A stretch of DNA of 64,000 nt from Halorubrum lipolyticum DSM 21995. Lineage in GTDB: Archaea; Halobacteriota; Halobacteria; Halobacteriales; Haloferacaceae. Shown here piece by piece: positions 1 to 64,000 of this stretch. The notes beneath the pieces were generated by a model. It saw nothing but the letters and a program-made list of their open reading frames with translations. It searched no databases and was not told the origin of the DNA. Each line of letters begins with the position of its first letter. Position 1 is the first letter of the stretch. The translations under genes and the position numbers were made by a program. The stretch is taken from positions 1 through 64,000 of the forward strand of contig NZ_AOJG01000034.1 of assembly GCF_000337375.1 (NCBI RefSeq), in the 5' to 3' direction.

Positions 1-26
1 CGCTCAGAGATGTGTATAAGAGACAG
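1..26 (+). other. Residual sequencing adapter (Tn5 mosaic end)
   Basis: Bases 8-26 are identical to the 19-bp Tn5 mosaic end used in tagmentation libraries (AGATGTGTATAAGAGACAG). The seven bases before it resemble the end of the read-2 adapter with two mismatches. This is untrimmed library sequence at a contig edge, not host DNA. Confidence 0.95.
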
Positions 27-202
27 GCCTCCCGCTTCGCGTCCCGCGCCAGCGCCGCGATCATCGTTCGGTCGTCGTTGCCGGGGGGCGCGCATGTGTC
101 TTGCCCTCCGGACGCACCGCGCCCGAAGACCTCTTCGCCGTGCCGCTCGTCCCGCGTTCGCGAGGCGGGACGCTTACGGACTCCCGGCGCGTCTCTCCGG
201 GT

Positions 203-649
203 ATGACCACGGTCACGCTCATCGGCACGCGGCTCGCGGACACGGGTCGCGAGTTCGTCTATCAGGGGGAGTCGCCCGACTGCGAGGGGTGTCCCTACCG
301 GAGCCAGTGTCTCAACCTCTCCGAGGGAACCCGGTATCGCGTGACCGGGATCCGCGAGAACGCGCAGACGCTCGACTGCGCCGTCCACGACGCCGGCGTC
401 CGCGCGGTCGAGGTCGAGCCCGCGCCCGTCCCCGCGAACGTCCTCTCGAAGCAGGCGTACGCCGGCGGGCGCGTGTCGCTCGCCGGCCCGTGCCCGCACA
501 CCGAGTGCCCGAGCCACGGGTACTGCGTCCCCGACGGCGCCGACTTCGACGACGAGCGCGTGATCGACCAGGTGCTCGGCGAGCCGCCCCACGACACCTG
601 CGCGCTCGACCGAGACCTGACGCTGGTGGAGTTCCGGGCGGAAGAGTAA
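203..649 (+). CDS. UPF0179 family protein
   Basis: This 148-residue protein matches my recollection of the archaeal UPF0179 family, whose function is unknown. It is rich in paired cysteines: CEGC and a nearby C in the first third, then CPHTEC, YC and a late C, which suggests metal or Fe-S binding. The ATG at 203 is chosen because the family begins with a TVTLIG-like strand; the longer in-frame start at 101 adds a low-complexity leader. It converges with the uridine phosphorylase gene, 20 bases away. Nothing else in the context indicates its role. Confidence 0.8.
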   Translation: MTTVTLIGTRLADTGREFVYQGESPDCEGCPYRSQCLNLSEGTRYRVTGIRENAQTLDCAVHDAGVRAVEVEPAPVPANVLSKQAYAGGRVSLAGPCPHTECPSHGYCVPDGADFDDERVIDQVLGEPPHDTCALDRDLTLVEFRAEE

Positions 650-669
650 CCGACTCTCGCGATCGACGC

Positions 670-1395
670 CTACAGCGCGGTGACCGCGTTCAGCGTGATC
701 AGGATCGCGCGTTCGACGTTGTCCTTGGCCTTCTCCGGTAGCTCGTCGTCCGAGTCGGCGCCCTTCTGGCTCCCGGCGACGAGGTTGCCGTCGACGGTGC
801 AGATCGCGCCGGCCCGCAGCCCCTTGCGCCGCGCGAGCGCGAAGACGGTCGCCGCCTCCATCTCGATCGCGAGCAGGTTCGCGTCGTTCCAGTCGTCGAC
901 GTACGCGTCGCTCTCGTTGTAAAAGGCGTCGTCGGAGACGATCGGCCCGACGTGGATCTCCTCGTCGTTGTCCTCGGCGGCGCCGACGAGCTCGGTGAGC
1001 GCGTCGTAGTCGGGGACCGCGGGGTACTCGACCGACTCGTAGCGCTTGCTCGTGCCCTCCTCCTTGGCCGCGCCGGTCGCGACCACCATGTCGCCGACCT
1101 CCATGTCGGCCTGCAGCGCGCCGCAGGTGCCACACCGGAGGAACGTCTCGACGCCGACCCGCGACAGCTCCTCGACCGCGATCGCGGCCGACGGGCAGCC
1201 GATCCCGGTCGAGCAGATCGTGAGGTCCGTCCCCTCGTAGCTCGCGTTCACGACCTTGTACTCGCGGTTCTGCGCGACGAGCTCGCTCTCGTCACACAGG
1301 TCCGCGATCCGGTCCACGCGCCCCGGGTCGCCGGGGATGACCGCGATCTCGTGGACGTCGCCCTCCTCGACCAGCAGGTGCGGCTGTTTCGCCAT
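670..1395 (-). CDS. udp: Uridine phosphorylase (nucleoside phosphorylase, PNP/UDP family)
   Basis: The 241-residue cytosolic enzyme splits uridine and phosphate into uracil and ribose-1-phosphate. PNP/UDP-family signs are the phosphate-binding GDPGR near residue 25, STGIGCPSAAIAVEEL for ribose and phosphate binding, the RCGTCG loop, and the late LLAIEMEAATVFALA motif holding the Glu-Met-Glu that contacts ribose. The start at MAKQPHLL is the usual one for the family; an upstream in-frame ATG adds nine residues. Its product would feed the ribose-1-phosphate pathway whose likely later enzymes lie at 56.5-61.6 kb. The base specificity cannot be fixed from sequence alone. Confidence 0.9.
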   Translation of the reverse strand: MAKQPHLLVEEGDVHEIAVIPGDPGRVDRIADLCDESELVAQNREYKVVNASYEGTDLTICSTGIGCPSAAIAVEELSRVGVETFLRCGTCGALQADMEVGDMVVATGAAKEEGTSKRYESVEYPAVPDYDALTELVGAAEDNDEEIHVGPIVSDDAFYNESDAYVDDWNDANLLAIEMEAATVFALARRKGLRAGAICTVDGNLVAGSQKGADSDDELPEKAKDNVERAILITLNAVTAL

Positions 1396-1582
1396 ACGCG
1401 CGGAGACACCCGCCGCGCGCAAAAACGGACCGGTCGGGAGTCGGGTTCGCGACCGCGATCCCGATTTGATATCGCGGAATTCGATTTATGCCGTGGGACC
1501 ACCGATCGCTTTGGCGACCGCGACGACTCGACCGTCGCCGTCAGATCGCCCGGTTTATCGCTCGGGCGCGCCAGATTCGGCC

Positions 1583-1783
1583 ATGAGCGACTCCGACGAA
1601 CCCGCTGTCTCTCTCGCGTCGTCGATCGGCGCGCTCGTTGTCACGTTCCTCGTCGTCACGCCGGTCTCGGGGACGCTGCTCGGATTCAACTGGACCCAAG
1701 CCGTGTTGATCGGCGGGTTCGCCGGCTCCGTCGCCGTCGCGTCGGCGTGGCTGACGGCGCGACGGGCGGGCGGGAGCGACTGA
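1583..1783 (+). CDS. Small two-helix membrane protein, unknown
   Basis: A 66-residue ORF with two hydrophobic segments (about residues 13-33 and 39-57), a short acidic N-terminus and a basic C-terminal tail (ARRAGG), so both ends are probably cytoplasmic. ATG 1583 is the natural start because the longer frame upstream overlaps the uridine phosphorylase promoter. I do not recognise a family. Small membrane proteins like this are common in haloarchaea. Confidence 0.65.
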   Translation: MSDSDEPAVSLASSIGALVVTFLVVTPVSGTLLGFNWTQAVLIGGFAGSVAVASAWLTARRAGGSD

Positions 1784-1850
1784 ACGTCGGGCCGGATTTC
1801 GGCCTCGATGGCCCGAGTGGTTATCGCGACTGAGAGCCCGGACGGAGGAT

Positions 1851-1857
1851 TTTATAT
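1851..1857 (+). promoter_or_regulatory. TATA box for the prepilin-like gene
   Basis: TTTATAT centred 27 bases before the ATG at 1881, so the transcript is probably leaderless. Confidence 0.65.
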
Positions 1858-1880
1858 CCGTTCGGCGTCGACATCTCGTA

Positions 1881-4079
1881 ATGCGCTTCAGTCGCGACCG
1901 TCGGGGCCAGTCGGTCGTGATCGGGACGGTGATCCTGTTCGGTTTCCTGATTCTGGCGCTCTCGCTGTATCAGGTGCAGGTGGTGCCACAGGAGAACAGC
2001 GACATCGAGTTCGATCACAGCCAGCAGGTCGAGGGCGAATTCCTCGACCTGCGGAACGCGGTCTTGAGCGCGAGCCGCACCGGTGCCGGTCGATCGACCT
2101 CGTTGAAACTCGGAACGCGGTACCCACAGCGGACGTTCGCGCTGAACCCGCCGCCGGCCTCGGGCCAGTTATCGACGACCGACCCCCGTGAGCTGCGTAT
2201 CGAGAACGCCACGGTCGAGGGGGACGAGAACGTCGTCGCCTACTGGAACAATCGGACCGAGATGGACGACGCGATCGCGTTCGACACGCGCTCGCTGCGC
2301 TACTCGCCGGGGTACAACGAGTTTCGGAACGGTCCCGACCTCGTGTACGAGCACTCGCTCGTCGTCGCCGAGTTCGAGAATACGGTCCTCTCCCGGACCG
2401 GGCAGACCGCGGTGGACGGCGACAACCGGATTCGGCTGACCGCGCTGGACGGGAGCGTGGACGAGTCGGGCGTCGAACGGACGAGTCTGGATCCGGAGAC
2501 GCTCTCGCAGAGCCGGCGTTCGGTGACACTGAACTCGACCGGAAACGACCCGATCGTCCTCGAACTGCCGACCGACGTGTCGACAGAGCGGGCCGGGGAT
2601 CTTGAGTCAGAGTGGCGCGACCGACTTGGCGAAGACGATGCGACGATCGAGGATGTCACCGTCGCGGGCGGCACGGTTCGAGTCGAGCTTACCGGTTCAT
2701 CGACGTACCGCCTCGAGCTTGGCAAGGTCGGACTCGGAGCCGGTGCGACCGCAACCAACGAATCGAACGGGTACATTACGAAGGTCTCGACTGAGAACCA
2801 AGCCGCGGTCGCGGAGGTTCGTGATCAGTTCAACAACCCGGTAGCGGGGGCAGCAGTCCAAGTCAACGTCAGCGGAAACGTCTCCTCACGACTCACCGAC
2901 GACGACGGGCAGGTATCAGTCACACCGGAAGGAAGTCCGCGGGTGGATATGTCGATCAACGATGGTGCGGAGAACTGGGAAACAACCGTCTTTCAGGCTG
3001 GTACCGTCGGTAGCGGTAATAACGGTGACAGTATCAATCCAAGTGGGGAAACGGATGTGACGCTCACTGATGTCGGGTTGGATGGTAACGATGTTGCCCA
3101 GTTACAATTTAGAAACCAAGCGGATGAAGATAGAACGTTCCAATCGATGGAATTCACTCTGTACTACAGACCACAAGGAAACACTCGTGAGAATTTCAAT
3201 ATAACCGATCCCGGCGACGGGACTCAACGGTTAGAGCTCCGCAGTGGATTTCAGGAGCTCGAGACACCGATCAACATCCCCGCGGGTGCGACCAAAACGG
3301 TGACACTTGAGTTCGATAAGACCGTCAACGGTGACCTTCTCGGAGTTAGCTTCGAAGATGATCTCAACCGGCGATCATTGTATCTCGCGGGGCTTGAAGG
3401 AGAGATCGACCAACCAGATGGTGGCGGTGACGGCAGTACTAGTACCTCTGATATCGCAATGCGGGTTGACGATGTGACCCGAAGAAACACTGACAACCCG
3501 GAATTCTACGTGTCTTACGATACCGATGTCACATTTGACAATATAGAGGTATCTGCCACAAGTACGACATCAACCGCGAGCGACTCCATCTCGTCGACGG
3601 CCGGTCGCAATGGTGTCTTTCTGAGTCCCACTTTCGGGCAAGGACAAGAGTTTGAGATCACCGTGGAAGCACTGAACGGAGGTGAAGTCGTCGCTAATCG
3701 GACGATACTCACCACTGCCGACACGCAAAATCCGACTGAAAACGACGACCTCTCACAGGGAGGGAGTGCCGTTCTCGACTCATCAACGATACAAGATCGT
3801 ACTCAGACGAATCGCGATAATGTGAGGTATCGGTTCACGTACGACGTGTCTGAAAATGGACCCTTCTCCGAAGTGCAACTCTACGCACTCAACAGGAACA
3901 ATGACGGAGCGTCTGCGTCGGAAGCCCGCACAGGTCGGAGCGAAAATAATGTTGATGTGGAACCCGGCTTCGGTGCTAATACAGAATATAAACTCGCGAT
4001 ACTCGTCGTCGACGCAGATGGTGCCGTCATCGATGCCAGAATTATCGACGATCCTGCCGACGGCACCGATCCGGTTTGA
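1881..4079 (+). CDS. Large prepilin-like surface protein (DUF7289-like) with Ig-like segments
   Basis: The 732-residue product starts with a short basic stretch (RFSRDRRGQS) followed by one hydrophobic helix (residues about 13-30), the class III signal and pilin N-domain pattern of haloarchaeal pilin-like proteins. The next 250 residues (VEGEFLDLRNAVLSA, LGTRYPQRTF, LNPPPASG) match my recollection of the haloarchaeal DUF7289 architecture. Around residues 305-345 a segment containing NPVAGAAVQVNVSG resembles an Ig-like/Big_1 domain. The rest is Thr/Ser/Asn/Asp-rich with a Gly-Asp linker near residue 515. Most of the protein should be outside the cell. DNA from about 2.9 kb to the stop is clearly AT-richer than the first half, suggesting a variable or acquired 3' part. 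Confidence 0.75.
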   Translation: MRFSRDRRGQSVVIGTVILFGFLILALSLYQVQVVPQENSDIEFDHSQQVEGEFLDLRNAVLSASRTGAGRSTSLKLGTRYPQRTFALNPPPASGQLSTTDPRELRIENATVEGDENVVAYWNNRTEMDDAIAFDTRSLRYSPGYNEFRNGPDLVYEHSLVVAEFENTVLSRTGQTAVDGDNRIRLTALDGSVDESGVERTSLDPETLSQSRRSVTLNSTGNDPIVLELPTDVSTERAGDLESEWRDRLGEDDATIEDVTVAGGTVRVELTGSSTYRLELGKVGLGAGATATNESNGYITKVSTENQAAVAEVRDQFNNPVAGAAVQVNVSGNVSSRLTDDDGQVSVTPEGSPRVDMSINDGAENWETTVFQAGTVGSGNNGDSINPSGETDVTLTDVGLDGNDVAQLQFRNQADEDRTFQSMEFTLYYRPQGNTRENFNITDPGDGTQRLELRSGFQELETPINIPAGATKTVTLEFDKTVNGDLLGVSFEDDLNRRSLYLAGLEGEIDQPDGGGDGSTSTSDIAMRVDDVTRRNTDNPEFYVSYDTDVTFDNIEVSATSTTSTASDSISSTAGRNGVFLSPTFGQGQEFEITVEALNGGEVVANRTILTTADTQNPTENDDLSQGGSAVLDSSTIQDRTQTNRDNVRYRFTYDVSENGPFSEVQLYALNRNNDGASASEARTGRSENNVDVEPGFGANTEYKLAILVVDADGAVIDARIIDDPADGTDPV

Positions 4080-4154
4080 TTTGAGCGAAACTTTCCACGA
4101 TCGACGTAAACGACCATCGACAAAACCATATGCCGGCCGCATGAACAACCGTTC

Positions 4155-5498
4155 ATGACTGAAGTCGGCATCGACGCCGTCGAGATCTGGACCGGAAAGC
4201 TCAAGCTCGACTTGCCGGGCACGTTCGCGCCGGAGAAGGGCGACGACCCGGAGAAGTACACGAAGGGGCTCGGGCTCAACAACTCCTCGTTCCCGGACGT
4301 GTACGAGGACATCGTCACGATGGGCGCCAACGCCGCGAAGGGGCTGATGGACCGCAAGGGACTGGAGCCGGCCGACATCGGGCGGATCGACGTCGCCACC
4401 GAGTCGGCGTTCGACCACTCGAAGCCGGTGTCGACGTACATCGCCGGCTGCCTCGAACAGGTGTACGACGGCGACTTCACCCACGCTAACAAGGGCGAGC
4501 GCAAGTTCGCCTGCCTCGCCGGCACGCAGGCCATCGACGACGCCTACAACTGGATCCGGGCGGGGCGGAACCGCGGCCGTCCGGCGATCGTCATCACGAC
4601 GGACACCGCGCTCTACGCCCGCGGCGACCCCGGAGAGGCGACGCAGGGCGCCGGCGCCGTCGCGATGCTGATCGACGAGAACCCCTCGATCGTCGCGCTC
4701 TCGACGGATCAGGGGTACGGATCGAAAGACGAGACGGACTTCCTGAAGCCGAACCAGCAGTTCCCGAGCGTGGACGGGAAACGCTCCGTGCAGGTGTATC
4801 TCTCCCGGATGCGCGAGGCGCTCGAAGACTACGAGTCGGTCACCGGCGACATCGAACTCGACGACTTCGAGTACGCCCCGTTCCACACGCCGTTCCCGGG
4901 CATGGTCCGGAAGGCGGCTCTGCTCGCGTACCGCCACGTCATCCGGGACACGGAACACGAGGACGCGCTCGCCGGCGAGATCGGCCGGCAGCCCCGCGAG
5001 GCCGACTTCGCCGACCGCGAGGCGTACGAGGGGGCCATTCGCGACTACATGGACGAGCTGAAAACCACCGAGCAGTACCAGACCTGGTACGACACCGTCG
5101 TCGAGCCGACGCTCGGGCTCTCGCGAGAGGTCGGCAACTGGTACACCAGTTCGGTCCACATCGCCCGGATCAGCGCGCTGCGAGACGCCCTGACCCGCGA
5201 CCGCTCGTTCGTCGGCGACACCCTGCTCGTCGCCTCCTACGGCTCCGGCGCGCAGGCGGAGATCCACTCGGAGACGGTCCGCGAGGGCTGGCGCGCGGAG
5301 ATCGAGGAGCTCGATATCGACGACCGGCTCGCCGCGCGCTACGACCTCACGTGGGAGGAGTACGAGGACGTCCACGACGTTCACGAGTACGATATGGACG
5401 TGGAACGCGAGATCGAGGAGTTCACGCAGCCGGAGGCGGAGTTCGTCTTCACCGGCTGGGGTCGGATGAACGAGCGGAAGTACGAGTACGTCGAGTGA
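4155..5498 (+). CDS. hmgB: Hydroxymethylglutaryl-CoA synthase
   Basis: The 447-residue enzyme condenses acetyl-CoA with acetoacetyl-CoA to HMG-CoA, the entry to the mevalonate route that makes archaeal isoprenoid lipids. The catalytic triad is visible: Glu83 in ATESAFD, Cys120 in KFACLAG and His244 in PFHTPFPGM. The length fits the longer haloarchaeal type of archaeal HMGS. The start at 4155 follows a six-codon mini-ORF (4141-4158) that overlaps it and may be chance. The S19e gene follows 149 bases later with its own promoter. Confidence 0.95.
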   Translation: MTEVGIDAVEIWTGKLKLDLPGTFAPEKGDDPEKYTKGLGLNNSSFPDVYEDIVTMGANAAKGLMDRKGLEPADIGRIDVATESAFDHSKPVSTYIAGCLEQVYDGDFTHANKGERKFACLAGTQAIDDAYNWIRAGRNRGRPAIVITTDTALYARGDPGEATQGAGAVAMLIDENPSIVALSTDQGYGSKDETDFLKPNQQFPSVDGKRSVQVYLSRMREALEDYESVTGDIELDDFEYAPFHTPFPGMVRKAALLAYRHVIRDTEHEDALAGEIGRQPREADFADREAYEGAIRDYMDELKTTEQYQTWYDTVVEPTLGLSREVGNWYTSSVHIARISALRDALTRDRSFVGDTLLVASYGSGAQAEIHSETVREGWRAEIEELDIDDRLAARYDLTWEEYEDVHDVHEYDMDVEREIEEFTQPEAEFVFTGWGRMNERKYEYVE

Positions 5499-5615
5499 CC
5501 GGCGGCCGGTCGCGTTCGGTGGGGAGTCGACAACGAGATTTCGCCCCGCGATTCCGTTTCTGCGGCTCCGCTGCCCCGTGAAAACGGGTCACACGACGCT
5601 TCTCGAATACGATGG

Positions 5616-5623
5616 GTTTAAAC
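5616..5623 (+). promoter_or_regulatory. TATA box for rps19e
   Basis: The palindrome GTTTAAAC lies about 28 bases before the ATG at 5648. Confidence 0.6.
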
Positions 5624-5647
5624 GACGTTAGGCTGAAAATCACTGCA

Positions 5648-6103
5648 ATGGTAACCATCTACGACGTGCCGGCCGACGCCCTCATCGAGGAGGTCGCCGC
5701 GCGACTCGAGGACCGGATCGACGAGCCCGAGTGGGTCGAGTTCGCCAAGAGCGGCGCCGGCAAGGAACTCCCGCCGGAACAGGAGGACTTCTGGTACGTG
5801 CGCTCCGCCAGTCTCCTCCGGAAGGTCGCCCAGAACGAGCCGATCGGCATCGAGCGGCTCGCCACCGAGTACGGCTCGAAGAAGCGCGGCTCGAACCGCT
5901 ACTCCGTCCGTCCCGGCGAGCACGAGGGCGGCTCCCGCAAGCTCATCCGCGCGTCGCTGCAGGCCCTCGAAGACGACGGGCTCGTGACCACCGCCGCCGG
6001 CGAGGGACGCCGCGTCTCCGACGAGGGCGAGGCCTTCCTCTCCGAGGTCGCCGCCGACGTCTTCGAGGACCTCGACCGGCCGGAACTCGAACGCTACGCG
6101 TAG
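5648..6103 (+). CDS. rps19e: 30S ribosomal protein S19e
   Basis: This 151-residue protein belongs to the archaeal/eukaryotic S19e family of the small ribosomal subunit and is absent from bacteria. Family signs are the start MVTIYDVPADALI, EFAKSGAGKELPP, DFWYVRSASLLRK, and the C-terminal winged-helix part KLIRASLQALEDDGLV. The inner ATG at 5648 is taken because it sits the right distance after a TATA box and matches the family start; the ORF could open 12 codons earlier. Confidence 0.95.
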   Translation: MVTIYDVPADALIEEVAARLEDRIDEPEWVEFAKSGAGKELPPEQEDFWYVRSASLLRKVAQNEPIGIERLATEYGSKKRGSNRYSVRPGEHEGGSRKLIRASLQALEDDGLVTTAAGEGRRVSDEGEAFLSEVAADVFEDLDRPELERYA

Positions 6104-6225
6104 ATCGCGATTCGCTTTTTCGCTTCGTCCGCCTCGTTGAGCTGCGCATCTCGATGACGCTGGGTTCGCCGAACTTCGAGCGAGTAGTACCCTTCTTCCG
6201 GCAGGTCTGCCAGCTGGTAGCTCAC
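6094..6225 (-). pseudogene. Short ORF, probably the 3' remnant of a lost gene
   Basis: On the minus strand an open frame ends at 6094-6096, overlapping the last ten bases of rps19e, and encodes about 43 residues from a GTG (open for some ten more codons before a stop upstream). The peptide looks like real protein: LADLPEEGYYSLEV, then the charged helix NEADEAKKRIAIY. No promoter or good start is visible and the DNA upstream is AT-rich non-coding sequence. I do not recognise the family. It could be a decayed 3' end or a small real gene. Confidence 0.4.
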
Positions 6226-6240
6226 GACGGATCCGTCTGA

Positions 6241-6395
6241 ATATATCCCATACCGCTATACGAAATGTGCTCGCGGAGTTTGTCTTTGTATTGAGTATAT
6301 ATCACTATTGTACCGTAACCTCCGACATAGCAGAATGTATATTTATTTACGGAAAATATATAATCTCTTTAAATAGCCTCCGCCAGCCGAACGTG
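6241..6395 (+). promoter_or_regulatory. AT-rich control region of the phn importer operon
   Basis: About 155 bases much richer in A and T than the surrounding DNA. Three TATA-like runs are present (around 6338-6348, 6353-6363 and 6368-6375). The last is 25 bases before the phnD ATG and would give a leaderless message. Phosphate-starvation control is an inference from the transporter type; no confirmed operator was identified. Confidence 0.6.
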
Positions 6396-7421
6396 ATGGC
6401 AGATAAGACACGCCGTCGCGTGCTGCAGAGTACGGGCATAGGACTTACCGCCGGCCTCGCGGGATGTAGCTCAGACAGTTTGGGTGGATCCGAAGACGGA
6501 TCTGCTGACGGGTCCGATAGCGATTCCGGTGCGACTGTGGGATCAGCGAGCGACGACTACGAGCCGGTCACGTTCCTAGAGACGCCGGGTGAGACTCCCG
6601 GAGACACCGAGGCGATGTGGGAGCCGTTCTCGGAGTATCTCCAGTCGGAAGTCGACGGGCTGGAACTGGACGTCGAATTCGCAGACAGCACCTCGGGAAT
6701 CGGTCAATCGCTCCTCAACGACCAAGCCGAGTTGACGCGCAGCGACATCGTCATGCTCGCGAATCCCGAGGAACTCGACGTCGTCGGCATCGTCGAAGAG
6801 GGTGGTGCTGCGGTGTATTACGCCGGAATTGCGACGCGCCCGGAGTCCGATATCGAGGAGCTTGCCGACATCGAAGGGGAGAGCATCGCGTTCGCCGACC
6901 GACTCTCGACGAGCGGGTCGCTGTATCCCAACTACATGCTTCACCAGGCCGGACTCGACACCGGAGAGGCCCCGTACGGCGATCCGGTCGACTACGACGG
7001 CACGTGGACGAGCGGCCAAGCCGGCGCGATAGACTCATTCCTCAATCGGGACGAGTTCGTCGCCGTCGGCTGTGACATCGCGGTTCTCCTGGAGTACATC
7101 TCGGAAGACCAGTGGCCGGACCGAGTCCGCGAACAGTCCGGCCGATGGGACGAGGACGTCGGGTCGAGTTCGACGGAACTGGAACTGATCGAAGCGTCGC
7201 AATCGCTCCCCTTCTCGCCCATCATCGCGCGCAGCAACTGGGAACACCCGCTGCGCTCCGACATCGAAGAGGCGATCGTCTCGATCGAGGAGGGGACGCT
7301 TCGGGAGCCGGAGGGGGACGTGGACAACCCGATCAGCGCGGTCACACCGGGGAGTCAAGAGGATTACCAGCCCATTCTCGACGTGATCGATACGTTGGGC
7401 GTCGACCTGGGAGACCTCTAA
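6396..7421 (+). CDS. phnD: Phosphate/phosphonate ABC transporter substrate-binding lipoprotein
   Basis: The 341-residue precursor has a twin-arginine lipoprotein signal: TRRRVLQ near residue 5, a short hydrophobic run, and the lipobox LAGC with Cys24 as the likely lipid anchor. A Ser/Asp/Gly linker follows, then a PhnD-type periplasmic-binding fold (VTFLETPGETPGDTEAMWEPFSEYL, VYYAGIATRPESDIEEL, GESIAFADRLSTSGSLYPNYML). It captures phosphonate or phosphate outside the membrane and hands it to PhnE/PhnC. The ATG at 6396 is chosen because it gives the complete Tat signal. No C-P lyase genes lie nearby, so phosphate or phosphite uptake is as likely as phosphonate. Confidence 0.88.
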   Translation: MADKTRRRVLQSTGIGLTAGLAGCSSDSLGGSEDGSADGSDSDSGATVGSASDDYEPVTFLETPGETPGDTEAMWEPFSEYLQSEVDGLELDVEFADSTSGIGQSLLNDQAELTRSDIVMLANPEELDVVGIVEEGGAAVYYAGIATRPESDIEELADIEGESIAFADRLSTSGSLYPNYMLHQAGLDTGEAPYGDPVDYDGTWTSGQAGAIDSFLNRDEFVAVGCDIAVLLEYISEDQWPDRVREQSGRWDEDVGSSSTELELIEASQSLPFSPIIARSNWEHPLRSDIEEAIVSIEEGTLREPEGDVDNPISAVTPGSQEDYQPILDVIDTLGVDLGDL

Positions 7422-7427
7422 CCGTAT

Positions 7428-8228
7428 ATGGGCCTCCGTATACAGGATTTGACGAAGGAATACGGGGACACGACAGCCCTGTCAGGCGTGTCCTTCGAGA
7501 TCCCCGACGGGAGCTTCGCTGTCGTGCTCGGTGAGTCCGGGGCTGGCAAGTCGACCCTGTTGCGGATCCTCAACGGGTTGACCGAACCCACCTCGGGGGG
7601 CGTGTATCTCGACGGTCAGGAGATCACCAACTCGCGGTCGGACGTCGGGATGGTGTTTCAGCAGCACAACCTCGCCGATGAGCTGAGTGCCTACGATAAC
7701 GCCCTGACCGGGACGTTCAATCGAACCGGATTCGTTCGGAGCCTGCTCAACTTACAGCCCGTCGAAGATCGAGAACTCGCACTGGAGGCACTGGAGACGG
7801 TCGGGTTACTCGACGAGGCGGGCCAGAGGGTCGACCGGATGAGCGGTGGCCAGCAACAGCGCGTCGGGATCGCGCGCGCGCTGGTCCAACAACCCGCGCT
7901 CCTCCTCGCCGACGAGCCCGTCGCCAGTCTGGACCCTGCCAGCGCCGAGGCGGTGATGACGTGCTTTCGTGAGACCGCTAAGAAGCGCGATCTCACGACG
8001 CTGGCGAGCCTCCATCAGGTCAACATCGCCCGAGAGTTCGGCGAGCAGTTTATCGGTTTAAAAGACGGCGAGGTGATGTTCGTCGGTTCGCGCTCGGAAC
8101 TTACGCCCTCGATTCTCGAGGAGATCTACGGTGAGATCCAGACGGAGGAACTCCGCGAAGGAACCGAGACTCCCGACTCGAACGAACCCACACAGACCAA
8201 CGCGAGCGACATTGGTGCCAGATTATGA
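7428..8228 (+). CDS. phnC: Phosphonate/phosphate ABC transporter ATP-binding protein
   Basis: This 266-residue ATPase energises the importer on the cytoplasmic side. It shows the Walker A motif GESGAGKST (residues 35-43), Q-loop FQQHN, the ABC signature MSGGQQQR, Walker B LLLADEP and the H-loop SLHQ. Asn and Asp follow in the order typical of PhnC (LADELSAYDNAL). It begins six bases after phnD, and its stop overlaps the phnE start by four bases, so the three genes form one translationally coupled operon. Confidence 0.93.
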   Translation: MGLRIQDLTKEYGDTTALSGVSFEIPDGSFAVVLGESGAGKSTLLRILNGLTEPTSGGVYLDGQEITNSRSDVGMVFQQHNLADELSAYDNALTGTFNRTGFVRSLLNLQPVEDRELALEALETVGLLDEAGQRVDRMSGGQQQRVGIARALVQQPALLLADEPVASLDPASAEAVMTCFRETAKKRDLTTLASLHQVNIAREFGEQFIGLKDGEVMFVGSRSELTPSILEEIYGEIQTEELREGTETPDSNEPTQTNASDIGARL

Positions 8229-9220
8229 GTACGGATCCCGATCCCCTCGGCGAGAGACTCCGTCGACGATTCGTCGGCGGTAGCCGAGAAGATTCCGCCG
8301 TCAAACGACGGCACGGCGAGTTGAAGCGTGCCCGACTGGTGCGTCGACTGTCTCAATCGGCCCTCCTGGCTGGTATTGCGGTACTGTTATTCTGGTCACT
8401 GAACGCAGCCGGGTTCTGGAGCACCGAATGGGTACAGTACTGGCCTCAGTTCATCGACGCGCTCGCGCTGTACTTCCCGCCGAAGCTGTACTTCGACCTC
8501 GTTCCCTTCGTCGATGTCGGTCGCTACTACCAGTTCATGGAGGAGGCCGGACTGGTAGGGGAAGCAGGAATCACGCTGGCGATCGCCCTCGCGGGCACGA
8601 TTATGGGCGCGCCGCTGGCGCTGCTGTTCGGTATCCTCGGCAACGAGCGGGTCACGCCGTTCCCACTCAATTTCCTCTTCCGGGGCGTGATGAGTATCAT
8701 CCGGTCGATCCCGGCGCTCGTCTGGGCGCTGATATACGTCCCCCTGGGCGGTATCACTCCGGTAACCGCAACGCTCGCTCTCGGTACGGACACGATCGGA
8801 GAACTCGGTCGACTGCTCACCGACGAACTTGAAGAGGTCGATGACGGACCCATCGAAGGGATCAGGAGTACCGGCGCAGGCAAGCCACAGATAATCGCGT
8901 TCGGGATGATTCCTCAAATGGTCCGACCGTTCATCGCGTGGGCGATGTTCGTCCTGGAGAACAACGTCCGGTCCGCCGTCAGTCTCGGCATCATCGGTGC
9001 GGGCGGTCTGGGAGTGACGCTAACGATCGAGCAGCAAACCTTCCAGTTCACGAATATGATGGCGACGATTCTGTTTATCGTGGGACTCGTTATCTCCGTC
9101 GAGATGATCAGTCAGCGAACGCGGTCCTACCTCCGTGAAGGCGACGACGTGGAACGACTGAGCGTCTATCAGCTAGTCGTCGGCTTCCCGAGACGGATGT
9201 CCGACTCGCTGTTCAAGTGA
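8225..9220 (+). CDS. phnE: Phosphonate/phosphate ABC transporter permease
   Basis: The 331-residue permease has an N-terminal charged region (about 45 residues), a first membrane helix near residues 45-60, and a block of further helices. The EAA-type cytoplasmic loop appears as EGIRSTGAGKPQIIAFGMIPQ, the site that docks PhnC. IIGAGGLGVTL and the final helix before EMISQRTR are typical of PhnE. Its TGA stop is part of a hairpin shared with the convergent ppc stop. Confidence 0.92.
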   Translation: MSTDPDPLGERLRRRFVGGSREDSAVKRRHGELKRARLVRRLSQSALLAGIAVLLFWSLNAAGFWSTEWVQYWPQFIDALALYFPPKLYFDLVPFVDVGRYYQFMEEAGLVGEAGITLAIALAGTIMGAPLALLFGILGNERVTPFPLNFLFRGVMSIIRSIPALVWALIYVPLGGITPVTATLALGTDTIGELGRLLTDELEEVDDGPIEGIRSTGAGKPQIIAFGMIPQMVRPFIAWAMFVLENNVRSAVSLGIIGAGGLGVTLTIEQQTFQFTNMMATILFIVGLVISVEMISQRTRSYLREGDDVERLSVYQLVVGFPRRMSDSLFK

Positions 9221-9255
9221 CATCCTCCTCGGCGTAAACGGCGAGGGGGATGTCA
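9218..9255. repeat. Inverted repeat resembling an IS1341/TnpB element right end; likely bidirectional terminator
   Basis: An 18-bp inverted repeat with two mismatches (9218-9235 against 9238-9255) starts with the phnE TGA and ends with the complement of the ppc TGA. The inner hairpin CCTCGGCG-TAAA-CGGCGAGG followed by GGGATGTCA has the same layout as the right ends of both TnpB elements in this window (hairpin, then AGGATGTCA). It may be an element scar, a terminator, or both. Confidence 0.6.
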
Positions 9256-11955
9256 CCCCGTGTTCTTCATCCCGGCGGCGATTCCGTTGACGGTGAGCCG
9301 GAGGGTTCGCTCCTCCTCTTCGGTGCGGTGGGTCCGCCCGAGCAGGTTCGCCTGCAGCAGGTTCAGGGGGTCGACGTAGGGGTTCCGTCGGTCGAGGCTC
9401 TCTTCGAGCCACTCGCGACGGATCAGGTCGTCGCGACCGCTGATCGCCAGGACGAGCTCGCGGCCGCGCTCGTACTCGCCGATCAGCTCGGGGAAGAAGC
9501 GCTCGCGGAGCTCCTCGTCGGCGAGGTCGGCGTACTCGGCGGCGATCTCGGGCTCGGTACGGGCGAGCGCGAGCGCCGCGTTGTCGAGGGTGGTCCGGAA
9601 GAACGGCCACTCCGCGTACATCTCGCGGAGGGTCTCGAAGCCCTCCTCCTCGCCGACCTCGTCGAGGTAGACGTCGATGCCGGACGCGAGCGAGTACCAC
9701 CCCGGGAGGATGAGCCGGGTCTGCGTCCACGAGAACACCCACGGGATGGCGCGTAAGTCCTCGACCGTGCGCTCGCCGGAGCGCGAGGCGGGCCGGGAGC
9801 CGAGGTTGAGGTTCTCGACGACGGAGATGGGCGTCGCCTGCCCGAAGTAGGAGACGAAGCCGTCGGTGTTCAACAGGTCCCGGTACGTCTCGCGGGCCGC
9901 GGGCGCCATCGTCTCCATCGCGTCGACCCAGCTCTCGGGCACGTCCTCGGTGGGCTCCTCGTTGGCCTCCTGACGCGCGCGGATCTGCGCGTCGAGCATC
10001 TGCTCGAGTTCACGCTCGGCGATCCGCGGGTTGGCGTACTTCTCGGCGATCGCCTCGCCCTGCTCAGTGAACTTCACCTGTCCCGTGACGGTCTCGTTCG
10101 GCAGCGCGAGCAGCGCCTCGTTCATCGGGCCGCCGCCCCGCGAGATGGAGCCGCCGCGCCCGTGGAACAGCCGGAGGGTGACGTCCTCCTCGCGGCAGAA
10201 CCGCGCGATCTGGCGCTGGTTCTCGTAGAGGTCCCAGTTCGCGGCGAGGAAGCCGTTCTCCTTGTTGGAGTCGGAGTAGCCGAGCATTACTTCCTGGATC
10301 TCGCCGCGGACCTCGAGGGCCGTCGCGTACGCCTCGTTGTCGAACAGCCCCCCGAGAATGCGCTCGGCGCCGTTGAGCGCGGACTCGGTTTCGAGCAGGG
10401 GGACCACGTCGAGCCCGCAGTGGTCCGGCAGCGAGACGACGCCGACCTGATCGGCCAAGAAGAGCACTTCGAGCACGTGGCTCGGCTCCTCCGTCATCGA
10501 GATGCAGTAGGTGTCGATCGCCTGCGCGCCGTACTCGTCCTGCCACTCGGCGAACTCCTGGAACCGGCGGAGCACGCGCTCGGTGGTCTCGGAGACGTCG
10601 CCGGGCTCGTCGGCGTCGACGACCGGGTCCTCCTGTAAGATTGCCTCGGTGAGGAACTCCTGACGGGCGTCCTCGTCCATCTCCCGGTAGTCGACGCCCT
10701 CGACGGCGACCGCCTCGGCGACGGCCTCGGTGTGGTTCTCCCGGTGGTCACGGAGGTCCAGCGACGCGAGCGTGAACCCGAACGTGTCCACCTGTCGGCG
10801 GAGCGGTTCGACGAACGATTCACGCACCGCGTCTTGGCCGTCGGTCGCCAGCGAGTCGGCGATCACGTTCAGGTCCGCGAGGAACGCGTCGCCGTCGGGG
10901 TACTCGCCGGGCCGCACGTCGTCGACGCGGTCGAGCCGCTCGCGCATCAGGCGGAGCTTCTGGCGGTACGGCTCGTCGGGGTAGCGCTCGCGCGCCTCCT
11001 CGACGACCGTCGGGAACCGATCGGCGTCGGCCGCCAGCGACTCGGCGAGCCGGTCGTCGACCGCGTAGCGCTCGCCGTCCTGGCTCAACACGGCCGAGAG
11101 CCGCTTGCAGCGGTCGCGGTACTTCTCGATGGCGACCTCGCGCTGGCGCGCCAGCGTCTCGTCGGTGACCTCCGGCGTGACGAACGGGTTGCCGTCGCGG
11201 TCGGAGCCCGCCCACGACCGGAACTCGAAGAGCTTGGGGCAGTCCACGTCGTCGTACTCCTTCGAGATGGTCTCCTCGAACTCCTCGTAGGCGTCGCCGA
11301 CCACGTCGAAGAGGGTGTTCTCGAGGTACCACTGAACGTTGCGCGCCTCGTCTTCCGGCTCGGGGCTGCGCTGGCGCACTTGTCGGGTGCCCCAGAGGCT
11401 TGTCACCTCGGCGGTGACGTCGCGCCAGATCCCGTTGCGCTCGCGCTCGGTGAGGTTGCGCTCGTCGAGCGCTTCGAGGTGGTTGGCGATCGACCGGAGC
11501 TTCGCCTTCACGGTGGCGCGCCGGGCCTCGGTCGGATGGGCGGTGAACGTCGGCTCGATGAGCACGTCCTGTAACAGCTGCCGGAGCTCGTCGGCCTCGA
11601 CGCCGGCCTCGGAGAACTCGGCGACCGTGGCGTCGAAGGAGTCGTGGAGCGACCCCTCCTCGTCGGCGTCTCGGATGGCGCGGACTCGCTCGCGCTCCTC
11701 GGCGAGGTTGATGAGTTCAAAGTACGTCGTGAACGCGCGAGCGACGATCCCCTCCCGAGTTGTCGACAGCTCGTCGACGGACTCGTGGAGGGCCTCCCGG
11801 CTCGCGGCGTCGCCGCGTCGGTAATCTATCGCCGCGTTTCGGAGGTCCTCGACGGTCTCGTACGCCTCGGTGGAGGCCTGCGCGGCGAGGACGTCTCCCA
11901 CGAGCGCGCCGAGCTCGCGCACGTCCGTCCGCACGTCTCGGTTGTGCAACACCAT
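9253..11955 (-). CDS. ppc: Phosphoenolpyruvate carboxylase
   Basis: The 900-residue cytosolic enzyme adds bicarbonate to PEP to give oxaloacetate and refills the TCA cycle. Catalytic signatures are FTAHPTEARR with His140, GYSDSNKENG, FHGRGGSISRGGGP with the glycine loop, and the Arg/Asn-rich C-terminal region ending in MKNTG, which is the conserved C-terminal tail. This is the full-length bacterial-type PEPC used by haloarchaea, not the short archaeal form. ATG 11955 is preferred over the much longer open frame because it fits the family start and the upstream part overlaps the Rieske gene. Confidence 0.94.
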   Translation of the reverse strand: MVLHNRDVRTDVRELGALVGDVLAAQASTEAYETVEDLRNAAIDYRRGDAASREALHESVDELSTTREGIVARAFTTYFELINLAEERERVRAIRDADEEGSLHDSFDATVAEFSEAGVEADELRQLLQDVLIEPTFTAHPTEARRATVKAKLRSIANHLEALDERNLTERERNGIWRDVTAEVTSLWGTRQVRQRSPEPEDEARNVQWYLENTLFDVVGDAYEEFEETISKEYDDVDCPKLFEFRSWAGSDRDGNPFVTPEVTDETLARQREVAIEKYRDRCKRLSAVLSQDGERYAVDDRLAESLAADADRFPTVVEEARERYPDEPYRQKLRLMRERLDRVDDVRPGEYPDGDAFLADLNVIADSLATDGQDAVRESFVEPLRRQVDTFGFTLASLDLRDHRENHTEAVAEAVAVEGVDYREMDEDARQEFLTEAILQEDPVVDADEPGDVSETTERVLRRFQEFAEWQDEYGAQAIDTYCISMTEEPSHVLEVLFLADQVGVVSLPDHCGLDVVPLLETESALNGAERILGGLFDNEAYATALEVRGEIQEVMLGYSDSNKENGFLAANWDLYENQRQIARFCREEDVTLRLFHGRGGSISRGGGPMNEALLALPNETVTGQVKFTEQGEAIAEKYANPRIAERELEQMLDAQIRARQEANEEPTEDVPESWVDAMETMAPAARETYRDLLNTDGFVSYFGQATPISVVENLNLGSRPASRSGERTVEDLRAIPWVFSWTQTRLILPGWYSLASGIDVYLDEVGEEEGFETLREMYAEWPFFRTTLDNAALALARTEPEIAAEYADLADEELRERFFPELIGEYERGRELVLAISGRDDLIRREWLEESLDRRNPYVDPLNLLQANLLGRTHRTEEEERTLRLTVNGIAAGMKNTG

Positions 11956-12158
11956 ACCACAGACACACCCGTCGGGACGGGTTAAAAGCGATGCCCGAAC
12001 GAAGGTTTGCCTCGGTTTCGAGTAAACGTCTCGATCGATCGTTCGACACCGCTCGACCGGGTCGGGCCGTCGCCTCGGCCGCTGTCGTATCCGGCCGCTA
12101 CCGCGTCGTCTCCCCGGTGACCCGCTCCGTTCTCGCTCGGGTGGAGGGTTCGTCACCC

Positions 12159-12164
12159 TTTTTA
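12159..12164 (+). promoter_or_regulatory. TATA box for the Rieske gene
   Basis: TTTTTA, 26 bases before the ATG at 12188, indicating a leaderless transcript. Confidence 0.6.
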
Positions 12165-12187
12165 CCGGTCCAACCCGAACGGCGAGT

Positions 12188-13030
12188 ATGAGTGAGTCCG
12201 ACAAGTATCCGGCCGAGTCCGGCCGGCGCCGCTTCGTGAAAGGCGTCGTCGGCGGCGCGGCCCTCGCGGGGGTCGGCGCGATGGGGTCGGCGACGGTGAA
12301 CACCCTGACGACCTCGGGCGGCATCGGCGGGGGTCAGACCCAGGCGATGTCGATCGCGAAGACCGGCGGTCCGGCGCCGCGCGGCCTCCCGCAGATCCCG
12401 GTGGAGGTCACCGAAGACGGGTATATCCGCGGGATCTGGCCCGAGACGCAGACCGAAACTCAGGAGGGCCAGGAGATCGAGGTCGCAAAAGAGCAGCTCG
12501 GCGGCAAGATCTACACCGGCGCGTGGTTCCAGTACTGCGGCGTCGAGTCGCAGGAGAACCTCTCCCCGGGCTACGAGTCCGACAACCTGTTCCGCGCCGC
12601 GCCCGGGAAGTACGACTGGCAGGACGAGACGTACGACGCGGGCGACCAGATCCACGTCGACGATTTCGACGACTACACCGAGTGGGGTAACGGAATCGGC
12701 GACGACGGCGTGGGGAAGCCGGCGTCCGTCACGTGGCGGTCGCAGGACGCCGAAACCAACCTGAACGCGATCGTCATCCGCTCGCCGCGGATCGAGGAGG
12801 CCGTCGCGAACTCGAACAACGAGTGGCTGGAAGCGTCCACCGACCAGGGGTTCATCGCGTACCTCAACGTCTGTACGCACTTCTGTTGTATCCCCGATTA
12901 CAAGGTCCTCGAGGAGTCGGCCCGGTACGACGCCGCCAACGGGACCTACTGCGTCTGCCACCAGTCCGTGTACGACCCGTTCACCCTCGAGGAGTCGCTG
13001 TTCATCGCTCGGCCCCGCCCGGACGAATAA
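12188..13030 (+). CDS. Rieske [2Fe-2S] protein (PetA-like)
   Basis: The 280-residue precursor carries a twin-arginine signal (GRRRFVKG, residues 12-19) with a hydrophobic anchor to about residue 40. The Rieske cluster ligands are Cys229 and His231 in CTHFCC and Cys255 and His258 in CVCHQS; Cys234 and Cys257 would form the usual disulfide. It should pass electrons from quinol to halocyanin or a cytochrome outside the membrane. No cytochrome b gene is adjacent, and the protein ends only 22 residues after the second motif, with no further domain. The second box has Gln where most family members have Gly. Confidence 0.88.
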   Translation: MSESDKYPAESGRRRFVKGVVGGAALAGVGAMGSATVNTLTTSGGIGGGQTQAMSIAKTGGPAPRGLPQIPVEVTEDGYIRGIWPETQTETQEGQEIEVAKEQLGGKIYTGAWFQYCGVESQENLSPGYESDNLFRAAPGKYDWQDETYDAGDQIHVDDFDDYTEWGNGIGDDGVGKPASVTWRSQDAETNLNAIVIRSPRIEEAVANSNNEWLEASTDQGFIAYLNVCTHFCCIPDYKVLEESARYDAANGTYCVCHQSVYDPFTLEESLFIARPRPDE

Positions 13031-13090
13031 TTCGACCCGCGCGCGCAGACGGGCGCCGCGCTTTTCTCTCCGCTTCGCGTACGCGTTCCC

Positions 13091-13426
13091 ATGAGCGACG
13101 ACGAGGGTCCCGCAGACGGATCGGCAGCCGACGACGCGTTCGCCGCGGAGGTCGCCCGCGCCCGCGACCTCCTCGACGGGGAGGAGATCGAGGCGGTCCA
13201 CGTCGGCGTCGTCCGCGACGGCGAGGTGGACACCACCTTCGCCCAGCGGAGCGACGGCGACGCGGAGAACGAGGGGCTCCGGGCGCTCGCGCTGCTGGCC
13301 GCGCACGTCCGGTTGGTGGCGAACGAGGCGGGCGCCGAGGCCTCCACCGTCGCGGGCGACGCGGCGACGCTCGCGGGACGGGTCGAGCGGATCCCGGCTC
13401 GCACCGACGACCTCCCCGAGGAGTAG
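13091..13426 (+). CDS. Conserved-looking acidic haloarchaeal protein, unknown
   Basis: A 111-residue soluble acidic protein. The core reads as a strand-turn-strand (EIEAVHVGVVRDGEVDTTF) followed by a helix (EGLRALALLAAHVRLVANEAG). I do not recognise a family. It starts 60 bases after the Rieske stop on the same strand and could be cotranscribed. Confidence 0.55.
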   Translation: MSDDEGPADGSAADDAFAAEVARARDLLDGEEIEAVHVGVVRDGEVDTTFAQRSDGDAENEGLRALALLAAHVRLVANEAGAEASTVAGDAATLAGRVERIPARTDDLPEE

Positions 13427-13461
13427 ACGCCGTCGGCGGTGCCCCGACCTCCGTCGCGTCG

Positions 13462-13938
13462 CTACTCGGACGCGTCGCCGCCCCGCTCGCTCCGGCGGAT
13501 CCGGTAGAGCTGGTGAGCGACGCCGGCGAGCGCGACGAGCAGCACCGCGAGGTTGAACGCCGCGAGCGCGACGGGCTGGTAGGCCGGGTCGAGCCACGTC
13601 CGGATCGCCCGGCCGGCCTGACTGTAGAACCCCCAGCCGGCGATCAGCGCGAGCAGGAGCAGCGCCGCCAGCCCGATCCGGTCGATGAGCCCGCGGAGGT
13701 CGTCGGTGGAGAGGCGGCCGAACCGGCCGTCGCTCTCGGTCGCGTCGCCCTCGGAGTCGCCTCCGTGGACCTCGCGGTCGGTCGTGCGCGATGCGCGGTC
13801 GTCGGCGGTGTCGTCGGTGGCGGTGTCGGTCATGGGTTCGGTGGGTGTGTCGGTGGTGTTGTCGGGGCCGTCACGTGCATCCGAGGGAGCGCCGTCCGGG
13901 GGGTCGTTCCATCCCTCGCGGTCGCGCTCGTCGCTCAT
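13462..13938 (-). CDS. Membrane protein with long acidic N-terminus, unknown
   Basis: The 158-residue product has an Asp/Thr-rich N-terminal half (about 80 residues), then two membrane helices (LAALLLLALIAGWGFY and a second around VALAAFNLAVLLVALAGV) and a short basic tail. Its start overlaps the stop of the upstream PGF-CTERM gene by four bases, so translation is probably coupled and the two products may act together at the membrane. No family is recognised. Confidence 0.7.
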   Translation of the reverse strand: MSDERDREGWNDPPDGAPSDARDGPDNTTDTPTEPMTDTATDDTADDRASRTTDREVHGGDSEGDATESDGRFGRLSTDDLRGLIDRIGLAALLLLALIAGWGFYSQAGRAIRTWLDPAYQPVALAAFNLAVLLVALAGVAHQLYRIRRSERGGDASE

Positions 13939-14951
13939 GGTCGCCTCCGCGCGACGAGGGCCGCGGCGGCGAGCGCGACGAGCGCGGCGAGGGGACCGAA
14001 GCCGGGCGTCGAGTCCCCGGCGCTGTCGCCGTCGGCGCCCCGGTCGGATCCGTCGGCGCCGTCCGCCGCGTCGTCGCCGCCCCGCGTGAAGTCCTCGACG
14101 GAGAAATCCACCTCTTCGACCGTCTCGTCCGCGCTGATCGTCTCGCGGGGGTTCAGGTTGGCGACGCCCTGCGTCTCGTCGATCAGCACGTCGTCGCTCC
14201 ACAGCGCGGCGTCGACGTAGTAGTTGTAGTTCGCGGGCACCTCGACGGTCGTCGTCACGGTGTCGGTCCGGCCGGGCCGGACCTCGCCGACGGTCTCGCT
14301 CGCCTCGTCGGCGATCACGTTCGACTCCGACTGCCGGAGCAGCACGCGGAGGTCGAGCGGCTCCGAGACGGCGTCGCCGCGGTTCGTCACCGAGAGCGAC
14401 ACCGACAGCGTCGCGGTCTCGTTGTCCGCCTCGCGCACGCTGACGGCGACGGTCGGCCAGACGTCCCCCTCGGTGAAGCCGACGCGCGAGTCGGCGTAGT
14501 CGGGGGTGAGCGCCGCGACGCCGCCGACGCGGGTCGTCTGGCTCGTGCGCCGCTCGCCGTCGGCGAAGACGACGGTCTCGATCCGGTAGCCGCCCTCGCG
14601 CTCCACGTCGACGGAGCCGTTCACCGTCCGCTCGCCGCCGCCGTCCACGTCGCCGACGTCGACCGTCGTCTCGTCGACGAGCAGTCCCGATTCGGCGCCG
14701 ATCGCGCGGTGGCGGACCGTGACGTTCTCGACGGTCGAGCCCCGGTGTCGGAGGTCGACTCCGAGCCGGAGCTCCGCCGTCTCGCCGCGCACCTCGCCCG
14801 GCGAGACGACCGTGTCGACGATGCGTACGTCGCCGGGGCGCTCGTCGGCCTGTCGGGGGTCGACGATCGCGTCCGGCGCGGCGACGGCGCCGATCGCGCC
14901 CGCGAGCAGGAGCGCGGCGGCGGCCGCCAGGAGGGCAGTTCGCGTGTCCAT
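13935..14951 (-). CDS. PGF-CTERM anchored surface protein
   Basis: The 338-residue protein has an N-terminal signal helix (about residues 5-25), two or more beta-rich CARDB-like repeats with alternating charged strands (VRIVDTVVSPGEVRGETAEL, TVAVSVREADNETATLSV, VTTTVEVPANYNYYVDAALW), an Asp/Gly spacer, and a terminal TPGFGPLAALVALAAAALVARRRP-type PGF-CTERM signal. Family knowledge: such tails are processed by archaeosortase A and the protein is lipid-anchored in the S-layer. ATG 14951 is used; an in-frame start three codons earlier is possible. Confidence 0.8.
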   Translation of the reverse strand: MDTRTALLAAAAALLLAGAIGAVAAPDAIVDPRQADERPGDVRIVDTVVSPGEVRGETAELRLGVDLRHRGSTVENVTVRHRAIGAESGLLVDETTVDVGDVDGGGERTVNGSVDVEREGGYRIETVVFADGERRTSQTTRVGGVAALTPDYADSRVGFTEGDVWPTVAVSVREADNETATLSVSLSVTNRGDAVSEPLDLRVLLRQSESNVIADEASETVGEVRPGRTDTVTTTVEVPANYNYYVDAALWSDDVLIDETQGVANLNPRETISADETVEEVDFSVEDFTRGGDDAADGADGSDRGADGDSAGDSTPGFGPLAALVALAAAALVARRRP

Positions 14952-15026
14952 ACCCGACACGTCTGAACGACGGCATAAGTGCTTTGTCGACGGATCGGCG
15001 GGGGAACCACCCCTCGGGTCGACTCC

Positions 15027-15557
15027 TCAGAGCGCCCGGTAGCGCCCGCCCGACTCGGAGAGCTCCCCGCGGCGCGCGAGCCGCGTCAGGATCTCTCGGG
15101 CCGTCTCGGCCGGGACGCCGCGCTCGCTCGCGTGCGCCACGACGTTCGCTTCGGTGGGGTCGTCGACCGCCGCGACCGCGTCGCGGACGATCTCGGTCCG
15201 GCTCCGCGAGCCCGACCCGCCGCCCTCGGCGCGGGCGCCGGCCTCGTCGACGGCGTCGGCGTCGATCCCGGACGACTCGAGGTACTCGCGGTCGTCGATC
15301 CCCGCCTCGTCGACGGCGCGTTCGAGCTCCGAGACGTGGTCGATCTCGGCGAACGCCGCGCTCTCGTCGCGCTTCTTCGCGAGCAGCGCGGCCCGGGCCT
15401 CGCGGGCCGCGTCGCGGTCCTCCGACTCGAAGAACCGCTTGAGCTTCGCCGTCCGGTGCGTCTTCCCGCAGCGGGGACACCGCGCGCTGTCGCTCGTCCG
15501 CGGGTCCGTGAGGAGCCACATCGCCGCGCACTCGTTGCAGCCGACGACCGCGTACAT
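15027..15557 (-). CDS. DUF5817-like zinc-ribbon protein
   Basis: The 176-residue protein starts MYAVVGCNEC and has a second pair CPRC about 25 residues later, forming a zinc ribbon. A helical RFFESEDRDAAREARAALLAKK segment follows and the C-terminal 55 residues read as a winged-helix (EIVRDAVAAV, AETAREILTRLARRGELSES). This combination is, as far as I recall, the haloarchaeal DUF5817 group, sometimes labelled replication protein H. DNA or RNA binding is likely but the role is unknown. The start at 15557 begins exactly at the zinc ribbon; the frame is open further upstream. Confidence 0.7.
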   Translation of the reverse strand: MYAVVGCNECAAMWLLTDPRTSDSARCPRCGKTHRTAKLKRFFESEDRDAAREARAALLAKKRDESAAFAEIDHVSELERAVDEAGIDDREYLESSGIDADAVDEAGARAEGGGSGSRSRTEIVRDAVAAVDDPTEANVVAHASERGVPAETAREILTRLARRGELSESGGRYRAL

Positions 15558-15692
15558 GCCGCGCGGTTCGTCGGCCCCGGATTTGAACCCTCGGACCCGC
15601 CTCGGATCGATCGGGGCTCGCTTTGATGCGCCACGCGGTATTGTGTCTTTCATCCAAAACCATTATCCGCGTGGAGCGCGTCGGACGAAGTG

Positions 15693-16034
15693 ATGAGCTC
15701 AACCGACGCCGTCCCCACGGAACCGATTCAGCTGGCCGACCCCGACGAGTTCGACGACTACGTCGCCGACCACGACGTGGTCCTCGTCGACTTCTACGCG
15801 GACTGGTGCGGTCCGTGTCAGATGATGGAGCCGGCCGTCGAGGCGGTCGCGAGCGACACCGACGCGGCCGTCCTGAAGGTCGACGTCGACCGGCATCAGG
15901 GGCTGGCCGGCGAGTACGGCGTGCAGGGCATCCCGACGCTGCTCGTGTTCGCCGGCGGCGAACTCGCGGAGCGGATGGTCGGCGCGCAGACGGAGGCGGC
16001 GCTCGCCGGCGCGGTCGAGGAGCACACCGCCTGA
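15693..16034 (+). CDS. trxA: Thioredoxin
   Basis: A 113-residue thioredoxin with the classical active site WCGPC (Cys39 and Cys42) and the cis-Pro loop GIPTLLVF. It reduces protein disulfides in the cytosol. ATG 15693 is taken rather than the GTG one codon earlier. The TGA stop is directly followed by the ATG of the aminotransferase gene, with no gap, so the two are surely cotranscribed. Confidence 0.93.
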   Translation: MSSTDAVPTEPIQLADPDEFDDYVADHDVVLVDFYADWCGPCQMMEPAVEAVASDTDAAVLKVDVDRHQGLAGEYGVQGIPTLLVFAGGELAERMVGAQTEAALAGAVEEHTA

Positions 16035-17174
16035 ATGACGGTGTCCGAGGCCGCTCACGAGATGACCCCGCGCGAGCTGCGCGCAGACGTGCCGGCGCTC
16101 GGCGAGGCCGCGTACTTCAACTTCGGAGCGCACGGCCCGAGCCCCGAGTACGTCGTCGAGGCCGCGTCCGACTACCTCGCCGACCACGAGTACGGCTCGG
16201 CGACGACGGACCCGTACGGCCGCGCCTTCGGGACGTACGAGACGGTCCGCGAGCGCGTCGCCGAGTTCGTCGGCGCCGAGCCCGAGGAGATCGCCCTGAC
16301 CGAGAGCACGACCGACGGGATCACCCGGGTCGCGGGCGCGATCGACTGGGAGCCCGGCGACGTGGTCGTTCGGACCGACTTGGAGCATCCGGCGGGCGTC
16401 CTCCCGTGGAAGCGGCTCGAACGCGAGGGCGTCGAGGTGCGCGTCCTCGAGACCGAGGACGGCAGGGTGGACCGCGAGGCGTACGCCGAGGCCGTGGCGG
16501 ACGCGCGGCTCGTCTGCTTCAGCGCGATCACGTGGACTCACGGGACGCGGCTCCCGGTCGCCGACCTCGTCGAGATCGCGGACGAGGCGGGCGCGTTCAC
16601 GCTCGTCGACGCCGTCCAGTCGCCCGGACAGGTCGCGATGGACGTGTCGGCGTGGGGCGCCGACGCGGTGGCGGCGGCGGGCCACAAGTGGGTTCTCGGT
16701 CCGTGGGGGGCCGGGTTCCTCTACGTCGACCGCGAGGCCGCGGCCGAGCTGGCGCCGCGCGCGGTCGGCTACCGGAGCGTCGAGGACCCCAACGCCGACG
16801 AGATCGCGTTCAAGGAGGGCGCGAAGCGCTTCGAGGTCGGGACGACGACCCCGGCCGCACACGTCGGGCTCGTCGAGGCGCTCGACGCGATCGACGCGGT
16901 CGGGCTCCCGGCGATCGAAGACCGGATCGCGTCGCTCACGGACCGGTTCAAAGAGGGCGTCCCCGACGACCGCCTGCTGAGCCCGCGCGAGTACGAGTCC
17001 GGGCTCGTCACGGTCGACATCGACGACCCGGAAGCGACGGTCGAACGCCTCGCCGACGAGGGGATCGTGGTCCGCTCGCTCCCGCATCCGAACGGGGTCC
17101 GAGCGTCGATCCACGCCGTCTCCACCGAGTCGGAGGTCGACCGGTTGGTCGACGCCCTCGCCGCCGACTGGTGA
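16035..17174 (+). CDS. Class V aminotransferase / cysteine desulfurase-like enzyme
   Basis: The 379-residue PLP enzyme has fold type I features of class V: ALTESTTDGI for phosphate binding, VDAVQSPGQVAMDV with the cofactor-binding Asp, and GHKWVLGPWGAGFLY with Lys218 as the Schiff-base lysine. It resembles cysteine desulfurase/isopenicillin-N-epimerase-like members. The usual SufS/NifS Cys loop near residue 330 is not evident, so it may not be a sulfur donor. It lies immediately behind thioredoxin; a thiol-linked reaction is possible but not shown. Confidence 0.85.
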   Translation: MTVSEAAHEMTPRELRADVPALGEAAYFNFGAHGPSPEYVVEAASDYLADHEYGSATTDPYGRAFGTYETVRERVAEFVGAEPEEIALTESTTDGITRVAGAIDWEPGDVVVRTDLEHPAGVLPWKRLEREGVEVRVLETEDGRVDREAYAEAVADARLVCFSAITWTHGTRLPVADLVEIADEAGAFTLVDAVQSPGQVAMDVSAWGADAVAAAGHKWVLGPWGAGFLYVDREAAAELAPRAVGYRSVEDPNADEIAFKEGAKRFEVGTTTPAAHVGLVEALDAIDAVGLPAIEDRIASLTDRFKEGVPDDRLLSPREYESGLVTVDIDDPEATVERLADEGIVVRSLPHPNGVRASIHAVSTESEVDRLVDALAADW

Positions 17175-17219
17175 GCCCTCGATCGGACGCGTTTTAGTGG
17201 TTCGCGCACAAGACCGCAC

Positions 17220-17792
17220 ATGGGATTTCACACGTTCGACGCCGAGAAGGCCGAGCAACTGGAGCGTCCCGGGGTCCGGTACCGCTGGGTGTCCGCCGAG
17301 GAGATCCTCGGCGCGCTGACGGCCGAGCGCGACGACCGCGCCGCGGCCGTCGTCGCCGACCTCGGGAGCGGCACCGGCTTCTACACCGACGACGTCGCCG
17401 CTCACGTCGAGCGCGTCCACGGCGTCGACGTGCAGGCCGAGATGCACGCGTTCTACCGCGAGAAGGGCGTCCCCGAGAACGTCGACCTCGTCGAGAGCGA
17501 CGTGGCGACGCTCCCCTTCGACGACGGCGAGCTCGACGCCGCGTTCTCGACCATGACGTACCACGAGTTCGCGAGCGACGACGCCGTCGCGGAGCTGGCT
17601 CGCGTGATCCGGTCCGGCGGTCGGCTCGCCGTCTTCGACTGGTCGGCCGCGGGCGACGGCGACCACGGGCCGCCGGCCGACGAGCGGTTCGCCGCGAGCG
17701 ACGCGGTCGAGGCGCTGGAGGCGGCGAGGTTCGAGGTGCTCTCCGCCTCCGAGCGCACCGAGACGTTCGCCGTCGTCGCTCGCGCGCCCTAG
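17220..17792 (+). CDS. Class I SAM-dependent methyltransferase
   Basis: A 190-residue UbiE/Methyltransf_11-type enzyme with motif I VVADLGSGTGFYTDDVA (residues about 42-58), the acidic end of strand 2 GVDVQAEM, and the post-I region VESDVATLPFDDGELDAAFSTM. The substrate is unknown. A TATA-like TTTAG about 27 bases before the start suggests its own leaderless promoter. Confidence 0.88.
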   Translation: MGFHTFDAEKAEQLERPGVRYRWVSAEEILGALTAERDDRAAAVVADLGSGTGFYTDDVAAHVERVHGVDVQAEMHAFYREKGVPENVDLVESDVATLPFDDGELDAAFSTMTYHEFASDDAVAELARVIRSGGRLAVFDWSAAGDGDHGPPADERFAASDAVEALEAARFEVLSASERTETFAVVARAP

Positions 17793-17838
17793 GGACGAAC
17801 GACGCTCGCTGGAGGAGACGGGGTGTCGTCGATTTTGT

Positions 17839-18768
17839 TTACGCGGCGTCCAGTTCGTCCCGCAGGTCGCCCATCGTGACCTCTCGCTCGGCGTGGGCGT
17901 TGTGCTGGTGGATCGACTCGTCGTTCGACTGCTTCATGTGGATCACGGCGTCGTCCGGGAGGTGGTCGAACTCCTCGATCGTGCCCTCGGCGAGCGCGCG
18001 GACGCAGTCCTCGACGAACTTCGCGTCGGCGTGGGCCTCGTAGGTCATGTGGTCCTCGTCCGGCCGCTTCGCCATGTTGTAGATCCGGGCGCTCATCGAG
18101 TCGCGGGCGACGTCGATCAGGTCGCGGAGGTCGATGTCGGGGTGGCCGTCGGTGGTGACGGTCAGGGTGGCGTGGCCGCGCTGGGAGTGGCCCGGCTGCG
18201 GGACGGCCTCTAAGAACGCCTCGGTCGTCTCCTCGTCGACGCCCAGGTCGACGAGCTTGTCGCGGGCGCGGGACTCGCTCATCCCCTGCGAGCAGGGACA
18301 GACGGTCATGCCCGTGACCTCGGCGCCGATCTCCTCGCGGGTGCCCTCCTCGGTCGCCGTGGCGCTGGCGACGATCGTCGCCGTGCTCTGCGTCTCGATC
18401 CCGGACGCGGGGGTGTCCTCGCGGGTGACCAGCTCCGCCGACATCGACACCTCGGCGGTGGTGGTGTAGTCGTGCTTCTCCAAGAGCCGCTCCGCGGCGT
18501 CTCCGCAGACGTCTTCGACGCGGTACGCCTCCTCGCGGGTGATGTCCTCGAGGATCTCGTCGACCGTCGCGAGGTTCCGCGACATGTCGATCCCCTTGCG
18601 ACCGCTCGGGAGGTCGACGAACACCTCGAACTCCGCCATGAGGACGATGGGTCGCTTGTCGCCCCGCGCGAGCTTGACGAGCTTCTCGACGCCGGTGACG
18701 CCGACCTGCGAGAGCCCGACAGAGACGTCGGGCGCCGACGCCTGGACGTCCGGCAGCTGGTGACTCAT
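17839..18768 (-). CDS. mptA: GTP cyclohydrolase MptA (type IB family)
   Basis: The 309-residue Fe(II)-dependent enzyme converts GTP to 7,8-dihydroneopterin 2',3'-cyclic phosphate, the first step of archaeal pterin (methanopterin/tetrahydrofolate-type) synthesis. FolE2/MptA features are [29 protein letters not shown] with the catalytic cysteine, [33 protein letters not shown] and the C-terminal Glu/His loop [14 protein letters not shown]. Length is right for the family. It is divergent from rpl21e. Confidence 0.93.
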
Positions 18769-18903
18769 TACGAGTACGCTAGGGAGTCACGGGATTAGCA
18801 CTTTCGAAAGGGGGAGTCGCGTGGGGTTGTTTGCGGGTCCCGTGCGGAGGCGGGGCCGGCGTCGGTGTGGTACCGGCTCTCGGTCGAAGGCCGTAACGCA
18901 CCA

Positions 18904-18909
18904 TTTATA
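18904..18909 (+). promoter_or_regulatory. TATA box for rpl21e-rpoF
   Basis: TTTATA, 32 bases before the L21e ATG, in the divergent gap with mptA. Confidence 0.65.
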
Positions 18910-18938
18910 ACCGCGGCAGCGGAAGGACGCCCAAGACC

Positions 18939-19232
18939 ATGCCGAGTTCCAATGGGCCCCAGAAGGCGACCCGCGACAAGCTCTCGAACAAACCTCGCGA
19001 CCGCGGCACGTCGCCGCCGCAGCGAGCGATCCAGGAGTTCGACGAGGGGTCGCAGGTCCACCTCAAGATCGACCCGAGCGTCCAGAAGGGCCGCTTCCAC
19101 CCGCGGTTCGACGGCCGAACCGGCACGGTGGTCGGCAAGCAGGGCGCCGCGTTCAAAGTCGAGATCCCGGACGGCGGCAAGACGAAGACGCTCATCGTCA
19201 CCGCCGCCCACATGAGCGCACAGCACAACTGA
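18939..19232 (+). CDS. rpl21e: 50S ribosomal protein L21e
   Basis: The 97-residue archaeal/eukaryotic L21e protein of the large subunit. Family signs are the basic N-terminus ([20 protein letters not shown]), [31 protein letters not shown] and the SH3-like strand pair [11 protein letters not shown]. It is six bases upstream of rpoF in one operon, a conserved archaeal pairing. Confidence 0.95.
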
Positions 19233-19238
19233 ACCGAG

Positions 19239-19595
19239 ATGACGATATTTAAAGAGAAGATCGACGAGGAGTACGTCACCACCTCCGAAGCGAAGGAGAT
19301 CCTCGTGGACATCGAAGCGGAGCGCGCGGACGACGAGGACCGCGACCTCCGCTACGAACTCGCCCGCGCGATCGAGCACGTCAACCGCTTCGCCCACCTC
19401 GACGCCGAGGAGTCCCGCGAGCTGGTCGAGGAGCTGACCGAGCTCGACCAGATCGACGTGCCGACCGCGGTGAAGATCGCGGACCTCCTGCCCGAGGACC
19501 GCACCGAACTGCGCTCGGTGTTCGCACAGGAGCGCTACTCCCTCGACGGCGACGAGCTCGACGACGTGCTCAACGTCGTCGCGAAGTACGCCTGA
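19239..19595 (+). CDS. rpoF: DNA-directed RNA polymerase subunit F (Rpb4-like)
   Basis: This 118-residue Rpb4 homologue forms the RNA polymerase stalk with subunit E'. The pattern is typical: YVTTSEAKEIL, a helical tract RYELARAIEHVNRFAHLDAEESRELVEEL, and the HRDC-like C-terminus VKIADLLPEDRTELRSVFAQERYSL. In many archaea a DUF655 gene and the 16S rRNA dimethyltransferase gene follow; here the next gene is galactonate dehydratase on the other strand. Confidence 0.93.
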   Translation: MTIFKEKIDEEYVTTSEAKEILVDIEAERADDEDRDLRYELARAIEHVNRFAHLDAEESRELVEELTELDQIDVPTAVKIADLLPEDRTELRSVFAQERYSLDGDELDDVLNVVAKYA

Positions 19596-19624
19596 GACGG
19601 GTTACGGTTTCGGCGCACCGGTTC

Positions 19625-19664
19625 GGTTCTCCCGCTGTCTCACTGGTTCTCTCGCTGTGTCACT
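19625..19664 (+). repeat. Two tandem 20-bp repeats in the rpoF-dgoD gap
   Basis: Bases 19625-19644 and 19645-19664 match at 18 of 20 positions (GGTTCTCYCGCTGTNTCACT), with a partial third unit after them. The gap (19596-19786) holds no gene I can see. Confidence 0.6.
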
Positions 19665-19786
19665 GATTCTCCGACAGTCACCGGTTCCGATAGCGTCGCT
19701 CACGGATCCACACGGGTGAGACCGCGGTTTCAATCGCGACTCGTCCGGTTCGGCGGAGTCGAAACCGCGCCGTCAGTCGTCCGCCG

Positions 19787-20941
19787 TCACCACTCCGTCA
19801 CGCTCCCGTCGTCGTTCCGCCAGACGGGGTTGTGCCAGTCGACCGACTCTTCGGCCTGCCGTTTCACGTGCGCCTCGTCGACCTCGATCCCGAGTCCGGG
19901 TCCGGTCGGCAGGTCGACGTAGCCGTCGTCGTACTCGAACACCGTCGGGTCGGCGAGGTAGTCGAGCACGTCGCTCGTCTCGTTGTAGTGGATGTCCAGC
20001 GACTGCTCCTGGATGAGCGCGTTCGGCGAGACGGCGTCGACCTGCACGCACGCGGCGAGCGCGATCGGGCCGAGCGGGCAGTGGGGCGCCAGCGCCACGT
20101 CGTACGACTCCGCCATCGCGGCGATCTTCGTCACCTCGGTGATCCCGCCCGCGTGCGAGAGGTCCGGCTGGATCACGTCGACCGAGCCGTCCTCGAAGAT
20201 CTCCTTGAAGTCCCACCGCGAGTACATCCGTTCGCCCGTCGCGATGGGGATGCTCGTCCGCCGGGCGATGTCTCCAAGTTCGTCGTTGTGTTCCGGCAGG
20301 ACGGGCTCTTCGATGAACATCGGCTCGTACGGCTCCAGCGCGGTCGCCAGCCGCTTCGCCATCGGCTTCGAGACGCGGCCGTGGAAGTCGACGCCGATGT
20401 CGACCTCGTCGCCGACGCTGTCGCGGACCGCCGCGAGCCTGTCTTTCGCGGCCTGAACGGCCGCCGGATTATCGACGCGGCGGAGCTCCGACGTGGCGTT
20501 CATCTTCAGCGCCGTGAACCCGCGGTCCACCATCTCGGCCGCGGCGTCGCCGACGTCGGTCGGCCGGTCGCCGCCGATCCACTGGTACACGCGGATCCGG
20601 TCGCGGCAGCGCCCGCCCAGCAGTTCGTACACGGGCGCGCCGAGCTGTTTCCCCTTGATGTCCCACAGCGCTTGATCGACGCCGGCGATCGCGGACATCA
20701 GGACCGGGCCGCCCCGGTAGAACCCGCCCCGGTACATCGTCTGCCAGTGGTCCTCGATCCGGCTCGGGTCCTCGCCCAGCAGGTAGGTGTCCAGCAGCTC
20801 CTCGACGGCGCTTCGGACCGTCTTGGCGCGTCCCTCGACGACCGGCTCACCCCACCCGACGGTCCCGTCGCTCGTTTCGATGCGCAGGAACAGCCACCGC
20901 GGCGGAACCTCGTACAGATCGTAATCGACGATTTCGGTCAT
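19787..20941 (-). CDS. dgoD: D-galactonate dehydratase-type enolase-superfamily enzyme
   Basis: The 384-residue mandelate-racemase/enolase-superfamily member removes water from a sugar acid. DgoD-like features are WGEPVVEGRA, the metal ligands in IGVDFHGRV, FIEEPV and PIATGERMYSRWDF, and the catalytic His in APHCPLGPIALAA. Next to a 2-keto-3-deoxy-phospho-sugar aldolase, the likely reaction is D-galactonate to 2-keto-3-deoxygalactonate. Gluconate or another acid remains possible. No KDG(al) kinase is adjacent. A TATA-like TTTTAT near 21029-21036 could drive it with a leader of some 65 bases. Confidence 0.85.
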   Translation of the reverse strand: MTEIVDYDLYEVPPRWLFLRIETSDGTVGWGEPVVEGRAKTVRSAVEELLDTYLLGEDPSRIEDHWQTMYRGGFYRGGPVLMSAIAGVDQALWDIKGKQLGAPVYELLGGRCRDRIRVYQWIGGDRPTDVGDAAAEMVDRGFTALKMNATSELRRVDNPAAVQAAKDRLAAVRDSVGDEVDIGVDFHGRVSKPMAKRLATALEPYEPMFIEEPVLPEHNDELGDIARRTSIPIATGERMYSRWDFKEIFEDGSVDVIQPDLSHAGGITEVTKIAAMAESYDVALAPHCPLGPIALAACVQVDAVSPNALIQEQSLDIHYNETSDVLDYLADPTVFEYDDGYVDLPTGPGLGIEVDEAHVKRQAEESVDWHNPVWRNDDGSVTEW

Positions 20942-21073
20942 GGTAACTCAGTCGTGCCGCGCAGTCGACCGCCGGAGTGTGCACCCGGCGGAGACACGGA
21001 TCACGTGGGTGATTCTCCCAGACACCACCTGATAAAATCACCGTCATCCCGGGTCTGCGTCCGGGTCACCGGC

Positions 21074-21712
21074 TCACCGGCGGTCGGCGATTCGGCGGAA
21101 CGCCTCGGCGTTCTCGGTCAGTCGCTCGAAGTCGCCGTCGGCGACGGCCTCCGCGTCCACGAGCGAACTCCCGACCCCGAGCGCCGTCGCGCCGGCGTCG
21201 AAGTACGCCTCGGCGTTGTCCAGGGAGACGCCGCCCGTCGGCACGAGCGGGACGTGACCGAGCGGTCCGCTGACGGCTCGGAGGTGGTCGACGCCGCCGG
21301 TGGACGCGGGAAAGAGCTTCACGGCGTCGGCCCCGGCCTCGTACGCGCGGACCACCTCGGTCGGCGTGTACGCGCCGGGGAACGAGGGGGCGCCGTAGCG
21401 GTTCGCCAGCTCGATGACGTCGGGGTTCACCGTCGGCGTGACGACGAACTCCGCCCCGTTCGACAGGACCGCCTGCGCCGTCTCCGGGTCCAGTACGGTC
21501 CCCGCGCCGAGCAGCACCTCGTCGCCGAACGAGTCGCTCACGTCCCTGAGCAGTCGGGTGACTCCGTCGGTGTCGGCCGTGATCTCGACGACGTCGACCC
21601 CGCCGCGCACGAGCGCGTCGACGGTCTCGACGATCGCGTCGGCCGAGGAGCCGCGGACGATGCCGACGATTCCGCGATCGGCGATACGGGCCGCCAGGTC
21701 AGTGGATGCCAT
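21074..21712 (-). CDS. KDPG/KDPGal aldolase (class I)
   Basis: The 212-residue enzyme splits 2-keto-3-deoxy-6-phospho-gluconate or -galactonate to pyruvate and glyceraldehyde-3-phosphate. KDPG aldolase signs are Glu43 in VVEITADTDG, LGAGTVLDPE, FVVTPTVNPDVI and the Schiff-base Lys132 in DAVKLFPAS, then VPTGGVSLDNA. It lies upstream of dgoD on the same strand, 132 bases apart, which favours the galactonate version (DgoA). The TATA-like element at 21737-21743 is 28 bases from its start. Confidence 0.88.
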   Translation of the reverse strand: MASTDLAARIADRGIVGIVRGSSADAIVETVDALVRGGVDVVEITADTDGVTRLLRDVSDSFGDEVLLGAGTVLDPETAQAVLSNGAEFVVTPTVNPDVIELANRYGAPSFPGAYTPTEVVRAYEAGADAVKLFPASTGGVDHLRAVSGPLGHVPLVPTGGVSLDNAEAYFDAGATALGVGSSLVDAEAVADGDFERLTENAEAFRRIADRR

Positions 21713-21736
21713 GATACACCCCTCGACCACCGCGTT

Positions 21737-21743
21737 GTTAATA
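21737..21743 (-). promoter_or_regulatory. TATA-like element for the KDPGal aldolase gene
   Basis: TATTAAC on the minus strand, about 28 bases before the start at 21712; leaderless. Confidence 0.5.
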
Positions 21744-21803
21744 CCGCACCATCGTCGACCGATCCCCGGAACCCCTTTGAATTGGGGCGACGACTCTTCG
21801 GGT

Positions 21804-22646
21804 ATGATCGACGAGACGGTCGCCGAGATCCGGGCGATGCGGACCCACAGCACGTCGGCGGTGGCCGTGAAGGCGACGCGGTCGCTCGCGGAGCTGCTCG
21901 ACCGCGAGTACAGGACGGTCGACGAGTTCGAGCGCGACCTCGAACACAACGCGGGGGTGTTGCGGCGGTCGAACCCCTCTCACGCCGCGCTCCACAACGC
22001 GATGCGCGACGTGGAACGCTCCATCGTCGGCGAGGCGACCGGCGTCGAGGACGGCAAACAGCTGCTCGAAGAGACCATCGACCGCGTCGTCGACGACATC
22101 GAGACGGCGAAGGGAGAGGCCGCCGCTAACGCGGCCGAACACATCGAGGACGGCGACACCCTGCTGGTCCACGACTACTCGACGACGGTGCTGGAGTCGA
22201 TCGAGAACGCGGCCCGCGGCGGCGCTCACCTGACGGTGTACGTCACGGAGGCGCGCCCGCGCACTCTCGGCCGGAAGACGGCCCGCGTCCTCGCCGGCAT
22301 GGCGCGGGTCGACACCCGGATGGTGGTCGACAGCGCGATGGGGTACGCGCTCCGCGACTGCGACCGCGTCCTCCTCGGGATCACGTGTATGACCGGCGGA
22401 ACGTACTACAACCGCGTCGGGACGTTTCCGGTGGTCGTCACCGCCCGCGAGCTCGGCGTGCCGGTGACCGCGGTCGGGTCGGGCGCGAAGCAGATCGAGG
22501 AGTTCCGGTTCGAAAACGAGTTCCGCGACGCCGTCGAGGTGATGCGCGAGCCCGTCGAAGACGTGACGATCGAGAACCCGAGCTACGACGCGACCCCGAT
22601 CGGCATGATCGACACCGTGATCACCGACGACGGCGTCGTCGAGTAG
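21804..22646 (+). CDS. eIF-2B alpha/beta/delta-like protein, no visible R15P-isomerase active site
   Basis: The 280-residue protein has the eIF2B/ribose-1,5-bisphosphate-isomerase fold: an N-terminal helical bundle (residues about 1-105), then a Rossmann-like half with LLVHDYSTTVLESIENAARGG, VTEARPRTLGRKTARVLAG and VDSAMGYALRDCDRVLLG. Compared with the true isomerase gene at 59.2-60.2 kb, the catalytic Cys is replaced by Tyr125 (HDYS against HCHS) and the GADSI Asp motif by GITCMTGGTYYNRVGTF. It is therefore probably not an isomerase; a role as an initiation-factor-related protein or sugar-phosphate sensor is open. It is divergent from the KDPGal aldolase. Confidence 0.75.
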   Translation: MIDETVAEIRAMRTHSTSAVAVKATRSLAELLDREYRTVDEFERDLEHNAGVLRRSNPSHAALHNAMRDVERSIVGEATGVEDGKQLLEETIDRVVDDIETAKGEAAANAAEHIEDGDTLLVHDYSTTVLESIENAARGGAHLTVYVTEARPRTLGRKTARVLAGMARVDTRMVVDSAMGYALRDCDRVLLGITCMTGGTYYNRVGTFPVVVTARELGVPVTAVGSGAKQIEEFRFENEFRDAVEVMREPVEDVTIENPSYDATPIGMIDTVITDDGVVE

Positions 22647-22778
22647 CCGATCCCCGGGCCGGGAGACCGCGTCTCGGACCGCGCCGAACCGCCGCGATCG
22701 CCCGATCTCGGAAACCGTCGTATCAGGGACCGAGATCCGCCACAAGCGCTTTGTACGTGTGCCGTGTTAGCGCATACA

Positions 22779-23753
22779 ATGAGCGCGAGACAGGGGGCAG
22801 GAATCTTCCGGATCCAGAGCGCGGAGCCGGCGGCGACGGAGTGTACTACCCTCTCCTGTGATCTCGCCGCTATCGCGAGCGAACCCGGCGCCGTCACCGC
22901 GGTCGTCCTCGCCGGGGTCGTCGCGTTCGTCGCGCTGGCGTACGTCCGGGACGCCAAGGCCGACTGTCGCGGCGAGCGGCGGCGGGTCCTCGACGAGCGC
23001 GACGCCTTCGAGGAGTTCGCGGACCGCGTCTCCGGGCTCGACCCCGCGCCCGCCTCGTCGACCGCGTCGTCGCTCGACGGGCCGGCGACCGCGGTTCGCA
23101 CGGCCTCCGTCGTCAACGGCGGGAACGGGGCCGACGACGTCCGTCTCCGGCGCGTCCTCGTGGCGTACCGAGACACGGTGATGGCGCTGCCCCACTACAG
23201 GGAGGAGTACGACGAGACGGTCCCCGAGAGCCTCGCCGCCGAGCTCGGCCCCGACACGACCGCCGCGCTGGCCTCGAACGGGACCCTCTCGACCGGAGCC
23301 AAGTCGGCGCTGGTGCGGCGAAGCCGGCGAGCGGTCGACGCCCGCGAGTCGCTGGCGGACGCGATCGACGCGGAGATCGACGCGCTGTCCCGGTACGAGA
23401 CCGATCTGAGCCGCATCGACCGTCGCCGCCGACGACTCCTCGAACACCTCGACGGTGTGAGGGGAGCCGGAACGGACGCCGCGATCGACGTCTGGGGGCG
23501 CCTCGACGAGCTCGAGTCCGAGTGCGACGAGGTCGCCGGCGAGCGCCAGCGCGCGCTCGACGACCCGCCGATGACGGTCGAGGCCCCCGCCGAGGCTCCC
23601 GGCGACGGGGAAGATCGTCGTCCGTTCCACGGGTACCTGTACGGGGCGACCGACGGGCCCCGCTACCCCGTGCTGGCCCAGGTCGCGGAGATCGCCGGGC
23701 GGATCCGGGCCGACCGCGACCGCGTCGCGAGCCGGGTCGCCGGTGGGGAGTGA
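22779..23753 (+). CDS. Coiled-coil membrane protein (DUF7260-like)
   Basis: A 324-residue protein with one membrane helix (about residues 35-55, AVTAVVLAGVVAFVALAYV) followed by long charged helices (RRRVLDERDAFEEFADRV, LVRRSRRAVDARESLADAIDAEIDALSRYETDLSRIDRRRRRLLEHL), likely a coiled coil in the cytoplasm. The helix RRRVLDERDAFEEFADRV is what I associate with haloarchaeal DUF7260. Function unknown. ATG 22779 is chosen; a GTG five codons earlier is also in frame. Confidence 0.65.
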   Translation: MSARQGAGIFRIQSAEPAATECTTLSCDLAAIASEPGAVTAVVLAGVVAFVALAYVRDAKADCRGERRRVLDERDAFEEFADRVSGLDPAPASSTASSLDGPATAVRTASVVNGGNGADDVRLRRVLVAYRDTVMALPHYREEYDETVPESLAAELGPDTTAALASNGTLSTGAKSALVRRSRRAVDARESLADAIDAEIDALSRYETDLSRIDRRRRRLLEHLDGVRGAGTDAAIDVWGRLDELESECDEVAGERQRALDDPPMTVEAPAEAPGDGEDRRPFHGYLYGATDGPRYPVLAQVAEIAGRIRADRDRVASRVAGGE

Positions 23754-23792
23754 GCCCCGCGCTTTCATCCGTCTCCGCCGCGTGACCACGCC

Positions 23793-25127
23793 ATGGGCAG
23801 AAGCTGGCTGTTCGCGTGGGGTCTCGCGGCCGTGGCGTTCGGCGGCGCATCGCTCGTCGTTCCCCTGTACGTCGTCGAACTGGGCGGCGGCGCGGCCGTC
23901 CTCGGCGCGCTCTTCGCGACGGCGTCGTTCGTCGGCGTTCCGGGCGCCCTCGTCTTCGGCAACCTGGCGGACAGGACCGGGAAGCGCCGGCCGTTCGTCC
24001 TCGGGGCGCTCGCGGTCGCGACCGTCACGACGGCCGTCATTCCGACCCTCGAGAGCGTTCCCCTCGTCATCGCCGCCAACGCGGCGCTGTGGCTCGGGTT
24101 CGCGGCCGCGGGGCCGGTGCTCACGCTGCTCGCGGTCACCGGCGAGCCCGAGGACCGGTGGACGGCGGTCATCGCTCGACTGAACGAGTACCAGGGAATC
24201 GGCTGGGCGGCCGGCCTCGGACTCGGGTTCCTCGTCACCGCCGCCGTGTCGCTGCGGTACGACGCGATCACCGCTCAGCGCGCGTTCCTGTTCGTGTGCG
24301 CCGCGAGCGCCGCCGCCGGCCTCGCGCTGGCCGCGCGGTCTCTCCCGCCGGACTCCGGGTCGGCCTCGGAGCCGAGTCCCGCTCGGCTCCGCCGTCGAGT
24401 CCGGGAGGCGGCGCGGTTCAACGTCCGCGGCGCCGCCTTCCCGTTCACCCTCGCCCGGTTCGACCCGCGGGGGCTCCACCCCCGGGCGCTCGTCGACCGC
24501 TTCTCGCCGGCGCTGGCGACCTACTTCGCGGCCGTCCTCGTCGTCTTCACCGGTTTCGGCGTCTTCTTCGCGCCGCTTCCCGCGTACCTCGCCGGCGTCG
24601 GCTACGGGTCGAGCGAGACCTTCGCGCTGTACTTCGCGCTGAACGCCGCGGCCGCCGTCTCCTACGGTCGCGCCGGTCGCCTCGCCGAGGCGTACGGCGT
24701 GTACGAGGTCCACGCCGGCGCGCTGCTCGGGCGAGGTGTCGCGCTGCCGACGGTCGCGGTCGTCGGCGTCGCAGGCGGTGGGACCCTCCTGGCGCTCGGC
24801 GCGACCGGCGCCGTCTTCGCGGTGATCGGCCTGACGTGGGCCGCCATCGCGGTGACGGCGGCGGCGCTCGTCACGCGGCTCGCGCCGCCCGCGATACGGG
24901 GCGAGGCGCTCGGCGCGTACGGCGCCCTCGTGGCTGTCGGCGGCGGACTCGGCGGGATCGTCGGCGGGTGGCTCGCGTCGTCGGGGTACCCGGTCACGTT
25001 CGCCGCGGCCGGGGGGACCGTCGTCGTCGGAGCGGGGATCGTCGCCGCGCTCGCGCGACGGACGGAGCCCCGATCGGAGCGGCAGTCGGATCAGCGGCAC
25101 GGGACCGGCGAGGGGACGGGGCAATGA
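23793..25127 (+). CDS. MFS transporter
   Basis: The 444-residue protein has about twelve hydrophobic segments and the MFS loop 2-3 signature FGNLADRTGKRRPFVLG, with a weaker repeat (YGRAGRLAEAYG) in the second half. A roughly 60-residue charged central loop around residues 185-230 divides the halves. Substrate unknown; drug or metabolite export is the usual guess. Its last four bases overlap the ATG of the flavin oxidoreductase gene, so the two are coupled. Confidence 0.88.
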   Translation: MGRSWLFAWGLAAVAFGGASLVVPLYVVELGGGAAVLGALFATASFVGVPGALVFGNLADRTGKRRPFVLGALAVATVTTAVIPTLESVPLVIAANAALWLGFAAAGPVLTLLAVTGEPEDRWTAVIARLNEYQGIGWAAGLGLGFLVTAAVSLRYDAITAQRAFLFVCAASAAAGLALAARSLPPDSGSASEPSPARLRRRVREAARFNVRGAAFPFTLARFDPRGLHPRALVDRFSPALATYFAAVLVVFTGFGVFFAPLPAYLAGVGYGSSETFALYFALNAAAAVSYGRAGRLAEAYGVYEVHAGALLGRGVALPTVAVVGVAGGGTLLALGATGAVFAVIGLTWAAIAVTAAALVTRLAPPAIRGEALGAYGALVAVGGGLGGIVGGWLASSGYPVTFAAAGGTVVVGAGIVAALARRTEPRSERQSDQRHGTGEGTGQ

Positions 25128-26065
25128 CCGATCCCGACGCGGGAGAGCACGAGGGCCACGCCAACGCCGGCTTCCGGCGCCTGTTCGGCGACGACGGGCT
25201 CACGCTCGGGCTCGGATTCCCGCTGACCGGCGAGCGGCGCGGCACGCCGGACCCGGCCGAGGAGGTCCGGCTCGCGGAGCGCGCCGAGACCCTCGGCTTC
25301 GACGGGCTCTGGGCGCGGGACGTGCCGACCTACTGGCCCGCGTTCGGCGACGCCGGCGGCGCGTTCGACCCGTGGGCGCTGCTCTCGCACGTCGCCGCAC
25401 ACACCGACGAGGTCGCGCTCGGCACGGCGAGCGTCGTCCTCCCCCTCCGACACCCGATCCACCTCGCGAAGTCCGCCGCGACTCTCGACCGCCTCTCCGA
25501 CGGGCGAGCCGTCCTCGGCGTCGCCTCCGGCGACCGCGACCCCGAGTACCCGGCGTTCGGCGTCGATCCCGACCGCCGTGGCGAGATGGTCCGCGACCGG
25601 ATCGCGGCGATGCGCGCGTGCTGGCGCGAGGAGTTCCCGGAGATCGACGGCGAGTGGGGAGAGCTCGCCGGCGACCTCGACGTGCTCCCGAAGCCGACGA
25701 CCGAGACGCTCCCGGTGCTGCCGACGGGCAACGCGCGGCAGTCGACCGAGTGGATCGCCGAGCGCGGGGACGGCTGGCTGTTCTACCACCTCCCGGACGA
25801 GACGCTCCGGAGCTACGTCTCGGAGTGGCGCGAGCTGGCGGGCGGGAAGCCGTTCGCCATCGCCGTCGGCGTCGAGTTCGCCGACGACCCGACCGCGGAA
25901 CCCGAGCACCGCCACCTCGGCTACCGCGCCGGAGCCGAGTGGTTCCGCGACTACTTCCGGCGGCTCGACGAGTTCGGCGTCGACCACGTCGTCGTCGGAC
26001 TGCGCGATGACGACCCCGAGGCGGCGATGGAGACGTTCGCGGAGGAGGTGAGCGGGGAGTTTTGA
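25124..26065 (+). CDS. LLM-class (F420/flavin-dependent) oxidoreductase
   Basis: The 313-residue luciferase-like monooxygenase-fold enzyme shows RLAERAETLGFDGLWARDVPTYW, EVALGTASVVLPLRHPIHLAKSAATLDRLSDGRAVLGVASGD and the C-terminal VDHVVVGLRDDDPEAAMETF. It probably uses F420 or FMN; the sequence does not decide which. The ATGA overlap with the MFS gene suggests coupled expression, for example oxidation and export of the same compound (inference). Confidence 0.85.
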   Translation: MTDPDAGEHEGHANAGFRRLFGDDGLTLGLGFPLTGERRGTPDPAEEVRLAERAETLGFDGLWARDVPTYWPAFGDAGGAFDPWALLSHVAAHTDEVALGTASVVLPLRHPIHLAKSAATLDRLSDGRAVLGVASGDRDPEYPAFGVDPDRRGEMVRDRIAAMRACWREEFPEIDGEWGELAGDLDVLPKPTTETLPVLPTGNARQSTEWIAERGDGWLFYHLPDETLRSYVSEWRELAGGKPFAIAVGVEFADDPTAEPEHRHLGYRAGAEWFRDYFRRLDEFGVDHVVVGLRDDDPEAAMETFAEEVSGEF

Positions 26066-26101
26066 GTCCGGAGTCGGACGCCGTCCGCTCCATCGCGGGA
26101 G

Positions 26102-26163
26102 GTTTATACCCGACGACGGCCACGCTGCAGACGGTGGCCATGACGACGTGTTACCCCCACTGA
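26102..26163 (+). promoter_or_regulatory. Orphan promoter with an 8-codon micro-ORF in a convergent gap
   Basis: TTTATA at 26102-26107 is followed 35 bases later by an ATG opening a seven-residue ORF (MTTCYPH, 26140-26163). The flanking genes converge here, so this promoter-like element has no conventional gene to serve. The rest of the gap (26164-26350) holds only a weak 36-codon GTG frame. A small RNA or leader peptide is possible. Confidence 0.35.
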
Positions 26164-26350
26164 GCCCCTTGTGACGAGGGTTTTCCACCGAGCCACCACT
26201 TCCGAAATCCCGAGCGACGGCGCTCTCGCTTCCCCCGGACCCGGCTGCGGACGGAGAGCGCCGTGTGTCGGGTCGCGGTGAAAGTGTATCCGAGTCTCGA
26301 GAAGTCTCCGCAGTCCGGCGGTCTCGACGAGAAACGGGCGGGTCGACCCG

Positions 26351-27424
26351 TCAGTACGACGCGGCGCGCTTGTCGAGGCCGGCGGCCTCGATGTCCTCGC
26401 CGTCGACGGAGGTCCGGAGAACGTCCATCCCGTCGTCGCGGTCGATATCGAAGTTGCGCGCGTACAGCTCGTCGACGCGGTCGTACTCGGCCTCGGAGAG
26501 CGGCGGTACGTCGCTCGCCGCGCTCCACGCGGCGATGTCGTCGCCGTCGCGGAAGGTCGGCGTGACGGAGGCGACCTCGTCGTGCGCGAGCAGCCAGCGG
26601 ATCGCCGCCTGCGCCATCGTGCGGGTGCCCTCGCCGTGGTCGGGTTCTTCGAGGAAGCGGATCGCCTCCACCTTCTCCCAGCCGGTCTCGTACCACTCCT
26701 TCGGGCGGTGCGAGCGGTGGTCGCCGTCCTCGAGGACGGTGTCGGGCGTCACCTGCTCGTTGAGCAGCCCGGAGGAGTGCGGGACGCGGGCGATGACCGA
26801 GGTGTCCGAGCCCGTCTCGCGGATGGTGTCGACGAAGTGGCGCCCGGGCTCCTGCTCGAAGAGGTTGAAGACGGTCTGGACCGCGTCGAACTCCTCGTAC
26901 TCGACGGCGGCGTCGCCCTCGGCGAGCCAGCCGATCGAGGGGCCGAGCGCCCAGCCGAGCGCGCGGACGCGCCCGTCGGCCTTCCACTCGCGGAGGAGGT
27001 CGCGGACCTCGGGCGTGACGTCGTCGACGTTCGCGTTGTGGAGCTGGAGCAGGTCGACGTAGTCGGTGTCGAGCCGGTCGAGCGAGCGCTCGAACGCGGT
27101 CTCGAGGTACTCGCGGTCGAGCTCCTTCGGGAGCTCGCCGTGGCCCGCCTGCGGGTTGTTATAAAAGTCGTACCCGATCTTCGTCGCGAGCGTCACTTCG
27201 TCGCGCCGGCCGGCGATCGCGCGGCCGATGATCTCCTCGCTGTCGCCGTGGCCGTACACGTCGCCGGTGTCGACGTAGGTGACGCCCGCGTCGAGCGCGT
27301 CCTCGACCATCCCGACCGCCTGTTCGTCCGAGCGGTCGCCCCACCAGTCGGTGCCGACGACCCACGCGCCGAAGCCGATCTCAGAGACCTCGACGCCGGA
27401 GTTCCCGAGTTCGCGGTGCTGCAT
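26351..27424 (-). CDS. Aldo/keto reductase
   Basis: The 357-residue NAD(P)H-dependent oxidoreductase has the AKR barrel signs GFGAWVVG, TYVDTGDVYGHGDSEEIIG with the catalytic Asp and Tyr, EVTLATKIGYDF with Lys, and LLQLHNANV with His. It belongs to the YhdN/general stress AKR type that includes voltage-channel beta-like proteins. ATG 27424 is used because it opens the strand MQHRELGNSGVEVSEIGFG; eight further upstream codons are open. Substrate unknown. Confidence 0.9.
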   Translation of the reverse strand: MQHRELGNSGVEVSEIGFGAWVVGTDWWGDRSDEQAVGMVEDALDAGVTYVDTGDVYGHGDSEEIIGRAIAGRRDEVTLATKIGYDFYNNPQAGHGELPKELDREYLETAFERSLDRLDTDYVDLLQLHNANVDDVTPEVRDLLREWKADGRVRALGWALGPSIGWLAEGDAAVEYEEFDAVQTVFNLFEQEPGRHFVDTIRETGSDTSVIARVPHSSGLLNEQVTPDTVLEDGDHRSHRPKEWYETGWEKVEAIRFLEEPDHGEGTRTMAQAAIRWLLAHDEVASVTPTFRDGDDIAAWSAASDVPPLSEAEYDRVDELYARNFDIDRDDGMDVLRTSVDGEDIEAAGLDKRAASY

Positions 27425-27527
27425 ACCCCGAATTGGGGATCGGGACACTTAGCGAGTGCGGTCTCCACCACGCGGTGGGACCGAGACCGGAATTTATAAG
27501 ATCGACGGCGAGCGCGGAGCGCCCCGG

Positions 27528-29255
27528 TCAGTGGCTCAGCGCCCACGGGTAGCCGCCGTCGCGGCCGCCGCCGCTTCCGCGCCCGTCGCCGTGGGCGTGA
27601 GCGTGACCGTCGCCGTGGCCGTGGCCGTCGCCGTGAGCGTGGCCGTGACCGTCGCCCCCGGAGTGACCGGTCCCGCGGTGACCGTCGCCGTCGGCGCCGG
27701 ATCCGTCGATCGGCTTCGCGTCCAGCGTCTCGTCGACGCGCAACACGAGCCCCGCGGTCCGGACCGCGGTCTCGAGACAGCGCGCGGGGACCGCGACCGG
27801 TTCGACGACGCCCGCGTCGAACATGTCGCGGACCGCGCCGGAGCGGGCGACGCCGGCCGCCGTCTCCCCGTCGTGGTGGCGGTTGCGGAGCGCGACCAGC
27901 GCGTCGATCGGGTCCGCGCCGGCGTTCCTCGCGAGGGCCCGCGGGATCACCGTCACCGCCTCCGCGAACGCGTCGAGCGCGAGCGCCGAGCGGTCGTCGA
28001 CGCTCGACGCGCGGTCGGCCACGGCGCGGAAGACGGCCGTCATGCCGGCGCCGCCGCCCGGAACGACGCCGCCCCCGCTGGCGGCGTGGCGCGCGACCGC
28101 GAGGCAGTCCTCGACGATCCGTTTGGTCTCCTCGGCGACGTGCGGCGTTCCGCCGCGCAGGAGCAGCGACTCGTGCGACTCGCCCGGGAGCCCCGAGAGC
28201 TCGACCACGGTGCCGCCGCCGACCGATCGACGGCGAACCGATCCGGCCCTTCCGAGCTCGTCGCGCTCGAGGTCGGCGACCGCGGTCACCGGGGTCGCGT
28301 CCGCGGCGCGGGCGATCGCGTCGAACTCGTCGCGCCTCGTTCGCTCGACCGGGAGCACGCCGGCGCGCGCGAGCTCGGTCTTCGCCGCGTCGTTGATCGA
28401 CTTCTGACACACGAGCACGTCGACGTCGCGGTCCGCGATCGACCGGACCAGCTCGCTCTCGGCCGCCCGTTCGTGCTCCCTGACGGCCGCGAGGTCGTCG
28501 GGACTCCGGACCGTCACGGTCCCCGACGCCTCGGCGGTGGGAGTCGTCACCTCGCCGTCGACGAGCGCGACGGTCGGGTCCGCGAGCGTTCGGCGGCCGT
28601 CGGTCCCGAACCCGTCGACCGTCGTCGACGACCCGTCGAGGTCGACGAGGATCCCGGTCACCCGCTCGGAGTCGGCCAGCTCGCCGCCGGGGTACGCGTG
28701 AAGCGTGAGCCGGGCGGCGTCGAAATCGACCGAGCGCAGCGCGTCGACGGTGATGTCGGCGAACCGCCGGGCCGACGCCGCGTCCCAGCGCCCGGTGACC
28801 GCCGTCGACGCGACCTCGCGGACCCGCTCGTCGCCCGGATCGACCGGCACGGTGAGTTCGTCGAGCGCGTCGCGGGCGTGCGACATCGCGCTGGCGTACC
28901 CGTCCACGACCGAGGTCGGGTGGAGCCCCCGCTCGACGAGCCCGTCGGCCGCGTCGAGGAGTTCGCCGACGAGCAGCGCCGTCGTGGTGGTCCCGTCGCC
29001 GACGTGCCGCGCGTGCGTCCGGATCGCGTCCCGGATCACGCGACCGATCGGAGCGTCGATCTCCAGTCCGTCGAGGACGGTCGCGCCGGTGTTCGTCACG
29101 ACGACGCTTCCGCTCCGGTCGATCACCATCTTGTCCAGCCCGTTGGGGCCGAGCGTGCCCCGGAGCGTCGCCGCGATCGCCCTCCCCGGTCCGAGAAGAT
29201 CGTCGGCTCCTCGTTCGGTACTCGATTCCTCGGTCGCTTCGGTCGTGAATGCCAT
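27528..29255 (-). CDS. Divergent group II chaperonin (thermosome-like) with His-rich tail
   Basis: The 575-residue protein has the full thermosome layout: equatorial start TLGPNGLDKMVIDRSG, ATP loop GDGTTTT with Asp87, apical VLVCQKSINDAAK, and return equatorial LLRGGTPHVAEETKRIVEDCLAVAR with the second catalytic-type Asp, then GGGVVPGGG. The usual TNDGAT motif reads TNTGAT, so Thr56 replaces the Asp equivalent to GroEL Asp52. The C-terminus (524-575) is a Gly/His/Asp repeat with about ten His instead of a GGM-like tail. It is probably an auxiliary chaperonin with altered ATP hydrolysis. Formamidase is 76 bases upstream on the same strand. Confidence 0.88.
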   Translation of the reverse strand: MAFTTEATEESSTERGADDLLGPGRAIAATLRGTLGPNGLDKMVIDRSGSVVVTNTGATVLDGLEIDAPIGRVIRDAIRTHARHVGDGTTTTALLVGELLDAADGLVERGLHPTSVVDGYASAMSHARDALDELTVPVDPGDERVREVASTAVTGRWDAASARRFADITVDALRSVDFDAARLTLHAYPGGELADSERVTGILVDLDGSSTTVDGFGTDGRRTLADPTVALVDGEVTTPTAEASGTVTVRSPDDLAAVREHERAAESELVRSIADRDVDVLVCQKSINDAAKTELARAGVLPVERTRRDEFDAIARAADATPVTAVADLERDELGRAGSVRRRSVGGGTVVELSGLPGESHESLLLRGGTPHVAEETKRIVEDCLAVARHAASGGGVVPGGGAGMTAVFRAVADRASSVDDRSALALDAFAEAVTVIPRALARNAGADPIDALVALRNRHHDGETAAGVARSGAVRDMFDAGVVEPVAVPARCLETAVRTAGLVLRVDETLDAKPIDGSGADGDGHRGTGHSGGDGHGHAHGDGHGHGDGHAHAHGDGRGSGGGRDGGYPWALSH

Positions 29256-29331
29256 ATGGTATCGTGTCGCGTCGATCGCAGCGCGGCGCGCCTCTCGGAA
29301 TCGATCTCGACGGGTCGGTCGGCCCGATCGG

Positions 29332-30603
29332 TCACCCGAGCGGGTCGTCGGTGACGACGAGGTCGCCGCGGTCGGCCCGGTTGTCCAGGTTTCCGGGGGA
29401 GATGTCGAACTCGAAGACGCCCTTCGGGACCGCCAGCGTCGAGCACGCGTTCGGCACGTCGACGACGCCGCTCTGGCGCCCCTCCGCGGGGACGGTCCCG
29501 AGGATGTGAAGCGCCTGTTGGCCGGTGTAGCCGAACTTCTTGAGGTAGTCGATCGCCTGCAGACACGCCCGGCGGTAGGCGGTGTGCGAGTCGATGTAAC
29601 GCTGCTCGCCGTCCTCGGTCACGGAGTAGCCGCAGAACGTGATGTAGTCCTCGAAGTTGGGGCCGCGGTGTCCGGGCTCGAAGATCGGGTGGTCGACGCC
29701 GTGCTCCTCCATGCCGTTCTTGATCAGGTCGAACTCCACGTCCGCGTAGCCCGCCATCTCGATCGCGCCGCAGAAGGTGATCTCGCCGTCGCCCTGCGAG
29801 GCGTGGAAGTCGCCGAGCGCGAAGTTCGCCCCCTCGACGTAGACGGGGAAGTACACCGTCGAGCCGATGGAGAGGTCCTTGATGTCGTGGTTCCCGCCGT
29901 GCTCGCGCGGCGGGACGGTTCTGGCGGCCTCCTCGGCGGCCTCCTCCGCCTCGTCCGGATCCATCTCGCCCATCTGCGCGCCCTCCGTGGTCGGCGGGTT
30001 CGCGACGCCCGGCTCCGCCTCCCCGGTCGGGTGGTTCGGGATCGAGCTCGGGTCTTCCGCGTGTTTGTCGATCAGCTCCTGTTCCCGCTCGTTCCACTCC
30101 TCCAACAGCTCTTGGCTCGGCGCGCACCCCGCGAGCCCGGGGTGGATCTTCCCCTCGTACCGAACGTCGGGGACGTGCCGAGAGGAGACCGTGTACCCGT
30201 CGATCTCCCAGATCGACTTCGCGGCGTCGGGGAAGTGGTCGGTGAGGAACCCGCCCCCGTTCTGCTGGGAGAAGGTCCCGGTGAAGCCGAACTCGGACCG
30301 GTCGTTCAGCGGCCCCATGTCGTGGAACTCGACTTTCAACAGGTCGCCGGGCTCCGCTCCCTCGACGCGAACGGGACCGGCGAGGTAGTGGACCTGCGTG
30401 AGGTCCACGTCTCTGACCTCGTTCGGGTCGTCGTTGTCCGTGATCTGTCCGCCGGTCCAGTCCAACGCTTCGAGCCGGATCGTCTCGCCGGGCTCCGCCT
30501 CCACGACGGCCGGAATGTCCGGGTGCCACCGGTTGAACGGCTTGGCCGTCGGCTGCTCGTCCGGCGGACTGTCGACGTCGACCTCGAATTTCACTTCTGG
30601 CAT
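29332..30603 (-). CDS. fmdA: Formamidase/acetamidase (FmdA family)
   Basis: The 423-residue hydrolase releases ammonia and formate (or acetate) from short amides. The family pattern is clear: VHYLAGPVRVEGAEPGDLLKVEFHDM, EIDGYTVSSRHVPDVRYEGKIHPGLAGCAPS, LSIGSTVYFPVYVEGANFALGDFHASQGDGEI, and TFCGAIEMAGYADV. The start at MPEVKFEVDVDSPP is the family start. A Glu/Asp-rich insertion near residues 195-230 looks like a halophilic surface loop. It likely provides nitrogen from amides. It precedes the chaperonin gene on the same strand and the intergenic region upstream is AT-rich. Confidence 0.92.
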   Translation of the reverse strand: MPEVKFEVDVDSPPDEQPTAKPFNRWHPDIPAVVEAEPGETIRLEALDWTGGQITDNDDPNEVRDVDLTQVHYLAGPVRVEGAEPGDLLKVEFHDMGPLNDRSEFGFTGTFSQQNGGGFLTDHFPDAAKSIWEIDGYTVSSRHVPDVRYEGKIHPGLAGCAPSQELLEEWNEREQELIDKHAEDPSSIPNHPTGEAEPGVANPPTTEGAQMGEMDPDEAEEAAEEAARTVPPREHGGNHDIKDLSIGSTVYFPVYVEGANFALGDFHASQGDGEITFCGAIEMAGYADVEFDLIKNGMEEHGVDHPIFEPGHRGPNFEDYITFCGYSVTEDGEQRYIDSHTAYRRACLQAIDYLKKFGYTGQQALHILGTVPAEGRQSGVVDVPNACSTLAVPKGVFEFDISPGNLDNRADRGDLVVTDDPLG

Positions 30604-30781
30604 ATGGTACCACGGAACAATACAAAGAACTGAAACAAGAGTGTTGCTGAAACAATAAGTATTTTGAGACAACATGAGCGCAGACGGGGTTCGACCCCGT
30701 TCGACGGCGTCGAGGCGAGCGGTCGGTGCGCACACGTCGCACAACCGAATCCCTTTGAGGGACGGCGACGAAGGAGCGACG

Positions 30782-31693
30782 ATGACAAAGCGACACGTCT
30801 CCCTGCCCGACGGTGCGGAGGCCGGGGTCCGAGGGTTTATCGACGAGGTGGACGAGCGCCTCTCCTCGGCGGAGGACACCTGCGAGGTCGTCCGAGACAC
30901 GCTGATCGATCTCCACGGCGACCGCGAGCGCTGGGAGGCGTGGCAGGACGGCGAGTCGGTGTCGAAGGCCGAGCGGGTCCGGCTGCAGGGGTACGACCCG
31001 TGCAACGCCACGCTGGAGTCGGAGTACTACGCCGAGAAGGACGAGGAGAAGTTCCAGCGCTCCAAACACCTCCAGTGGCTCTGGCGCCAGTTCGACGCCA
31101 CGCCGATGGCCGACAACGTCGAGTTCGCGCTCCGGTTCCGACAGATGCTCGGCAACCACCTGTTCGCCGAGTGCGGCGACGACTGCCGCTTTTTTAAGGG
31201 AATCTCCGTCACCTACGGCCACAACATCGAGATCGGTGACAACGTCGTGATCCACGACGGCGTCCATCTCGACGACCGCGGGAAGCTGACGATCGGCGAC
31301 CGCGCGTCGGTCTCGGACGGCGTCCACCTCTACAGCCACGACCACGACCTCGTCGACCAGACCGAGGTCCGGAACTTCCACACGGTCGTCGAGGACGACG
31401 CCCGCGTCACCTACGACGCCATGGTCCGCGCCGGCTGCCGGATCGGCGAGAACAGCGTCGTCGGCGCGCGCTCCGTTGTTCAGGGCGACGTACCCGACCA
31501 CCACGTCGTCGTCGGCTCCCCCGCCCGGAGCGTCCGCGTGAAGCCGGGGTGGGAGGAGGCCGCCGACGAGCTGGAGGACGGTCGGCTCCCCGACAACCAG
31601 GACGAACGCGAGATCGAGTACGAGCTCCCGGACGACCTCGACCAGTTCGACGAGTTCCAGCGCGACCTGCGGCCGCCGAGCCCGCCGCGGTGA
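30782..31693 (+). CDS. Hexapeptide-repeat acyltransferase (maltose/galactoside O-acetyltransferase-like)
   Basis: The 303-residue protein has an N-terminal helical region of about 125 residues (maltose-acetyltransferase-like start), then left-handed beta-helix repeats from about residue 140: GISVTYGHNIEIGDNVVIHDGVHLDDRGKLTIGDRA, a catalytic-type His in YSHDHDLV, and GENSVVGARSVVQGDVPDHHVVVGSPARSVRVK. It should transfer an acetyl or acyl group to a sugar or similar acceptor. ATG 30782 follows a short GC-rich leader; an in-frame ATG at 30674 would add 36 low-quality residues. Confidence 0.85.
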   Translation: MTKRHVSLPDGAEAGVRGFIDEVDERLSSAEDTCEVVRDTLIDLHGDRERWEAWQDGESVSKAERVRLQGYDPCNATLESEYYAEKDEEKFQRSKHLQWLWRQFDATPMADNVEFALRFRQMLGNHLFAECGDDCRFFKGISVTYGHNIEIGDNVVIHDGVHLDDRGKLTIGDRASVSDGVHLYSHDHDLVDQTEVRNFHTVVEDDARVTYDAMVRAGCRIGENSVVGARSVVQGDVPDHHVVVGSPARSVRVKPGWEEAADELEDGRLPDNQDEREIEYELPDDLDQFDEFQRDLRPPSPPR

Positions 31694-31766
31694 GCCGGGC
31701 GCGGTTTCGGCGTCGGCGCTCCGGTCAGAGACCCATTCTTAAGTCCCGGTCGCACCCACGTCCGGT

Positions 31767-33059
31767 ATGCACGTCGACCTCGGCAACGCCCTGGAGACGA
31801 CACCGGGACTCACGGAGGAGACCCTGGAACGACTCGACTCGCGCGTCGCGGACGCGCACGACCGGATCGCCGCCGGCATGGCCGACGACGAGTTCGGCTA
31901 CGCCGCCCTGAACCTGCCGGAGACGGCCGACCCGGCGGCGATCCGCGACGCGACCGACCGGTTCGAGCGCCCCGAGGCGGTCCTGACGGTCGGTATCGGC
32001 GGGAGCGCGCTCGGCGCGGCGACGATCTCGAACGCCCTCGAGAGCGAGGTGGACGCGTACTTCCTCGACAACGTCGACCCCGACGCGGTCGACGCGCTCC
32101 TCGACGACCTCCCGCTGGACGAGACCGTCGTCAACGTCGTCTCGAAGTCCGGGACGACCGCCGAGACGCTCGCGAACTTCCTCGTCGTCCGCGAGGCGAT
32201 GGAAGAGGCGGGCGTCGACTGGACCGAGCGCACCCTCGTCACGACCGGCGAGGAGGGGAACCTCCGCGCGCTCGCCGACGCCCACGACCTCCCCGCGCTC
32301 GACGTGCCGGACGGGGTACCCGGGCGCTTCTCCGCGCTCTCGACGGTCGGGCTCGCGGTGCCGGCCCTGCAGGGCCACGACGTCGAGGCCGTCCTCGCGG
32401 GCGGCCGCGACGGGATGGAAGACCTGTCGGGCTCGCTGTTCGAGTCGCCCGCGTACGCCTACGGCGCGGCGACGTACGCGCTCGCGGAGCGCGGCGCGCT
32501 CACCAACGCCGTGATGCCCTACGCGGAGTCGCTGGAGACGTTCGCCGAGTGGTTCGCCCAGCTGTGGGCCGAGAGTCTCGGGAAGGACGGGCTCGGGCAG
32601 ACCCCCGCGCGGGCGCTCGGCGCGACCGACCAGCACTCCCAACTCCAACTGTACCGCGCCGGCCCGCCGGACAAGCTCGTCTCGCTGATCCGGCCGACGG
32701 AGCGCGCCGAGACCGAAATTCCGGAGACCGACCTCGACGGGCTGGCGTACCTCGGCGGTTCGTCGCTCGGTGACCTGCTCGACGCCGAGTTCGAGGCGAC
32801 CGAGGCGAGCCTCGCGGCCGCCGACGTGCCGAACCTGCGCGTCGAGATCGACCGCGTCGACGAGCGCGGCCTCGGCGAGCTGCTGTACGCGATGGAGGCC
32901 GCCTGCGTGCTGTACGGCGAGCTCGCGAGCGTCTCGACGTTCACGCAGCCCGCGGTCGAGTGGGGGAAGAAGGCGGCTCGGGGGCTGCTCGGCGGCGGCG
33001 ACTTCCCGGAGGCCGACGCCGTGGCCGACAAGCGCGAACTGCGGATCGACGGATCCTAG
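31767..33059 (+). CDS. pgi: Glucose-6-phosphate isomerase
   Basis: The 430-residue enzyme interconverts glucose-6-phosphate and fructose-6-phosphate. Signs of the classical PGI superfamily are VGIGGSALGAATIS, VVSKSGTTAETLANFLVVRE, the second SIS half with EWFAQLWAESLGKDG, GATDQHSQLQLYRAGP and the C-terminal catalytic Lys region WGKKAARGLL. In haloarchaea the enzyme serves gluconeogenesis and hexose interconversion rather than an Embden-Meyerhof pathway for glucose. Confidence 0.94.
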   Translation: MHVDLGNALETTPGLTEETLERLDSRVADAHDRIAAGMADDEFGYAALNLPETADPAAIRDATDRFERPEAVLTVGIGGSALGAATISNALESEVDAYFLDNVDPDAVDALLDDLPLDETVVNVVSKSGTTAETLANFLVVREAMEEAGVDWTERTLVTTGEEGNLRALADAHDLPALDVPDGVPGRFSALSTVGLAVPALQGHDVEAVLAGGRDGMEDLSGSLFESPAYAYGAATYALAERGALTNAVMPYAESLETFAEWFAQLWAESLGKDGLGQTPARALGATDQHSQLQLYRAGPPDKLVSLIRPTERAETEIPETDLDGLAYLGGSSLGDLLDAEFEATEASLAAADVPNLRVEIDRVDERGLGELLYAMEAACVLYGELASVSTFTQPAVEWGKKAARGLLGGGDFPEADAVADKRELRIDGS

Positions 33060-33134
33060 CCGCGACCGGTCGATCCGATTCCCGGGCCGCGAGCTTCCGG
33101 AGCGACTAACACGCCGTGCGCCCAACGACCGTCG

Positions 33135-33866
33135 ATGACAGACGACCTCCCGGTCTCGCTGCCGGTCGATCGACTGGTCCACGCCGCCAGCGCCGTGTTC
33201 GCGCTCGTTTTCGCCCTCGTCGTCTCCAGCCTGATCGCCCAGCTGGCCACCTCGGCCGCGGTCGGCGTCGGCGTCGTCGCGCCCGACACGAACGCGTTCG
33301 CGATCCTCCAGTTCGTCGCCAGCTTCGTCGGCTTCCTCCCGGCCGTGGTCGGCTACCTCTTGATCACCGACCAACGGGATCTGGTTTCGGCCTCGATCCC
33401 GTCGCTCCGCGAACTCGGGCTCATCGTGGGGTCCGCGATCGTCCTCTACGGGCTCCAGATCGGACTCCTCCTCACGCTCCGCGAGTTCGGATTCCGGACC
33501 GGAGAGAACCCGGCGACGATGGCCGCCGGCGACCCGGTGGTCTACTACGCCGCGATGATCGCCGTCTCGCTGTTCGTCGTGGGGCCGGCCGAAGAGCTGC
33601 TGCTCCGCGGCGTCGTCCAAGGTGGGCTCCGGCGCTCGTTCGACGCCGCACCGGCGATCCTCATCGCGGCCCTCATGTTCGGAATACTCCACGGGAGCGT
33701 CGAGGGGACCGCCGTCGAACAGGCCGCGTACATGGGCGTGACGGTGATCCTCGGTGCGATCCTCGGCGTCCTCTACGAGAAAACCGAGAACGTGCTGGTT
33801 CCGGGGTTCGCGCACGGGCTGTACAACGCGATCATCTTCGCAGGGCTCCTGTGGGGCGTACTGTGA
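33135..33866 (+). CDS. CPBP-family intramembrane metalloprotease
   Basis: A 243-residue integral membrane protein with about seven hydrophobic helices and the abortive-infection/CAAX protease motifs: EELLLRGVVQGGLR (Glu-Glu and Arg), LMFGILHG (His) and VPGFAHGLYNAI (His). The known family includes prenyl-protein endopeptidases and bacteriocin-immunity proteins; the target here is unknown. Confidence 0.9.
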   Translation: MTDDLPVSLPVDRLVHAASAVFALVFALVVSSLIAQLATSAAVGVGVVAPDTNAFAILQFVASFVGFLPAVVGYLLITDQRDLVSASIPSLRELGLIVGSAIVLYGLQIGLLLTLREFGFRTGENPATMAAGDPVVYYAAMIAVSLFVVGPAEELLLRGVVQGGLRRSFDAAPAILIAALMFGILHGSVEGTAVEQAAYMGVTVILGAILGVLYEKTENVLVPGFAHGLYNAIIFAGLLWGVL

Positions 33867-33898
33867 CCGCTCGCTGAGCGGGGCGGAGTTCACCCGGA

Positions 33899-35188
33899 CT
33901 AATACGGCTCCTTCCCCCACCGCCGGTCGTCGTAGGTCGCCTGCTGGTCGCTGTCGAAGCGCTCCTCGAACTTCCGGCGGAGCGCCGCCTTCTCCGTCGC
34001 CGAGATCCGCGCCAGCTCGTCGGCCTTCCCGACCGCCTCCGGCGGCCCGCGCGTGGTCGCCACGTCGGCGAGGACCTGCCGGGTGAGCCGCTCGCGGACC
34101 CCTTCGTCGCGGGCGAACGCGTACGGCGCCTCCAGCTTGTAGGTCACGTCGGTCCGGGGGTCGTACACGACCATGAACGCCGGTTCGTACAGCTCCGGGT
34201 CGAGTTCGCGCTCGATCCCGAGCGCGTCGCCGTCGGCGGCCATCGTCGCGTCGGCGCCGCCCCGACTCCGGAACCACGTGGTGAAGGTGAGCTCGTCGTC
34301 GACGCGGTCGCCTCGACCGCCGCGGGCGTCGCCTTCGCCGGCGAAGGCGCCTCCCCCGCCGCCCTCGCGCCGTTCGAGGAGCCGGGTGAAAAGCGCCGTG
34401 TCGTCGGGCCACGGCGGCTCGACGCCCTTCCGGGCCAGCGCGCGGACGACCGTCCCGCTGGAGGGGTTCTTCACGAAGCCGGCCAGCGGCACGTCGCGCT
34501 CGACGAACCGCTCGACGAGCCGGACGTACTTCTCGACGACGGCGCGGGGCTTCGCCTCGCGGGCGAGCGCGCCGAGCTCGGGGTTGCGGTCGTCCCACGT
34601 GAACAGCTCCTTCGGGTAGATCGGGCCGTCCAACACGAGCAGGTCGTCGACCTCGTCGGCGTGGTCGAGCGCGTGGGTCCCCTCGGCGAGGTATAAGGCG
34701 AGCGCGTGGACGACCCCCTCGGCGTACCGGTTCACTCGGGGGGCGTGGAGCACGCGCTGGCGGGTGTGGCCGTCGTCGCGCTCGCGCCACTCGTCGTCGA
34801 AATCAGCGGTCGAGTCGCCGGCGTGGACGGTCGCGACGATCGTCCGGTCGCGGTGGAGGTCCAGGTCCGTCGGCGCGCTCGCCATCGCGGCGTGAGCCAC
34901 GTCGACGACGAGTCCGTTTTTAAATGTTGTCGGGTTGATCGTGCCGGAGTCGAGCCCGTGAACGGTCTCGAACGGGCGGTCGGTGAGGGCGGCGTCGTCG
35001 ATGGGGGCCCGCCGGCGCTCGTGCGCGTCGACGGGCTCGATCACGACTCGCCCGTCGCGGCGGAGCTCGGGGAGCCACTCGCGCCACACCCCCTCCGCGA
35101 GGTCGTCGTGATCGGTCGTGTCCACGTCGCCCGCGATGCCGTACGCGAGCCGCGCGATGTTCTCGACGTGGATCGGATCGAGCGTCAC
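33899..35188 (-). CDS. nurA: NurA-domain nuclease
   Basis: The 429-residue protein carries the NurA fold: HGLDSGTIN near residue 78 supplies the first metal-binding Asp, VDDLLVLDGPIYPKELF the second, and the C-terminal FMVVYDPRTDVTYKLEAPYAFARDE fits the family's end. NurA is a 5'-3' DNA end-resection nuclease that works with the HerA translocase at double-strand breaks; herA is not next to it here. A Gly-rich insertion (GGGGGAFAGEGDARGGRGD) lies near residue 280. A TATA box at 35212-35218 is 27 bases from the start. Confidence 0.85.
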   Translation of the reverse strand: MTLDPIHVENIARLAYGIAGDVDTTDHDDLAEGVWREWLPELRRDGRVVIEPVDAHERRRAPIDDAALTDRPFETVHGLDSGTINPTTFKNGLVVDVAHAAMASAPTDLDLHRDRTIVATVHAGDSTADFDDEWRERDDGHTRQRVLHAPRVNRYAEGVVHALALYLAEGTHALDHADEVDDLLVLDGPIYPKELFTWDDRNPELGALAREAKPRAVVEKYVRLVERFVERDVPLAGFVKNPSSGTVVRALARKGVEPPWPDDTALFTRLLERREGGGGGAFAGEGDARGGRGDRVDDELTFTTWFRSRGGADATMAADGDALGIERELDPELYEPAFMVVYDPRTDVTYKLEAPYAFARDEGVRERLTRQVLADVATTRGPPEAVGKADELARISATEKAALRRKFEERFDSDQQATYDDRRWGKEPY

Positions 35189-35211
35189 GCCCGTACCGCG
35201 GTTCGGAGGGA

Positions 35212-35218
35212 TATAAAA
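35212..35218 (-). promoter_or_regulatory. TATA box for nurA
   Basis: TTTATAT on the minus strand, 27 bases before the start at 35188; leaderless. Confidence 0.65.
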
Positions 35219-35245
35219 CGCGTCGGCTCGGGAGGGCGTCGAGCG

Positions 35246-35521
35246 CTACTCCTCCCCGCCGTCCTCACTGCCGCGTTCGGCCACGATTTTGCTCTGCAGT
35301 CGGTCGAGTCCGAGCGTGAGGAGAAAGAAGCTGCCGCCGACGTACAGGAGCGACTGCGGCTCGGCGACGAGCCGGCTGATCAGGCCGTTCCCGTAGCCGA
35401 TCACGGTGCTCAGATACCCCAGTACCGACGCGGTCCATCCGAGCCCGGTGAGCCCGGTGAGCTGGTCGAGTAGGTCCGTGTCCGACTCGCGTATCGCCTT
35501 CGGAATTACGGCGGTTATCAT
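35246..35521 (-). CDS. Small membrane protein, unknown
   Basis: The 91-residue ORF has two hydrophobic stretches (LTGLGWTASVLGYLSTVIGYG and SLLYVGGSFFLLTLGLD) and an acidic tail ending EDGGEE. The start at 35521 sits 31 bases after a good TATA box; the much longer open frame upstream crosses that promoter and is not credible. No family recognised. Confidence 0.65.
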   Translation of the reverse strand: MITAVIPKAIRESDTDLLDQLTGLTGLGWTASVLGYLSTVIGYGNGLISRLVAEPQSLLYVGGSFFLLTLGLDRLQSKIVAERGSEDGGEE

Positions 35522-35548
35522 CACCTTAACCCGAGTACTCCGCGATGG

Positions 35549-35555
35549 TATATAA
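35549..35555 (-). promoter_or_regulatory. TATA box for the small membrane protein gene
   Basis: TTATATA on the minus strand, about 31 bases before the start at 35521, in an AT-rich stretch. No gene is seen between 35522 and 35845; the MCP promoter occupies the far end. Confidence 0.6.
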
Positions 35556-35818
35556 GATATTTTCACAATATTGAGAATGTACTTTTTCTGTGACTGTACG
35601 GCTTTCACCGATGTCCGGCTCGCGACCGCGGCCGGCTTGTCGTTCCGTAGGAGGCCGTCTTCGCTCGTTTCGAGCCGTCTTCGTCCCGTTACGGAGCTAT
35701 TACCGGGAGATCGACGCGATTGCGCGCGGCTCTCCGTTGCGGAACCGCTCATCTGACGGTAGCGGGCCGCTCGAGCGACGATCAACAGTATCAGGGGTAA
35801 TATTCGGAGGGGATATTC

Positions 35819-35825
35819 TTTTAAA
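35819..35825 (+). promoter_or_regulatory. TATA box for the chemoreceptor gene
   Basis: TTTTAAA centred 24 bases before the ATG at 35846. This decides that start over the in-frame ATG at 35825, which lies inside the box. Confidence 0.65.
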
Positions 35826-35845
35826 TGGTGCGACAAGGTTCGATC

Positions 35846-37762
35846 ATGACCGAATCAGCGACCGGGTCGGCGATAGACGCGTCCGGGCCGTCCGGAGTGG
35901 CGCACACGCTCCGCGAGATCGTCCGGTACATTCCGGACGGGACGACGATGCCGGAGGAGATGTGGCGGCCGCGCCACCGGAACATCCTGATCGCGATCGC
36001 GGTGCAGGTCCCGTTTCTGATCGCGCTGGGACTGTACAGCGGGACCGAGTCGATCACCGGCGCGGAGATCCCCGTGACGCCGATGTGGATGCTCGGCGGG
36101 TTCGGCGCCGTCATCCTCGGCACCGCGGCGCTAGCGAACGTGTCCCGGCTCGGTCGCCGCCAGCGGACGGTGCTCGCGGCGTTCAGCGCGATGACGGTGT
36201 CGATGGCGCTGGTGAAGTTCTCCGGCGGCTACATCGAGGCGCACCTCCACTTCTTCGTGTTCATCGCCGTCCTCGCCCTGTACGAGGACTGGCTGCCGTT
36301 CGCCGTCGGCATGCTGTACGTCGCGATCGGTCACGGCGCGTTCAGCCTCGTCGACTCCAGTCTCGTCTACAACCACCCGGCCGCGATCGCCAATCCGATC
36401 GTCTGGGGCGGGATCCACGCGGCGTTCATCACGGCGCTGGCGCTGGCGCTGATGGTCAACTGGTACTCCATCGAGAAGTCGCGCGAGGAGGCGCAGCGCC
36501 AGCTCGACCTCGTCGCCGAGCAGAAGGCCGAGATCCAGGACGTCGAGGAGGCGAAGGCGGAGGTCGAGCAGCGCCGCGAGGAGGTCGAGTGGCTGAACCA
36601 GCACCTCGAGACGACCGCCGACGACTACAGCGCGACGATGGACCGCGCGGCCGACGGCGACCTCACGGTCCGGTTGGACGCCGACAGCGAGAGCGAGGCG
36701 ATGGAACAGATCGGCGCCGCGTTCAACGAGATGATGGACGACATCGAGGCGACAATGCGGGACGTGCAGTCGTTCGCCGGCGAGGTGTCCGCGGGGAGCG
36801 AGAAGACGGTCGCGGGCGTGGACACGGCCGAGGCGCGCAGCGAGGACGTGAGCCGGTCGATCGCCGAGATCGCCGAGGGCGCCGACGACCAGCGCGAGAT
36901 GCTCGAACAGGTCTCCGGCGAGATGAACAACCTCTCGGCGACGATCGAGGAGGTCGCCTCCTCGACGGAGACCGTCGCGGACGCGGCCCAGGAGACCGCC
37001 TCGATCGCCGACGAGGGACAGGACACCGCGGGCGAGGCGATCGACAGCGTCCGGGAGTCGAAGGACGCGATCGGCGCGACGGCGGAGAAGGTCCGCGTCC
37101 TCGACGAGCGGATGGCGGACATCGGCGAGATCGTCGACCTCATCGGCGACATCGCCGAGCAGACGAACCTGCTCGCCCTCAACGCCAACATCGAGGCGGC
37201 ACGGGCCGGCAGCGGCGGCGGCGGGAGCGACGGGTTCGCGGTCGTCGCCGACGAGGTGAAACAGCTGGCCGAGGAGACCCAGGACGCGGCCGGGGAGATC
37301 GAGGAGCTCATCGCCGGCACGCAGGCGCAGACGCGGGCGGCGGTCGAGGAGGTCCGGACCGCCGAAGAGCACATGGAGGAGGGCGCCGACGCCGTCGGCG
37401 ACGCCGCCGACGCGTTCGCCGAAGTGGCGGCCAACGCGGGCGAGACCGACGACGGGATCCGCGAGATCAGCAAGGCGACCGACGATCAGGCCGCCAGCAC
37501 CGAGGAGACCGTGTCGATGGTCGAGGAGGTCGCGGGGATCAGCCGGTCGACCGCCGGCGAGGCGGACGAGGTCAGCGACGCGGCCGACGAGCAGCTCGCC
37601 GCGATGTCGCAGGCGACCGCCGAGGCGGGCTCGCTCGCTGAGCAGGCCGAGCGGCTCCGGGCGCTGCTCCGGAACTTCGAGGTCGGTGAGCGGTCGCCCG
37701 ACGACCCGTCGGCGGCGGGGGCGCGCAACGTCGCCGTGGGCGACGGCGGACGGGTGAACTGA
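35846..37762 (+). CDS. Methyl-accepting chemotaxis protein with polytopic membrane sensor
   Basis: The 638-residue transducer has an N-terminal module of about six membrane helices (residues about 45-215) rather than an extracellular ligand domain. One helix carries GGYIEAHLHFFVFIAVLALYEDW, a His-rich pattern I have seen in bacterial chemoreceptors and GGDEF proteins. A HAMP-like linker (MDRAADGDLTVRLDADSESE) follows, then a long coiled coil with methylation-type Glu/Gln pairs and the signalling hairpin LIGDIAEQTNLLALNANIEAARAG...FAVVADEVKQLAEET. The inserted Gly/Ser loop just after AARAG is usual in haloarchaeal Htr proteins. The signal sensed is unknown. Confidence 0.9.
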   Translation: MTESATGSAIDASGPSGVAHTLREIVRYIPDGTTMPEEMWRPRHRNILIAIAVQVPFLIALGLYSGTESITGAEIPVTPMWMLGGFGAVILGTAALANVSRLGRRQRTVLAAFSAMTVSMALVKFSGGYIEAHLHFFVFIAVLALYEDWLPFAVGMLYVAIGHGAFSLVDSSLVYNHPAAIANPIVWGGIHAAFITALALALMVNWYSIEKSREEAQRQLDLVAEQKAEIQDVEEAKAEVEQRREEVEWLNQHLETTADDYSATMDRAADGDLTVRLDADSESEAMEQIGAAFNEMMDDIEATMRDVQSFAGEVSAGSEKTVAGVDTAEARSEDVSRSIAEIAEGADDQREMLEQVSGEMNNLSATIEEVASSTETVADAAQETASIADEGQDTAGEAIDSVRESKDAIGATAEKVRVLDERMADIGEIVDLIGDIAEQTNLLALNANIEAARAGSGGGGSDGFAVVADEVKQLAEETQDAAGEIEELIAGTQAQTRAAVEEVRTAEEHMEEGADAVGDAADAFAEVAANAGETDDGIREISKATDDQAASTEETVSMVEEVAGISRSTAGEADEVSDAADEQLAAMSQATAEAGSLAEQAERLRALLRNFEVGERSPDDPSAAGARNVAVGDGGRVN

Positions 37763-37792
37763 CGGACGACCGCGAACCGACCGCGTTTCTTT

Positions 37793-38215
37793 TTAAATAG
37801 CGACGACGGCTTCGAACACCGAGAGCGCGCGCTTCACCTGCGCGCCGTCCTCGACGAACACGAGCGTCCGCGGCGGTCGGACCGCCTTCGGCCTGACGCG
37901 GAGCCCCGCGTCGCCGGCGGCGTCCGCGGCGATCTCGGGGCGGTCTGGCGCGTCGTCCGTCCCGTCCCACCCCGACTCGGCGACGAACTCGAGCCGGAGC
38001 CGGTCCGGCTGGACGAAGGCCTCGGCGACGGGGTCGTCTCCGTTTCCGTGGCCGCCGCGGACCACCCGATACGCGAGCGCGCCGTCCGGGGTCGGCTCGA
38101 CGTCGGGGTCGGCGTCGGTCAGCGCGAGGTCTCGCAGGCGCCCCTCGTCGCCGGTGATCTCGGAGGCGAGGAGCTGGCCGATCCGAAGCCCGTCGGTCAG
38201 GCGCTCGGCGACCAT
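37793..38215 (-). CDS. Conserved-looking haloarchaeal protein, unknown
   Basis: A 140-residue soluble alpha/beta protein beginning VAERLTDGLRIGQLLASEI and ending in the strand-helix pair TLVFVEDGAQVKRALSVFEAVVAI. Its ATG shares one base with the stop of the DUF2240 gene upstream (TGATG), so translation is coupled. I do not recognise the family; the pairing with DUF2240 suggests a nucleic-acid-related role. Confidence 0.65.
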   Translation of the reverse strand: MVAERLTDGLRIGQLLASEITGDEGRLRDLALTDADPDVEPTPDGALAYRVVRGGHGNGDDPVAEAFVQPDRLRLEFVAESGWDGTDDAPDRPEIAADAAGDAGLRVRPKAVRPPRTLVFVEDGAQVKRALSVFEAVVAI

Positions 38216-38724
38216 CACTCGGCCTCCGCGGCGCCGGTCGCCGCGTCGTCCCCGCCTCCCTCACCGGTCGCGTCGCCGGCGGCGGCCAGCTTCTCGCGAA
38301 CGTCGGCGGCGAGGTGGTCGACGGCGGCGCCGTGCTCCTTCGCGACGAGGACCGCGGCCGCCTCGATGCTGATAGCGAGCGCGCGCTGGCGCTCGTTGAT
38401 CGCGGCGACGGCGCGCTGCTTCTCGACGCCGGCGGCGACGATCGCGTCGAGCGCGGTCTCGAAGGTGGACTGCTCGCGGAGGATCGAGTCGTCGGGGACG
38501 AACCCCTCGGGGACGGTCACGTCTGCCGGGTCGAACCGGGCGACGAGGTCGCCGTCCTCCTCGGCCACCAGTCCGCGGCCGACCGCGACGTCGACGAGCC
38601 GCTTCGCCTGATCGGGGGAGAACCAGTCCCGATCGAGCGACAGCGCGACGACGAACTCCCCCTCGCCCAACCGCTCCGTCGCCCGCTGTTTGAAGGGCAC
38701 GGCGACGGCGACCTCGAGGCTCAT
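38215..38724 (-). CDS. DUF2240 family protein
   Basis: The 169-residue protein resembles archaeal DUF2240: start SLEVAVAVPFKQRATERLGEGEFVVALSLDRDWFSPDQAKRLVDVAVGRGLV (a winged-helix-like region), then the strand VARFDPADVTVPEGFVPDD, and a helical C-terminus with an acidic Ala/Gly tail. Role unknown, DNA binding possible. The start at 38724 is the family start; the upstream 64 codons overlap the divergent AKR promoter. Confidence 0.78.
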   Translation of the reverse strand: MSLEVAVAVPFKQRATERLGEGEFVVALSLDRDWFSPDQAKRLVDVAVGRGLVAEEDGDLVARFDPADVTVPEGFVPDDSILREQSTFETALDAIVAAGVEKQRAVAAINERQRALAISIEAAAVLVAKEHGAAVDHLAADVREKLAAAGDATGEGGGDDAATGAAEAE

Positions 38725-38845
38725 GTGCGAATCGGGGGGCGTCGACGGCGGTAAACCTACCGGACCGCGAGTCGCCCCCCGTGACCGTCTCGACTTCGGC
38801 TCGCGGCCGGCAACCGTTATGCCGCGCCGGCGTGATGGCGTACGC

Positions 38846-39730
38846 ATGGAGACCCGCCCGCTCGGCGACACCGGCCACGACAGCACCGTCGCGACGTTCG
38901 GCGCGATCGCGCTCAACTGGCTCGAACAGGAGGGAGCGAACCAGCTGGTCGAACACGTCCTCGACTACGGCGTCAACCACTTCGACGTGGCGCCGGAGTA
39001 CGGCGACGCGGAGCTGAAGCTCGGTCCGAAGCTCCGCCAGCACCGCGAGGAGATCTTCCTCGGCTGTAAGACGCAGGAGCGGACCTACGAGGGCGCGTGG
39101 CGCAAGCTCGACCGATCGCTGAATCGCCTCGGCGTCGACACAATCGACCTGTATCAGGTCCACGGGCTCGAGTACGAGGAGGAGTTGGACGCGATCACGG
39201 ACGACGACGGCGCGCTCGCGGCCTTCCGCGAGGCCAAAGAGGAGGGGCTGATCGACCACGTCGGCCTGACGAGCCACGGCGACCCGGGCCTCATCCTCGA
39301 CGCGCTCGACCGCATCGACGACCTCGAGTCGGTGATGTTCCCGCTGAACCCCGTCGTCGCCGGCAAGGACGACGACGAGTACGACTACGAGGCGGTCCTC
39401 GCTCGCGCCGACGAGCGGAACGTCGGCACGCTGGGGATCAAGGCGTTCGCCGGCGGCACGTGGCCGCCGACCGACGAGCTCCCAGAGGCGGACCGGCCGT
39501 TCGCGAACTGGTATCGGCCGGTCACCGCGCCAGACGAGATCAGCGAGCGGTTCGACTTCGCCGCCGCACAGGGGCTCACCAGCGTCGTCAGCGCCGGCGA
39601 CCCGAAGCTCGTCACCATGATCCTCGAGGCCGCCGCCGACTACGACGGGATGGACGAGGCCGCCCAGCGGTCGCTGATCGAACGGGTGCGCCACGACGAC
39701 AGCCCGGTTCCCGAACAGCTCCATCACTGA
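38846..39730 (+). CDS. Aldo/keto reductase (short form)
   Basis: A 294-residue AKR with NHFDVAPEYGDAELKLGP (catalytic Asp and Tyr), EEIFLGCKTQER (Lys) and DLYQVHGL (His). The barrel is shorter than that of the reductase at 26.4-27.4 kb and the two are different subfamilies. Substrate unknown. It ends nine bases before the methyltransferase gene and is probably cotranscribed with it. Confidence 0.88.
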   Translation: METRPLGDTGHDSTVATFGAIALNWLEQEGANQLVEHVLDYGVNHFDVAPEYGDAELKLGPKLRQHREEIFLGCKTQERTYEGAWRKLDRSLNRLGVDTIDLYQVHGLEYEEELDAITDDDGALAAFREAKEEGLIDHVGLTSHGDPGLILDALDRIDDLESVMFPLNPVVAGKDDDEYDYEAVLARADERNVGTLGIKAFAGGTWPPTDELPEADRPFANWYRPVTAPDEISERFDFAAAQGLTSVVSAGDPKLVTMILEAAADYDGMDEAAQRSLIERVRHDDSPVPEQLHH

Positions 39731-39739
39731 GCGAGACCC

Positions 39740-40507
39740 ATGGACGTTCCGCGCACGGTCGCGACCGCGCTCGCCGATCGGCCGGTCGCCGGGAAGCGCT
39801 GTCTGGAGGCCGGGGCGGGCGCCGGGAACGCGACCGCCGGACTGCTCGCGAACGGCGCCGCCCGGGTGTACGCCGTGACGAACGACCGGGACCACGCGCG
39901 GACGACGCGCCGGCGCGTCGGTGACGAGGGCAACAGGAGTAGCGACGGCGACGGAAACGACGAGGGCGGCGACGACCACGCCGACCGACTGGCGGTGCTG
40001 GAGGCGGACCTCCGGGCAGTCCCGCTGCCCGACGACGCCGTCGACGTGATCACCGCGCACGGGCTCTGTAACGTCCTCGATCCCGCGTCGCTGTCGGCGG
40101 TCGCCGAGGAGCTCTCGCGGGTCGCCGCCCCCGGCGCGCACCTCGTCGTCGACGACTACGACCCGGTGCCCGACGGCGCCGCGATCGGGGAGCTGTTCGC
40201 CGTCGAGAACGCCGCGTCGGAGCTGAGCCGCGGCCGCCCGGCGCTCACCTTCTACCCGGCGGCGTTCCTGCGGCGGTTCTTCGCGGGCCACGGCTGGGAG
40301 TTCGAGCGGGAGCGGACGCTGTTAGAGCCGGTGCCATGGACCGAGAGCCACGTCGCCGCACACGCCGACCAGGCGGTCGACGCGGCCAAGGAGGGCCCCG
40401 GTGAAACGGGCGACGCGCTGGCGGCGGCCGCCCGCCGGCTCGAGAGCGAGATCGGGTCGGAATCGGTCGGCCGGATGTACGGGCTCGCGTTCCGGCTGCC
40501 GGACTGA
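39740..40507 (+). CDS. Class I SAM-dependent methyltransferase
   Basis: The 255-residue enzyme shows SAM motif I KRCLEAGAGAGNATAGLLANGAARVYAVTND at the very N-terminus, an Asp/Gly/Asn-rich insertion (residues about 63-80), the post-I motif LEADLRAVPLPDDAVDVITAHGL, and a C-terminal region VEELSRVAAPGAHLVVDDYDPVPDG. Substrate unknown; cotranscription with the AKR is likely. Confidence 0.85.
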   Translation: MDVPRTVATALADRPVAGKRCLEAGAGAGNATAGLLANGAARVYAVTNDRDHARTTRRRVGDEGNRSSDGDGNDEGGDDHADRLAVLEADLRAVPLPDDAVDVITAHGLCNVLDPASLSAVAEELSRVAAPGAHLVVDDYDPVPDGAAIGELFAVENAASELSRGRPALTFYPAAFLRRFFAGHGWEFERERTLLEPVPWTESHVAAHADQAVDAAKEGPGETGDALAAAARRLESEIGSESVGRMYGLAFRLPD

Positions 40508-40595
40508 CGGTCTCGAAAAAGGCGGCGCTGGTGAAACCGGCCGGCGCCGAGAGCGGCCCCGCCCGGAACGCAGAGCGTGTCGTCAGCGGAGGGAG

Positions 40596-40778
40596 TCACG
40601 CCGAGCCAGTTTGCCAGCCGATGAATCTCTCGAATCCGTACGTGAATCCGAGGAAGACGACGACGAACACGAACCACCGGAAGACGTCGAACGTGCCCGT
40701 GAAGGCGAGGACGTTGAAGATGTACGATAGCGACGCTCCGACGAACGCGGCGACGTAGAGGTTGCGCCGGGTGTTCAT
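40596..40778 (-). CDS. Small two-helix membrane protein, unknown
   Basis: A 60-residue protein with helices LYVAAFVGASLSYIFNVLAFTG and FRWFVFVVVFLGFTYGFERF. A TATA-like CTAATT lies about 27 bases before the start, supporting a leaderless gene. Unlike most neighbours it is not acidic. Confidence 0.65.
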   Translation of the reverse strand: MNTRRNLYVAAFVGASLSYIFNVLAFTGTFDVFRWFVFVVVFLGFTYGFERFIGWQTGSA

Positions 40779-40866
40779 GACGAACGGTCGACAGCGCGTG
40801 AATTAGTTCTTTGCCCGGCCGCGCCGTCCCAGAGGCATCCGATCGAGGTCCGCCGCCGTCGGTCGC

Positions 40867-42339
40867 TCAGTCGTCGTCGGTCGCGGGCGCGTCGCCGGCC
40901 GTCGTCGATGCGGGCGCCACGGCCGCGTCGGTCGGCGTCGCGTTCAGCGAGTAGCCGGTCGCGGCCATGACGAACAGCACGAGCGGCGACAGGAACGCGA
41001 ACAGGTAGTACGGCGCGTACTCCAGCGTCGGGACCCCGGTGACGCCCGCCATGTAGACGGCGCCCGCGTGCCACGGGAACAGCGCGCCGGTCGGGGTCCC
41101 GGCGGCCTCGACCGCGCGGGAGAGCTGGTCGGTGTCCATCCCGAACTCCTCGTAGGTGTTCCGGAGCGTGACGCTCGGGAGGACGATGCTCATGTACTGC
41201 TGGGCGGTGAGCGCGTTGATGGCGATCGCCGAGACGCCGGTCCCGGCGACGAGCGCGCCAGGGCTCTTCACGGACGAAGTGAACGCGTGCGCGATCACCG
41301 CGAGGACCCCCGTACGCTCCAGAATCCCTCCGAGCGCGAGCGCGGCGACGACGACCGTGATCGTCCACGCGGAGCCGGTGAGCCCGCCCGTAGCGAGCAG
41401 TTCGTTCACCAGGTCGGAGCCCGACTCCGGCGCGGTGCCGTACATGAACGTCTCCCACGCGGCAACGAAGCCCGCGCCCTGCACGAGGAGCGTCGTGAGG
41501 ACGCCGGCGAACACGCCGGCGACGAGGGTCGGGAGCGCGGCGTAGCCGCGCAGTGCCAGCCCGAAGGTGACGACGAGCGGAATAAAGGCGAGCAGCGTGA
41601 TCGCGTACGTCTCGGTCAGGCCGCCCTGGATCTCCGCGATCCGGCCCGCCGGGATCTCGCCGCTCGCGCGGAGCCCGAGCGCGAGGAAGCCGAACACCGC
41701 GATCCCGAAGGCGATCGCGGTGCCGGTCCGCATCCGGCGGATGTGCGCGTACAGGTCGGTGTTGGTGACCCCGGCCGCGAGGTTCGTGGTGTCGGAGAGC
41801 GGCGACTGCTTGTCGCCCGCGTACGCGCCGGAGAGGACGGCCCCGACCGTCATCGGGGCGGGAACGCCGAGCCCCGCGCCGATGCCGACGAAGGCCACGC
41901 CGAGCGTTCCGACGGTGGTCCACGACGAGCCGATCGCGAACGCGACGACGGCGGCGACGACCGCGGCCGCCGGCAGGAACGTCGTCGGCGAGAGGATCTC
42001 CAGCCCGTAGTACATCAGCCCGGGGATCGTGCCGGCGCTGACCCACGTCGCGATCAGCCCGTAGATGGTGAAGATGATTAAAAGCGCCTGCAGCCCCATC
42101 ACGAGCCCGTTGGCGATGCCGTCGAACAGCTCCTCCCAGTCGTAGCCGAGCCAGAGGCCGAAGCCGCCGACGAAGGCGATACCCCAGAGGAGCGGCGGGT
42201 GCGGGTCTAAGCCGAGGACGGCCGAGCCGATACCGAGGAACGCCACGACGGCGAGGACCGGGACCAGCGCCGCCGCCAGCGTCGGGCGACGGTCCGGGTC
42301 GAGGTCCTCGTACGTCGTGGGCGTGAACGAGCGTGCCAT
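40867..42339 (-). CDS. nhaC: NhaC-family Na+/H+ antiporter
   Basis: The 490-residue transporter has about twelve membrane helices. NhaC features are LFDGIANGLVMGLQALLIIFTIYGLIATWVSAGTIP, GSSWTTVGTLGVAFVGIGAGLGVP, SGAYAGDKQSPLSDTTNLAAGVT with the conserved Asp-Lys-Ser-Pro motif, and INALTAQQYMSIVLPS. It exports Na+ against H+, of evident use in brine. A TATA box at 42363-42371 sets ATG 42339 as a leaderless start; the 23 upstream in-frame residues contain that box. Confidence 0.93.
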   Translation of the reverse strand: MARSFTPTTYEDLDPDRRPTLAAALVPVLAVVAFLGIGSAVLGLDPHPPLLWGIAFVGGFGLWLGYDWEELFDGIANGLVMGLQALLIIFTIYGLIATWVSAGTIPGLMYYGLEILSPTTFLPAAAVVAAVVAFAIGSSWTTVGTLGVAFVGIGAGLGVPAPMTVGAVLSGAYAGDKQSPLSDTTNLAAGVTNTDLYAHIRRMRTGTAIAFGIAVFGFLALGLRASGEIPAGRIAEIQGGLTETYAITLLAFIPLVVTFGLALRGYAALPTLVAGVFAGVLTTLLVQGAGFVAAWETFMYGTAPESGSDLVNELLATGGLTGSAWTITVVVAALALGGILERTGVLAVIAHAFTSSVKSPGALVAGTGVSAIAINALTAQQYMSIVLPSVTLRNTYEEFGMDTDQLSRAVEAAGTPTGALFPWHAGAVYMAGVTGVPTLEYAPYYLFAFLSPLVLFVMAATGYSLNATPTDAAVAPASTTAGDAPATDDD

Positions 42340-42362
42340 GACCACGTGTATTCCCTTGAAGC

Positions 42363-42371
42363 ATAAATATA
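42363..42371 (-). promoter_or_regulatory. TATA box for nhaC
   Basis: TATATTTAT on the minus strand, 28 bases before the start at 42339. The gap 42340-42541 otherwise holds only the NOG1 promoter (TTATAC near 42511). Confidence 0.65.
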
Positions 42372-42541
42372 GCTCGAAATATGCACGAGAAAGATAACGA
42401 TCGTTCATCGGCGTCCGCGGCCGACGGGGTCGTCGGGCGTCGTTCGTCGTCGGCGACCGGCGCCTCCGACCGTGTGCCGCCGTGTCGCGGGGGTCACCGA
42501 ACGGACGGTCTTATACGGGTCGGCGGCCAAGTCGGGGCAAC

Positions 42542-43528
42542 ATGATATTTGAGGGCCTCCCGACGACTCCCCGCTCGGAGGAGCTCGTCGACAAGGCGTT
42601 CTCGCGGGCGGCGCGCGCGGGGCGCGCCAAACACGGACACGAGGCGCAGGAGTCGATGCTGCGGACCGCCGGCAACGTGCTCTCGGACAACCTGGAGAAC
42701 GTCGTCGTCTCGTGGCCCGACTTCGGCTTCGACGTTGAGCCGTTCTACTACGAGCTCGCGGACGCCATCGTCGACGTCGACCGCCTCCGGCAGGCGCTCT
42801 CGCAGGTGATGTGGGCCAGCCGCCAGATCGAGGACCTCCGCGACGAGTACACGACGAAGGTCCGGAACTCGGACGTGGACACCGCGCGGAAACACCGCAA
42901 GCAGGCGTTCGCGCGCATGGCCGACGTGATGGACCAGATCGAAGACGACCTGCGGTACATCGGCGACTCGCGCGACCAGCTGAAGGTGCTCCCGGACGTG
43001 AAACCCGACGAGCCCGCCATCGTGATCGCCGGCTACCCCAACGTCGGCAAGTCGTCGTTCGTCAACCGGGTCACCCGCGCCTCGAACCAGATCGCGGAGT
43101 ACCCGTTCACCACGAAGGGCGTCCAGATCGGCCACTTCGAGCGCGACCGCGTCCGGTACCAGATCGTCGACACGCCCGGCCTGCTCGACCGACCCGCAGA
43201 CGAGCGCAACGACATCGAGCGGCAGGCGGTCAGCGCCCTCGAACACCTCGCGGACGTGGTCGTGTTCGTGCTCGACCCCTCCGGCGACTGCGGCTACCCC
43301 CTCGACGTGCAGCTCGAGCTCCGCGAGGAGGTCCGCGAGCTGTTCGGCGAGGCCGTCCCGTTCCTCACCGTGGCGAACAAACACGACCGCTTCGAGGCGG
43401 TCAAGGCGGAGTCCGTCGACGCGACGATGAGCGTCACCGAGGACGAGAACGTCGAGGACGTGCTCGACATGGCCGTCGAGGCGGCCGCGTTCGAACCCGA
43501 CCTCCCGACGCGCGACGGCGGCGAGTGA
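42542..43528 (+). CDS. NOG1-type GTP-binding protein
   Basis: The 328-residue GTPase has an N-terminal helical NOG1 domain (residues about 1-155: MIFEGLPTTPRSEELVDKAFSRAAR, FYYELADAIVDVDRLRQALSQV) and a TrmE-Era-class G domain with G1 GYPNVGKSS (164-172), G2 TTKGVQIG, G3 DTPG and G4 ANKHD. NOG1/Nog1p acts in large-subunit ribosome assembly in eukaryotes; the archaeal version is taken to do the same. Confidence 0.92.
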   Translation: MIFEGLPTTPRSEELVDKAFSRAARAGRAKHGHEAQESMLRTAGNVLSDNLENVVVSWPDFGFDVEPFYYELADAIVDVDRLRQALSQVMWASRQIEDLRDEYTTKVRNSDVDTARKHRKQAFARMADVMDQIEDDLRYIGDSRDQLKVLPDVKPDEPAIVIAGYPNVGKSSFVNRVTRASNQIAEYPFTTKGVQIGHFERDRVRYQIVDTPGLLDRPADERNDIERQAVSALEHLADVVVFVLDPSGDCGYPLDVQLELREEVRELFGEAVPFLTVANKHDRFEAVKAESVDATMSVTEDENVEDVLDMAVEAAAFEPDLPTRDGGE

Positions 43529-43532
43529 GCGG

Positions 43533-43546
43533 TCGCTTATAAGCGA
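43533..43546. repeat. Palindrome TCGCTTATAAGCGA between convergent genes
   Basis: A perfect 14-bp palindrome just after the NOG1 stop, followed by TATTTATAAACGGCGAGCGCCGC. It belongs to the TCGYTTATAARCGA family also present at 51321-51334 and, in degenerate form, at 56.07-56.45 kb. Confidence 0.6.
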
Positions 43547-43577
43547 TTCGTGGCTATTTATAAACGGCGAGCGCCGC

Positions 43578-44339
43578 TCAGACCTGTTCGGCGGCGTAGA
43601 CGACGTTGACGCTGACCTGCACGCTCACGTCACCGGTCTCGACGCCGGTGGCGGCGCCCGCGTCCGCGCCGTCGCTCTCGGCGGCCATGGCCGCGTCCGA
43701 CACGCGGTACGGCGTCACGCCCGCGTTGGCGGTGGAGACGCTGTAGGCGCCGGCCAGCTCCAGCCCGCTGGAATTCGCGAGCACGGTCGCGTCGTCCTCG
43801 GCGTTCGCCATCGCGTTCTCGATGGCGATCTCGCGGACCTCGCGCTCGCGCTCCTCGCTCAGTCCGAACTCGATCCGCTGGACCTCGTCGGCGCCGGCGT
43901 CGACCGCGACGTCGATGACCTCGCCGACCGCGTCCACGTCGTCGAACGAGATCGCGTAGCGGTGAACGCCTTGGTACTCCGTCCGCTCGGGGTCGTCGCG
44001 CGTCTCGTAGGACTCCCGCACGTCGTACTGTTCGGTCCGGATGTCGTCCTCGTCGAGCCCCCACTCGGTGAGCGCGGCTTCGAGGTCGTCGCCGCCGGCG
44101 GCGAGCTCGTCGCGGACGGCCGCGGAGTCGTTGCCGGTGGCGGTCACCGCGACGCTGATGGTCGCGCGGTCCGGCTCGGCCGTGGCTTCGCCCTCCGCAG
44201 TCACCTCGATGTTCCTGTCGAGCGCCGACTCGTCGCCCGCGTCGACGCCGGTGCTTCCGGTCGAGCCCGCGAGCCCGGAACAGCCCGCGAGCCCGACGAG
44301 CAGCGCGACGCCGACGGCGGTTACCAGTTTCCTGTTCAT
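43578..44339 (-). CDS. SIMPL-domain lipoprotein (DUF541)
   Basis: The 253-residue precursor has a lipoprotein signal (MNRKLVTAVGVALLVGLAGC, Cys20 as anchor) and a SIMPL/DUF541 domain: IEVTAEGEATAEPDRATISVAVTATG, the repeated-sign strand YAISFDDVDAVGEVIDVAVDAGADEVQRIEFGLS, and REIAIENAMANAEDDATVLANSSGLEL. Proteins of this family sit at the outer face of the membrane; their job is not well known. TATA-like TTATTT lies about 28 bases upstream. Confidence 0.88.
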   Translation of the reverse strand: MNRKLVTAVGVALLVGLAGCSGLAGSTGSTGVDAGDESALDRNIEVTAEGEATAEPDRATISVAVTATGNDSAAVRDELAAGGDDLEAALTEWGLDEDDIRTEQYDVRESYETRDDPERTEYQGVHRYAISFDDVDAVGEVIDVAVDAGADEVQRIEFGLSEEREREVREIAIENAMANAEDDATVLANSSGLELAGAYSVSTANAGVTPYRVSDAAMAAESDGADAGAATGVETGDVSVQVSVNVVYAAEQV

Positions 44340-44431
44340 ACCCGCCCCGTCGACCGGAACCGTCAAATAAGTCGCCGAAAGGACAAAGAGCCGTTTGCGC
44401 TATCGGACGCCGGCGAACCCGATCGCGGCGG

Positions 44432-46723
44432 TCAGGCGGAGCCGGGCTCGTCTCTGTCCGGGGCGTCATCGTCCGGCGCGTCGCCGTCCGCCTCCTCGCC
44501 GCCGTCTTCTCCGTCCGAGTCGTCCGAGTCGCCTGAGTCCTCGTCCGAGTCGTCCGATCCCTTCGAGTCGTCCGATTCCTCCGAATCGTCGTGATCCGTT
44601 ATCACCGCCGGTTCCGGCGGGCGGTCGTCGTCGGGCTCTGAGCCGCCCTCCTCGCGCTCGTCGGGGTCGTCGGGGTCGTCGAGGTCGTCCGCTCCCCCGT
44701 CGGGGTCGTCGTGGTCCGCGATAACCGTCTGATCCGCGTCCTCGGCGTCGATTTCGCCGTCGTCCCCGTTTCCGTCTCCCGACGCGAGCGCATCGGAATC
44801 TGCTCCTCCGTCGCCCCGCTCGCCGCCGGCGCCGATCGCCGCCCCGCTCGACGCGTCCGGGTCGCGCTCGACGCCGCCGTCCGGCGGGCCGGACACGCGC
44901 CGACCGGAGCCGAAGAGCCGCTCGCGGAGCGTACGCCGGCTGGGGCGCTCGGCGAGCAGCAGCGAGCAGTCCACGTCGTGGATCACGTCGAGGTGTAGCG
45001 AGTCCGAGACGAGCCGCGAGAGCAGCCCCTTCTCCGTCGCGCCGATGATGACGAGGGTGTTGTCCGCGGCCTCGCGAGCGATGGCGCCCTCGACGTCACC
45101 GGTGTCGTCGACGATCCGCTCGGCGTCAGAGAGCCCGTGATCCGCGGCCCACGCGGTGAGGAACCCCTCGCCCTCGGCGCGTCCCTCGGGGTCGTCGACG
45201 ACGTGGAGCAGGCTCACCTCGGCGCCCGCGGTCCGGGAGAGGACGCTCGCGACCTCGGCGCCCAGCGCCGAGTCCGGACCGCCGGAGGTCGGCAGCAGGA
45301 TCCGAGAGGTGTCGAGGTCGCTTTCGCTCAGGATGAGGAAATCGCAGGGGAGCTGGTTGGTGAGCTCGTCGATCGGCCGCTCGGCGCGGGCGGCGTTCCA
45401 CAGCTGGTCGTCGCCCCACCCCATCAACACGGCGTCGGGGCGGGTCCGACGGGCCATGTTGAACACCTCCTCGAAGGAGCGGTGCGAGATCACCGTCGAG
45501 GTAGAGACGTCGACGTCGTACTCCTCGGCGGTCTCGCGGAGCCCGGCCATGCCCTCCTCGGAGACGTCGGCGATCCGGCCCGCGCCCGCCGCCAGCGACA
45601 TCCGTTCGGGCGCCTGCACGACGTGGACGATGTGGACGAGCCCGTCCTCGTGGTCGCTGGCGAGCCGGCTCGCGAGCTCGACGATCGGACCGTCGGTCCG
45701 CGGGTTCGTGATGGGGACCATGATCCGGTAGCCCTCGTTGGCGAACAGCGTCGCCTCCGTGGCGTCCAGGATCGGGACGTACGAGCGCCCGGCGGCGCGA
45801 CCGAGCACCCACTCCGGCACCGTGAGCCGGCGGGTCATCCCCTCGAAGCGCGCCTCCTCCAGGCGCTCCTCGCTGGTCTGGAAGTAGTTCACCAGCGTGA
45901 CCAGGACCACCCCGCCGATGGTGTTCCCGAGCAGCACCGGGACCACGAAGCCGACGATCCCGGTGTAGAGGCTGATCTCCGCGCCGTACAGCGGGATGTT
46001 GTACTCGAAGAACAGGTAGAGAACTTCGGTGAAGGAGACGACGACGTGGAACAGGTCGCCGAGCGGGATCGCGAGGAACGCGAGGTAGACGACGAGCATC
46101 CGGCTCACGGAGTCCGTGGAGGCGAAGCCGACCCAGACGACCCCGGCGACGATCAGCCCCGCCATCGCGGCCTTGAAGAACAGCGGGACGAAGCCGACGG
46201 CGAAGCCGCCCTCGGAGATGTACCGCGCCGCGTCGACGGTGTCGCCCGTGAAGACGCCGCCGTACGAGAGGACGAGCGCACCGATCCCGCCGCCGACGAA
46301 GTTGCCTGCGAGCACGATGCTCCAGTGGCGCAGGAGCGTGGGAAAGCTCGCGAGCCGTTCTAAGGTCAGCGCGACCGGCGGCAGGGTGTTCTCGGTGTAC
46401 AGCTGGTAGCCGCCGATGATGATGTAGATGAACCCGAGCGGGTACAGCATGACGCTCAAGATCGGATGGGAGTCGGTCGCGGCCGTCAGCGAGGCGTACA
46501 GCATGAAGGTGATCGTGATCGCCAGCCCCGCCGCGAGCCCGCTGAAGAAGAGCTCTCGGCTCCCGGAGGTCACCTCCTCGTCCGCGGCGGCGATAATCCG
46601 CTGGAACACCTCGTCGGACGAGAAGCGGTCCCGGACGGCCTCGCCGACCGCCGGGGCGCCGCTGCGGGAGCGCTCGACGACCTCGCGCATCGAATCGTCG
46701 TCGGGTCGCGTTGAATCGGTCAC
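44432..46723 (-). CDS. Formate/nitrite-type channel fused to two universal stress domains
   Basis: The 763-residue protein has three parts. Residues about 55-290 form a six-helix FNT channel (FFSGLAAGLAITITFMLY, VLAGNFVGGGIGALVLSYGG, GNTIGGVVLVTLVNYF). Residues about 330-595 hold two UspA-like domains (YRIMVPITNPRTDGP...LMGWGDD and RILLPTSGGPDSALG...VIIGATEKGLLSRL). The last 150 residues are almost only Asp, Glu, Ser and Gly with Ser-Asp repeats. It probably moves a small anion (formate, nitrite, acetate or similar) with nucleotide-linked control by the USP part. GTG 46723 is chosen because a TATA box lies 26 bases before it; the frame is open to 46840. Confidence 0.88.
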   Translation of the reverse strand: MTDSTRPDDDSMREVVERSRSGAPAVGEAVRDRFSSDEVFQRIIAAADEEVTSGSRELFFSGLAAGLAITITFMLYASLTAATDSHPILSVMLYPLGFIYIIIGGYQLYTENTLPPVALTLERLASFPTLLRHWSIVLAGNFVGGGIGALVLSYGGVFTGDTVDAARYISEGGFAVGFVPLFFKAAMAGLIVAGVVWVGFASTDSVSRMLVVYLAFLAIPLGDLFHVVVSFTEVLYLFFEYNIPLYGAEISLYTGIVGFVVPVLLGNTIGGVVLVTLVNYFQTSEERLEEARFEGMTRRLTVPEWVLGRAAGRSYVPILDATEATLFANEGYRIMVPITNPRTDGPIVELASRLASDHEDGLVHIVHVVQAPERMSLAAGAGRIADVSEEGMAGLRETAEEYDVDVSTSTVISHRSFEEVFNMARRTRPDAVLMGWGDDQLWNAARAERPIDELTNQLPCDFLILSESDLDTSRILLPTSGGPDSALGAEVASVLSRTAGAEVSLLHVVDDPEGRAEGEGFLTAWAADHGLSDAERIVDDTGDVEGAIAREAADNTLVIIGATEKGLLSRLVSDSLHLDVIHDVDCSLLLAERPSRRTLRERLFGSGRRVSGPPDGGVERDPDASSGAAIGAGGERGDGGADSDALASGDGNGDDGEIDAEDADQTVIADHDDPDGGADDLDDPDDPDEREEGGSEPDDDRPPEPAVITDHDDSEESDDSKGSDDSDEDSGDSDDSDGEDGGEEADGDAPDDDAPDRDEPGSA

Positions 46724-46745
46724 TGCCGGATCACTGAGGGCGGAG

Positions 46746-46752
46746 TTAAAAA
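46746..46752 (-). promoter_or_regulatory. TATA box for the FNT-USP fusion gene
   Basis: TTTTTAA on the minus strand, 26 bases before the GTG at 46723. This supports a leaderless GTG start. Confidence 0.6.
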
Positions 46753-46921
46753 GTAATTCCTCTTTCGGCGTGCGGCGAAGAAACCCCAGCTTCGCCGATT
46801 CTATCCGGAATCGGTGAGCTGTTTTCCGACGGAAGTCCAATTTTCGGAACGGTCGTTTCGTTCCGTCTGCGTAGCGCCCCCCGCCGCTCGGAGATGGTGA
46901 CGAATCAGCGCGTGACCGGAC

Positions 46922-48214
46922 TCACGCGCGCTCGACGGTCACGATGCGGACTTCGATCCGAACGTCGCTCCCGATCGTCGCCTCGACCCGCCCGTCGAGG
47001 GCGTCGGCGAGTCCCGTCAGATCGCTGCCCGGCGGCGCGCCGACGATCACGGACACCCGTTCGGTTTCGAGCGGGGGAACGGTCCCGGTCCGCTCGATAT
47101 CCAGCTCCAGCAGTTCCACGTTCGAGTCGAGCGCGGCCAGTTCGTCGCCGACGGCGGTTCTGATGTCCGCCTCGGCCGTCGAAACGGCGTACGACTCGTA
47201 GGTGACGCCGCCGAGGAACACCGAGAGCACCGCGATGGCGACCGCGAGCACGGCCGCCCGCTTCAGGAACGCCGCGCGCGCGTCGTCCTCGCGGAACCAG
47301 CGCTGCGGGCGGTACCCCTCGTACCACAGCACGACCAGCGCGGAGAGGTTGATCGAGAGGACGTTCACCGCGACGATCACGCCCGCACCGAGCACGAGCC
47401 GCGGGATCTGGAACGCGATCCCGATCCCGACGGCGGCCGCGGGCGGGATGAGCGCCACCGCGATCATCACGCCGACCAGCGTCGCGGAGACGCCCGTCAT
47501 CAGCGAGACGATGCCGGCGACGCCCGCGCCGATCGCCACGACGAGCACTAAGACGTTCGGCGCGAGCCGCTCGGAGACCTCCGCCAGCTCCAGCGGGTCG
47601 AGCCCCGGCGGGACGAGCGCGAGCCACCGCAACGCGAGCGCGAACAGCGTCGCGGCCGCGACCGCGACCGCGACGCCGAGAATCTGCATCCGGACGCCCC
47701 GCCGGAACATTTCCTCGTCGTCGACGACGGTGCCGACCGCGGCCGACATCGCCGGCCCGATGAGCGGCGCGATCACCATCGAGCCGACCACGGTCGCGGG
47801 CGAGTCGAGCAGGAGTCCCGCCGTGGCTATCACCGCCGAGATGACCGTCATCAGCACGTACGTCCCGAGCCCGGAGGCGAGGCTGTCGGCCTTCGCCTGG
47901 AGCTCCTCCCGGGAGATCCGGTCGCCTCCCCGCTCGGCGTCCTCCTCGTACTCGTCTTCGAGCGCCTCGAACCGGCGGGAGATGACCGTCTCGGCCGCGA
48001 CGATGACGGTGTAGGTGCTCTCGTCGATCCCCGCCTCCCGGAGCCGTTCGAGCACGGGCTCGACGGCGGCGGTCGGGAGCGGGAACATCGCGACCGCGGT
48101 GTACTCGCGGCCGCTCGTCTCGTCGGTGACGACGTAGTCGATCCCCTCGTCGTCGAGCGCGCGGATCACCGCCGCGCGCTTCCCCGCCGGAATCATGACC
48201 TGAACGAGTCGCAC
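46922..48214 (-). CDS. TIGR00341/DUF389 family membrane protein
   Basis: The 430-residue protein has a ferredoxin-fold N-terminal regulatory part (residues 1-85, MRLVQVMIPAGKRAAVIRALDDEGIDY), then about six helices with the DUF389 motif MVIAPLIGPAMSAAVGTVVDDEEMFRRG and LVGVMIAVALIPPAAAVGIG, and a C-terminal soluble domain. The function of DUF389 proteins is unknown. It sits behind the FNT-USP gene on the same strand with a 198-base gap downstream. Confidence 0.9.
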   Translation of the reverse strand: MRLVQVMIPAGKRAAVIRALDDEGIDYVVTDETSGREYTAVAMFPLPTAAVEPVLERLREAGIDESTYTVIVAAETVISRRFEALEDEYEEDAERGGDRISREELQAKADSLASGLGTYVLMTVISAVIATAGLLLDSPATVVGSMVIAPLIGPAMSAAVGTVVDDEEMFRRGVRMQILGVAVAVAAATLFALALRWLALVPPGLDPLELAEVSERLAPNVLVLVVAIGAGVAGIVSLMTGVSATLVGVMIAVALIPPAAAVGIGIAFQIPRLVLGAGVIVAVNVLSINLSALVVLWYEGYRPQRWFREDDARAAFLKRAAVLAVAIAVLSVFLGGVTYESYAVSTAEADIRTAVGDELAALDSNVELLELDIERTGTVPPLETERVSVIVGAPPGSDLTGLADALDGRVEATIGSDVRIEVRIVTVERA

Positions 48215-48392
48215 GCTCGGTCGTCTCGCCGGCGGGACTTATAAGAGGCGGTGGCCGCGGGCGACGGCCGCGAACGGCGGCCGCGGCGGGGGAGCCACGC
48301 GATCGCGGCGACCGATCCGGAGGGCGAGACCGCCGCCCGGCCCGCGTGAAACGGAACTTTAATGCGCGAATCCCTCGCACGTCCAGACAAGA

Positions 48393-48644
48393 ATGCTCTC
48401 GCCGCTGTTCATCGACACGTTCCTGCTCGATTACCACCTCGGGCACGTCATACTGCTCGGGTTCGTCGTCTCGCTGTTGGCGGCCGTACCCCTGAAGTCC
48501 CAGAAGGTGATCGCGTCCGTCTTCGCCGGCTTCGGGACGATCTTCCTGGTCGCCCCGTACACGACGATGCCGCAGACGTACGTCCTCGCGGGCATTCCGC
48601 TGATCCTGATCGGCGCGCTGCTGTGGACGATGGCCGGCAGCTGA
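48393..48644 (+). CDS. Small three-helix membrane protein, unknown
   Basis: An 83-residue protein made nearly entirely of hydrophobic segments (HLGHVILLGFVVSLLAAVPL, VIASVFAGFGTIFLVAPY, YVLAGIPLILIGALLWTMAG). TATA-like CTTTAAT is 34 bases before the ATG. No family recognised, though the layout recurs in haloarchaea. Confidence 0.7.
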   Translation: MLSPLFIDTFLLDYHLGHVILLGFVVSLLAAVPLKSQKVIASVFAGFGTIFLVAPYTTMPQTYVLAGIPLILIGALLWTMAGS

Positions 48645-48783
48645 CGCGAGCGCGCCCCGACCCGTCGATTTCTGCGTCCCTCCGTTCCGCGGTTCTCGCT
48701 CCGGTCGAGAGCCCCGCCGTTCCGCCTCGCCGCGCCGTTGCTCGATCCCGCCTCTTTTTGCACCCCGAGCGACACTCCCCGCC

Positions 48784-49665
48784 ATGGTCACGGTACGGGC
48801 ACCCGCCACGAGCGCCAACCTCGGCAGCGGGTTCGACGTGTTCGGAGCGGCCCTCACGCGGCCGGCGGACGTCGTCACCGTCGAGAAGGCGGCGGAGACG
48901 ACGATCGAGGTCACCGGCGTCGGCGCGCAGTACATCCCCGAGGACCCCGAGAAGAACACGGTCGGCGCCGTCGTCGAGGCGCTCGACGCGCCCGCGCGCA
49001 TCCACATCGACAAGGGCGTTCGCCCGGCGTCCGGGCTCGGCTCCTCGGCCGCCAGCGCCGCCGGCGCCGCCGTCGCGCTCAACCGGCTGTACGACCGCGG
49101 GCTCTCCCGGTCGGAGCTGGTCCCGATCGCCGCCGAGGGCGAGGCAGTCGTCTCCGGCGTCGCGCACTCCGACAACGTCGCCCCCTCGATCCTCGGGGGG
49201 TTCACGGTGACGACGAGCGAGGGGACCCACGCCGTCGACGCCTCGATCCCCCTCGTGGTCTGCCTCCCCGACGTCGCCGTCTCCACGCGCGACGCGCGCC
49301 GCGTCGTCCCGGAGACGGCCTCGATGGAGGACCTCGTCGAGACGGTCGGCAACGCCGCCACGCTCGCGGTCGGGATGTGCCGCTCCGACCCCGACCTCGT
49401 GGGCGCCGGCATGAGCGACCCCGTCGTCACCCCCGAGCGCGCCCGGCTGATCACGGGGTACGACGAGGTGTGCGACGCCGCCTTCGACGCCGGCGCGACC
49501 GGCGTCACCGTCAGCGGCGCCGGCCCCGCGGTCCTCGCCGTCTGCCGCGACGGGCGGCGGCGGGGGGTCGCCGCCGCGATGCTCGACGCCTTCTCCGAGG
49601 CCGGCATCGACGCCCGCGCCTACCAGAGCCGTATCGGGCGGGGAGCGACGGTGCTCGAGGAGTGA
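48784..49665 (+). CDS. thrB: Homoserine kinase
   Basis: The 293-residue GHMP kinase phosphorylates homoserine in threonine synthesis. Motifs are VRAPATSANLGSGFDVFG at the N-terminus, the ATP loop RPASGLGSSAASAAGAAVALN, and the C-terminal GVTVSGAGPAVLAV. Length and order fit archaeal ThrB. Its stop is about 65 bases upstream of the left end of the first TnpB element, so that insertion spared the gene. Confidence 0.94.
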   Translation: MVTVRAPATSANLGSGFDVFGAALTRPADVVTVEKAAETTIEVTGVGAQYIPEDPEKNTVGAVVEALDAPARIHIDKGVRPASGLGSSAASAAGAAVALNRLYDRGLSRSELVPIAAEGEAVVSGVAHSDNVAPSILGGFTVTTSEGTHAVDASIPLVVCLPDVAVSTRDARRVVPETASMEDLVETVGNAATLAVGMCRSDPDLVGAGMSDPVVTPERARLITGYDEVCDAAFDAGATGVTVSGAGPAVLAVCRDGRRRGVAAAMLDAFSEAGIDARAYQSRIGRGATVLEE

Positions 49666-49716
49666 GACGATCACGTGGAGGTGCCTGGCGTTTCAGTCGG
49701 TCGTGTATAACTCGTT

Positions 49717-49856
49717 CAGTTATGGAAGTTGCAAGGCTAAAACCCCGCCCTGAAGGGCGGGGATACAGCCGACAACACCTCCACGAACTACGTTCGATGG
49801 CACTTCCGGATATTCTGCGCCTAGTCCTTAGTTTTAATATACAATTTCCATAACTG
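49717..49856. repeat. 15-bp inverted repeats bracketing the left end of TnpB element 1
   Basis: CAGTTATGGAAGTTG (49717-49731) and CAATTTCCATAACTG (49842-49856) are inverted copies matching at 14 of 15 positions, 110 bases apart. The right copy directly follows the tnpB TATA box. Confidence 0.7.
49832..49841 (+). promoter_or_regulatory. TATA box for tnpB of element 1
   Basis: TTTTAATATA, followed at once by the right arm of the 15-bp inverted repeat. Transcription would start near 49862, some 10 bases before the ATG. Confidence 0.55.
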
Positions 49857-49873
49857 GTTATGAACACAGTCGA

Positions 49874-51142
49874 ATGCTGGAGACAACCCGCACCTATCGA
49901 GCGAAAATCGTCAATCACCAACAGGTGAGCGACGAGCTCGACCAGTGCGGGTTCTCCGCGTCGAAACTGTGGAACGTCGCCCGATACTACTCGCAAGGTC
50001 GATGGGATGAAGACGGGGAGATCCCCGACGACGGCGAACTCAAATCCGAACTCAAGGAACACGAACGATACAGTGACCTTCATTCTCAGTCAAGTCAGCG
50101 AGTTCTCGAAGAGCTTGCTGAGTCGTTCACCAGTTGGTACAAAGCGCGCCAACGCGGAGACGAGGACGCCAACCCACCCGGCTACCGCAAACACGGCGAC
50201 GAACACCCGCGCTCCACCGTGACGTGGAAGCAGAAGGGTATCAAGCACGATTCCAAACACAACCGACTCCGCCTGAGCAAGGGTTTCAACCTGAAGAATC
50301 ACCGTTCGGACTTCATTCTCGCAGAGTACGAGACGCGACCGGACGTGACCGTGGAGAACATCCAGCAAGTCCGAGCCGTCTGGAACGGCGACCGCTGGGA
50401 ACTCCACATCGTCTGCAAAGTTGAAATCCCCGTCGAGGACGCACCGGGCGACAACACGGCGGGCATCGACGTCGGCATCAAGAACTACCTCGCCATCGCC
50501 TACGACGACGGTGATGCCGAATTGTACCCCGGAAACGTGCTGAAACAGGACAAGCACTACTTCACTCGTGACGAGTACGACACCGAAGGCGAGAACGGCC
50601 CATCACGCGGTGCGCTTCGCGCCCGCCAGAAACTCTCGCGGCGGAAAGACCACTTTCTACACTCACTCGCCAAGCACATCGTTGAGCGGTGCATCGACCA
50701 CGAGGTTGGTCGCATCGCCATCGGTGAGTTGAGTGAGATTCGTGAAGACGAGAACGGTGACTCACGGAACTGGGGCAAGCAGGGGAACAAGAAACTCCAC
50801 GGATGGGAGTTCGACCGGTTCACCATGTTGCTGGAATATAAGGCCGAAGAACACGGCATCGTCGTAGACCGCAAGAGCGAGCGAGACACGTCAAAGACGT
50901 GTTCGTGCTGTGGGCGGAAGCGTGACGCGAATCGCGTGGAGCGTGGCTTGTACGTCTGTGAATCGTGCGGAGCGACGATGAACGCAGACGTGAACGGTGC
51001 AGTGAACATTCGCAGAAAGATAACTCAGAATCCTCCGACGGAGGATATGAGTAACGGTCGTTTGGCACGGCCAGTAGCCTACCTGTTCAACCAAACCTCT
51101 GGGTCGTTCCACCCGAGGGAGCAGGTAGGTTGTAAACCGTAA
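49874..51142 (+). CDS. tnpB: TnpB RNA-guided nuclease, element 1
   Basis: The 422-residue protein has an N-terminal OrfB helix-turn-helix-like/wedge region, the RuvC-like catalytic residues Asp199 (GIDVGIKN), Glu285 (IAIGELSEI) and Asp372 (NADVNGAVN), and a zinc ribbon between (CSCC at 343-346, CESC at 362-365). All three acids are present, so it should be an active nuclease guided by an RNA from the element's 3' end (family knowledge). It is acidic for a TnpB, as expected in a halophile. Codon use is slightly less GC-biased than the neighbours. Confidence 0.93.
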   Translation: MLETTRTYRAKIVNHQQVSDELDQCGFSASKLWNVARYYSQGRWDEDGEIPDDGELKSELKEHERYSDLHSQSSQRVLEELAESFTSWYKARQRGDEDANPPGYRKHGDEHPRSTVTWKQKGIKHDSKHNRLRLSKGFNLKNHRSDFILAEYETRPDVTVENIQQVRAVWNGDRWELHIVCKVEIPVEDAPGDNTAGIDVGIKNYLAIAYDDGDAELYPGNVLKQDKHYFTRDEYDTEGENGPSRGALRARQKLSRRKDHFLHSLAKHIVERCIDHEVGRIAIGELSEIREDENGDSRNWGKQGNKKLHGWEFDRFTMLLEYKAEEHGIVVDRKSERDTSKTCSCCGRKRDANRVERGLYVCESCGATMNADVNGAVNIRRKITQNPPTEDMSNGRLARPVAYLFNQTSGSFHPREQVGCKP

Positions 51143-51191
51143 TATCCCAACGCTTGGGAATCCTCGCCCTTTAGGGCGGGGAGGATGTCAA
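50990..51191 (+). ncRNA. Predicted omega/sotRNA of element 1 (3' end of tnpB plus right end)
   Basis: By analogy with TnpB elements and with the sense overlapping transcripts reported from IS1341-type genes in haloarchaea, the guide RNA scaffold should cover the end of tnpB and the right-end hairpins; the guide would start after 51191. The 5' limit is a guess. Confidence 0.4.
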
Positions 51192-51228
51192 CCCTGATCG
51201 ACTGTTCCCCGGTGAACCCCTCGAAAAG

Positions 51229-51334
51229 CCCCAGCCTCGTCGCCCGACTGCGTCCGGCCGCCCGTGGCGCGACGCGCCTCTTGCAGCCGGCGGCAAGCCG
51301 CCGGCGACGCCACCGCCCGTTCGTTTATAAACGA
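51229..51334 (-). repeat. Dispersed palindromic repeat, copy B
   Basis: Read on the minus strand it starts TTTATAAACGAACGGGCGGTGGCG, holds a GC stem (a perfect 9-bp inverted repeat at 51286-51305) and ends CGAGGCTGGGG. The start and end match copy A at 56071-56174 in order and spacing. It includes the palindrome TCGTTTATAAACGA at 51321-51334. The stretch 51192-51475 has no gene that I can see. Confidence 0.6.
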
Positions 51335-51475
51335 CCGTCGCCGCCGCTCGCGCTTTTTAAATATTCTCTCACCGCTACCGATCTACGACGCCTACTCCCG
51401 CCATCGATCACCGCGACTCCTGTACTCACCGGACTTGGGACGGAACGCGGTTCTCGCTGAGGTCGCAGCGAGTTC

Positions 51476-52282
51476 TCACCCGAACGTCAGCGGCTCCGCC
51501 TCCCCCCATTGCGGCTCGAACTGGTCTTTCACGCTCGCCGCGAACTCCGCGTCCTTCACGTCGATCATCGCGAACGGCTCGTCGCCGGAGAGCGGGTGCG
51601 GCACCTCGATACACACCTCGATGCCGTCGAAGACGGAGAAGGTCCCGTCGACGCCGGCGGTGGTCCGCACCTCGAACCCGTCCATATCCGAGAGGTCGGC
51701 GGTGTACCGCCGACCGACGCTCCGCGGGAGCGCGTCTACCGTCTCCGGCGACAGCAACACGCGGATCTCCACCCCTCGGTCCAGCGCCGCCTCCAGCTCG
51801 TCGGTCACCTGCTCGCCGATCGTTCCGAGGTCGAAGCCGGTCGCGGGCGCGCCGGCGACGACGACCATCCGGCGCTCGGCGGCCGCGATCCGCTCTAAGA
51901 GCAGGTCGGTGGCGTCCTCCGCGCCGACGGCCGCGGTCCAGAACTGCCCGTCGACGGGCTCGCCCGCGTCGAGCTCCGTCGAGAGGTCCGAAACGACCTC
52001 CTCGTACTGCTCCGCCTGCGTCTCCAGCTCTCGCTTCTTCTCATCTAACAGCCGGTCGAGCGCGGCGTCCGGCTCCACCGCCGCGTACTTCTTCGGTCGG
52101 CTGGCCGCCTGACTCCGGATCAGGTTGTGCTGCTCCAAGCTGTTGAGCACGTCGTACACCCGTCCCATCGGAACCTCGCTGGCCCGCGAGAGGTCCTTCG
52201 CCGTCGTCGGCCCGGTACGCAGGAGCGCGCGGTACGCGCGGGCCTCGTACTCGGAGAGCCCCAGATCGCGGAGAGATGCCAT
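51476..52282 (-). CDS. TrmB-family transcriptional regulator
   Basis: The 268-residue regulator has an N-terminal winged helix (residues about 1-75: LRDLGLSEYEARAYRALLRTGPTTAKDLSRASEVPMGRVYDVLNSLEQHNLI), a coiled-coil dimer helix (LDEKKRELETQAEQYEEVVSDLS), and a C-terminal TrmB effector-like domain (phospholipase-D-like fold) from about 115. TrmB proteins sense sugars or other small molecules; the effector and targets are unknown. It has its own leaderless promoter and does not form an operon. Confidence 0.9.
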   Translation of the reverse strand: MASLRDLGLSEYEARAYRALLRTGPTTAKDLSRASEVPMGRVYDVLNSLEQHNLIRSQAASRPKKYAAVEPDAALDRLLDEKKRELETQAEQYEEVVSDLSTELDAGEPVDGQFWTAAVGAEDATDLLLERIAAAERRMVVVAGAPATGFDLGTIGEQVTDELEAALDRGVEIRVLLSPETVDALPRSVGRRYTADLSDMDGFEVRTTAGVDGTFSVFDGIEVCIEVPHPLSGDEPFAMIDVKDAEFAASVKDQFEPQWGEAEPLTFG

Positions 52283-52304
52283 ACCGTCTCATCCGTCGGG
52301 ACCC

Positions 52305-52312
52305 GTATAAAC
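52305..52312 (-). promoter_or_regulatory. TATA box for the TrmB regulator
   Basis: GTTTATAC on the minus strand, 26 bases before the start at 52282; leaderless. Confidence 0.65.
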
Positions 52313-52428
52313 ACGTCGCCGGTTTACACGAGGTGTCGGTGGTCGTCGGACGAGACCGCGTGCGACACGGGGAGACGGTACCGGAGCGTGTCGCCGGTTT
52401 CGAGCGGTCGACTCCCGTTCCCGGACCG

Positions 52429-54087
52429 TCACTCGACCGTCTCGGCGACTCGCGTCATCAACTCGTCCGGTGTTTCCGCGGGCTCTGAGGCGGCGTCTCC
52501 GGCGAGCACGACCGCCGACCCCGCCGGGACCGACCGGGGGGCCGGCGCGTCCTCCCGGTGCGCGTTCGGGACGACGACCTTCTCGTGGTCCGCGACCCGC
52601 CACGCGGCGCGGTGGAGGTCGCTGCCCGGCTCGTCGCCGACCGCGACGACGGCGGTACCGCGGAGGAGCCGTCCCGCCAGGCTGCCGTACCCGGCGACCT
52701 GCACGCTCAGGCGCTCGGTCGCGCCGGCGAACGACTCGGCCGTCTCGCGGGCGACCGCCTCGTAGCGCTCCTCGCCGGTCAGCGCCGCCAGGTCGAGCAG
52801 CGCGGTCGCCATCTCCACGTTGCCGTCGAGCGGGCGGAAGGGGCGGTCGAGTAACCCCGCGCCCGACCGCGGCCCGTCGACGAAGGAGCCGTCGACGTGG
52901 AGCCGGTCGATCGCCCGGTCCGCGACCGCGCGGGCGACCTCGGCGCCCTCGCCGAGCACGCCGGCGGCGCGGGCGTACGCGCTCACGACGCGGGCGGAAT
53001 CGGCGAGGATGTCCGTCTCGCCGACCTCGTCGCTCCCGCGGTAGCGGGTCACCTCGCCGGAGTCGGCGTCGATCAGGTCGCGTTCGAGCCCGTCGAGGAT
53101 CCGTCGGCCGTACTCGCGGGCGCGCCCGTCGTCGGTGTAGGCGGCCACCGCCAGCAGCGCGTCGGCCGCGAGCGCGTTCCCGCCCGCGAAGACGGTCAGG
53201 TCGCGGCGCGGCGAGTCGAGCTCCTCGCGGTCCGCGGCGGAGGCGGCGTAGTAGGCGCGCCCGAGCCCCGGGCCGACGCTCCCGCCGACGCCGTAGCCGG
53301 TCCAGAGGTCGTCCGTGAGGAACTCCACCGCGTCGGTCGCGGGGGCGAGGTACGCCTCGTCGCCCGTGTAGAGGTAGGCGTTCGCGAACGCGCGGGTGAC
53401 GGCCGCGTTCGTGTCGATCGGCTTCTCGTAGGCCACGTCGCCCCAATCGGGCGTCCCGGCGAATCGGAAGAAGCCGCCGGCCACGTCGTCGGCGAGGTGG
53501 TCGCGCACCGCGTCGAGCGTCCGGAGGGCGCGGTCGCGGTCGCGCTTCAGCGCGAACTCGACGGTGCGCGGAAGCGGGAACTTCGCGTCCGACCCCCAGC
53601 CGGCGTGCGCCTCGTCGTACTTCGCCTCGATCTGGCCGGCGAGGTGGCTTTCGATCGCGTCCGTCAGCTCCCCGCTCGGCGGGAGGTCGGCGTCGAGCGC
53701 GCGGGGTACCCGTCCCGCGTCTCGGCCCTTGTCGGCCCACATCCCCCGGACCGATTCGAGCACCTGCCGCATCCCGTCCACGTCGAGGTAGCCCGCGCCG
53801 GTGAGCAGCTCCCCCTCGGGCGTGAGGAAGGCGGTGGTCGGGAACCCGCCCATGTTGTACCGCTCGCGCACCCGCGGGTGGCGGTCGACGTCGACGCGGA
53901 CCGGGACGAATCCCTCGTTGACGTTGGCGGCGATCCGCGGCTCCGCGTAGGTGATCGCGTCCATCTCGTGACAGCCCTCACACCAGGTGGCGGACAGCGA
54001 GAGCAGGACCGGACAGTCCCGCTCGTCGGCCTCGGCGAAGGCCTCGGCGCCCCAGTCGCGCCACTCGACGTGCGTCTCGTCGGTCAT
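52429..54087 (-). CDS. DUF255 thioredoxin-domain protein (YyaL/SSP411-like)
   Basis: The 552-residue protein begins with a DUF255 thioredoxin-like domain (THVEWRDWGAEAFAEADERDCPVLLSLSATWCEGCHEMD, with Cys-x2-Cys at about 36-39) and continues in an (alpha/alpha)6 glycosidase-like barrel (LKRDRDRALRTLDAVRDHLADDVAGGFFRFAGTPDWGDVAYEKPIDTNAAVTRAFANAYLYTG). Family length is usually near 650-700; this one is shorter in the barrel's end. The function is not established; a redox-linked epimerase or similar role has been suggested for the fold. Confidence 0.88.
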   Translation of the reverse strand: MTDETHVEWRDWGAEAFAEADERDCPVLLSLSATWCEGCHEMDAITYAEPRIAANVNEGFVPVRVDVDRHPRVRERYNMGGFPTTAFLTPEGELLTGAGYLDVDGMRQVLESVRGMWADKGRDAGRVPRALDADLPPSGELTDAIESHLAGQIEAKYDEAHAGWGSDAKFPLPRTVEFALKRDRDRALRTLDAVRDHLADDVAGGFFRFAGTPDWGDVAYEKPIDTNAAVTRAFANAYLYTGDEAYLAPATDAVEFLTDDLWTGYGVGGSVGPGLGRAYYAASAADREELDSPRRDLTVFAGGNALAADALLAVAAYTDDGRAREYGRRILDGLERDLIDADSGEVTRYRGSDEVGETDILADSARVVSAYARAAGVLGEGAEVARAVADRAIDRLHVDGSFVDGPRSGAGLLDRPFRPLDGNVEMATALLDLAALTGEERYEAVARETAESFAGATERLSVQVAGYGSLAGRLLRGTAVVAVGDEPGSDLHRAAWRVADHEKVVVPNAHREDAPAPRSVPAGSAVVLAGDAASEPAETPDELMTRVAETVE

Positions 54088-54265
54088 ACCGACAGTCGGG
54101 CCGGGCGGTGGGTAAGCGCTTCGAGACCGGGCGGTGGACGAGCGATTCGTCGGGCGGTGGACGAGCGATTCGTCGACGGACGGAAGACTAATCGACCGGA
54201 GAGGTCGGGCGGAGGAGGAGGAGGGCGTCGGGCGGCTTGCGGTGCGATCTCGAGGGGCGCCGGCC

Positions 54266-54487
54266 TCAGCGCTTGTAGTCGTGGCCGATCGCGAGCGCGA
54301 GAGCGTTCGCGAACAGCAGGCCGACGAACAGCAGCCCGGGAGTACCTTCGAGCCCCATGTAGAGGAGCACGGGGTACGTGGCCGGGATGGCGATCGCCGC
54401 CCAGAAGGCGGCGGCCTTCACCGTGCCGGTCATCAGCCCGGCAACTTGCCGGCCGGAGGCGAGACGCGTGGAAGCGGGGGTTGACAT
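54266..54487 (-). CDS. Small membrane protein, unknown
   Basis: A 73-residue protein with two helices (TVKAAAFWAAIAIPATYPVLLYMG and LLFVGLLFANALALAIGHDY) and a short Thr/Ser-rich N-terminus. CTATAT about 33 bases upstream would serve as its TATA box. No family recognised. Confidence 0.6.
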   Translation of the reverse strand: MSTPASTRLASGRQVAGLMTGTVKAAAFWAAIAIPATYPVLLYMGLEGTPGLLFVGLLFANALALAIGHDYKR

Positions 54488-54847
54488 GGACACTTCTCCG
54501 TACGACGGGTACCCCCATATAGCCCGCAGAGGGTTCGGACGATTTCACCACGTTTTCCCGCGGGTCGGCGACGTTTTAAAACGGTCTTAGAACCGGTTTA
54601 ATTCTTTATTGCGTCTTCTCACGCCTTTTTATACGATCGACGACGATCGTCGATGTGAGGATTCGATCGGCCGCGAGAACAGGTGGCGGCGGGAGCCGGC
54701 GACGAGCGGTATACTCCCGACACGAGCGGCACGATACCGACGGCCGATCGCGGGCGGCGCCCGACCGGCGACGACGCCGGCGTAACACAGAGAGGTCTTT
54801 GCGCCTACAGGAAGCCCTTATGTAGGGCCGTCGTAGCGACGCCCGTC
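54488..54847. promoter_or_regulatory. 360-base gap with TATA box and palindromic operator-like site
   Basis: CTTTTTATAC (54626-54634) is followed by the perfect 12-bp palindrome CGACGATCGTCG (54641-54652), inside a wider ACGATCG repeat and flanked by CTCAC/GTGAG. An inverted AACGGT/ACCGGTT pair and TTTTAAAA lie at 54574-54600. The only + strand frame after the TATA box is an Arg-rich GTG frame (54655 on) that does not look coding. This may be the distal promoter of the lipoprotein gene at 54848. Confidence 0.45.
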
Positions 54848-56029
54848 ATGACCGAACTCACGCGTCGCACGGCCGTCTACGGCATCGGAACCGGAAGCGT
54901 CGTCGCGCTCGCCGGCTGCGTCGACGATGTCGATCCCGGCGCGGGAGACGGGAGCGACGGCGACGACAACGGAACCGGCGACGACGGTGACGACGGTGGC
55001 GGCGACGCGGTCACGACCGCCGTCCAACAGGTCGGCACGGCTCTCTCGGGGCCCGCGTGGGACCGAAGCGAGCGACGCGGGGTCTGCGTGCTGATCGCCG
55101 ATGAGAGCGGGGACGCCTCGCGGCTGCTCGGCGACGCGCCGGAGGCGGCCCGCGCGTTCGTCGAGGAGACGGACTTCGCGGAGTCGGTGCTCGTCTACGT
55201 GGAGTCAGTCGGGCCGACCACCTGTCACGACGAGATCACGCTCGATAGCGCCGGTATCGGCGTCGAAGACGGGACGTTCGTCGCGGACGCGACGGTCCGA
55301 GGGGCGGACAGCGACGAGGCGGTCTGCGGCGAGGCGATCACCTACTCGGCCGCGTTGATCCGTGTCACGAGCGACCCGCTCCCCGACGCGGTCCGGCTCT
55401 CGGTCACCGACGGCTGGGGAGAGACGGGGACCGTGCGCGACGCGGACTGGGTCCGCGACCCGGAGGGGCTCGCCGGCGGCGTCCGCCCCGACGGCGACCC
55501 CCCGAACGTCCCCGCGTCGTTCGACTGCGACGTCGAGGGATTCGAGCGCCATCCCCGAGCGTACGAGGGCGAGGTCAACTGGGGCGGCGGAGGCGGGACC
55601 GGCAGCGACGCGGGCGGCGACGGCCCGCTCGCGCTCCGGGTCGTGACCGACACGAGCGACGACGGCGGGAGCGACGACCTCGCCGTCGCTCGCGGCGACC
55701 GGTTCCGGATCGAGCTGACGAACGTCTCCGGGCACACGACGTACATCGGCAACCAGGGCAAGTACAACCTAGAAATCCGCACCGAGGAGGGGTGGACCGA
55801 ACTACGCGGGACCGAGGGCGACGCGACCTTCGGCTACACGGACGAGGCGCTCGGCGTCGACCCCGGCGAGACGCTCGACTGGGAGTTCGAGATGACCGAG
55901 TCCGGGCTCGTCGAAGGCGGGCCGCACGCCGACGCCCTCCGGGTGTGTCCGGAGCTTGTCCCCGGCCGGTACCGATTCGTCTTCTTCGGCGCCGCGGACC
56001 TCGCGGTCGCGTTCGACTACGAGGGGTAG
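54848..56029 (+). CDS. Tat-type lipoprotein, unknown
   Basis: The 393-residue precursor begins MTELTRRTAVYGIGTGSVVALAGC: a twin-arginine lipoprotein signal with Cys24 as anchor, then an Asp/Gly linker (residues 25-55). The mature part has several Cys (TCHDE, VCGEA, FDCD, VCPE) and a C-terminal beta-rich region (FRIELTNVSGHTTYIGNQGKYNLEIRTEEGWTEL, RYRFVFFG) that looks like an immunoglobulin-like or lamin-tail fold. No family recognised. ATG 54848 is chosen because it opens the signal. Confidence 0.75.
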   Translation: MTELTRRTAVYGIGTGSVVALAGCVDDVDPGAGDGSDGDDNGTGDDGDDGGGDAVTTAVQQVGTALSGPAWDRSERRGVCVLIADESGDASRLLGDAPEAARAFVEETDFAESVLVYVESVGPTTCHDEITLDSAGIGVEDGTFVADATVRGADSDEAVCGEAITYSAALIRVTSDPLPDAVRLSVTDGWGETGTVRDADWVRDPEGLAGGVRPDGDPPNVPASFDCDVEGFERHPRAYEGEVNWGGGGGTGSDAGGDGPLALRVVTDTSDDGGSDDLAVARGDRFRIELTNVSGHTTYIGNQGKYNLEIRTEEGWTELRGTEGDATFGYTDEALGVDPGETLDWEFEMTESGLVEGGPHADALRVCPELVPGRYRFVFFGAADLAVAFDYEG

Positions 56030-56070
56030 CGCGGCCGAGTTCGGATCGTCTTCGAAGCGCCGGCGTCGAT

Positions 56071-56340
56071 CACTTATAAATGAACGAGGCGGTGGCGCGC
56101 GCCGCCGAGCGCCCGAAGGGCGCGAGGTGCACGCGCGAGGGACGCGGCGACCGAAGGGAGCCGCGAGGCTGGGGAGGTATGAGGCTGCGGTTGCGGGCGG
56201 GGCGGGACTCAAAGGGGCAGCCGCGAGGGCGAAGCCTGACGACGCAAGGACCGCAGGAGCGAACGGAGTGAGCGACGAGGACCGCAGCGAGTCATGCGAG
56301 TCCTCGCGGTTGGGGCTTTGGAGGCGTCCGCCGCCGATCC
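56071..56340 (+). repeat. Dispersed palindromic repeat, copy A, with GC-rich extension
   Basis: Starts TTATAAATGAACGAGGCGGTGGCG, contains inverted GC stems (GCGCGCGCC, GCGCCCGAAGGGCGC) and GAGGCTGGGG at about 56165-56174, and continues with purine-rich GAGCGAACGGAGTGAGCGACGAGG-like units to about 56300. Open frames here have arginine-rich, low-complexity products and are not genes. Confidence 0.6.
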
Positions 56341-56502
56341 ACGATCAGTTATTTATAAGCGAGCGGTTGGGGCGTTGGCGGTCCTCGTCGTCAAGCCGTC
56401 GATCATATATAAACGACCGTTAACACCACCACTCGATCGCTTATAACGGACCACCGAGACAGCCTGCGACGCGCGCTTCCGCTATCGATCAACGCGCACC
56501 GT
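56341..56502. repeat. Cluster of degenerate TTATAA palindromes
   Basis: TTATTTATAAGCGAG (56349-56363), CATATATAAACGACCG (56404-56419) and GATCGCTTATAACGGA resemble the TCGYTTATAARCGA palindromes. GCGGTTGGGGCNTTGG occurs twice (near 56307 and 56363). With copy A this fills the gene-free 56030-56502. Confidence 0.5.
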
Positions 56503-57645
56503 TCAGACCCGGATCTCGATCAGCAGGTCCGACTCGGGCGACTCGCCCATCACCGAGCGGACGCGGTCCCACGAGAGCTCGGCGCGGGCGGTCACGGTCT
56601 CGGCCGCGATCGCGCCGCAGGCGTTGCCGACGAGCAGCGGTACCTGGTAGTCGCGCGGGTCGTGCGAGAACCCGTCGCCGGCGATCTCGGGGTCCCTGAG
56701 CGCGGCGCCGAGGAAGCCGGCCGCGAACGCGTCGCCGGCCCCGACGGTGTCGACCGCGTCGACGTCGAAGCCGGGGTGGGACACGTCGCCGTGGGGGGTC
56801 CGGACCGTCGCGCCCTCCTCGCCGAGCTTGATCGCGACGACGCGGTCGTCGGGCTCCCACGGGTCGATGTCGGTCGAGTCGGCGAGCGCGTCGGCCTCCG
56901 GGGCGTTCACGAAGAGCAGGTCCGTGGCGTGGAGCGCGGCCTCGAACTCGCGGTCGCCGATGCGGCGCCCGGGATCGAAGCTCCGCGTCGTTCCGGCCTC
57001 GCCCGCGGCGGTCGCGAGCGCGGCCGCGGTCCCCGGCTGCTGGCCGGTGAGGTGGAGGTGGTCGGCCGCCGCTAGCGTCTCGCGGTCGAGCTCCGCCGCG
57101 GTGAACGACTCGTTGGCGCCGTCGTTGGCGAGCATGAGGAGCTCCCCGCCGCCGTCGACGATCGCGTACTTCACCGAGGTCGGCTCGTCCGCGTCGACGA
57201 GGACCTGTCCGGGGTCGACGCCGGCGCTCGCCAGCTCGCGGAGCGCCAGCGCGCCCGACTCGTCGCCGCCGACGCTCCCGTAGACGACCGACTGACCGCC
57301 GAGGCCGACGAGCCCGACCGCGACGTTCGCGGCGCTGCCGCCGCCCGACTGTTCGAGCAGGTCGATCCGGGTCTCTCCGTCCGGTTCGGGGAGCTCGTCG
57401 ACGTGGATCGTCACGTCCCAGTTGATGTGACCGGCCGAGACGACCTTCGGGACGCGGTCGGCGGCGTCCGGTTCGAGGTCGGGGTCGTCGTCGACGTGGC
57501 CGCCGGCGTCAGCGCGCTCGTCGCCGCCGTCTCCTTTGTCGCCGCCGTCCTCGTCGCCCTCCCACTCGGAGACCTCCTCGTCCCACTCCGCGACCTCCTC
57601 CTCCCAGTCGTCGGTCCCGTCGGGTCCCGGGCCGTCCGACGTCAT
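56503..57645 (-). CDS. PfkB-family sugar kinase, likely ribose-1-phosphate kinase
   Basis: The 380-residue kinase has a PfkB core from about residue 66: VVSAGHINWDVTIHVDELP, the Gly-rich SGGGSAANVAVGLVGLG, and DTVGAGDAFAAGF with the GAGD anion hole (302-305) and catalytic Asp305. Residues 1-65 are an extra acidic extension with WEEEV/WDEEV repeats, not part of the fold. Near isomerase, aldolase and phosphatase genes the likely substrate is ribose-1-phosphate, giving ribose-1,5-bisphosphate (inference from the known haloarchaeal pathway); KDG or fructose kinase is the alternative. A TnpB element now separates it from the isomerase gene. Confidence 0.82.
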   Translation of the reverse strand: MTSDGPGPDGTDDWEEEVAEWDEEVSEWEGDEDGGDKGDGGDERADAGGHVDDDPDLEPDAADRVPKVVSAGHINWDVTIHVDELPEPDGETRIDLLEQSGGGSAANVAVGLVGLGGQSVVYGSVGGDESGALALRELASAGVDPGQVLVDADEPTSVKYAIVDGGGELLMLANDGANESFTAAELDRETLAAADHLHLTGQQPGTAAALATAAGEAGTTRSFDPGRRIGDREFEAALHATDLLFVNAPEADALADSTDIDPWEPDDRVVAIKLGEEGATVRTPHGDVSHPGFDVDAVDTVGAGDAFAAGFLGAALRDPEIAGDGFSHDPRDYQVPLLVGNACGAIAAETVTARAELSWDRVRSVMGESPESDLLIEIRV

Positions 57646-57706
57646 AGAGAACCCCCAAGGCGGATACCACGCCCTTCAGGGTGTGGAGGAATCCGACAAC
57701 GCGGCG

Positions 57707-57853
57707 TCAGTCCTCGTCCAGTGGCCCGCCGGAATCCAACCCCCGCGTTCCCCTGAGCAAGAGACCTTTCCACGTCAGACCGTGTGCGTCTTTCAGTTCG
57801 CTCACTCGCTCGTACTGTTCCTCGTCCTCGAACTCTATCTTTACGTACCTCAC
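57707..57853 (-). CDS. Small ribbon-helix-helix-like protein of TnpB element 2
   Basis: A 48-residue GTG-start ORF divergent from tnpB. The sequence reads as strand YVKIEFE, helix DEEQYERVSELKDAHG, turn, helix TWKGLLLRGTRGL, the order of CopG/Arc-type RHH DNA-binding proteins, then an acidic tail. CATTTA at 57877-57882 gives a TATA box 27 bases upstream, so it would be leaderless. It probably binds the element's left end and controls tnpB (inference). The frame continues upstream, but that part overlaps tnpB. Confidence 0.6.
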   Translation of the reverse strand: MRYVKIEFEDEEQYERVSELKDAHGLTWKGLLLRGTRGLDSGGPLDED

Positions 57854-57908
57854 ACATATTTGTAACACTTCCGTTGCATTTACGCCTCTCGGTATTGTAC
57901 TGTGAATC

Positions 57909-59141
57909 GTGACCGCCACCGCCACGAAAACGCTCGAAGCAACGCTCGCGCCACCGACGGCGCACAAAGAGCGCCGGCTTCAGCGTACTGTGGCGACGTA
58001 CCGCCGCGCTCTCTCGGAGTCCTTCGAGAGTGGCGCGGACACGCAGACAGCGGTCAACGATGTCGTCACCGGCTACACGCTCACATCCTACGCCAAAGAC
58101 GCGCTCAAGAACTACGTCCCGCAACTCCGCCGGACGTACAACGCCTCCGAATTGGACGACGACCACCCCGTTCGGTTCACGAACCGGGGGTGGCGTCTCG
58201 ACCACTCTGAGGACAGAACGCACGAGTTCTGTTGGCGCGTCCCGCAGGCCGGGCGTGGCAATGCCTTCTGGATTCCGCTCCGTATCAACCCCGAACAACG
58301 GGAGTTGTGGGGGGAGTTGTTCGACGGCGAAGTGACGGTCGGAGAGTTCCGACTGCAAGAACACCGCACCAACTGGGTGCTTCACGTCACCGTCGAATAC
58401 GCGGTCGCGGAACCAGAGGAGTCGGACGACCCGACGCCGGTCGGTTTCGACATCGGTGAATCCAAACTCCTGACGGGCTGTGCCTGTCAGGACGATACTC
58501 CAACCCAACCGTACATCTACGACGGCGGACGCGCCCGCCAGCTCCGCAAAGAGATGTTCACGACCCTCCGCCGTCTCCAACAGCGCGACGCCGCCGAGTG
58601 GCGCGTGGACGAACGATTCAACCACTATCAGAACGCTCTCACGGACATCGTGGAGAAGGCGTCTCGGCAGGCCGTCGAGTACGCCAGTTCCTTCGAGAAC
58701 CCCGTTATCGTTCTTGAAGACCTGTCGTACATCCGCGAACATCTCGACTATGGAAAGTGGATGAACCGCCGTCTCCACAACTGGGCGTTTGCTCGTCTCA
58801 CCGGACGCATCGAGGACAAAGCCCGCGACGCGGGGATTCCAGTCCGGTTCGTGAATCCCGCGTACACCAGTCAGACGTGCCACGCCTGCGGCCACCTCGG
58901 TTCTCGAAACTCGCAGGCGGCGTTCCGATGCACGAATGCAGAGTGTTGGGTGACGGAGTACCAAGCGGACATCAACGCGGCGGCCAATATCGCCGGTCGC
59001 CTCAATCCGTGGGGAGAGAGCCTGTCGCTGAAAACGACGGGCGATGACTCGCCACGGGACGGGAGCACCCTTGACAGTGCCACAGCCCACTCCGGGCCGA
59101 GTGCGAAACTCGCACAGACGACGCTCGGAGAGTGGGGCTGA
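57909..59141 (+). CDS. tnpB: TnpB RNA-guided nuclease, element 2
   Basis: The 410-residue protein starts at a GTG. RuvC-like acids are Asp181 (VGFDIGESK), Glu270 (VIVLEDLSYIRE) and Asp354 (YQADINAAANIAG), with a zinc ribbon (CHAC at 324-327; Cys341 and Cys346). The motif spacing is complete and no frameshift is seen, so it should be active. It is a different TnpB lineage from element 1 (little identity outside motifs) yet uses the same type of ends. The C-terminal 45 residues (SLSLKTTGDDSPRDGSTLDS) look disordered and probably overlap the guide RNA gene. Confidence 0.9.
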   Translation: MTATATKTLEATLAPPTAHKERRLQRTVATYRRALSESFESGADTQTAVNDVVTGYTLTSYAKDALKNYVPQLRRTYNASELDDDHPVRFTNRGWRLDHSEDRTHEFCWRVPQAGRGNAFWIPLRINPEQRELWGELFDGEVTVGEFRLQEHRTNWVLHVTVEYAVAEPEESDDPTPVGFDIGESKLLTGCACQDDTPTQPYIYDGGRARQLRKEMFTTLRRLQQRDAAEWRVDERFNHYQNALTDIVEKASRQAVEYASSFENPVIVLEDLSYIREHLDYGKWMNRRLHNWAFARLTGRIEDKARDAGIPVRFVNPAYTSQTCHACGHLGSRNSQAAFRCTNAECWVTEYQADINAAANIAGRLNPWGESLSLKTTGDDSPRDGSTLDSATAHSGPSAKLAQTTLGEWG

Positions 59142-59216
59142 AACCCCTCCGGTAGCAGACCCGGATTCCCCCTGTGCGGAGGATTCCCCTGCCTTCAGGC
59201 AGGTGGAGGATGTCAA
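58990..59216 (+). ncRNA. Predicted omega/sotRNA of element 2
   Basis: The 3' end of tnpB and the right-end hairpin up to TCAA would form the scaffold. The guide would run into the chromosomal bases after 59216, which are the 3' end of the isomerase gene. Extent is inferred, not seen. Confidence 0.4.
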
Positions 59217-60184
59217 GGCTCGGCCCACGGCTCTTCGGCGCCCTCGCCGAACAGCTCCCGCATCAGCGCGACGATGCTCTCGGGCGGGAACTGGCCGTGT
59301 TCGGTGACGATCGCGTCCATGTACCGCGGCGGCGTCACGTCGAACGCCGGGTTCTCGACCGCGATCTCGCCGATCTGTTCGCGGCTCTCGGCGTCGATCA
59401 CCTCGCTCTCGGAACGCATCTCGATCTCGACGGTGTGGCCCGTCAGCGTCTCCGGGTGGAGCTTGATCGTCTGGGCGGCGGTCATGATCGGAACGCCGCG
59501 CTCGCGGGCGTTGACCGCCAGCCCCGAGGTGCCGATCTTGTTGATCACGCCGCCGTCGGCGGCGATCGAGTCGGCGCCGACGACGACGTGGTCGACCTCG
59601 TCGAGGTAGCGCCGCGCCGCGGAGTCGACGATCAGGGTGACGGGGACGCCCGCCTCGCGGAGCTGTTCGGCGGTGATGTGGCCCTGCTGGCGCGGGCGCG
59701 TCTCCTTGACGACCGCCGAGATCGACTTCCCCTGTTCGACGGCCGCCTCGATGCACGCCAAGGCGTCCGTCGAGTGGCAGTGGGTCATCACCGTGTCGCC
59801 GTCGGCGAGGCGGTTCGCCCCGACCTGCCCGAGGTCGTCCTGCGCGCGGTCGAGCTGGCGGACGAACGCGTCGCTCGCGTCGACGACGCTGCGGCGCAGC
59901 TCGTCGACCGTCTGGCCTTCCATCCGCTGGAGGACGTAGCGGAGGGCGTTCGGCAGCGACACGGCGGTCGGGCGGGTCTCGCGGAGGGTTCGGGCCGCGG
60001 CGCGCATCGACGCGCGGAAGGCGGCGGGGTCGCTCGCGGTCTCGCCGGACGCGGCCGCGGCCTCGGCCTGCTCGGCGAGCGCCTCCGCGGCCGCGGAGGC
60101 GATGGTCGCCGCGCCGCGGACCTCCATCGTCGCGATCTCCTCGGCGGTCTCCCGGACCGGGGCCGCCGGCTCCGTATCTGTCAT
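59213..60184 (-). CDS. Ribose-1,5-bisphosphate isomerase
   Basis: The 323-residue eIF2B-fold enzyme converts ribose-1,5-bisphosphate to ribulose-1,5-bisphosphate. R15P-isomerase signs are the N-terminal IATMEVRGAATIASAAAEAL, MTHCHSTDALACIEAA with Cys136 as the catalytic Cys, and VVVGADSIAADGGVINKIGT with Asp205. Both residues are missing from the paralogue at 21.8-22.6 kb. A TATA box at 60209-60217 lies 29 bases upstream. The stop codon lies within the right end of TnpB element 2. With the neighbouring aldolase and HAD genes it fits the non-carboxylating pentose bisphosphate pathway. Confidence 0.92.
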   Translation of the reverse strand: MTDTEPAAPVRETAEEIATMEVRGAATIASAAAEALAEQAEAAAASGETASDPAAFRASMRAAARTLRETRPTAVSLPNALRYVLQRMEGQTVDELRRSVVDASDAFVRQLDRAQDDLGQVGANRLADGDTVMTHCHSTDALACIEAAVEQGKSISAVVKETRPRQQGHITAEQLREAGVPVTLIVDSAARRYLDEVDHVVVGADSIAADGGVINKIGTSGLAVNARERGVPIMTAAQTIKLHPETLTGHTVEIEMRSESEVIDAESREQIGEIAVENPAFDVTPPRYMDAIVTEHGQFPPESIVALMRELFGEGAEEPWAEP

Positions 60185-60208
60185 ACCGATCCGGTAGCCG
60201 TCCGGGTA

Positions 60209-60217
60209 TTTATAAAA
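60209..60217 (-). promoter_or_regulatory. TATA box for the ribose-1,5-bisphosphate isomerase gene
   Basis: TTTTATAAA on the minus strand, 29 bases before the start at 60184. It gives the gene its own promoter besides any read-through from the aldolase operon. Confidence 0.65.
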
Positions 60218-60242
60218 CCGGGCGACTGTCGAGAGATTCGTC

Positions 60243-60926
60243 CTACTCCGCGTCCGGCTGCTGACCGTAGCTCTCGAACCGCTCCTCGACGGTCGCCATC
60301 TGCTCGTCGGAGAGCACGTGCGGCTCGCCGACCGCCGACGCCCGGAGGTAGAGCCGGCAGAGGTCCTCGACGTGGTGGGTGTTCTCGACCGCCGTCTCGA
60401 CGTCGGGGCCGGTGACGACGAGCCCGTGGTTCGCGAGGATCGCGGCGTCGGAGTCGGCCTCGGCCATCGCGCCCACGGCGTTCGCCGCCAGTTCCTCGGT
60501 GCCGTACGGCGCGTAGTCGGCCAGCGGGACCTCCCGCCCGACGGCGGCGATCATGTAGTGGACGGGGGGGAGCTTCCGGTGGAGCGTCGCCATCGTCGTC
60601 GCCCACGGCGAGTGGGTGTGGACGATCGCGCCCGGCCGGTCGTGCTTGTAAATGCCCGTGTGCATCGGCACCTCGCTCGACGGGGCCATCCGGCCCGCCA
60701 GCCGCTCGCCATCCAGCGAGACCACCGGCACGTCGGTCGCGTCGAAGGCGTCGTACGGGACGCCGGTGGGCGTGACAGCGACCCGGTCGCCCTCGCGGAC
60801 GCTCAGGTTCCCGGTCCGGCCGGGCGTCAGGTCCGCGAGCGCCGGCGCGTACGCGACGACCGCCTCGCGCGCGTCGCGCAGAAGGTCTGGAGCGGCGTCG
60901 TCGGCGTCGCCCCCGTTCCGGGTCAC
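60243..60926 (-). CDS. Class II aldolase/adducin-family protein, likely ribulose-1-phosphate aldolase
   Basis: The 227-residue zinc-dependent aldolase has the fuculose-1-phosphate aldolase pattern: [21 protein letters not shown] with Glu85, [13 protein letters not shown] with zinc ligands His103 and His105, and ANHGLVVTG with His167. In this context the likely reaction is ribulose-1-phosphate to DHAP and glycolaldehyde. L-fuculose- or methylthioribulose-type substrates are alternatives. Its start overlaps the HAD phosphatase stop by four bases, so the two enzymes are made together. Confidence 0.88.
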
Positions 60927-61636
60927 GCCGCCACCTCCGTCAGGTCGGCGAACGCGTCGAGCCGATGGTCCGGTCGCCGGTCGCCGTCGAGCTCGTCGAT
61001 GGCGGGCGTCTCGCCGTCGGCGACGAACAGCGCCGTGTCCATCCCGACCGCGTTCGCGCCGGCCACGTCGGCGCCGACGTTGTCGCCGACCATGAGCGCC
61101 TCGCTCGGCCGGCGATCGAACGCCGCGAGCGCGGTCGCGAAGGGGATCGCGCTCGGCTTCTCGCGGCCGACCTCCTCGGAGGTGACGAGCCGGTCGACCC
61201 GGTCGTCGATCGCGAGCCGCGAGAGCTTCCGCAGCTGGACCCGTGTGGTGAGGTTAGTTACCACGGCGATGTCCGTCCCCGCCTCGGCGAGGGCGTCGAA
61301 GACGCGCTTGACCCCGTCACACAGCTCCATCTCGGCCGCGTACCCCTCCCAGTAGGCGTCGCCGAGCGCCAGCGCGTCGGCGGCGTCGCGCTCGCCGGCG
61401 TGGCGCCGCAGCGCGCGCTTGAAGTAGATGTGCCGGTCGTGGGAGGCGGCGGTGCCGGCGGTCTCCCGCTTCGACTCCCGCCGCGCGGTCGCGTACAGCT
61501 CGTCGAACGTCTCGCGGTCCATCTCGTACCCACGCTCGCGGAACGCCGCGAGGGCGGCCCGCTTGCCCGCCTCGTTGCAGGGGGCGTACGGGTACAGGGT
61601 GTTGTCGAGGTCGAAGAACACCGCCTCGTAGCTCAT
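60923..61636 (-). CDS. HAD-family phosphatase, likely ribulose-1,5-bisphosphate phosphatase
   Basis: The 237-residue HAD hydrolase has motif [12 protein letters not shown] (Asp9 and Asp11), motif II VVTNLT, a Lys in motif III ([10 protein letters not shown]) and motif [19 protein letters not shown]. The cap is the helical C1 type of phosphoglycolate phosphatase-like enzymes. In the pathway it would remove the C5 phosphate of ribulose-1,5-bisphosphate to leave ribulose-1-phosphate for the aldolase (inference). CTTAAG about 26 bases upstream suggests it leads the operon. Confidence 0.85.
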
Positions 61637-61700
61637 GCGCCCTCTCGGTCGGGCTGTGACTTAAGAGTGGTTCGACGCCCCGAAAGCGATCGCCCGACGG

Positions 61701-62573
61701 CTACTGCTCGTTCATCGCCTCGCTGGCGATGTTGCGCCCGCGAGAGTTCAGCGCGACCTCGCGTCGCACCCGCACCTCTTCGACCACTTCGAGGTCGACG
61801 AGCCGCTCGAACGTCTCCTCGACGGCGTCCACGTCCATCCCGAGGAACGAGGGGATCTCGAACGGCGAGACGCCGGAGTACAGCGCCATCAACACCTCCC
61901 GGTCGCGGCTGGAGAGGTCGACGTTCGTCGACGAGCGCTCCTCGCCCTTCCGGAGCCACGCCTCGACGAACCGCATCCGGCTGGGGGCGCCGGCGATGTG
62001 GGTCTCGATGCTCGTCCCCTCGTCGTCGGTGTGTGACACCTCGATCACGGGCTTCTTCTCGCCGTTGACGGTGCGTTTCGCGGCGTCGAGCCCGCTGATG
62101 TCGTCGAGGTCGAACTTCACGAACGCACCGCTTTCGAGGGCCGCGTTGAGCCCGTTCTCGTCGATCTTCACCCGCGCCTGCTCCCACTCGGTCTCCTGGA
62201 CGACGCCGCCCTCGATCGCGGGGTGTTTCGCGGTTACCGTCCGCTGGTCGAGCAGCGCCCGGTACACGTCGCGCTCGAACGACTCGTGGTCCGCGGCGTT
62301 GACGAGCAACACCTGATCGCCGAGGTCGAAGCTGACGTAGTTGGAGACGCGCGCGACCGACTGGTTGGCGTCGTGACGCCCGCCGAGCCCCTCGAGGTCC
62401 GAGAGCGGGACCGTGCGCTTCCCGTCGTTGCCGGCCAAGATCAGCCGGCGGTTCGAGAGGAGCACGCGCCCGGGCGTCCACGACACGTCGCTCATCTTCC
62501 GCCCGTCGCGGACGGCGACCGCGAACCGCGCCTGCGTGTCGGCGACCTTGTACTCGCCGCTCTCGCCCGACAT
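61701..62573 (-). CDS. cheF: Chemotaxis adaptor CheF
   Basis: The 290-residue archaeal protein (former DUF439) links the Che system to the archaellum by binding CheY and CheC/CheD-type proteins and the motor. Family signs are KVADTQARFAVAVRDGRKMSDVSWTPGRVLLSNRRLIL, a pleckstrin-like first half, VSFDLGDQVLLVNA, and a C-terminal winged-helix RDREVLMALYSGVSPFEIPSFLGMDVDAVEETFERL. Its start directly follows the HEAT gene stop, with no spacer. Confidence 0.9.
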   Translation of the reverse strand: MSGESGEYKVADTQARFAVAVRDGRKMSDVSWTPGRVLLSNRRLILAGNDGKRTVPLSDLEGLGGRHDANQSVARVSNYVSFDLGDQVLLVNAADHESFERDVYRALLDQRTVTAKHPAIEGGVVQETEWEQARVKIDENGLNAALESGAFVKFDLDDISGLDAAKRTVNGEKKPVIEVSHTDDEGTSIETHIAGAPSRMRFVEAWLRKGEERSSTNVDLSSRDREVLMALYSGVSPFEIPSFLGMDVDAVEETFERLVDLEVVEEVRVRREVALNSRGRNIASEAMNEQ

Positions 62574-63782
62574 CTACGGTCCCCCCGCCCGGAGCTTCGA
62601 GACCGCCGAGAACACCCGCTTCCGGACCGCGGGACTGTCGTCGTCGGTGAACCCTTCGAGCCGGTTGAGCGTCTCCTGTCCGCCGATCTGCCCGAGCACG
62701 AACACCGCCTTCGCGCGGGCGTCCTCGGGGTGTTCGGTGCCGAGGCGGTCGAGGAGCCGGTCCTCGACGATCGGGCCGCCGAGGCTCTTGAGGCTGGTGG
62801 CCGCGAACTGCGCGGTCTGGGGGTCCTCGTCGGCGAGCGCGTCCGCGAGCGCCTCGATCGCGACGGCCGACTCCGGCTCCGCGACGCGCCCGAGGATCCA
62901 CGCCGCGTTCCGGCGCTGGCGGCTCTGCTGGCCGTCGGTGAGGATCTCGACGAGCGGCTCGACGACGGTCGCGTCGTCGGCCTGCTTCAGCTCGGAGACG
63001 ACCCGGTCGCGGACCGCGTGGCTCTGCTGGGTGGGCACGTTCGAGAGCAGCTCGATGACCGAGTACACCGCGGCGTTGCGGACGACCGCGCTCTCGTCGC
63101 CGAGCGCCCGCGCGAGCGGCTCCACGGGCTCCGGGTTGTTCGCCTTCCCGAGCGCGCCCGCCGCGATCCGCCGGAGCGGCTCGTCGCCGTCGTCGAGCAG
63201 GTCCAAGAGGGGCGAAAGCGCCCGGTCGGTGCCGATGTTTCCGAGCGCGTTCGCGGCGGCGCGCCGGACCCGCGGCTCGTCGTCGAGCCGCCCGGCCAGT
63301 CCGGGGACCGCACGCGGGTCGGCGAAGGTCCCGCAGGCCTGACACGCCCGGAGCCTGACGCGGGGGTCCTCGTCGTCGAGCGCCTCGACGAGGTGTTGGA
63401 GACCGCTCGCGTCGTCGAGGCGACCGAGCGCGTTGGCGGCGGCCATCCGAAGCTCCGGGCGGTCGGCCTGCAGCGCGCGCGCGAACTTCCGGGCGGTGAC
63501 CCACTCCGCCTCGGACCCCTTCGTCCCGGTGAGCTCCGAGAGGAGCTGTTCGAGCGCCGCCTCGCCGACCTCGTCGAGCGCGTCGACCGCGGCCCCCCGG
63601 ACCTGCGCGTCGTCGTCGCCGGTCGCGGCGCGCAGGAGCGCGTCGATGGACGGCTGGTCGTCGGGCTCGGCGATCTCGCCGAGGAACTCGGCCGCGCGCT
63701 TCCGGACCGCGGCGCTGTCGCTGCCCATGGCGTCCCTGAGCCGCTCGGCGTTGCCCTCCCGCGCGTGCTGGTACAGCGACAT
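62574..63782 (-). CDS. HEAT-repeat chemotaxis-cluster protein
   Basis: The 402-residue all-helical protein consists of about 10-12 PBS-lyase-type HEAT repeats (VRKRAAEFLGEIA, VRLRACQACGTF, VRRAAANALGNIG, LRRIAAGALGKANN, VVRNAAVYSVIE). A HEAT protein in this position is known from the haloarchaeal che region, where it works with CheF and CheD. It is coupled to both neighbours: ATG overlaps the CheR stop by one base, and its stop abuts cheF. Confidence 0.9.
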   Translation of the reverse strand: MSLYQHAREGNAERLRDAMGSDSAAVRKRAAEFLGEIAEPDDQPSIDALLRAATGDDDAQVRGAAVDALDEVGEAALEQLLSELTGTKGSEAEWVTARKFARALQADRPELRMAAANALGRLDDASGLQHLVEALDDEDPRVRLRACQACGTFADPRAVPGLAGRLDDEPRVRRAAANALGNIGTDRALSPLLDLLDDGDEPLRRIAAGALGKANNPEPVEPLARALGDESAVVRNAAVYSVIELLSNVPTQQSHAVRDRVVSELKQADDATVVEPLVEILTDGQQSRQRRNAAWILGRVAEPESAVAIEALADALADEDPQTAQFAATSLKSLGGPIVEDRLLDRLGTEHPEDARAKAVFVLGQIGGQETLNRLEGFTDDDSPAVRKRVFSAVSKLRAGGP

Positions 63783-64000
63783 CAGACCCTCCGGAACACC
63801 CGTCGGCGCTTGTCGATCGGCTCGTACCTGTCCGAGCGGTCCGGCGGGACGCTCTCCGTCATCCCGAGCACGAGCACGCCGTTCTCCGCCAGCGACGCCT
63901 CGAGCGTGTCGAACAGCGCCCCCTTGTGGTCCACGTCGATGTAGATCAGCAGGTTGCGGCACAACACCACGTCGAAGGGGTCGCGCGACCCGTCGCGGAT
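63782..64000 (-). CDS. cheR: Chemotaxis methyltransferase CheR (3' part, runs off the window)
   Basis: Only the last 72 codons are in the window. They carry the family's DVVLCRNLLIYIDVDHKGALFDTLEASLAENGVLVLGMTESVP and the ending RVFRRV. CheR methylates glutamates of chemoreceptors such as the one at 35.8 kb, using SAM. The start lies beyond base 64000. Confidence 0.9.
   Translation of the reverse strand: MRDGSRDPFDVVLCRNLLIYIDVDHKGALFDTLEASLAENGVLVLGMTESVPPDRSDRYEPIDKRRRVFRRV

Follow-up and report, generated by a model that had tools for sequence, protein, structure and literature searches.

Most prokaryotic chaperonins serve a broad range of clients; those strictly devoted to one client are uncommon, and most belong to eukaryotes. 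Plant Cpn60-beta4 (NdhH) and BBS6, BBS10 and BBS12 are divergent chaperonin subunits with an odd tail or a weakened ATPase, each tied to one client or complex. Mycobacterial GroEL1 is reportedly a dedicated chaperone, to go by the title of a 2005 study by Ojha (cited in PMC5904260), and we know of no formamidase link for it. GroEL1 is a chaperonin paralogue with a His/Asp-rich C-terminus, and peptide studies (PMC10170517) report that this tail binds Cu(II). In the literature on formamidase, chaperonins/thermosomes and haloarchaea, we found no paper connecting formamidase with a chaperonin. Here we describe a haloarchaeal clade, named CPN for the formamidase-linked chaperonins that make it up, whose members we consider, with a probability of about 0.74, to be dedicated ("private") chaperonins for a bacterial-type formamidase, FmdA. 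The CPN protein that served as our starting point resembles GroEL1 in being a paralogue with a His/Asp-rich tail; GroEL1, however, has a group I fold, belongs to another subfamily and lacks the GYPWAxxH end described below. In mode of work CPN may be likened to Cpn60-beta4 and the BBS proteins, although these are eukaryotic, have no operon link and carry unrelated tails, and Cpn60-beta4 belongs to another chaperonin group.

The window analyzed here, 64,000 nucleotides of Halorubrum lipolyticum DSM 21995, contains the following features.

27528..29255, minus strand: group II-type chaperonin of the formamidase-linked CPN clade, 575 aa (ORF; PF00118; SH-aLRT 100)
29088..29090, minus strand: codon 56, Thr replacing the catalytic-site Asp (TNTGAT; alignments and tree set)
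28995..28997, minus strand: codon 87, conserved Asp of GDGTTT (Asp in 75/75 rows)
28785..28787, minus strand: codon 157, Trp of TGRWD, CPN-specific (Gly in most thermosomes)
28326..28346, minus strand: codons 304-310, ERTRRDE, CPN-specific signature in the apical region (E304, T306 and D309 invariant in CPN, different in thermosomes)
28107..28109, minus strand: codon 383, second catalytic Asp, kept (lost in 22/73 family members)
27555..27722, minus strand: His/Asp/Gly-rich tail linker, residues 512-567 (partly an 18-bp tandem repeat, 27584-27646)
27531..27554, minus strand: terminal motif GYPWALSH, residues 568-575 (G[YLH]PW[AST]xxH in 73/73 distinct sequences)
29332..30603, minus strand: formamidase FmdA1, 423 aa (PF03069, 547 bits; relative of 2wkn, 488 bits; 77-bp gap to the chaperonin gene)

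The chaperonin gene opens with ATG, and its product matches PF00118 at 434 bits (cut-off 34.3) over profile positions 1-489 of 490, which identifies it as a Cpn60/TCP-1 chaperonin. It is closest to archaeal thermosomes, and in the PDB it matches group II chains best; five GroEL (group I) models give only 66-103 bits against cut-offs of 352-582, among them TIGR02348 with 76 bits against 582. Like the archaeal thermosome (PF00118; TIGR02339, NF041082), it shows full-length homology and has the GDGTT, GGGA and second-Asp motifs. Unlike the thermosome, it falls below the cut-offs of the NCBIfam models (NF041082, 378 against 450 bits; NF041083, 367 against 400; TIGR02339, 375 against 671), carries Thr56, lacks the Gly-Met-rich (GGM) C-terminal tail, in whose place stand a His linker and GYPWALSH, and belongs to a clade of its own beside fmdA. 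The same genome has two further chaperonin genes, both ordinary and with GGM tails. PF03069 and 2wkn describe the family of the neighboring enzyme, the partner and not the chaperonin itself.

The CPN set comprises 75 members from 75 loci, or 73 distinct sequences after removal of two duplicate copies. A profile (A1) built from 29 relatives of the window chaperonin gives CPN at least 607 bits, with two further members at 585-588, and the match runs to the profile end; ordinary thermosomes score at most 595 bits on it and their match stops near position 536. Genes were called with our own ORF procedure, the CPN of loci L080 and L097 being taken from the profile search; the search of the order's genomes scored the three best candidates of each. 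A quick tree that includes 26 thermosomes groups the 73 CPN in a single clade (SH-aLRT 100), and residues W157, S209, E304, T306 and D309 are invariant in CPN and specific to it relative to thermosomes. The window gene belongs to this clade, has the terminal motif and lies 77 bp from FmdA; four additional distinct CPN found later also agree with the terminal motif. CPN is present in 55 of 392 genomes of the window's order, with a patchy distribution over seven families and 26 genera. Beyond the order, 124 genomes of the same phylum yielded no CPN, their best match (570 bits) ending at position 533, and a scan of viral contigs with the A1 profile found no CPN relative. The CPN of Haloarcula marismortui pNG700, Natronomonas pharaonis PL131 and Natribaculum luteum are annotated merely as chaperonin or thermosome. 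A plasmid "thsA" of Halorussus vallis was considered for membership and ruled out as another paralogue without the tail motif. This divergent thermosome paralogue (L194:6914-8533) has ABC-transporter genes around it and an alpha-glucuronidase gene nearby, and is possibly a second client-linked chaperonin.

The initial annotation had placed a formamidase gene just upstream of the chaperonin gene, and FmdA does lie there, 77 bp away on the same strand. We collected 69 neighborhoods (the window and 68 others) by CPN alone, and a full-length FmdA gene (PF03069; for instance 547 bits in the window and 555 bits in L080) is found in all 69. The gap to the nearest FmdA is at most 300 bp in 56 of the 69 loci (median 96 bp), and its orientation varies: same strand upstream in 26, convergent in 23, same strand downstream in 12 and divergent in eight. 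Such close spacing in four orientations indicates that the adjacency has survived rearrangement. Two FmdA types, 58% identical, occur as FmdA1 only (37 loci), FmdA2 only (ten) or both (22), so CPN goes with either type. Across loci, CPN identity correlates with that of FmdA1 (r = 0.41) and FmdA2 (r = 0.89), with none of 2,000 permutations as high.

The same association holds at the level of genomes. PF03069 scores in the 392 genomes are bimodal, strong FmdA scoring at least 541 bits and all others at most 152. Strong FmdA occurs in 57 genomes, and the 55 with CPN all lie inside those 57; no genome of the 392 has CPN without FmdA. These 55 comprise 52 identified by profile search, G129 and G154 (585-587 bits, tail confirmed), and G235, in which a C-terminal piece of CPN lies at a contig end beside FmdA. 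The other two genomes with strong FmdA count against a dedicated role but are incomplete: CPN was not found in G191 (71% complete; FmdA on a 5.9-kb contig), nor within the 19 kb examined in G225 (79% complete). The Fisher p-value for co-occurrence over the 392 genomes is 2.5e-65; since these genomes are related, the contrast within the window's genus is a fairer guide, and there four of 32 genomes have both genes and 28 have neither. In the window's family (170 genomes), 36 have FmdA1-like DNA and 34 of those an intact CPN. The other two, both incomplete genomes (G569 and G583; L223 and L222), carry a broken CPN beside an intact fmdA, in two pieces in different frames in G569 and as an N-terminal remnant alone in G583; they offer natural tests of FmdA function without CPN. 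Two apparent counter-examples were rejected. No CPN lies within 7 kb of the FmdA on a plasmid of Natronococcus occultus, but this FmdA is identical (421/421) to one on contig C3 of G292, which has CPN on C1; likewise the Halobaculum salinum plasmid FmdA is 100% identical to one on C2 of G058, whose CPN is on C1. In G101, CPN is at one end of a 305-kb contig and FmdA at the other; FmdA sequence is present at both ends, probably one gene split by a contig break.

One might instead suppose that fmdA and the chaperonin gene are functionally unconnected passengers of one mobile nitrogen-use island, as many loci are on megaplasmids (H. marismortui pNG700, N. pharaonis PL131, Natribaculum) and the spread over families and genera is patchy. 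Against this, other island genes vary (AmiS in 36 of 69 loci, CrcB in 25), whereas the CPN-FmdA pair is universal and stays close in four orientations, and the non-adjacent cases in N. occultus and H. salinum still have both genes in the genome; we therefore regard simple hitchhiking as very improbable. The specialized-client role proposed in the initial annotation is, by contrast, strongly supported by gene content, with FmdA the likely client (69/69 neighborhoods, 55/57 genomes). Co-transfer of a linked pair could nevertheless lie partly behind the co-occurrence. Strong FmdA is absent from the 124 phylum genomes outside the order, and a proteobacterial plasmid FmdA is ~57% identical to that of the window, which together suggest that haloarchaeal FmdA may have been acquired from bacteria.

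The window protein reads TNTGAT at the TND site, as first noted, and Thr56 aligns in an ungapped stretch with the Asp at residue 64 of 1q3r; D87 of GDG and the later D383 (residue 393 of 1q3r, Mm-cpn D386) are present, also in agreement with that annotation. Among the 73 CPN, site 1 is Asp in 59, Thr in 11, Asn in two and Lys in one (at least four changes on the tree), and site 2 is Asp in 51, Thr in 11, Asn in seven, Gly in three and Ser in one (at least eight changes). The Asp is thus lost in 14 and 22 sequences, respectively; 35 of 73 miss at least one, and one (L086) misses both, whereas all 26 thermosomes sampled have Asp at both sites. Thr56 is common to all eight Halorubrum sequences of the 73 and recurs in other genera (L125, L141 and L145), and is therefore not due to chance; two more Halorubrum sequences beyond the 73-row set (L211 and L213) have it too. 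The expectation that orthologues would share both Thr and tail thus holds within Halorubrum, but not among more distant members, which combine the tail with Asp (59 of 73).

From GroEL D52, a change of the site-1 Asp is known to weaken hydrolysis. The GDG Asp is kept in all 75 CPN rows, which indicates that ATP binding is probably retained; slowed hydrolysis, predicted in the initial annotation from Thr56, is plausible and fits the recurrent loss of either catalytic Asp. Passages of two papers describe comparable changes in other group members, Mm-cpn D386A binding ATP with hydrolysis impossible (PMC5019054) and ATPase-deficient CCT mutants having the conserved catalytic Asp altered (PMC5413064). 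The Asp losses, together with fast evolution (mean identity across loci is 45% for CPN and 81% for FmdA), might also be read as signs that a thermosome paralogue of the ordinary kind, with general clients, is decaying. However, neither the GDG Asp nor the end motif varies, the frames are open, FmdA co-occurs, and Thr56 is fixed in an 11-member clade spanning several genera, so that of all the alternatives we give decay the least credence. The faster evolution of CPN could also mean weak constraint, which would count against a dedicated role.

About ten His had been described in the last 52 residues of the window protein, and we count 11. CPN linkers are 16.5% His, 14.8% Asp and 20.2% Gly, with 2% His in the body of the protein, and HxH occurs in 64 of the 73. 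The number of His ranges from 0 to 11; among close relatives alone, tails of 36 to 68 aa hold 4 to 11, and L080 and L081, both with FmdA neighbors, have none in the linker. Some of the window's His repeat (27584-27646) is made up of 3.5 tandem copies of an 18-bp unit. It follows from the variation in length and content and from this array that the His count itself is not conserved. The protein ends in GGYPWALSH, and an end of the form G[YLH]PW[AST]xxH is found in all 73 distinct CPN, 18 of which carry two to nine extra residues after it. Ordinary thermosomes lack this motif, the seven haloarchaeal ones in our comparison having GGM tails; a search for the end motif as DNA in 23 genomes found one copy per CPN gene and one unrelated match. 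Of the tail that the initial annotation asked about in orthologues, then, the end motif never changes, and the His repeats, though widespread, differ between members. Given this contrast, the best reading is that the end peptide, and not the histidines, is the part under selection. AmiS/UreI proteins of CPN loci (e.g., L121:8352-8876) end in WPW or WPWA, a superficial likeness to GYPWA that is probably a coincidence.

These tail data bear on a further explanation, in which CPN is a metal-loading or buffering chaperonin whose His tails hold Zn, Ni or Cu within the ring for FmdA or for the cell, folding being secondary. FmdA relatives are metal proteins, the linker is far richer in His than the body, HxH is frequent, and the Cu(II)-binding GroEL1 tail offers a parallel. 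But some linkers lack His altogether beside FmdA, the window repeat is partly a DNA expansion, and the conserved part of the tail is GYPWAxxH. We consider this explanation unlikely, although less so than hitchhiking or decay. The metal-buffering idea of the initial annotation is weakened by the variable His number, by L080 and L081 and by an invariant end that is not His-rich; a role of the tail in metal loading is no more than a possibility.

The invariant GDG Asp, the recurrent loss of catalytic Asp, the CPN-specific invariants, the end peptide and the universal partner together fit a single-client chaperonin. Under this preferred reading, a single duplication and specialization of a thermosome-type subunit in haloarchaea would have yielded a chaperonin for the folding or assembly of bacterial-type FmdA, which would have traveled since with one or more fmdA genes, often with an AmiS/UreI amide channel. 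FmdA may be held in the CPN cavity; group II chaperonin C-termini lie at the cavity floor, and the tail could there present GYPWAxxH as a client-specific contact. ATP would be bound and slowly hydrolyzed, either in a homo-ring acting as a slow timer or by a specificity subunit within ordinary thermosome rings. We slightly prefer the mixed ring, in which other subunits hydrolyze ATP, because the repeated disappearance of hydrolysis residues is less surprising there. Single-chain AlphaFold2 modeling of seven sequences (the window and L034-L039) gave a mean pLDDT of only 42.7, and so lends no support to ring formation by CPN. A more elaborate scheme, in which a formamidase from bacteria entered haloarchaea and is tethered at the cavity floor by the GYPWAxxH of a hydrolysis-weakened specificity subunit in ordinary thermosome rings, as the subunit's His linker hands over the metal in the course of folding, is doubtful as a whole, if somewhat less so than metal loading as the principal role. 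Bacteria presumably fold FmdA without CPN, a point against a dedicated chaperonin; the pair may reveal what it takes for a transferred bacterial enzyme to work in a salt-in cytoplasm.

The genome evidence pairs a single chaperonin clade with a single enzyme that is conserved and simple to assay, and the clade includes natural variants that lack one or the other catalytic Asp or the His repeats. Recognition of a single client, the role of the tail and the need for ATP hydrolysis in folding are thus testable in tractable haloarchaea.

Several other genes recur in the 69 neighborhoods. Besides AmiS/UreI (36 loci), pairs of CrcB fluoride-channel genes are repeatedly found near formamidase, AmiS and chaperonin genes (25 loci; L079-L146 neighborhoods, e.g., L170:12976-13712), and a link to amide use through fluoroacetamide or similar amides is a guess. 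Family c55 (~200-244 aa, no Pfam match) occurs in 30 loci (e.g., L122:10752-11483), and c59 (~190 aa), assigned by NCBI annotation to the carboxymuconolactone decarboxylase family, in 22 (e.g., L089:6113-6685). Two families of smaller proteins, c56 (~87 aa; e.g., L131:11271-11534) and c57 (~113 aa; e.g., L100:10923-11264), are found in 18 and 15 loci, respectively.

Follow-up and report, generated by a model that had tools for sequence, protein, structure and literature searches.

A very small gene, carried inside a tnpB element of Halorubrum lipolyticum DSM 21995 and read divergently from tnpB, probably encodes an autoregulatory ribbon-helix-helix (RHH) repressor that controls both itself and tnpB at a shared bidirectional promoter. 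The sequence analysed (the window) is a stretch of 64,000 nucleotides, positions 1 to 64,000 of contig NZ_AOJG01000034.1. The small open reading frame, here called the micro-gene, is a real and conserved protein gene, far beyond chance expectation, as follows from its conserved family, its fixed geometry and its coding signature. An autoregulatory RHH repressor predicts conserved repeats spaced by 11 bp that co-vary with the N-terminal strand of the protein. Both are found among the relatives, so the suggestion of the first-pass annotation that the element encodes its own repressor is supported; repression of tnpB and the setting of its dose would be the consequences.

The element and its genes

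The features of the element are listed in Table 1. The micro-gene has a GTG start and 48 codons followed by a stop, and translation of the minus strand from 57853 to 57707 gives the product VRYVKIEFEDEEQYERVSELKDAHGLTWKGLLLRGTRGLDSGGPLDED. Its placement on the minus strand, between the left-end boxes and tnpB, is as first described, and so are the positions and order of the boxes. The neighbouring gene is identified as TnpB by NCBIfam model NF040570, with 138.7 bits against a cut-off of 100. Neither the sequence nor the list of open reading frames has a tnpA frame between the element ends, so the element is IS1341-like and not a complete IS605. Within the element, no gene comes after the micro-gene. 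The other element that had been noted in the window (tnpB near 49874-51140) was said to lack the micro-ORF, and a frame of this kind is indeed absent from its 5' side; the whole host genome has eight tnpB matches versus a single copy of the micro-ORF.

Table 1. Features of the tnpB element that carries the micro-gene.
Feature	Position	Strand	Basis
Micro-regulator gene, 48 aa, predicted RHH-like	57707..57853	(-)	translation, relatives, purifying selection, fold
tnpB, 410 aa, GTG start, RNA-guided endonuclease family	57909..59141	(+)	NF040570; Pfam PF07282
IS605-type left end with its boxes and palindrome, just past the micro-gene stop; in order CAAGGC (57656-57661), palindrome CCACGCCCTTCAGGGTGTGG (57667-57686), CCGACAAC (57693-57700)	57656..57702	(+)	by eye
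Element right end	59142..59219	(+)	by eye; homology to relatives stops near 59219
TATA-like element GCATTTACG / CGTAAATGC	57876..57884	none	sequence; spacers of relatives
Putative operator, imperfect direct repeat TGCAAC-N5-TGTTAC, 11 bp apart	57862..57878	(-)	sequence; 11-bp enrichment in relatives

A conserved gene family

Among 293 genomes searched in this order, 112 have a relative of the micro-gene, spread over 51 of 87 genera. Natrinema pellirubrum and Haloferax larsenii are examples of carriers. A phylum-wide search placed almost all matches within this same order, and the figure from a class-wide profile search is 81 of 194. Several relatives with the identical start are annotated in RefSeq as 'hypothetical protein' (WP_006181042.1, WP_197407743.1 and WP_255647816.1). 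No relatives were found in phage records; three loci are on viral contigs.

Among 98 distinct loci (662 pairs), pN is 0.065 and pS is 0.527, a pN/pS of approximately 0.12, with pN below pS in 41 out of 41 disjoint pairs. Substitutions at the three codon positions number 99, 55 and 366. This is strong evidence that the micro-gene is under purifying selection, and a chance or antisense ORF is ruled out by the pN/pS and the third-position changes. It is likewise highly improbable that the region is not a gene at all and owes its conservation to a role as promoter, left-end DNA or antisense RNA. The ORF is short, antisense and adjoins the DNA of the element end, as such a region might, but the dominance of third-position substitutions, the pN/pS of 0.12 and the RefSeq genes with identical starts in several relatives all speak against this.

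The window micro-protein is not recognised by any Pfam, NCBIfam or PHROG model, even at E=10, and a sequence profile search of the PDB found nothing meaningful. For the relatives, the curated RHH models stay below threshold, the best being ParD (E=0.01) and RHH_1 (E=0.099). A match to a curated RHH sequence model is a usual aid to recognition and does not itself define the fold. Five residues are invariant in 52 sequences: K21, G25, T27, W28 and G30.

Predicted fold

The AlphaFold2 model built from 52 sequences has a mean pLDDT of 88.7. Residues 1-10 are predicted to be extended, followed by helices at 11-23 and 28-40 and a loose tail; residues 41-48 at the C-terminus are of low confidence (pLDDT around 60), and there is almost no tail after helix 2. 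The N-terminal strand is unpaired in this monomer model. A strand and then two helices within about 45 residues is the order that typifies the RHH superfamily, and the predicted monomer thus has the strand-helix-helix topology of CopG and Arc that the first-pass annotation had read from the peptide.

A Foldseek search of the PDB returned eight chains, these being CopG (4), DinJ (2), CdbA and a designed beta-alpha-alpha peptide, at a TM of about 0.6 and with poor E-values. Arc is added by VIA-align, which gives Z scores of 4.8-5.4 to DinJ, CopG and Arc, the best solved matches, and of 4.1-5.4 when CdbA is included. All of the solved-structure matches are therefore RHH or RHH-like, and the weakness of their E-values can be attributed to a length of only 48 residues. 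Together, the model and these matches are good evidence for an RHH-like predicted fold, which speaks to the fold of the micro-protein and not to its function.

Association and movement with tnpB

Homologues beside other haloarchaeal tnpB genes, which had been proposed as a check on the micro-gene, are readily found. Among 141 relative loci fetched, all retrieved through the micro-protein rather than through tnpB and some of them fetched twice, 124 have a divergent tnpB. The partner tnpBs fall into two clades (T2 and one other) with a mutual identity of only about 25%. In both clades the distance from start to start is 51-59 nt in all but a few loci, and over the divergent pairs as a whole it is usually 49-59 nt. 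Most loci without a divergent tnpB are remnants, lie at the end of a contig, or have a two-domain relative that faces a membrane-protein operon. In L082, L087, L089, L091, L095, L105, L110 and L138, relatives that are mostly double-domain face such an operon, plasmid- or virus-like in character, with no tnpB. The L089 contig, which has a haloarchaeal two-domain relative and the operon, is binned as a Thermomicrobiaceae metagenome and is probably mis-binned.

Three copies are present in Haloterrigena sp. H1 (L088, L101 and L111). These share a common 1.6-kb block containing both genes, have unrelated flanks, and remain conserved for about 75 nt beyond the micro-ORF stop, where the similarity ends. 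Since the block is common and the flanks differ, the micro-gene belongs to the mobile unit, and in these relatives it moves jointly with tnpB. As judged by eye, nearly all of approximately 36 tnpBs that are at least 72% identical to the window tnpB are accompanied by the micro-gene. Taking all tnpBs together, only a minority have it: in 16 carrier genomes there are about 38 strong micro-genes versus 283 tnpB matches.

Some copies have an incomplete partner or none. A 330-bp stretch of L064 (approximately 2889-3217), 97.6% identical to L062, contains the left end, the micro-gene and the promoter without tnpB, and is a terminal-only derivative that has retained the micro-gene. At L003/L150 an intact micro-gene accompanies a damaged tnpB that matches only to residue 181, and at L026 an intact micro-gene lies beside a frame-shifted tnpB.

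The equivalent slot in sister elements

The 5' sides of 20 T2-clade tnpBs without the micro-gene were compared. In many of these, tnpA (Y1_Tnp, Pfam E 1e-40) is directly upstream on the same strand, as in L184 and L188. Seven of the 20 have a different micro-ORF, about 47 codons long, whose frame overlaps the start of tnpB (VRTEIDMERGNDLHERVKEYARDNGIRHPRAYAELIEKGLDASDNDN and relatives). This overlap is seen in L192, L194, L195, L196, L199, L202 and L203 (VRTEIDMERGNDLHERVKEYARDNGIRHPRAYAELIEKGLD). The second micro-ORF family is frequent and unrelated to the first, and in L204-L220 it likewise precedes a T2-like tnpB in the same orientation. Its distant relatives are found beside other tnpB types, co-directional in L222, L224 and L227 and divergent in L230 and L248. 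Further RHH-like micro-ORFs were seen in L222, L224, L225, L227, L230, L248 and L251, co-directional (MAERNLRVRLSDEDMDRAKAYAEANGLRMPRAYAELIRAGLDASPES, MVTTRKNISIRDDQEEWIQENHLNLSSFVQEKLDELIEERDS) or divergent (MRPAIDLSYGLHGRLKDYAEANDLELSEAYAEVLEAGLEALETQDQQ). By eye, the second-family micro-ORFs look to be of strand-helix-helix order; none of them reaches a Pfam cut-off.

The promoter and putative operator

The micro-gene had been credited with a TATA box of its own. This is probably not so, as the sole TATA-like element is 26-30 nt away from either start and would serve both strands; in the window, where the spacer between the two genes is 55 bp long, its distance is about 27 nt to the micro-gene start and about 30 nt to that of tnpB. 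Of 78 relative spacers, 71 have a TATA-like hexamer whose centre is 25-31 nt away from each of the two starts, compared with 31% of shuffled spacers. The median distance from the TATA centre to the micro-gene start is 28.5 nt in the T2 clade and 25.5 nt in the other clade, and to the tnpB start it is 27.5 nt and 28.5 nt, respectively. The simplest reading is that a single TATA would be common to two leaderless genes in both directions, the leaderless transcription of the micro-gene being suggested by the spacing from TATA to start.

Many spacers have, on the micro-gene side of the TATA and before the start of that gene, direct repeats spaced by exactly 11 bp; such repeats occur in roughly half of the spacer types. 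Examples are CGTAAC-TAATA-CGTAAC (L016), ACTAAC-GAATC-ACTAAG (L022), ATCTAT-GTTTT-ATCTAT (L063) and GGGTAT-AGTAT-GGGTAT (L130). In the window the halves are at 57873-57878 and 57862-57867 on the minus strand, TGCAAC-GGAAG-TGTTAC, with 4/6 identity. Across 36 spacers less than 75% identical, lag 11 has a z of 5.8 and is the only one of lags 7-25 to stand out. On 14 dissimilar spacer consensuses its z is 4.0, and 7 of the 14 match at 5/6 or better, against 0-3 at other lags. The consensus of the commonest spacer type, EVRIEF, has no clear lag-11 repeat. Inverted repeats show a weak and scattered excess (z no higher than 3.5 at gaps 9, 11 and 13). An excess of lag-6 matches in the relatives' spacers (z 4.4) perhaps comes from the TATA region.

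Joint variation of the strand and the operator

In RHH proteins, it is the strand that reads bases. Among the relatives, the repeat sequence and the N-terminal strand of the micro-protein change jointly while tnpB and the helices stay conserved. With the helices and the tnpB 5' DNA controlled for, the partial correlation between spacer and strand distances is 0.63 in the T2 clade (38 loci) and 0.39 in the other (21 loci), with a permutation p of 0.002; the helices also contribute to spacer distance (0.51 and 0.47). In pairs of loci alike in both the tnpB 5' end and the helices, spacer identity is 77.5% where the strand is the same (91 pairs). It is 39.8% where the strand is different (31 non-independent pairs, those listed being of the KYVKIEF type versus the PHINFEV and KNINIEV types), against a background of 40.7%. 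The clearest pair is L036 and L104, with strand residues KYVKIEF and PHINFEV, which are 88% identical in TnpB, 96% in the helices and 88% on the tnpB side, versus 39% in the spacer.

This co-variation agrees with a sequence-specific contact to DNA that the strand would make. Because the strand and the operator are adjacent on the DNA, a single recombination patch over both could produce the same pattern, and would itself be a specificity swap.

Proposed mechanism and alternatives

In the mechanism proposed here, the RHH micro-protein of a tnpA-less IS605-type (IS1341-like) tnpB element would be transcribed divergently from tnpB, probably leaderless and from one TATA for both strands. A dimer or dimer pair would form, its antiparallel N-terminal strands entering tandem half-sites 11 bp apart. 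These half-sites would lie on the micro-gene side of the shared TATA, ahead of the micro-gene start, and, seen from tnpB, would abut the upstream (BRE/TFB) side of the TATA. Once bound, the micro-protein would repress rather than activate, blocking initiation of both its own gene and tnpB and so keeping the nuclease at a self-limiting low dose. It might also act in trans on sister copies that have an identical operator. Strict exclusion of same-specificity copies from a genome is not supported. Copies of the same type coexist (L088/L101/L111, L042/L044 and L054/L057), thus any control in trans would not be absolute exclusion.

Other roles can be envisaged for such a protein. An RHH factor for transposition, which binds the element end and directs or limits TnpA in trans without a part in transcription, would fit a gene that lies between the left end and tnpB and is mobile with the element. 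The presence of tnpA in the equivalent slot of sister tnpBs would then mean that the micro-gene replaces a transposition gene. This is nonetheless unlikely, as the spacing is fixed relative to both starts and the four subfamily repeat motifs have 77 matches in promoter spacers against one in the left ends (80 nt past the micro-gene stop). Their location in the spacer and not the left end favours a promoter role. There is little reason to favour an antitoxin-like partner which, in addition to its promoter role, restrains TnpB directly or is one member of a pair resembling a toxin-antitoxin system. Many toxin-antitoxin pairs do have an RHH protein as antitoxin, DinJ is the top solved match and ParD the best sub-threshold RHH model of Pfam. 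However, RHH antitoxins usually hold the toxin by a C-terminal tail, of which almost nothing follows helix 2 here; the genes are divergent rather than in one operon; and identical helices pair with tnpBs that are about 25% identical. The micro-gene therefore has neither the toxin-binding tail nor the operon with a toxin that would place it among type II antitoxins.

An activator, or a switch that chooses the direction of the shared promoter, could favour tnpB while silencing the micro-gene from a site that is flanked by the TATA and the micro-gene start and adjoins the BRE side of the TATA used by tnpB. Most small RHH proteins from mobile elements act as repressors, and nothing specific to activation was found, which makes this role improbable too. 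Repression of both genes from the shared promoter is thus retained as the likely function of the micro-protein. A broader and more tentative idea, possible yet on the doubtful side, is that the unrelated micro-RHH families in the tnpA slot act as a phage-like immunity. They would check tnpB and themselves, in the first family through one bidirectional promoter, and switch strand and operator jointly. Through repeated switching of specificity, compatible elements might coexist in a genome, each with its own copy control.

Relation to known systems

Haloarchaeal elements of the IS605 and IS1341 types likewise have tnpB with left- and right-end palindromes, and many of their tnpBs are without tnpA. 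RHH autoregulators of mobile elements are already known. A search of the open-access literature, with subscription papers mostly outside its scope, found no description of an RHH micro-gene as a fixed part of a TnpB element. In the parts of their paper considered here, Dyall-Smith et al. (2011; PMC3119063) report that haloarchaeal tnpB elements are very diverse, low in copy number and mostly devoid of tnpA; they also infer that copy number is under stringent control, for which those parts give no mechanism. The elements described there have tnpA and tnpB only, with no self-encoded RHH regulator among them.

The micro-protein is a candidate mechanism for this low copy number. Haloarchaea have dozens of very diverse tnpB elements with few copies of each. 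A self-encoded micro-repressor whose operator can be read from sequence makes the question of copy control directly testable. If the proposed mechanism is true, it would amount to a natural brake on transcription of an RNA-guided nuclease gene, and the existing strand-operator pairs, themselves natural, might show how DNA specificity shifts in RHH proteins.

The closest parallel is CopG, the 45-aa RHH copy-number repressor of plasmid pMV158, which is similar in size, in strand-helix-helix order and in carriage by a mobile element, and resembles the autorepression proposed for the micro-protein. The predicted fold matches CopG over 42-44 residues (TM 0.62-0.65, Z 4.8-5.0) at 14% identity. The copG gene is in an operon with repB, whereas the micro-gene is divergent from an RNA-guided nuclease gene and its product is a presumed DNA-binding protein. 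The Arc repressor of phage P22, a fold match over 40 residues (Z 4.8) at 12% identity, has tandem operator half-sites separated by roughly one helical turn; it is a phage regulator without a link to TnpB. The RHH antitoxins DinJ and ParD have the RHH N-terminal domain in common with the micro-protein which, unlike them, has no toxin-binding tail and no adjacent toxin, tnpB being in the partner position. TldR proteins, nuclease-dead repressors derived from TnpB and guided by RNA, are similarly regulators in a TnpB context, but here the regulator would be a separate RHH protein and tnpB is apparently intact.
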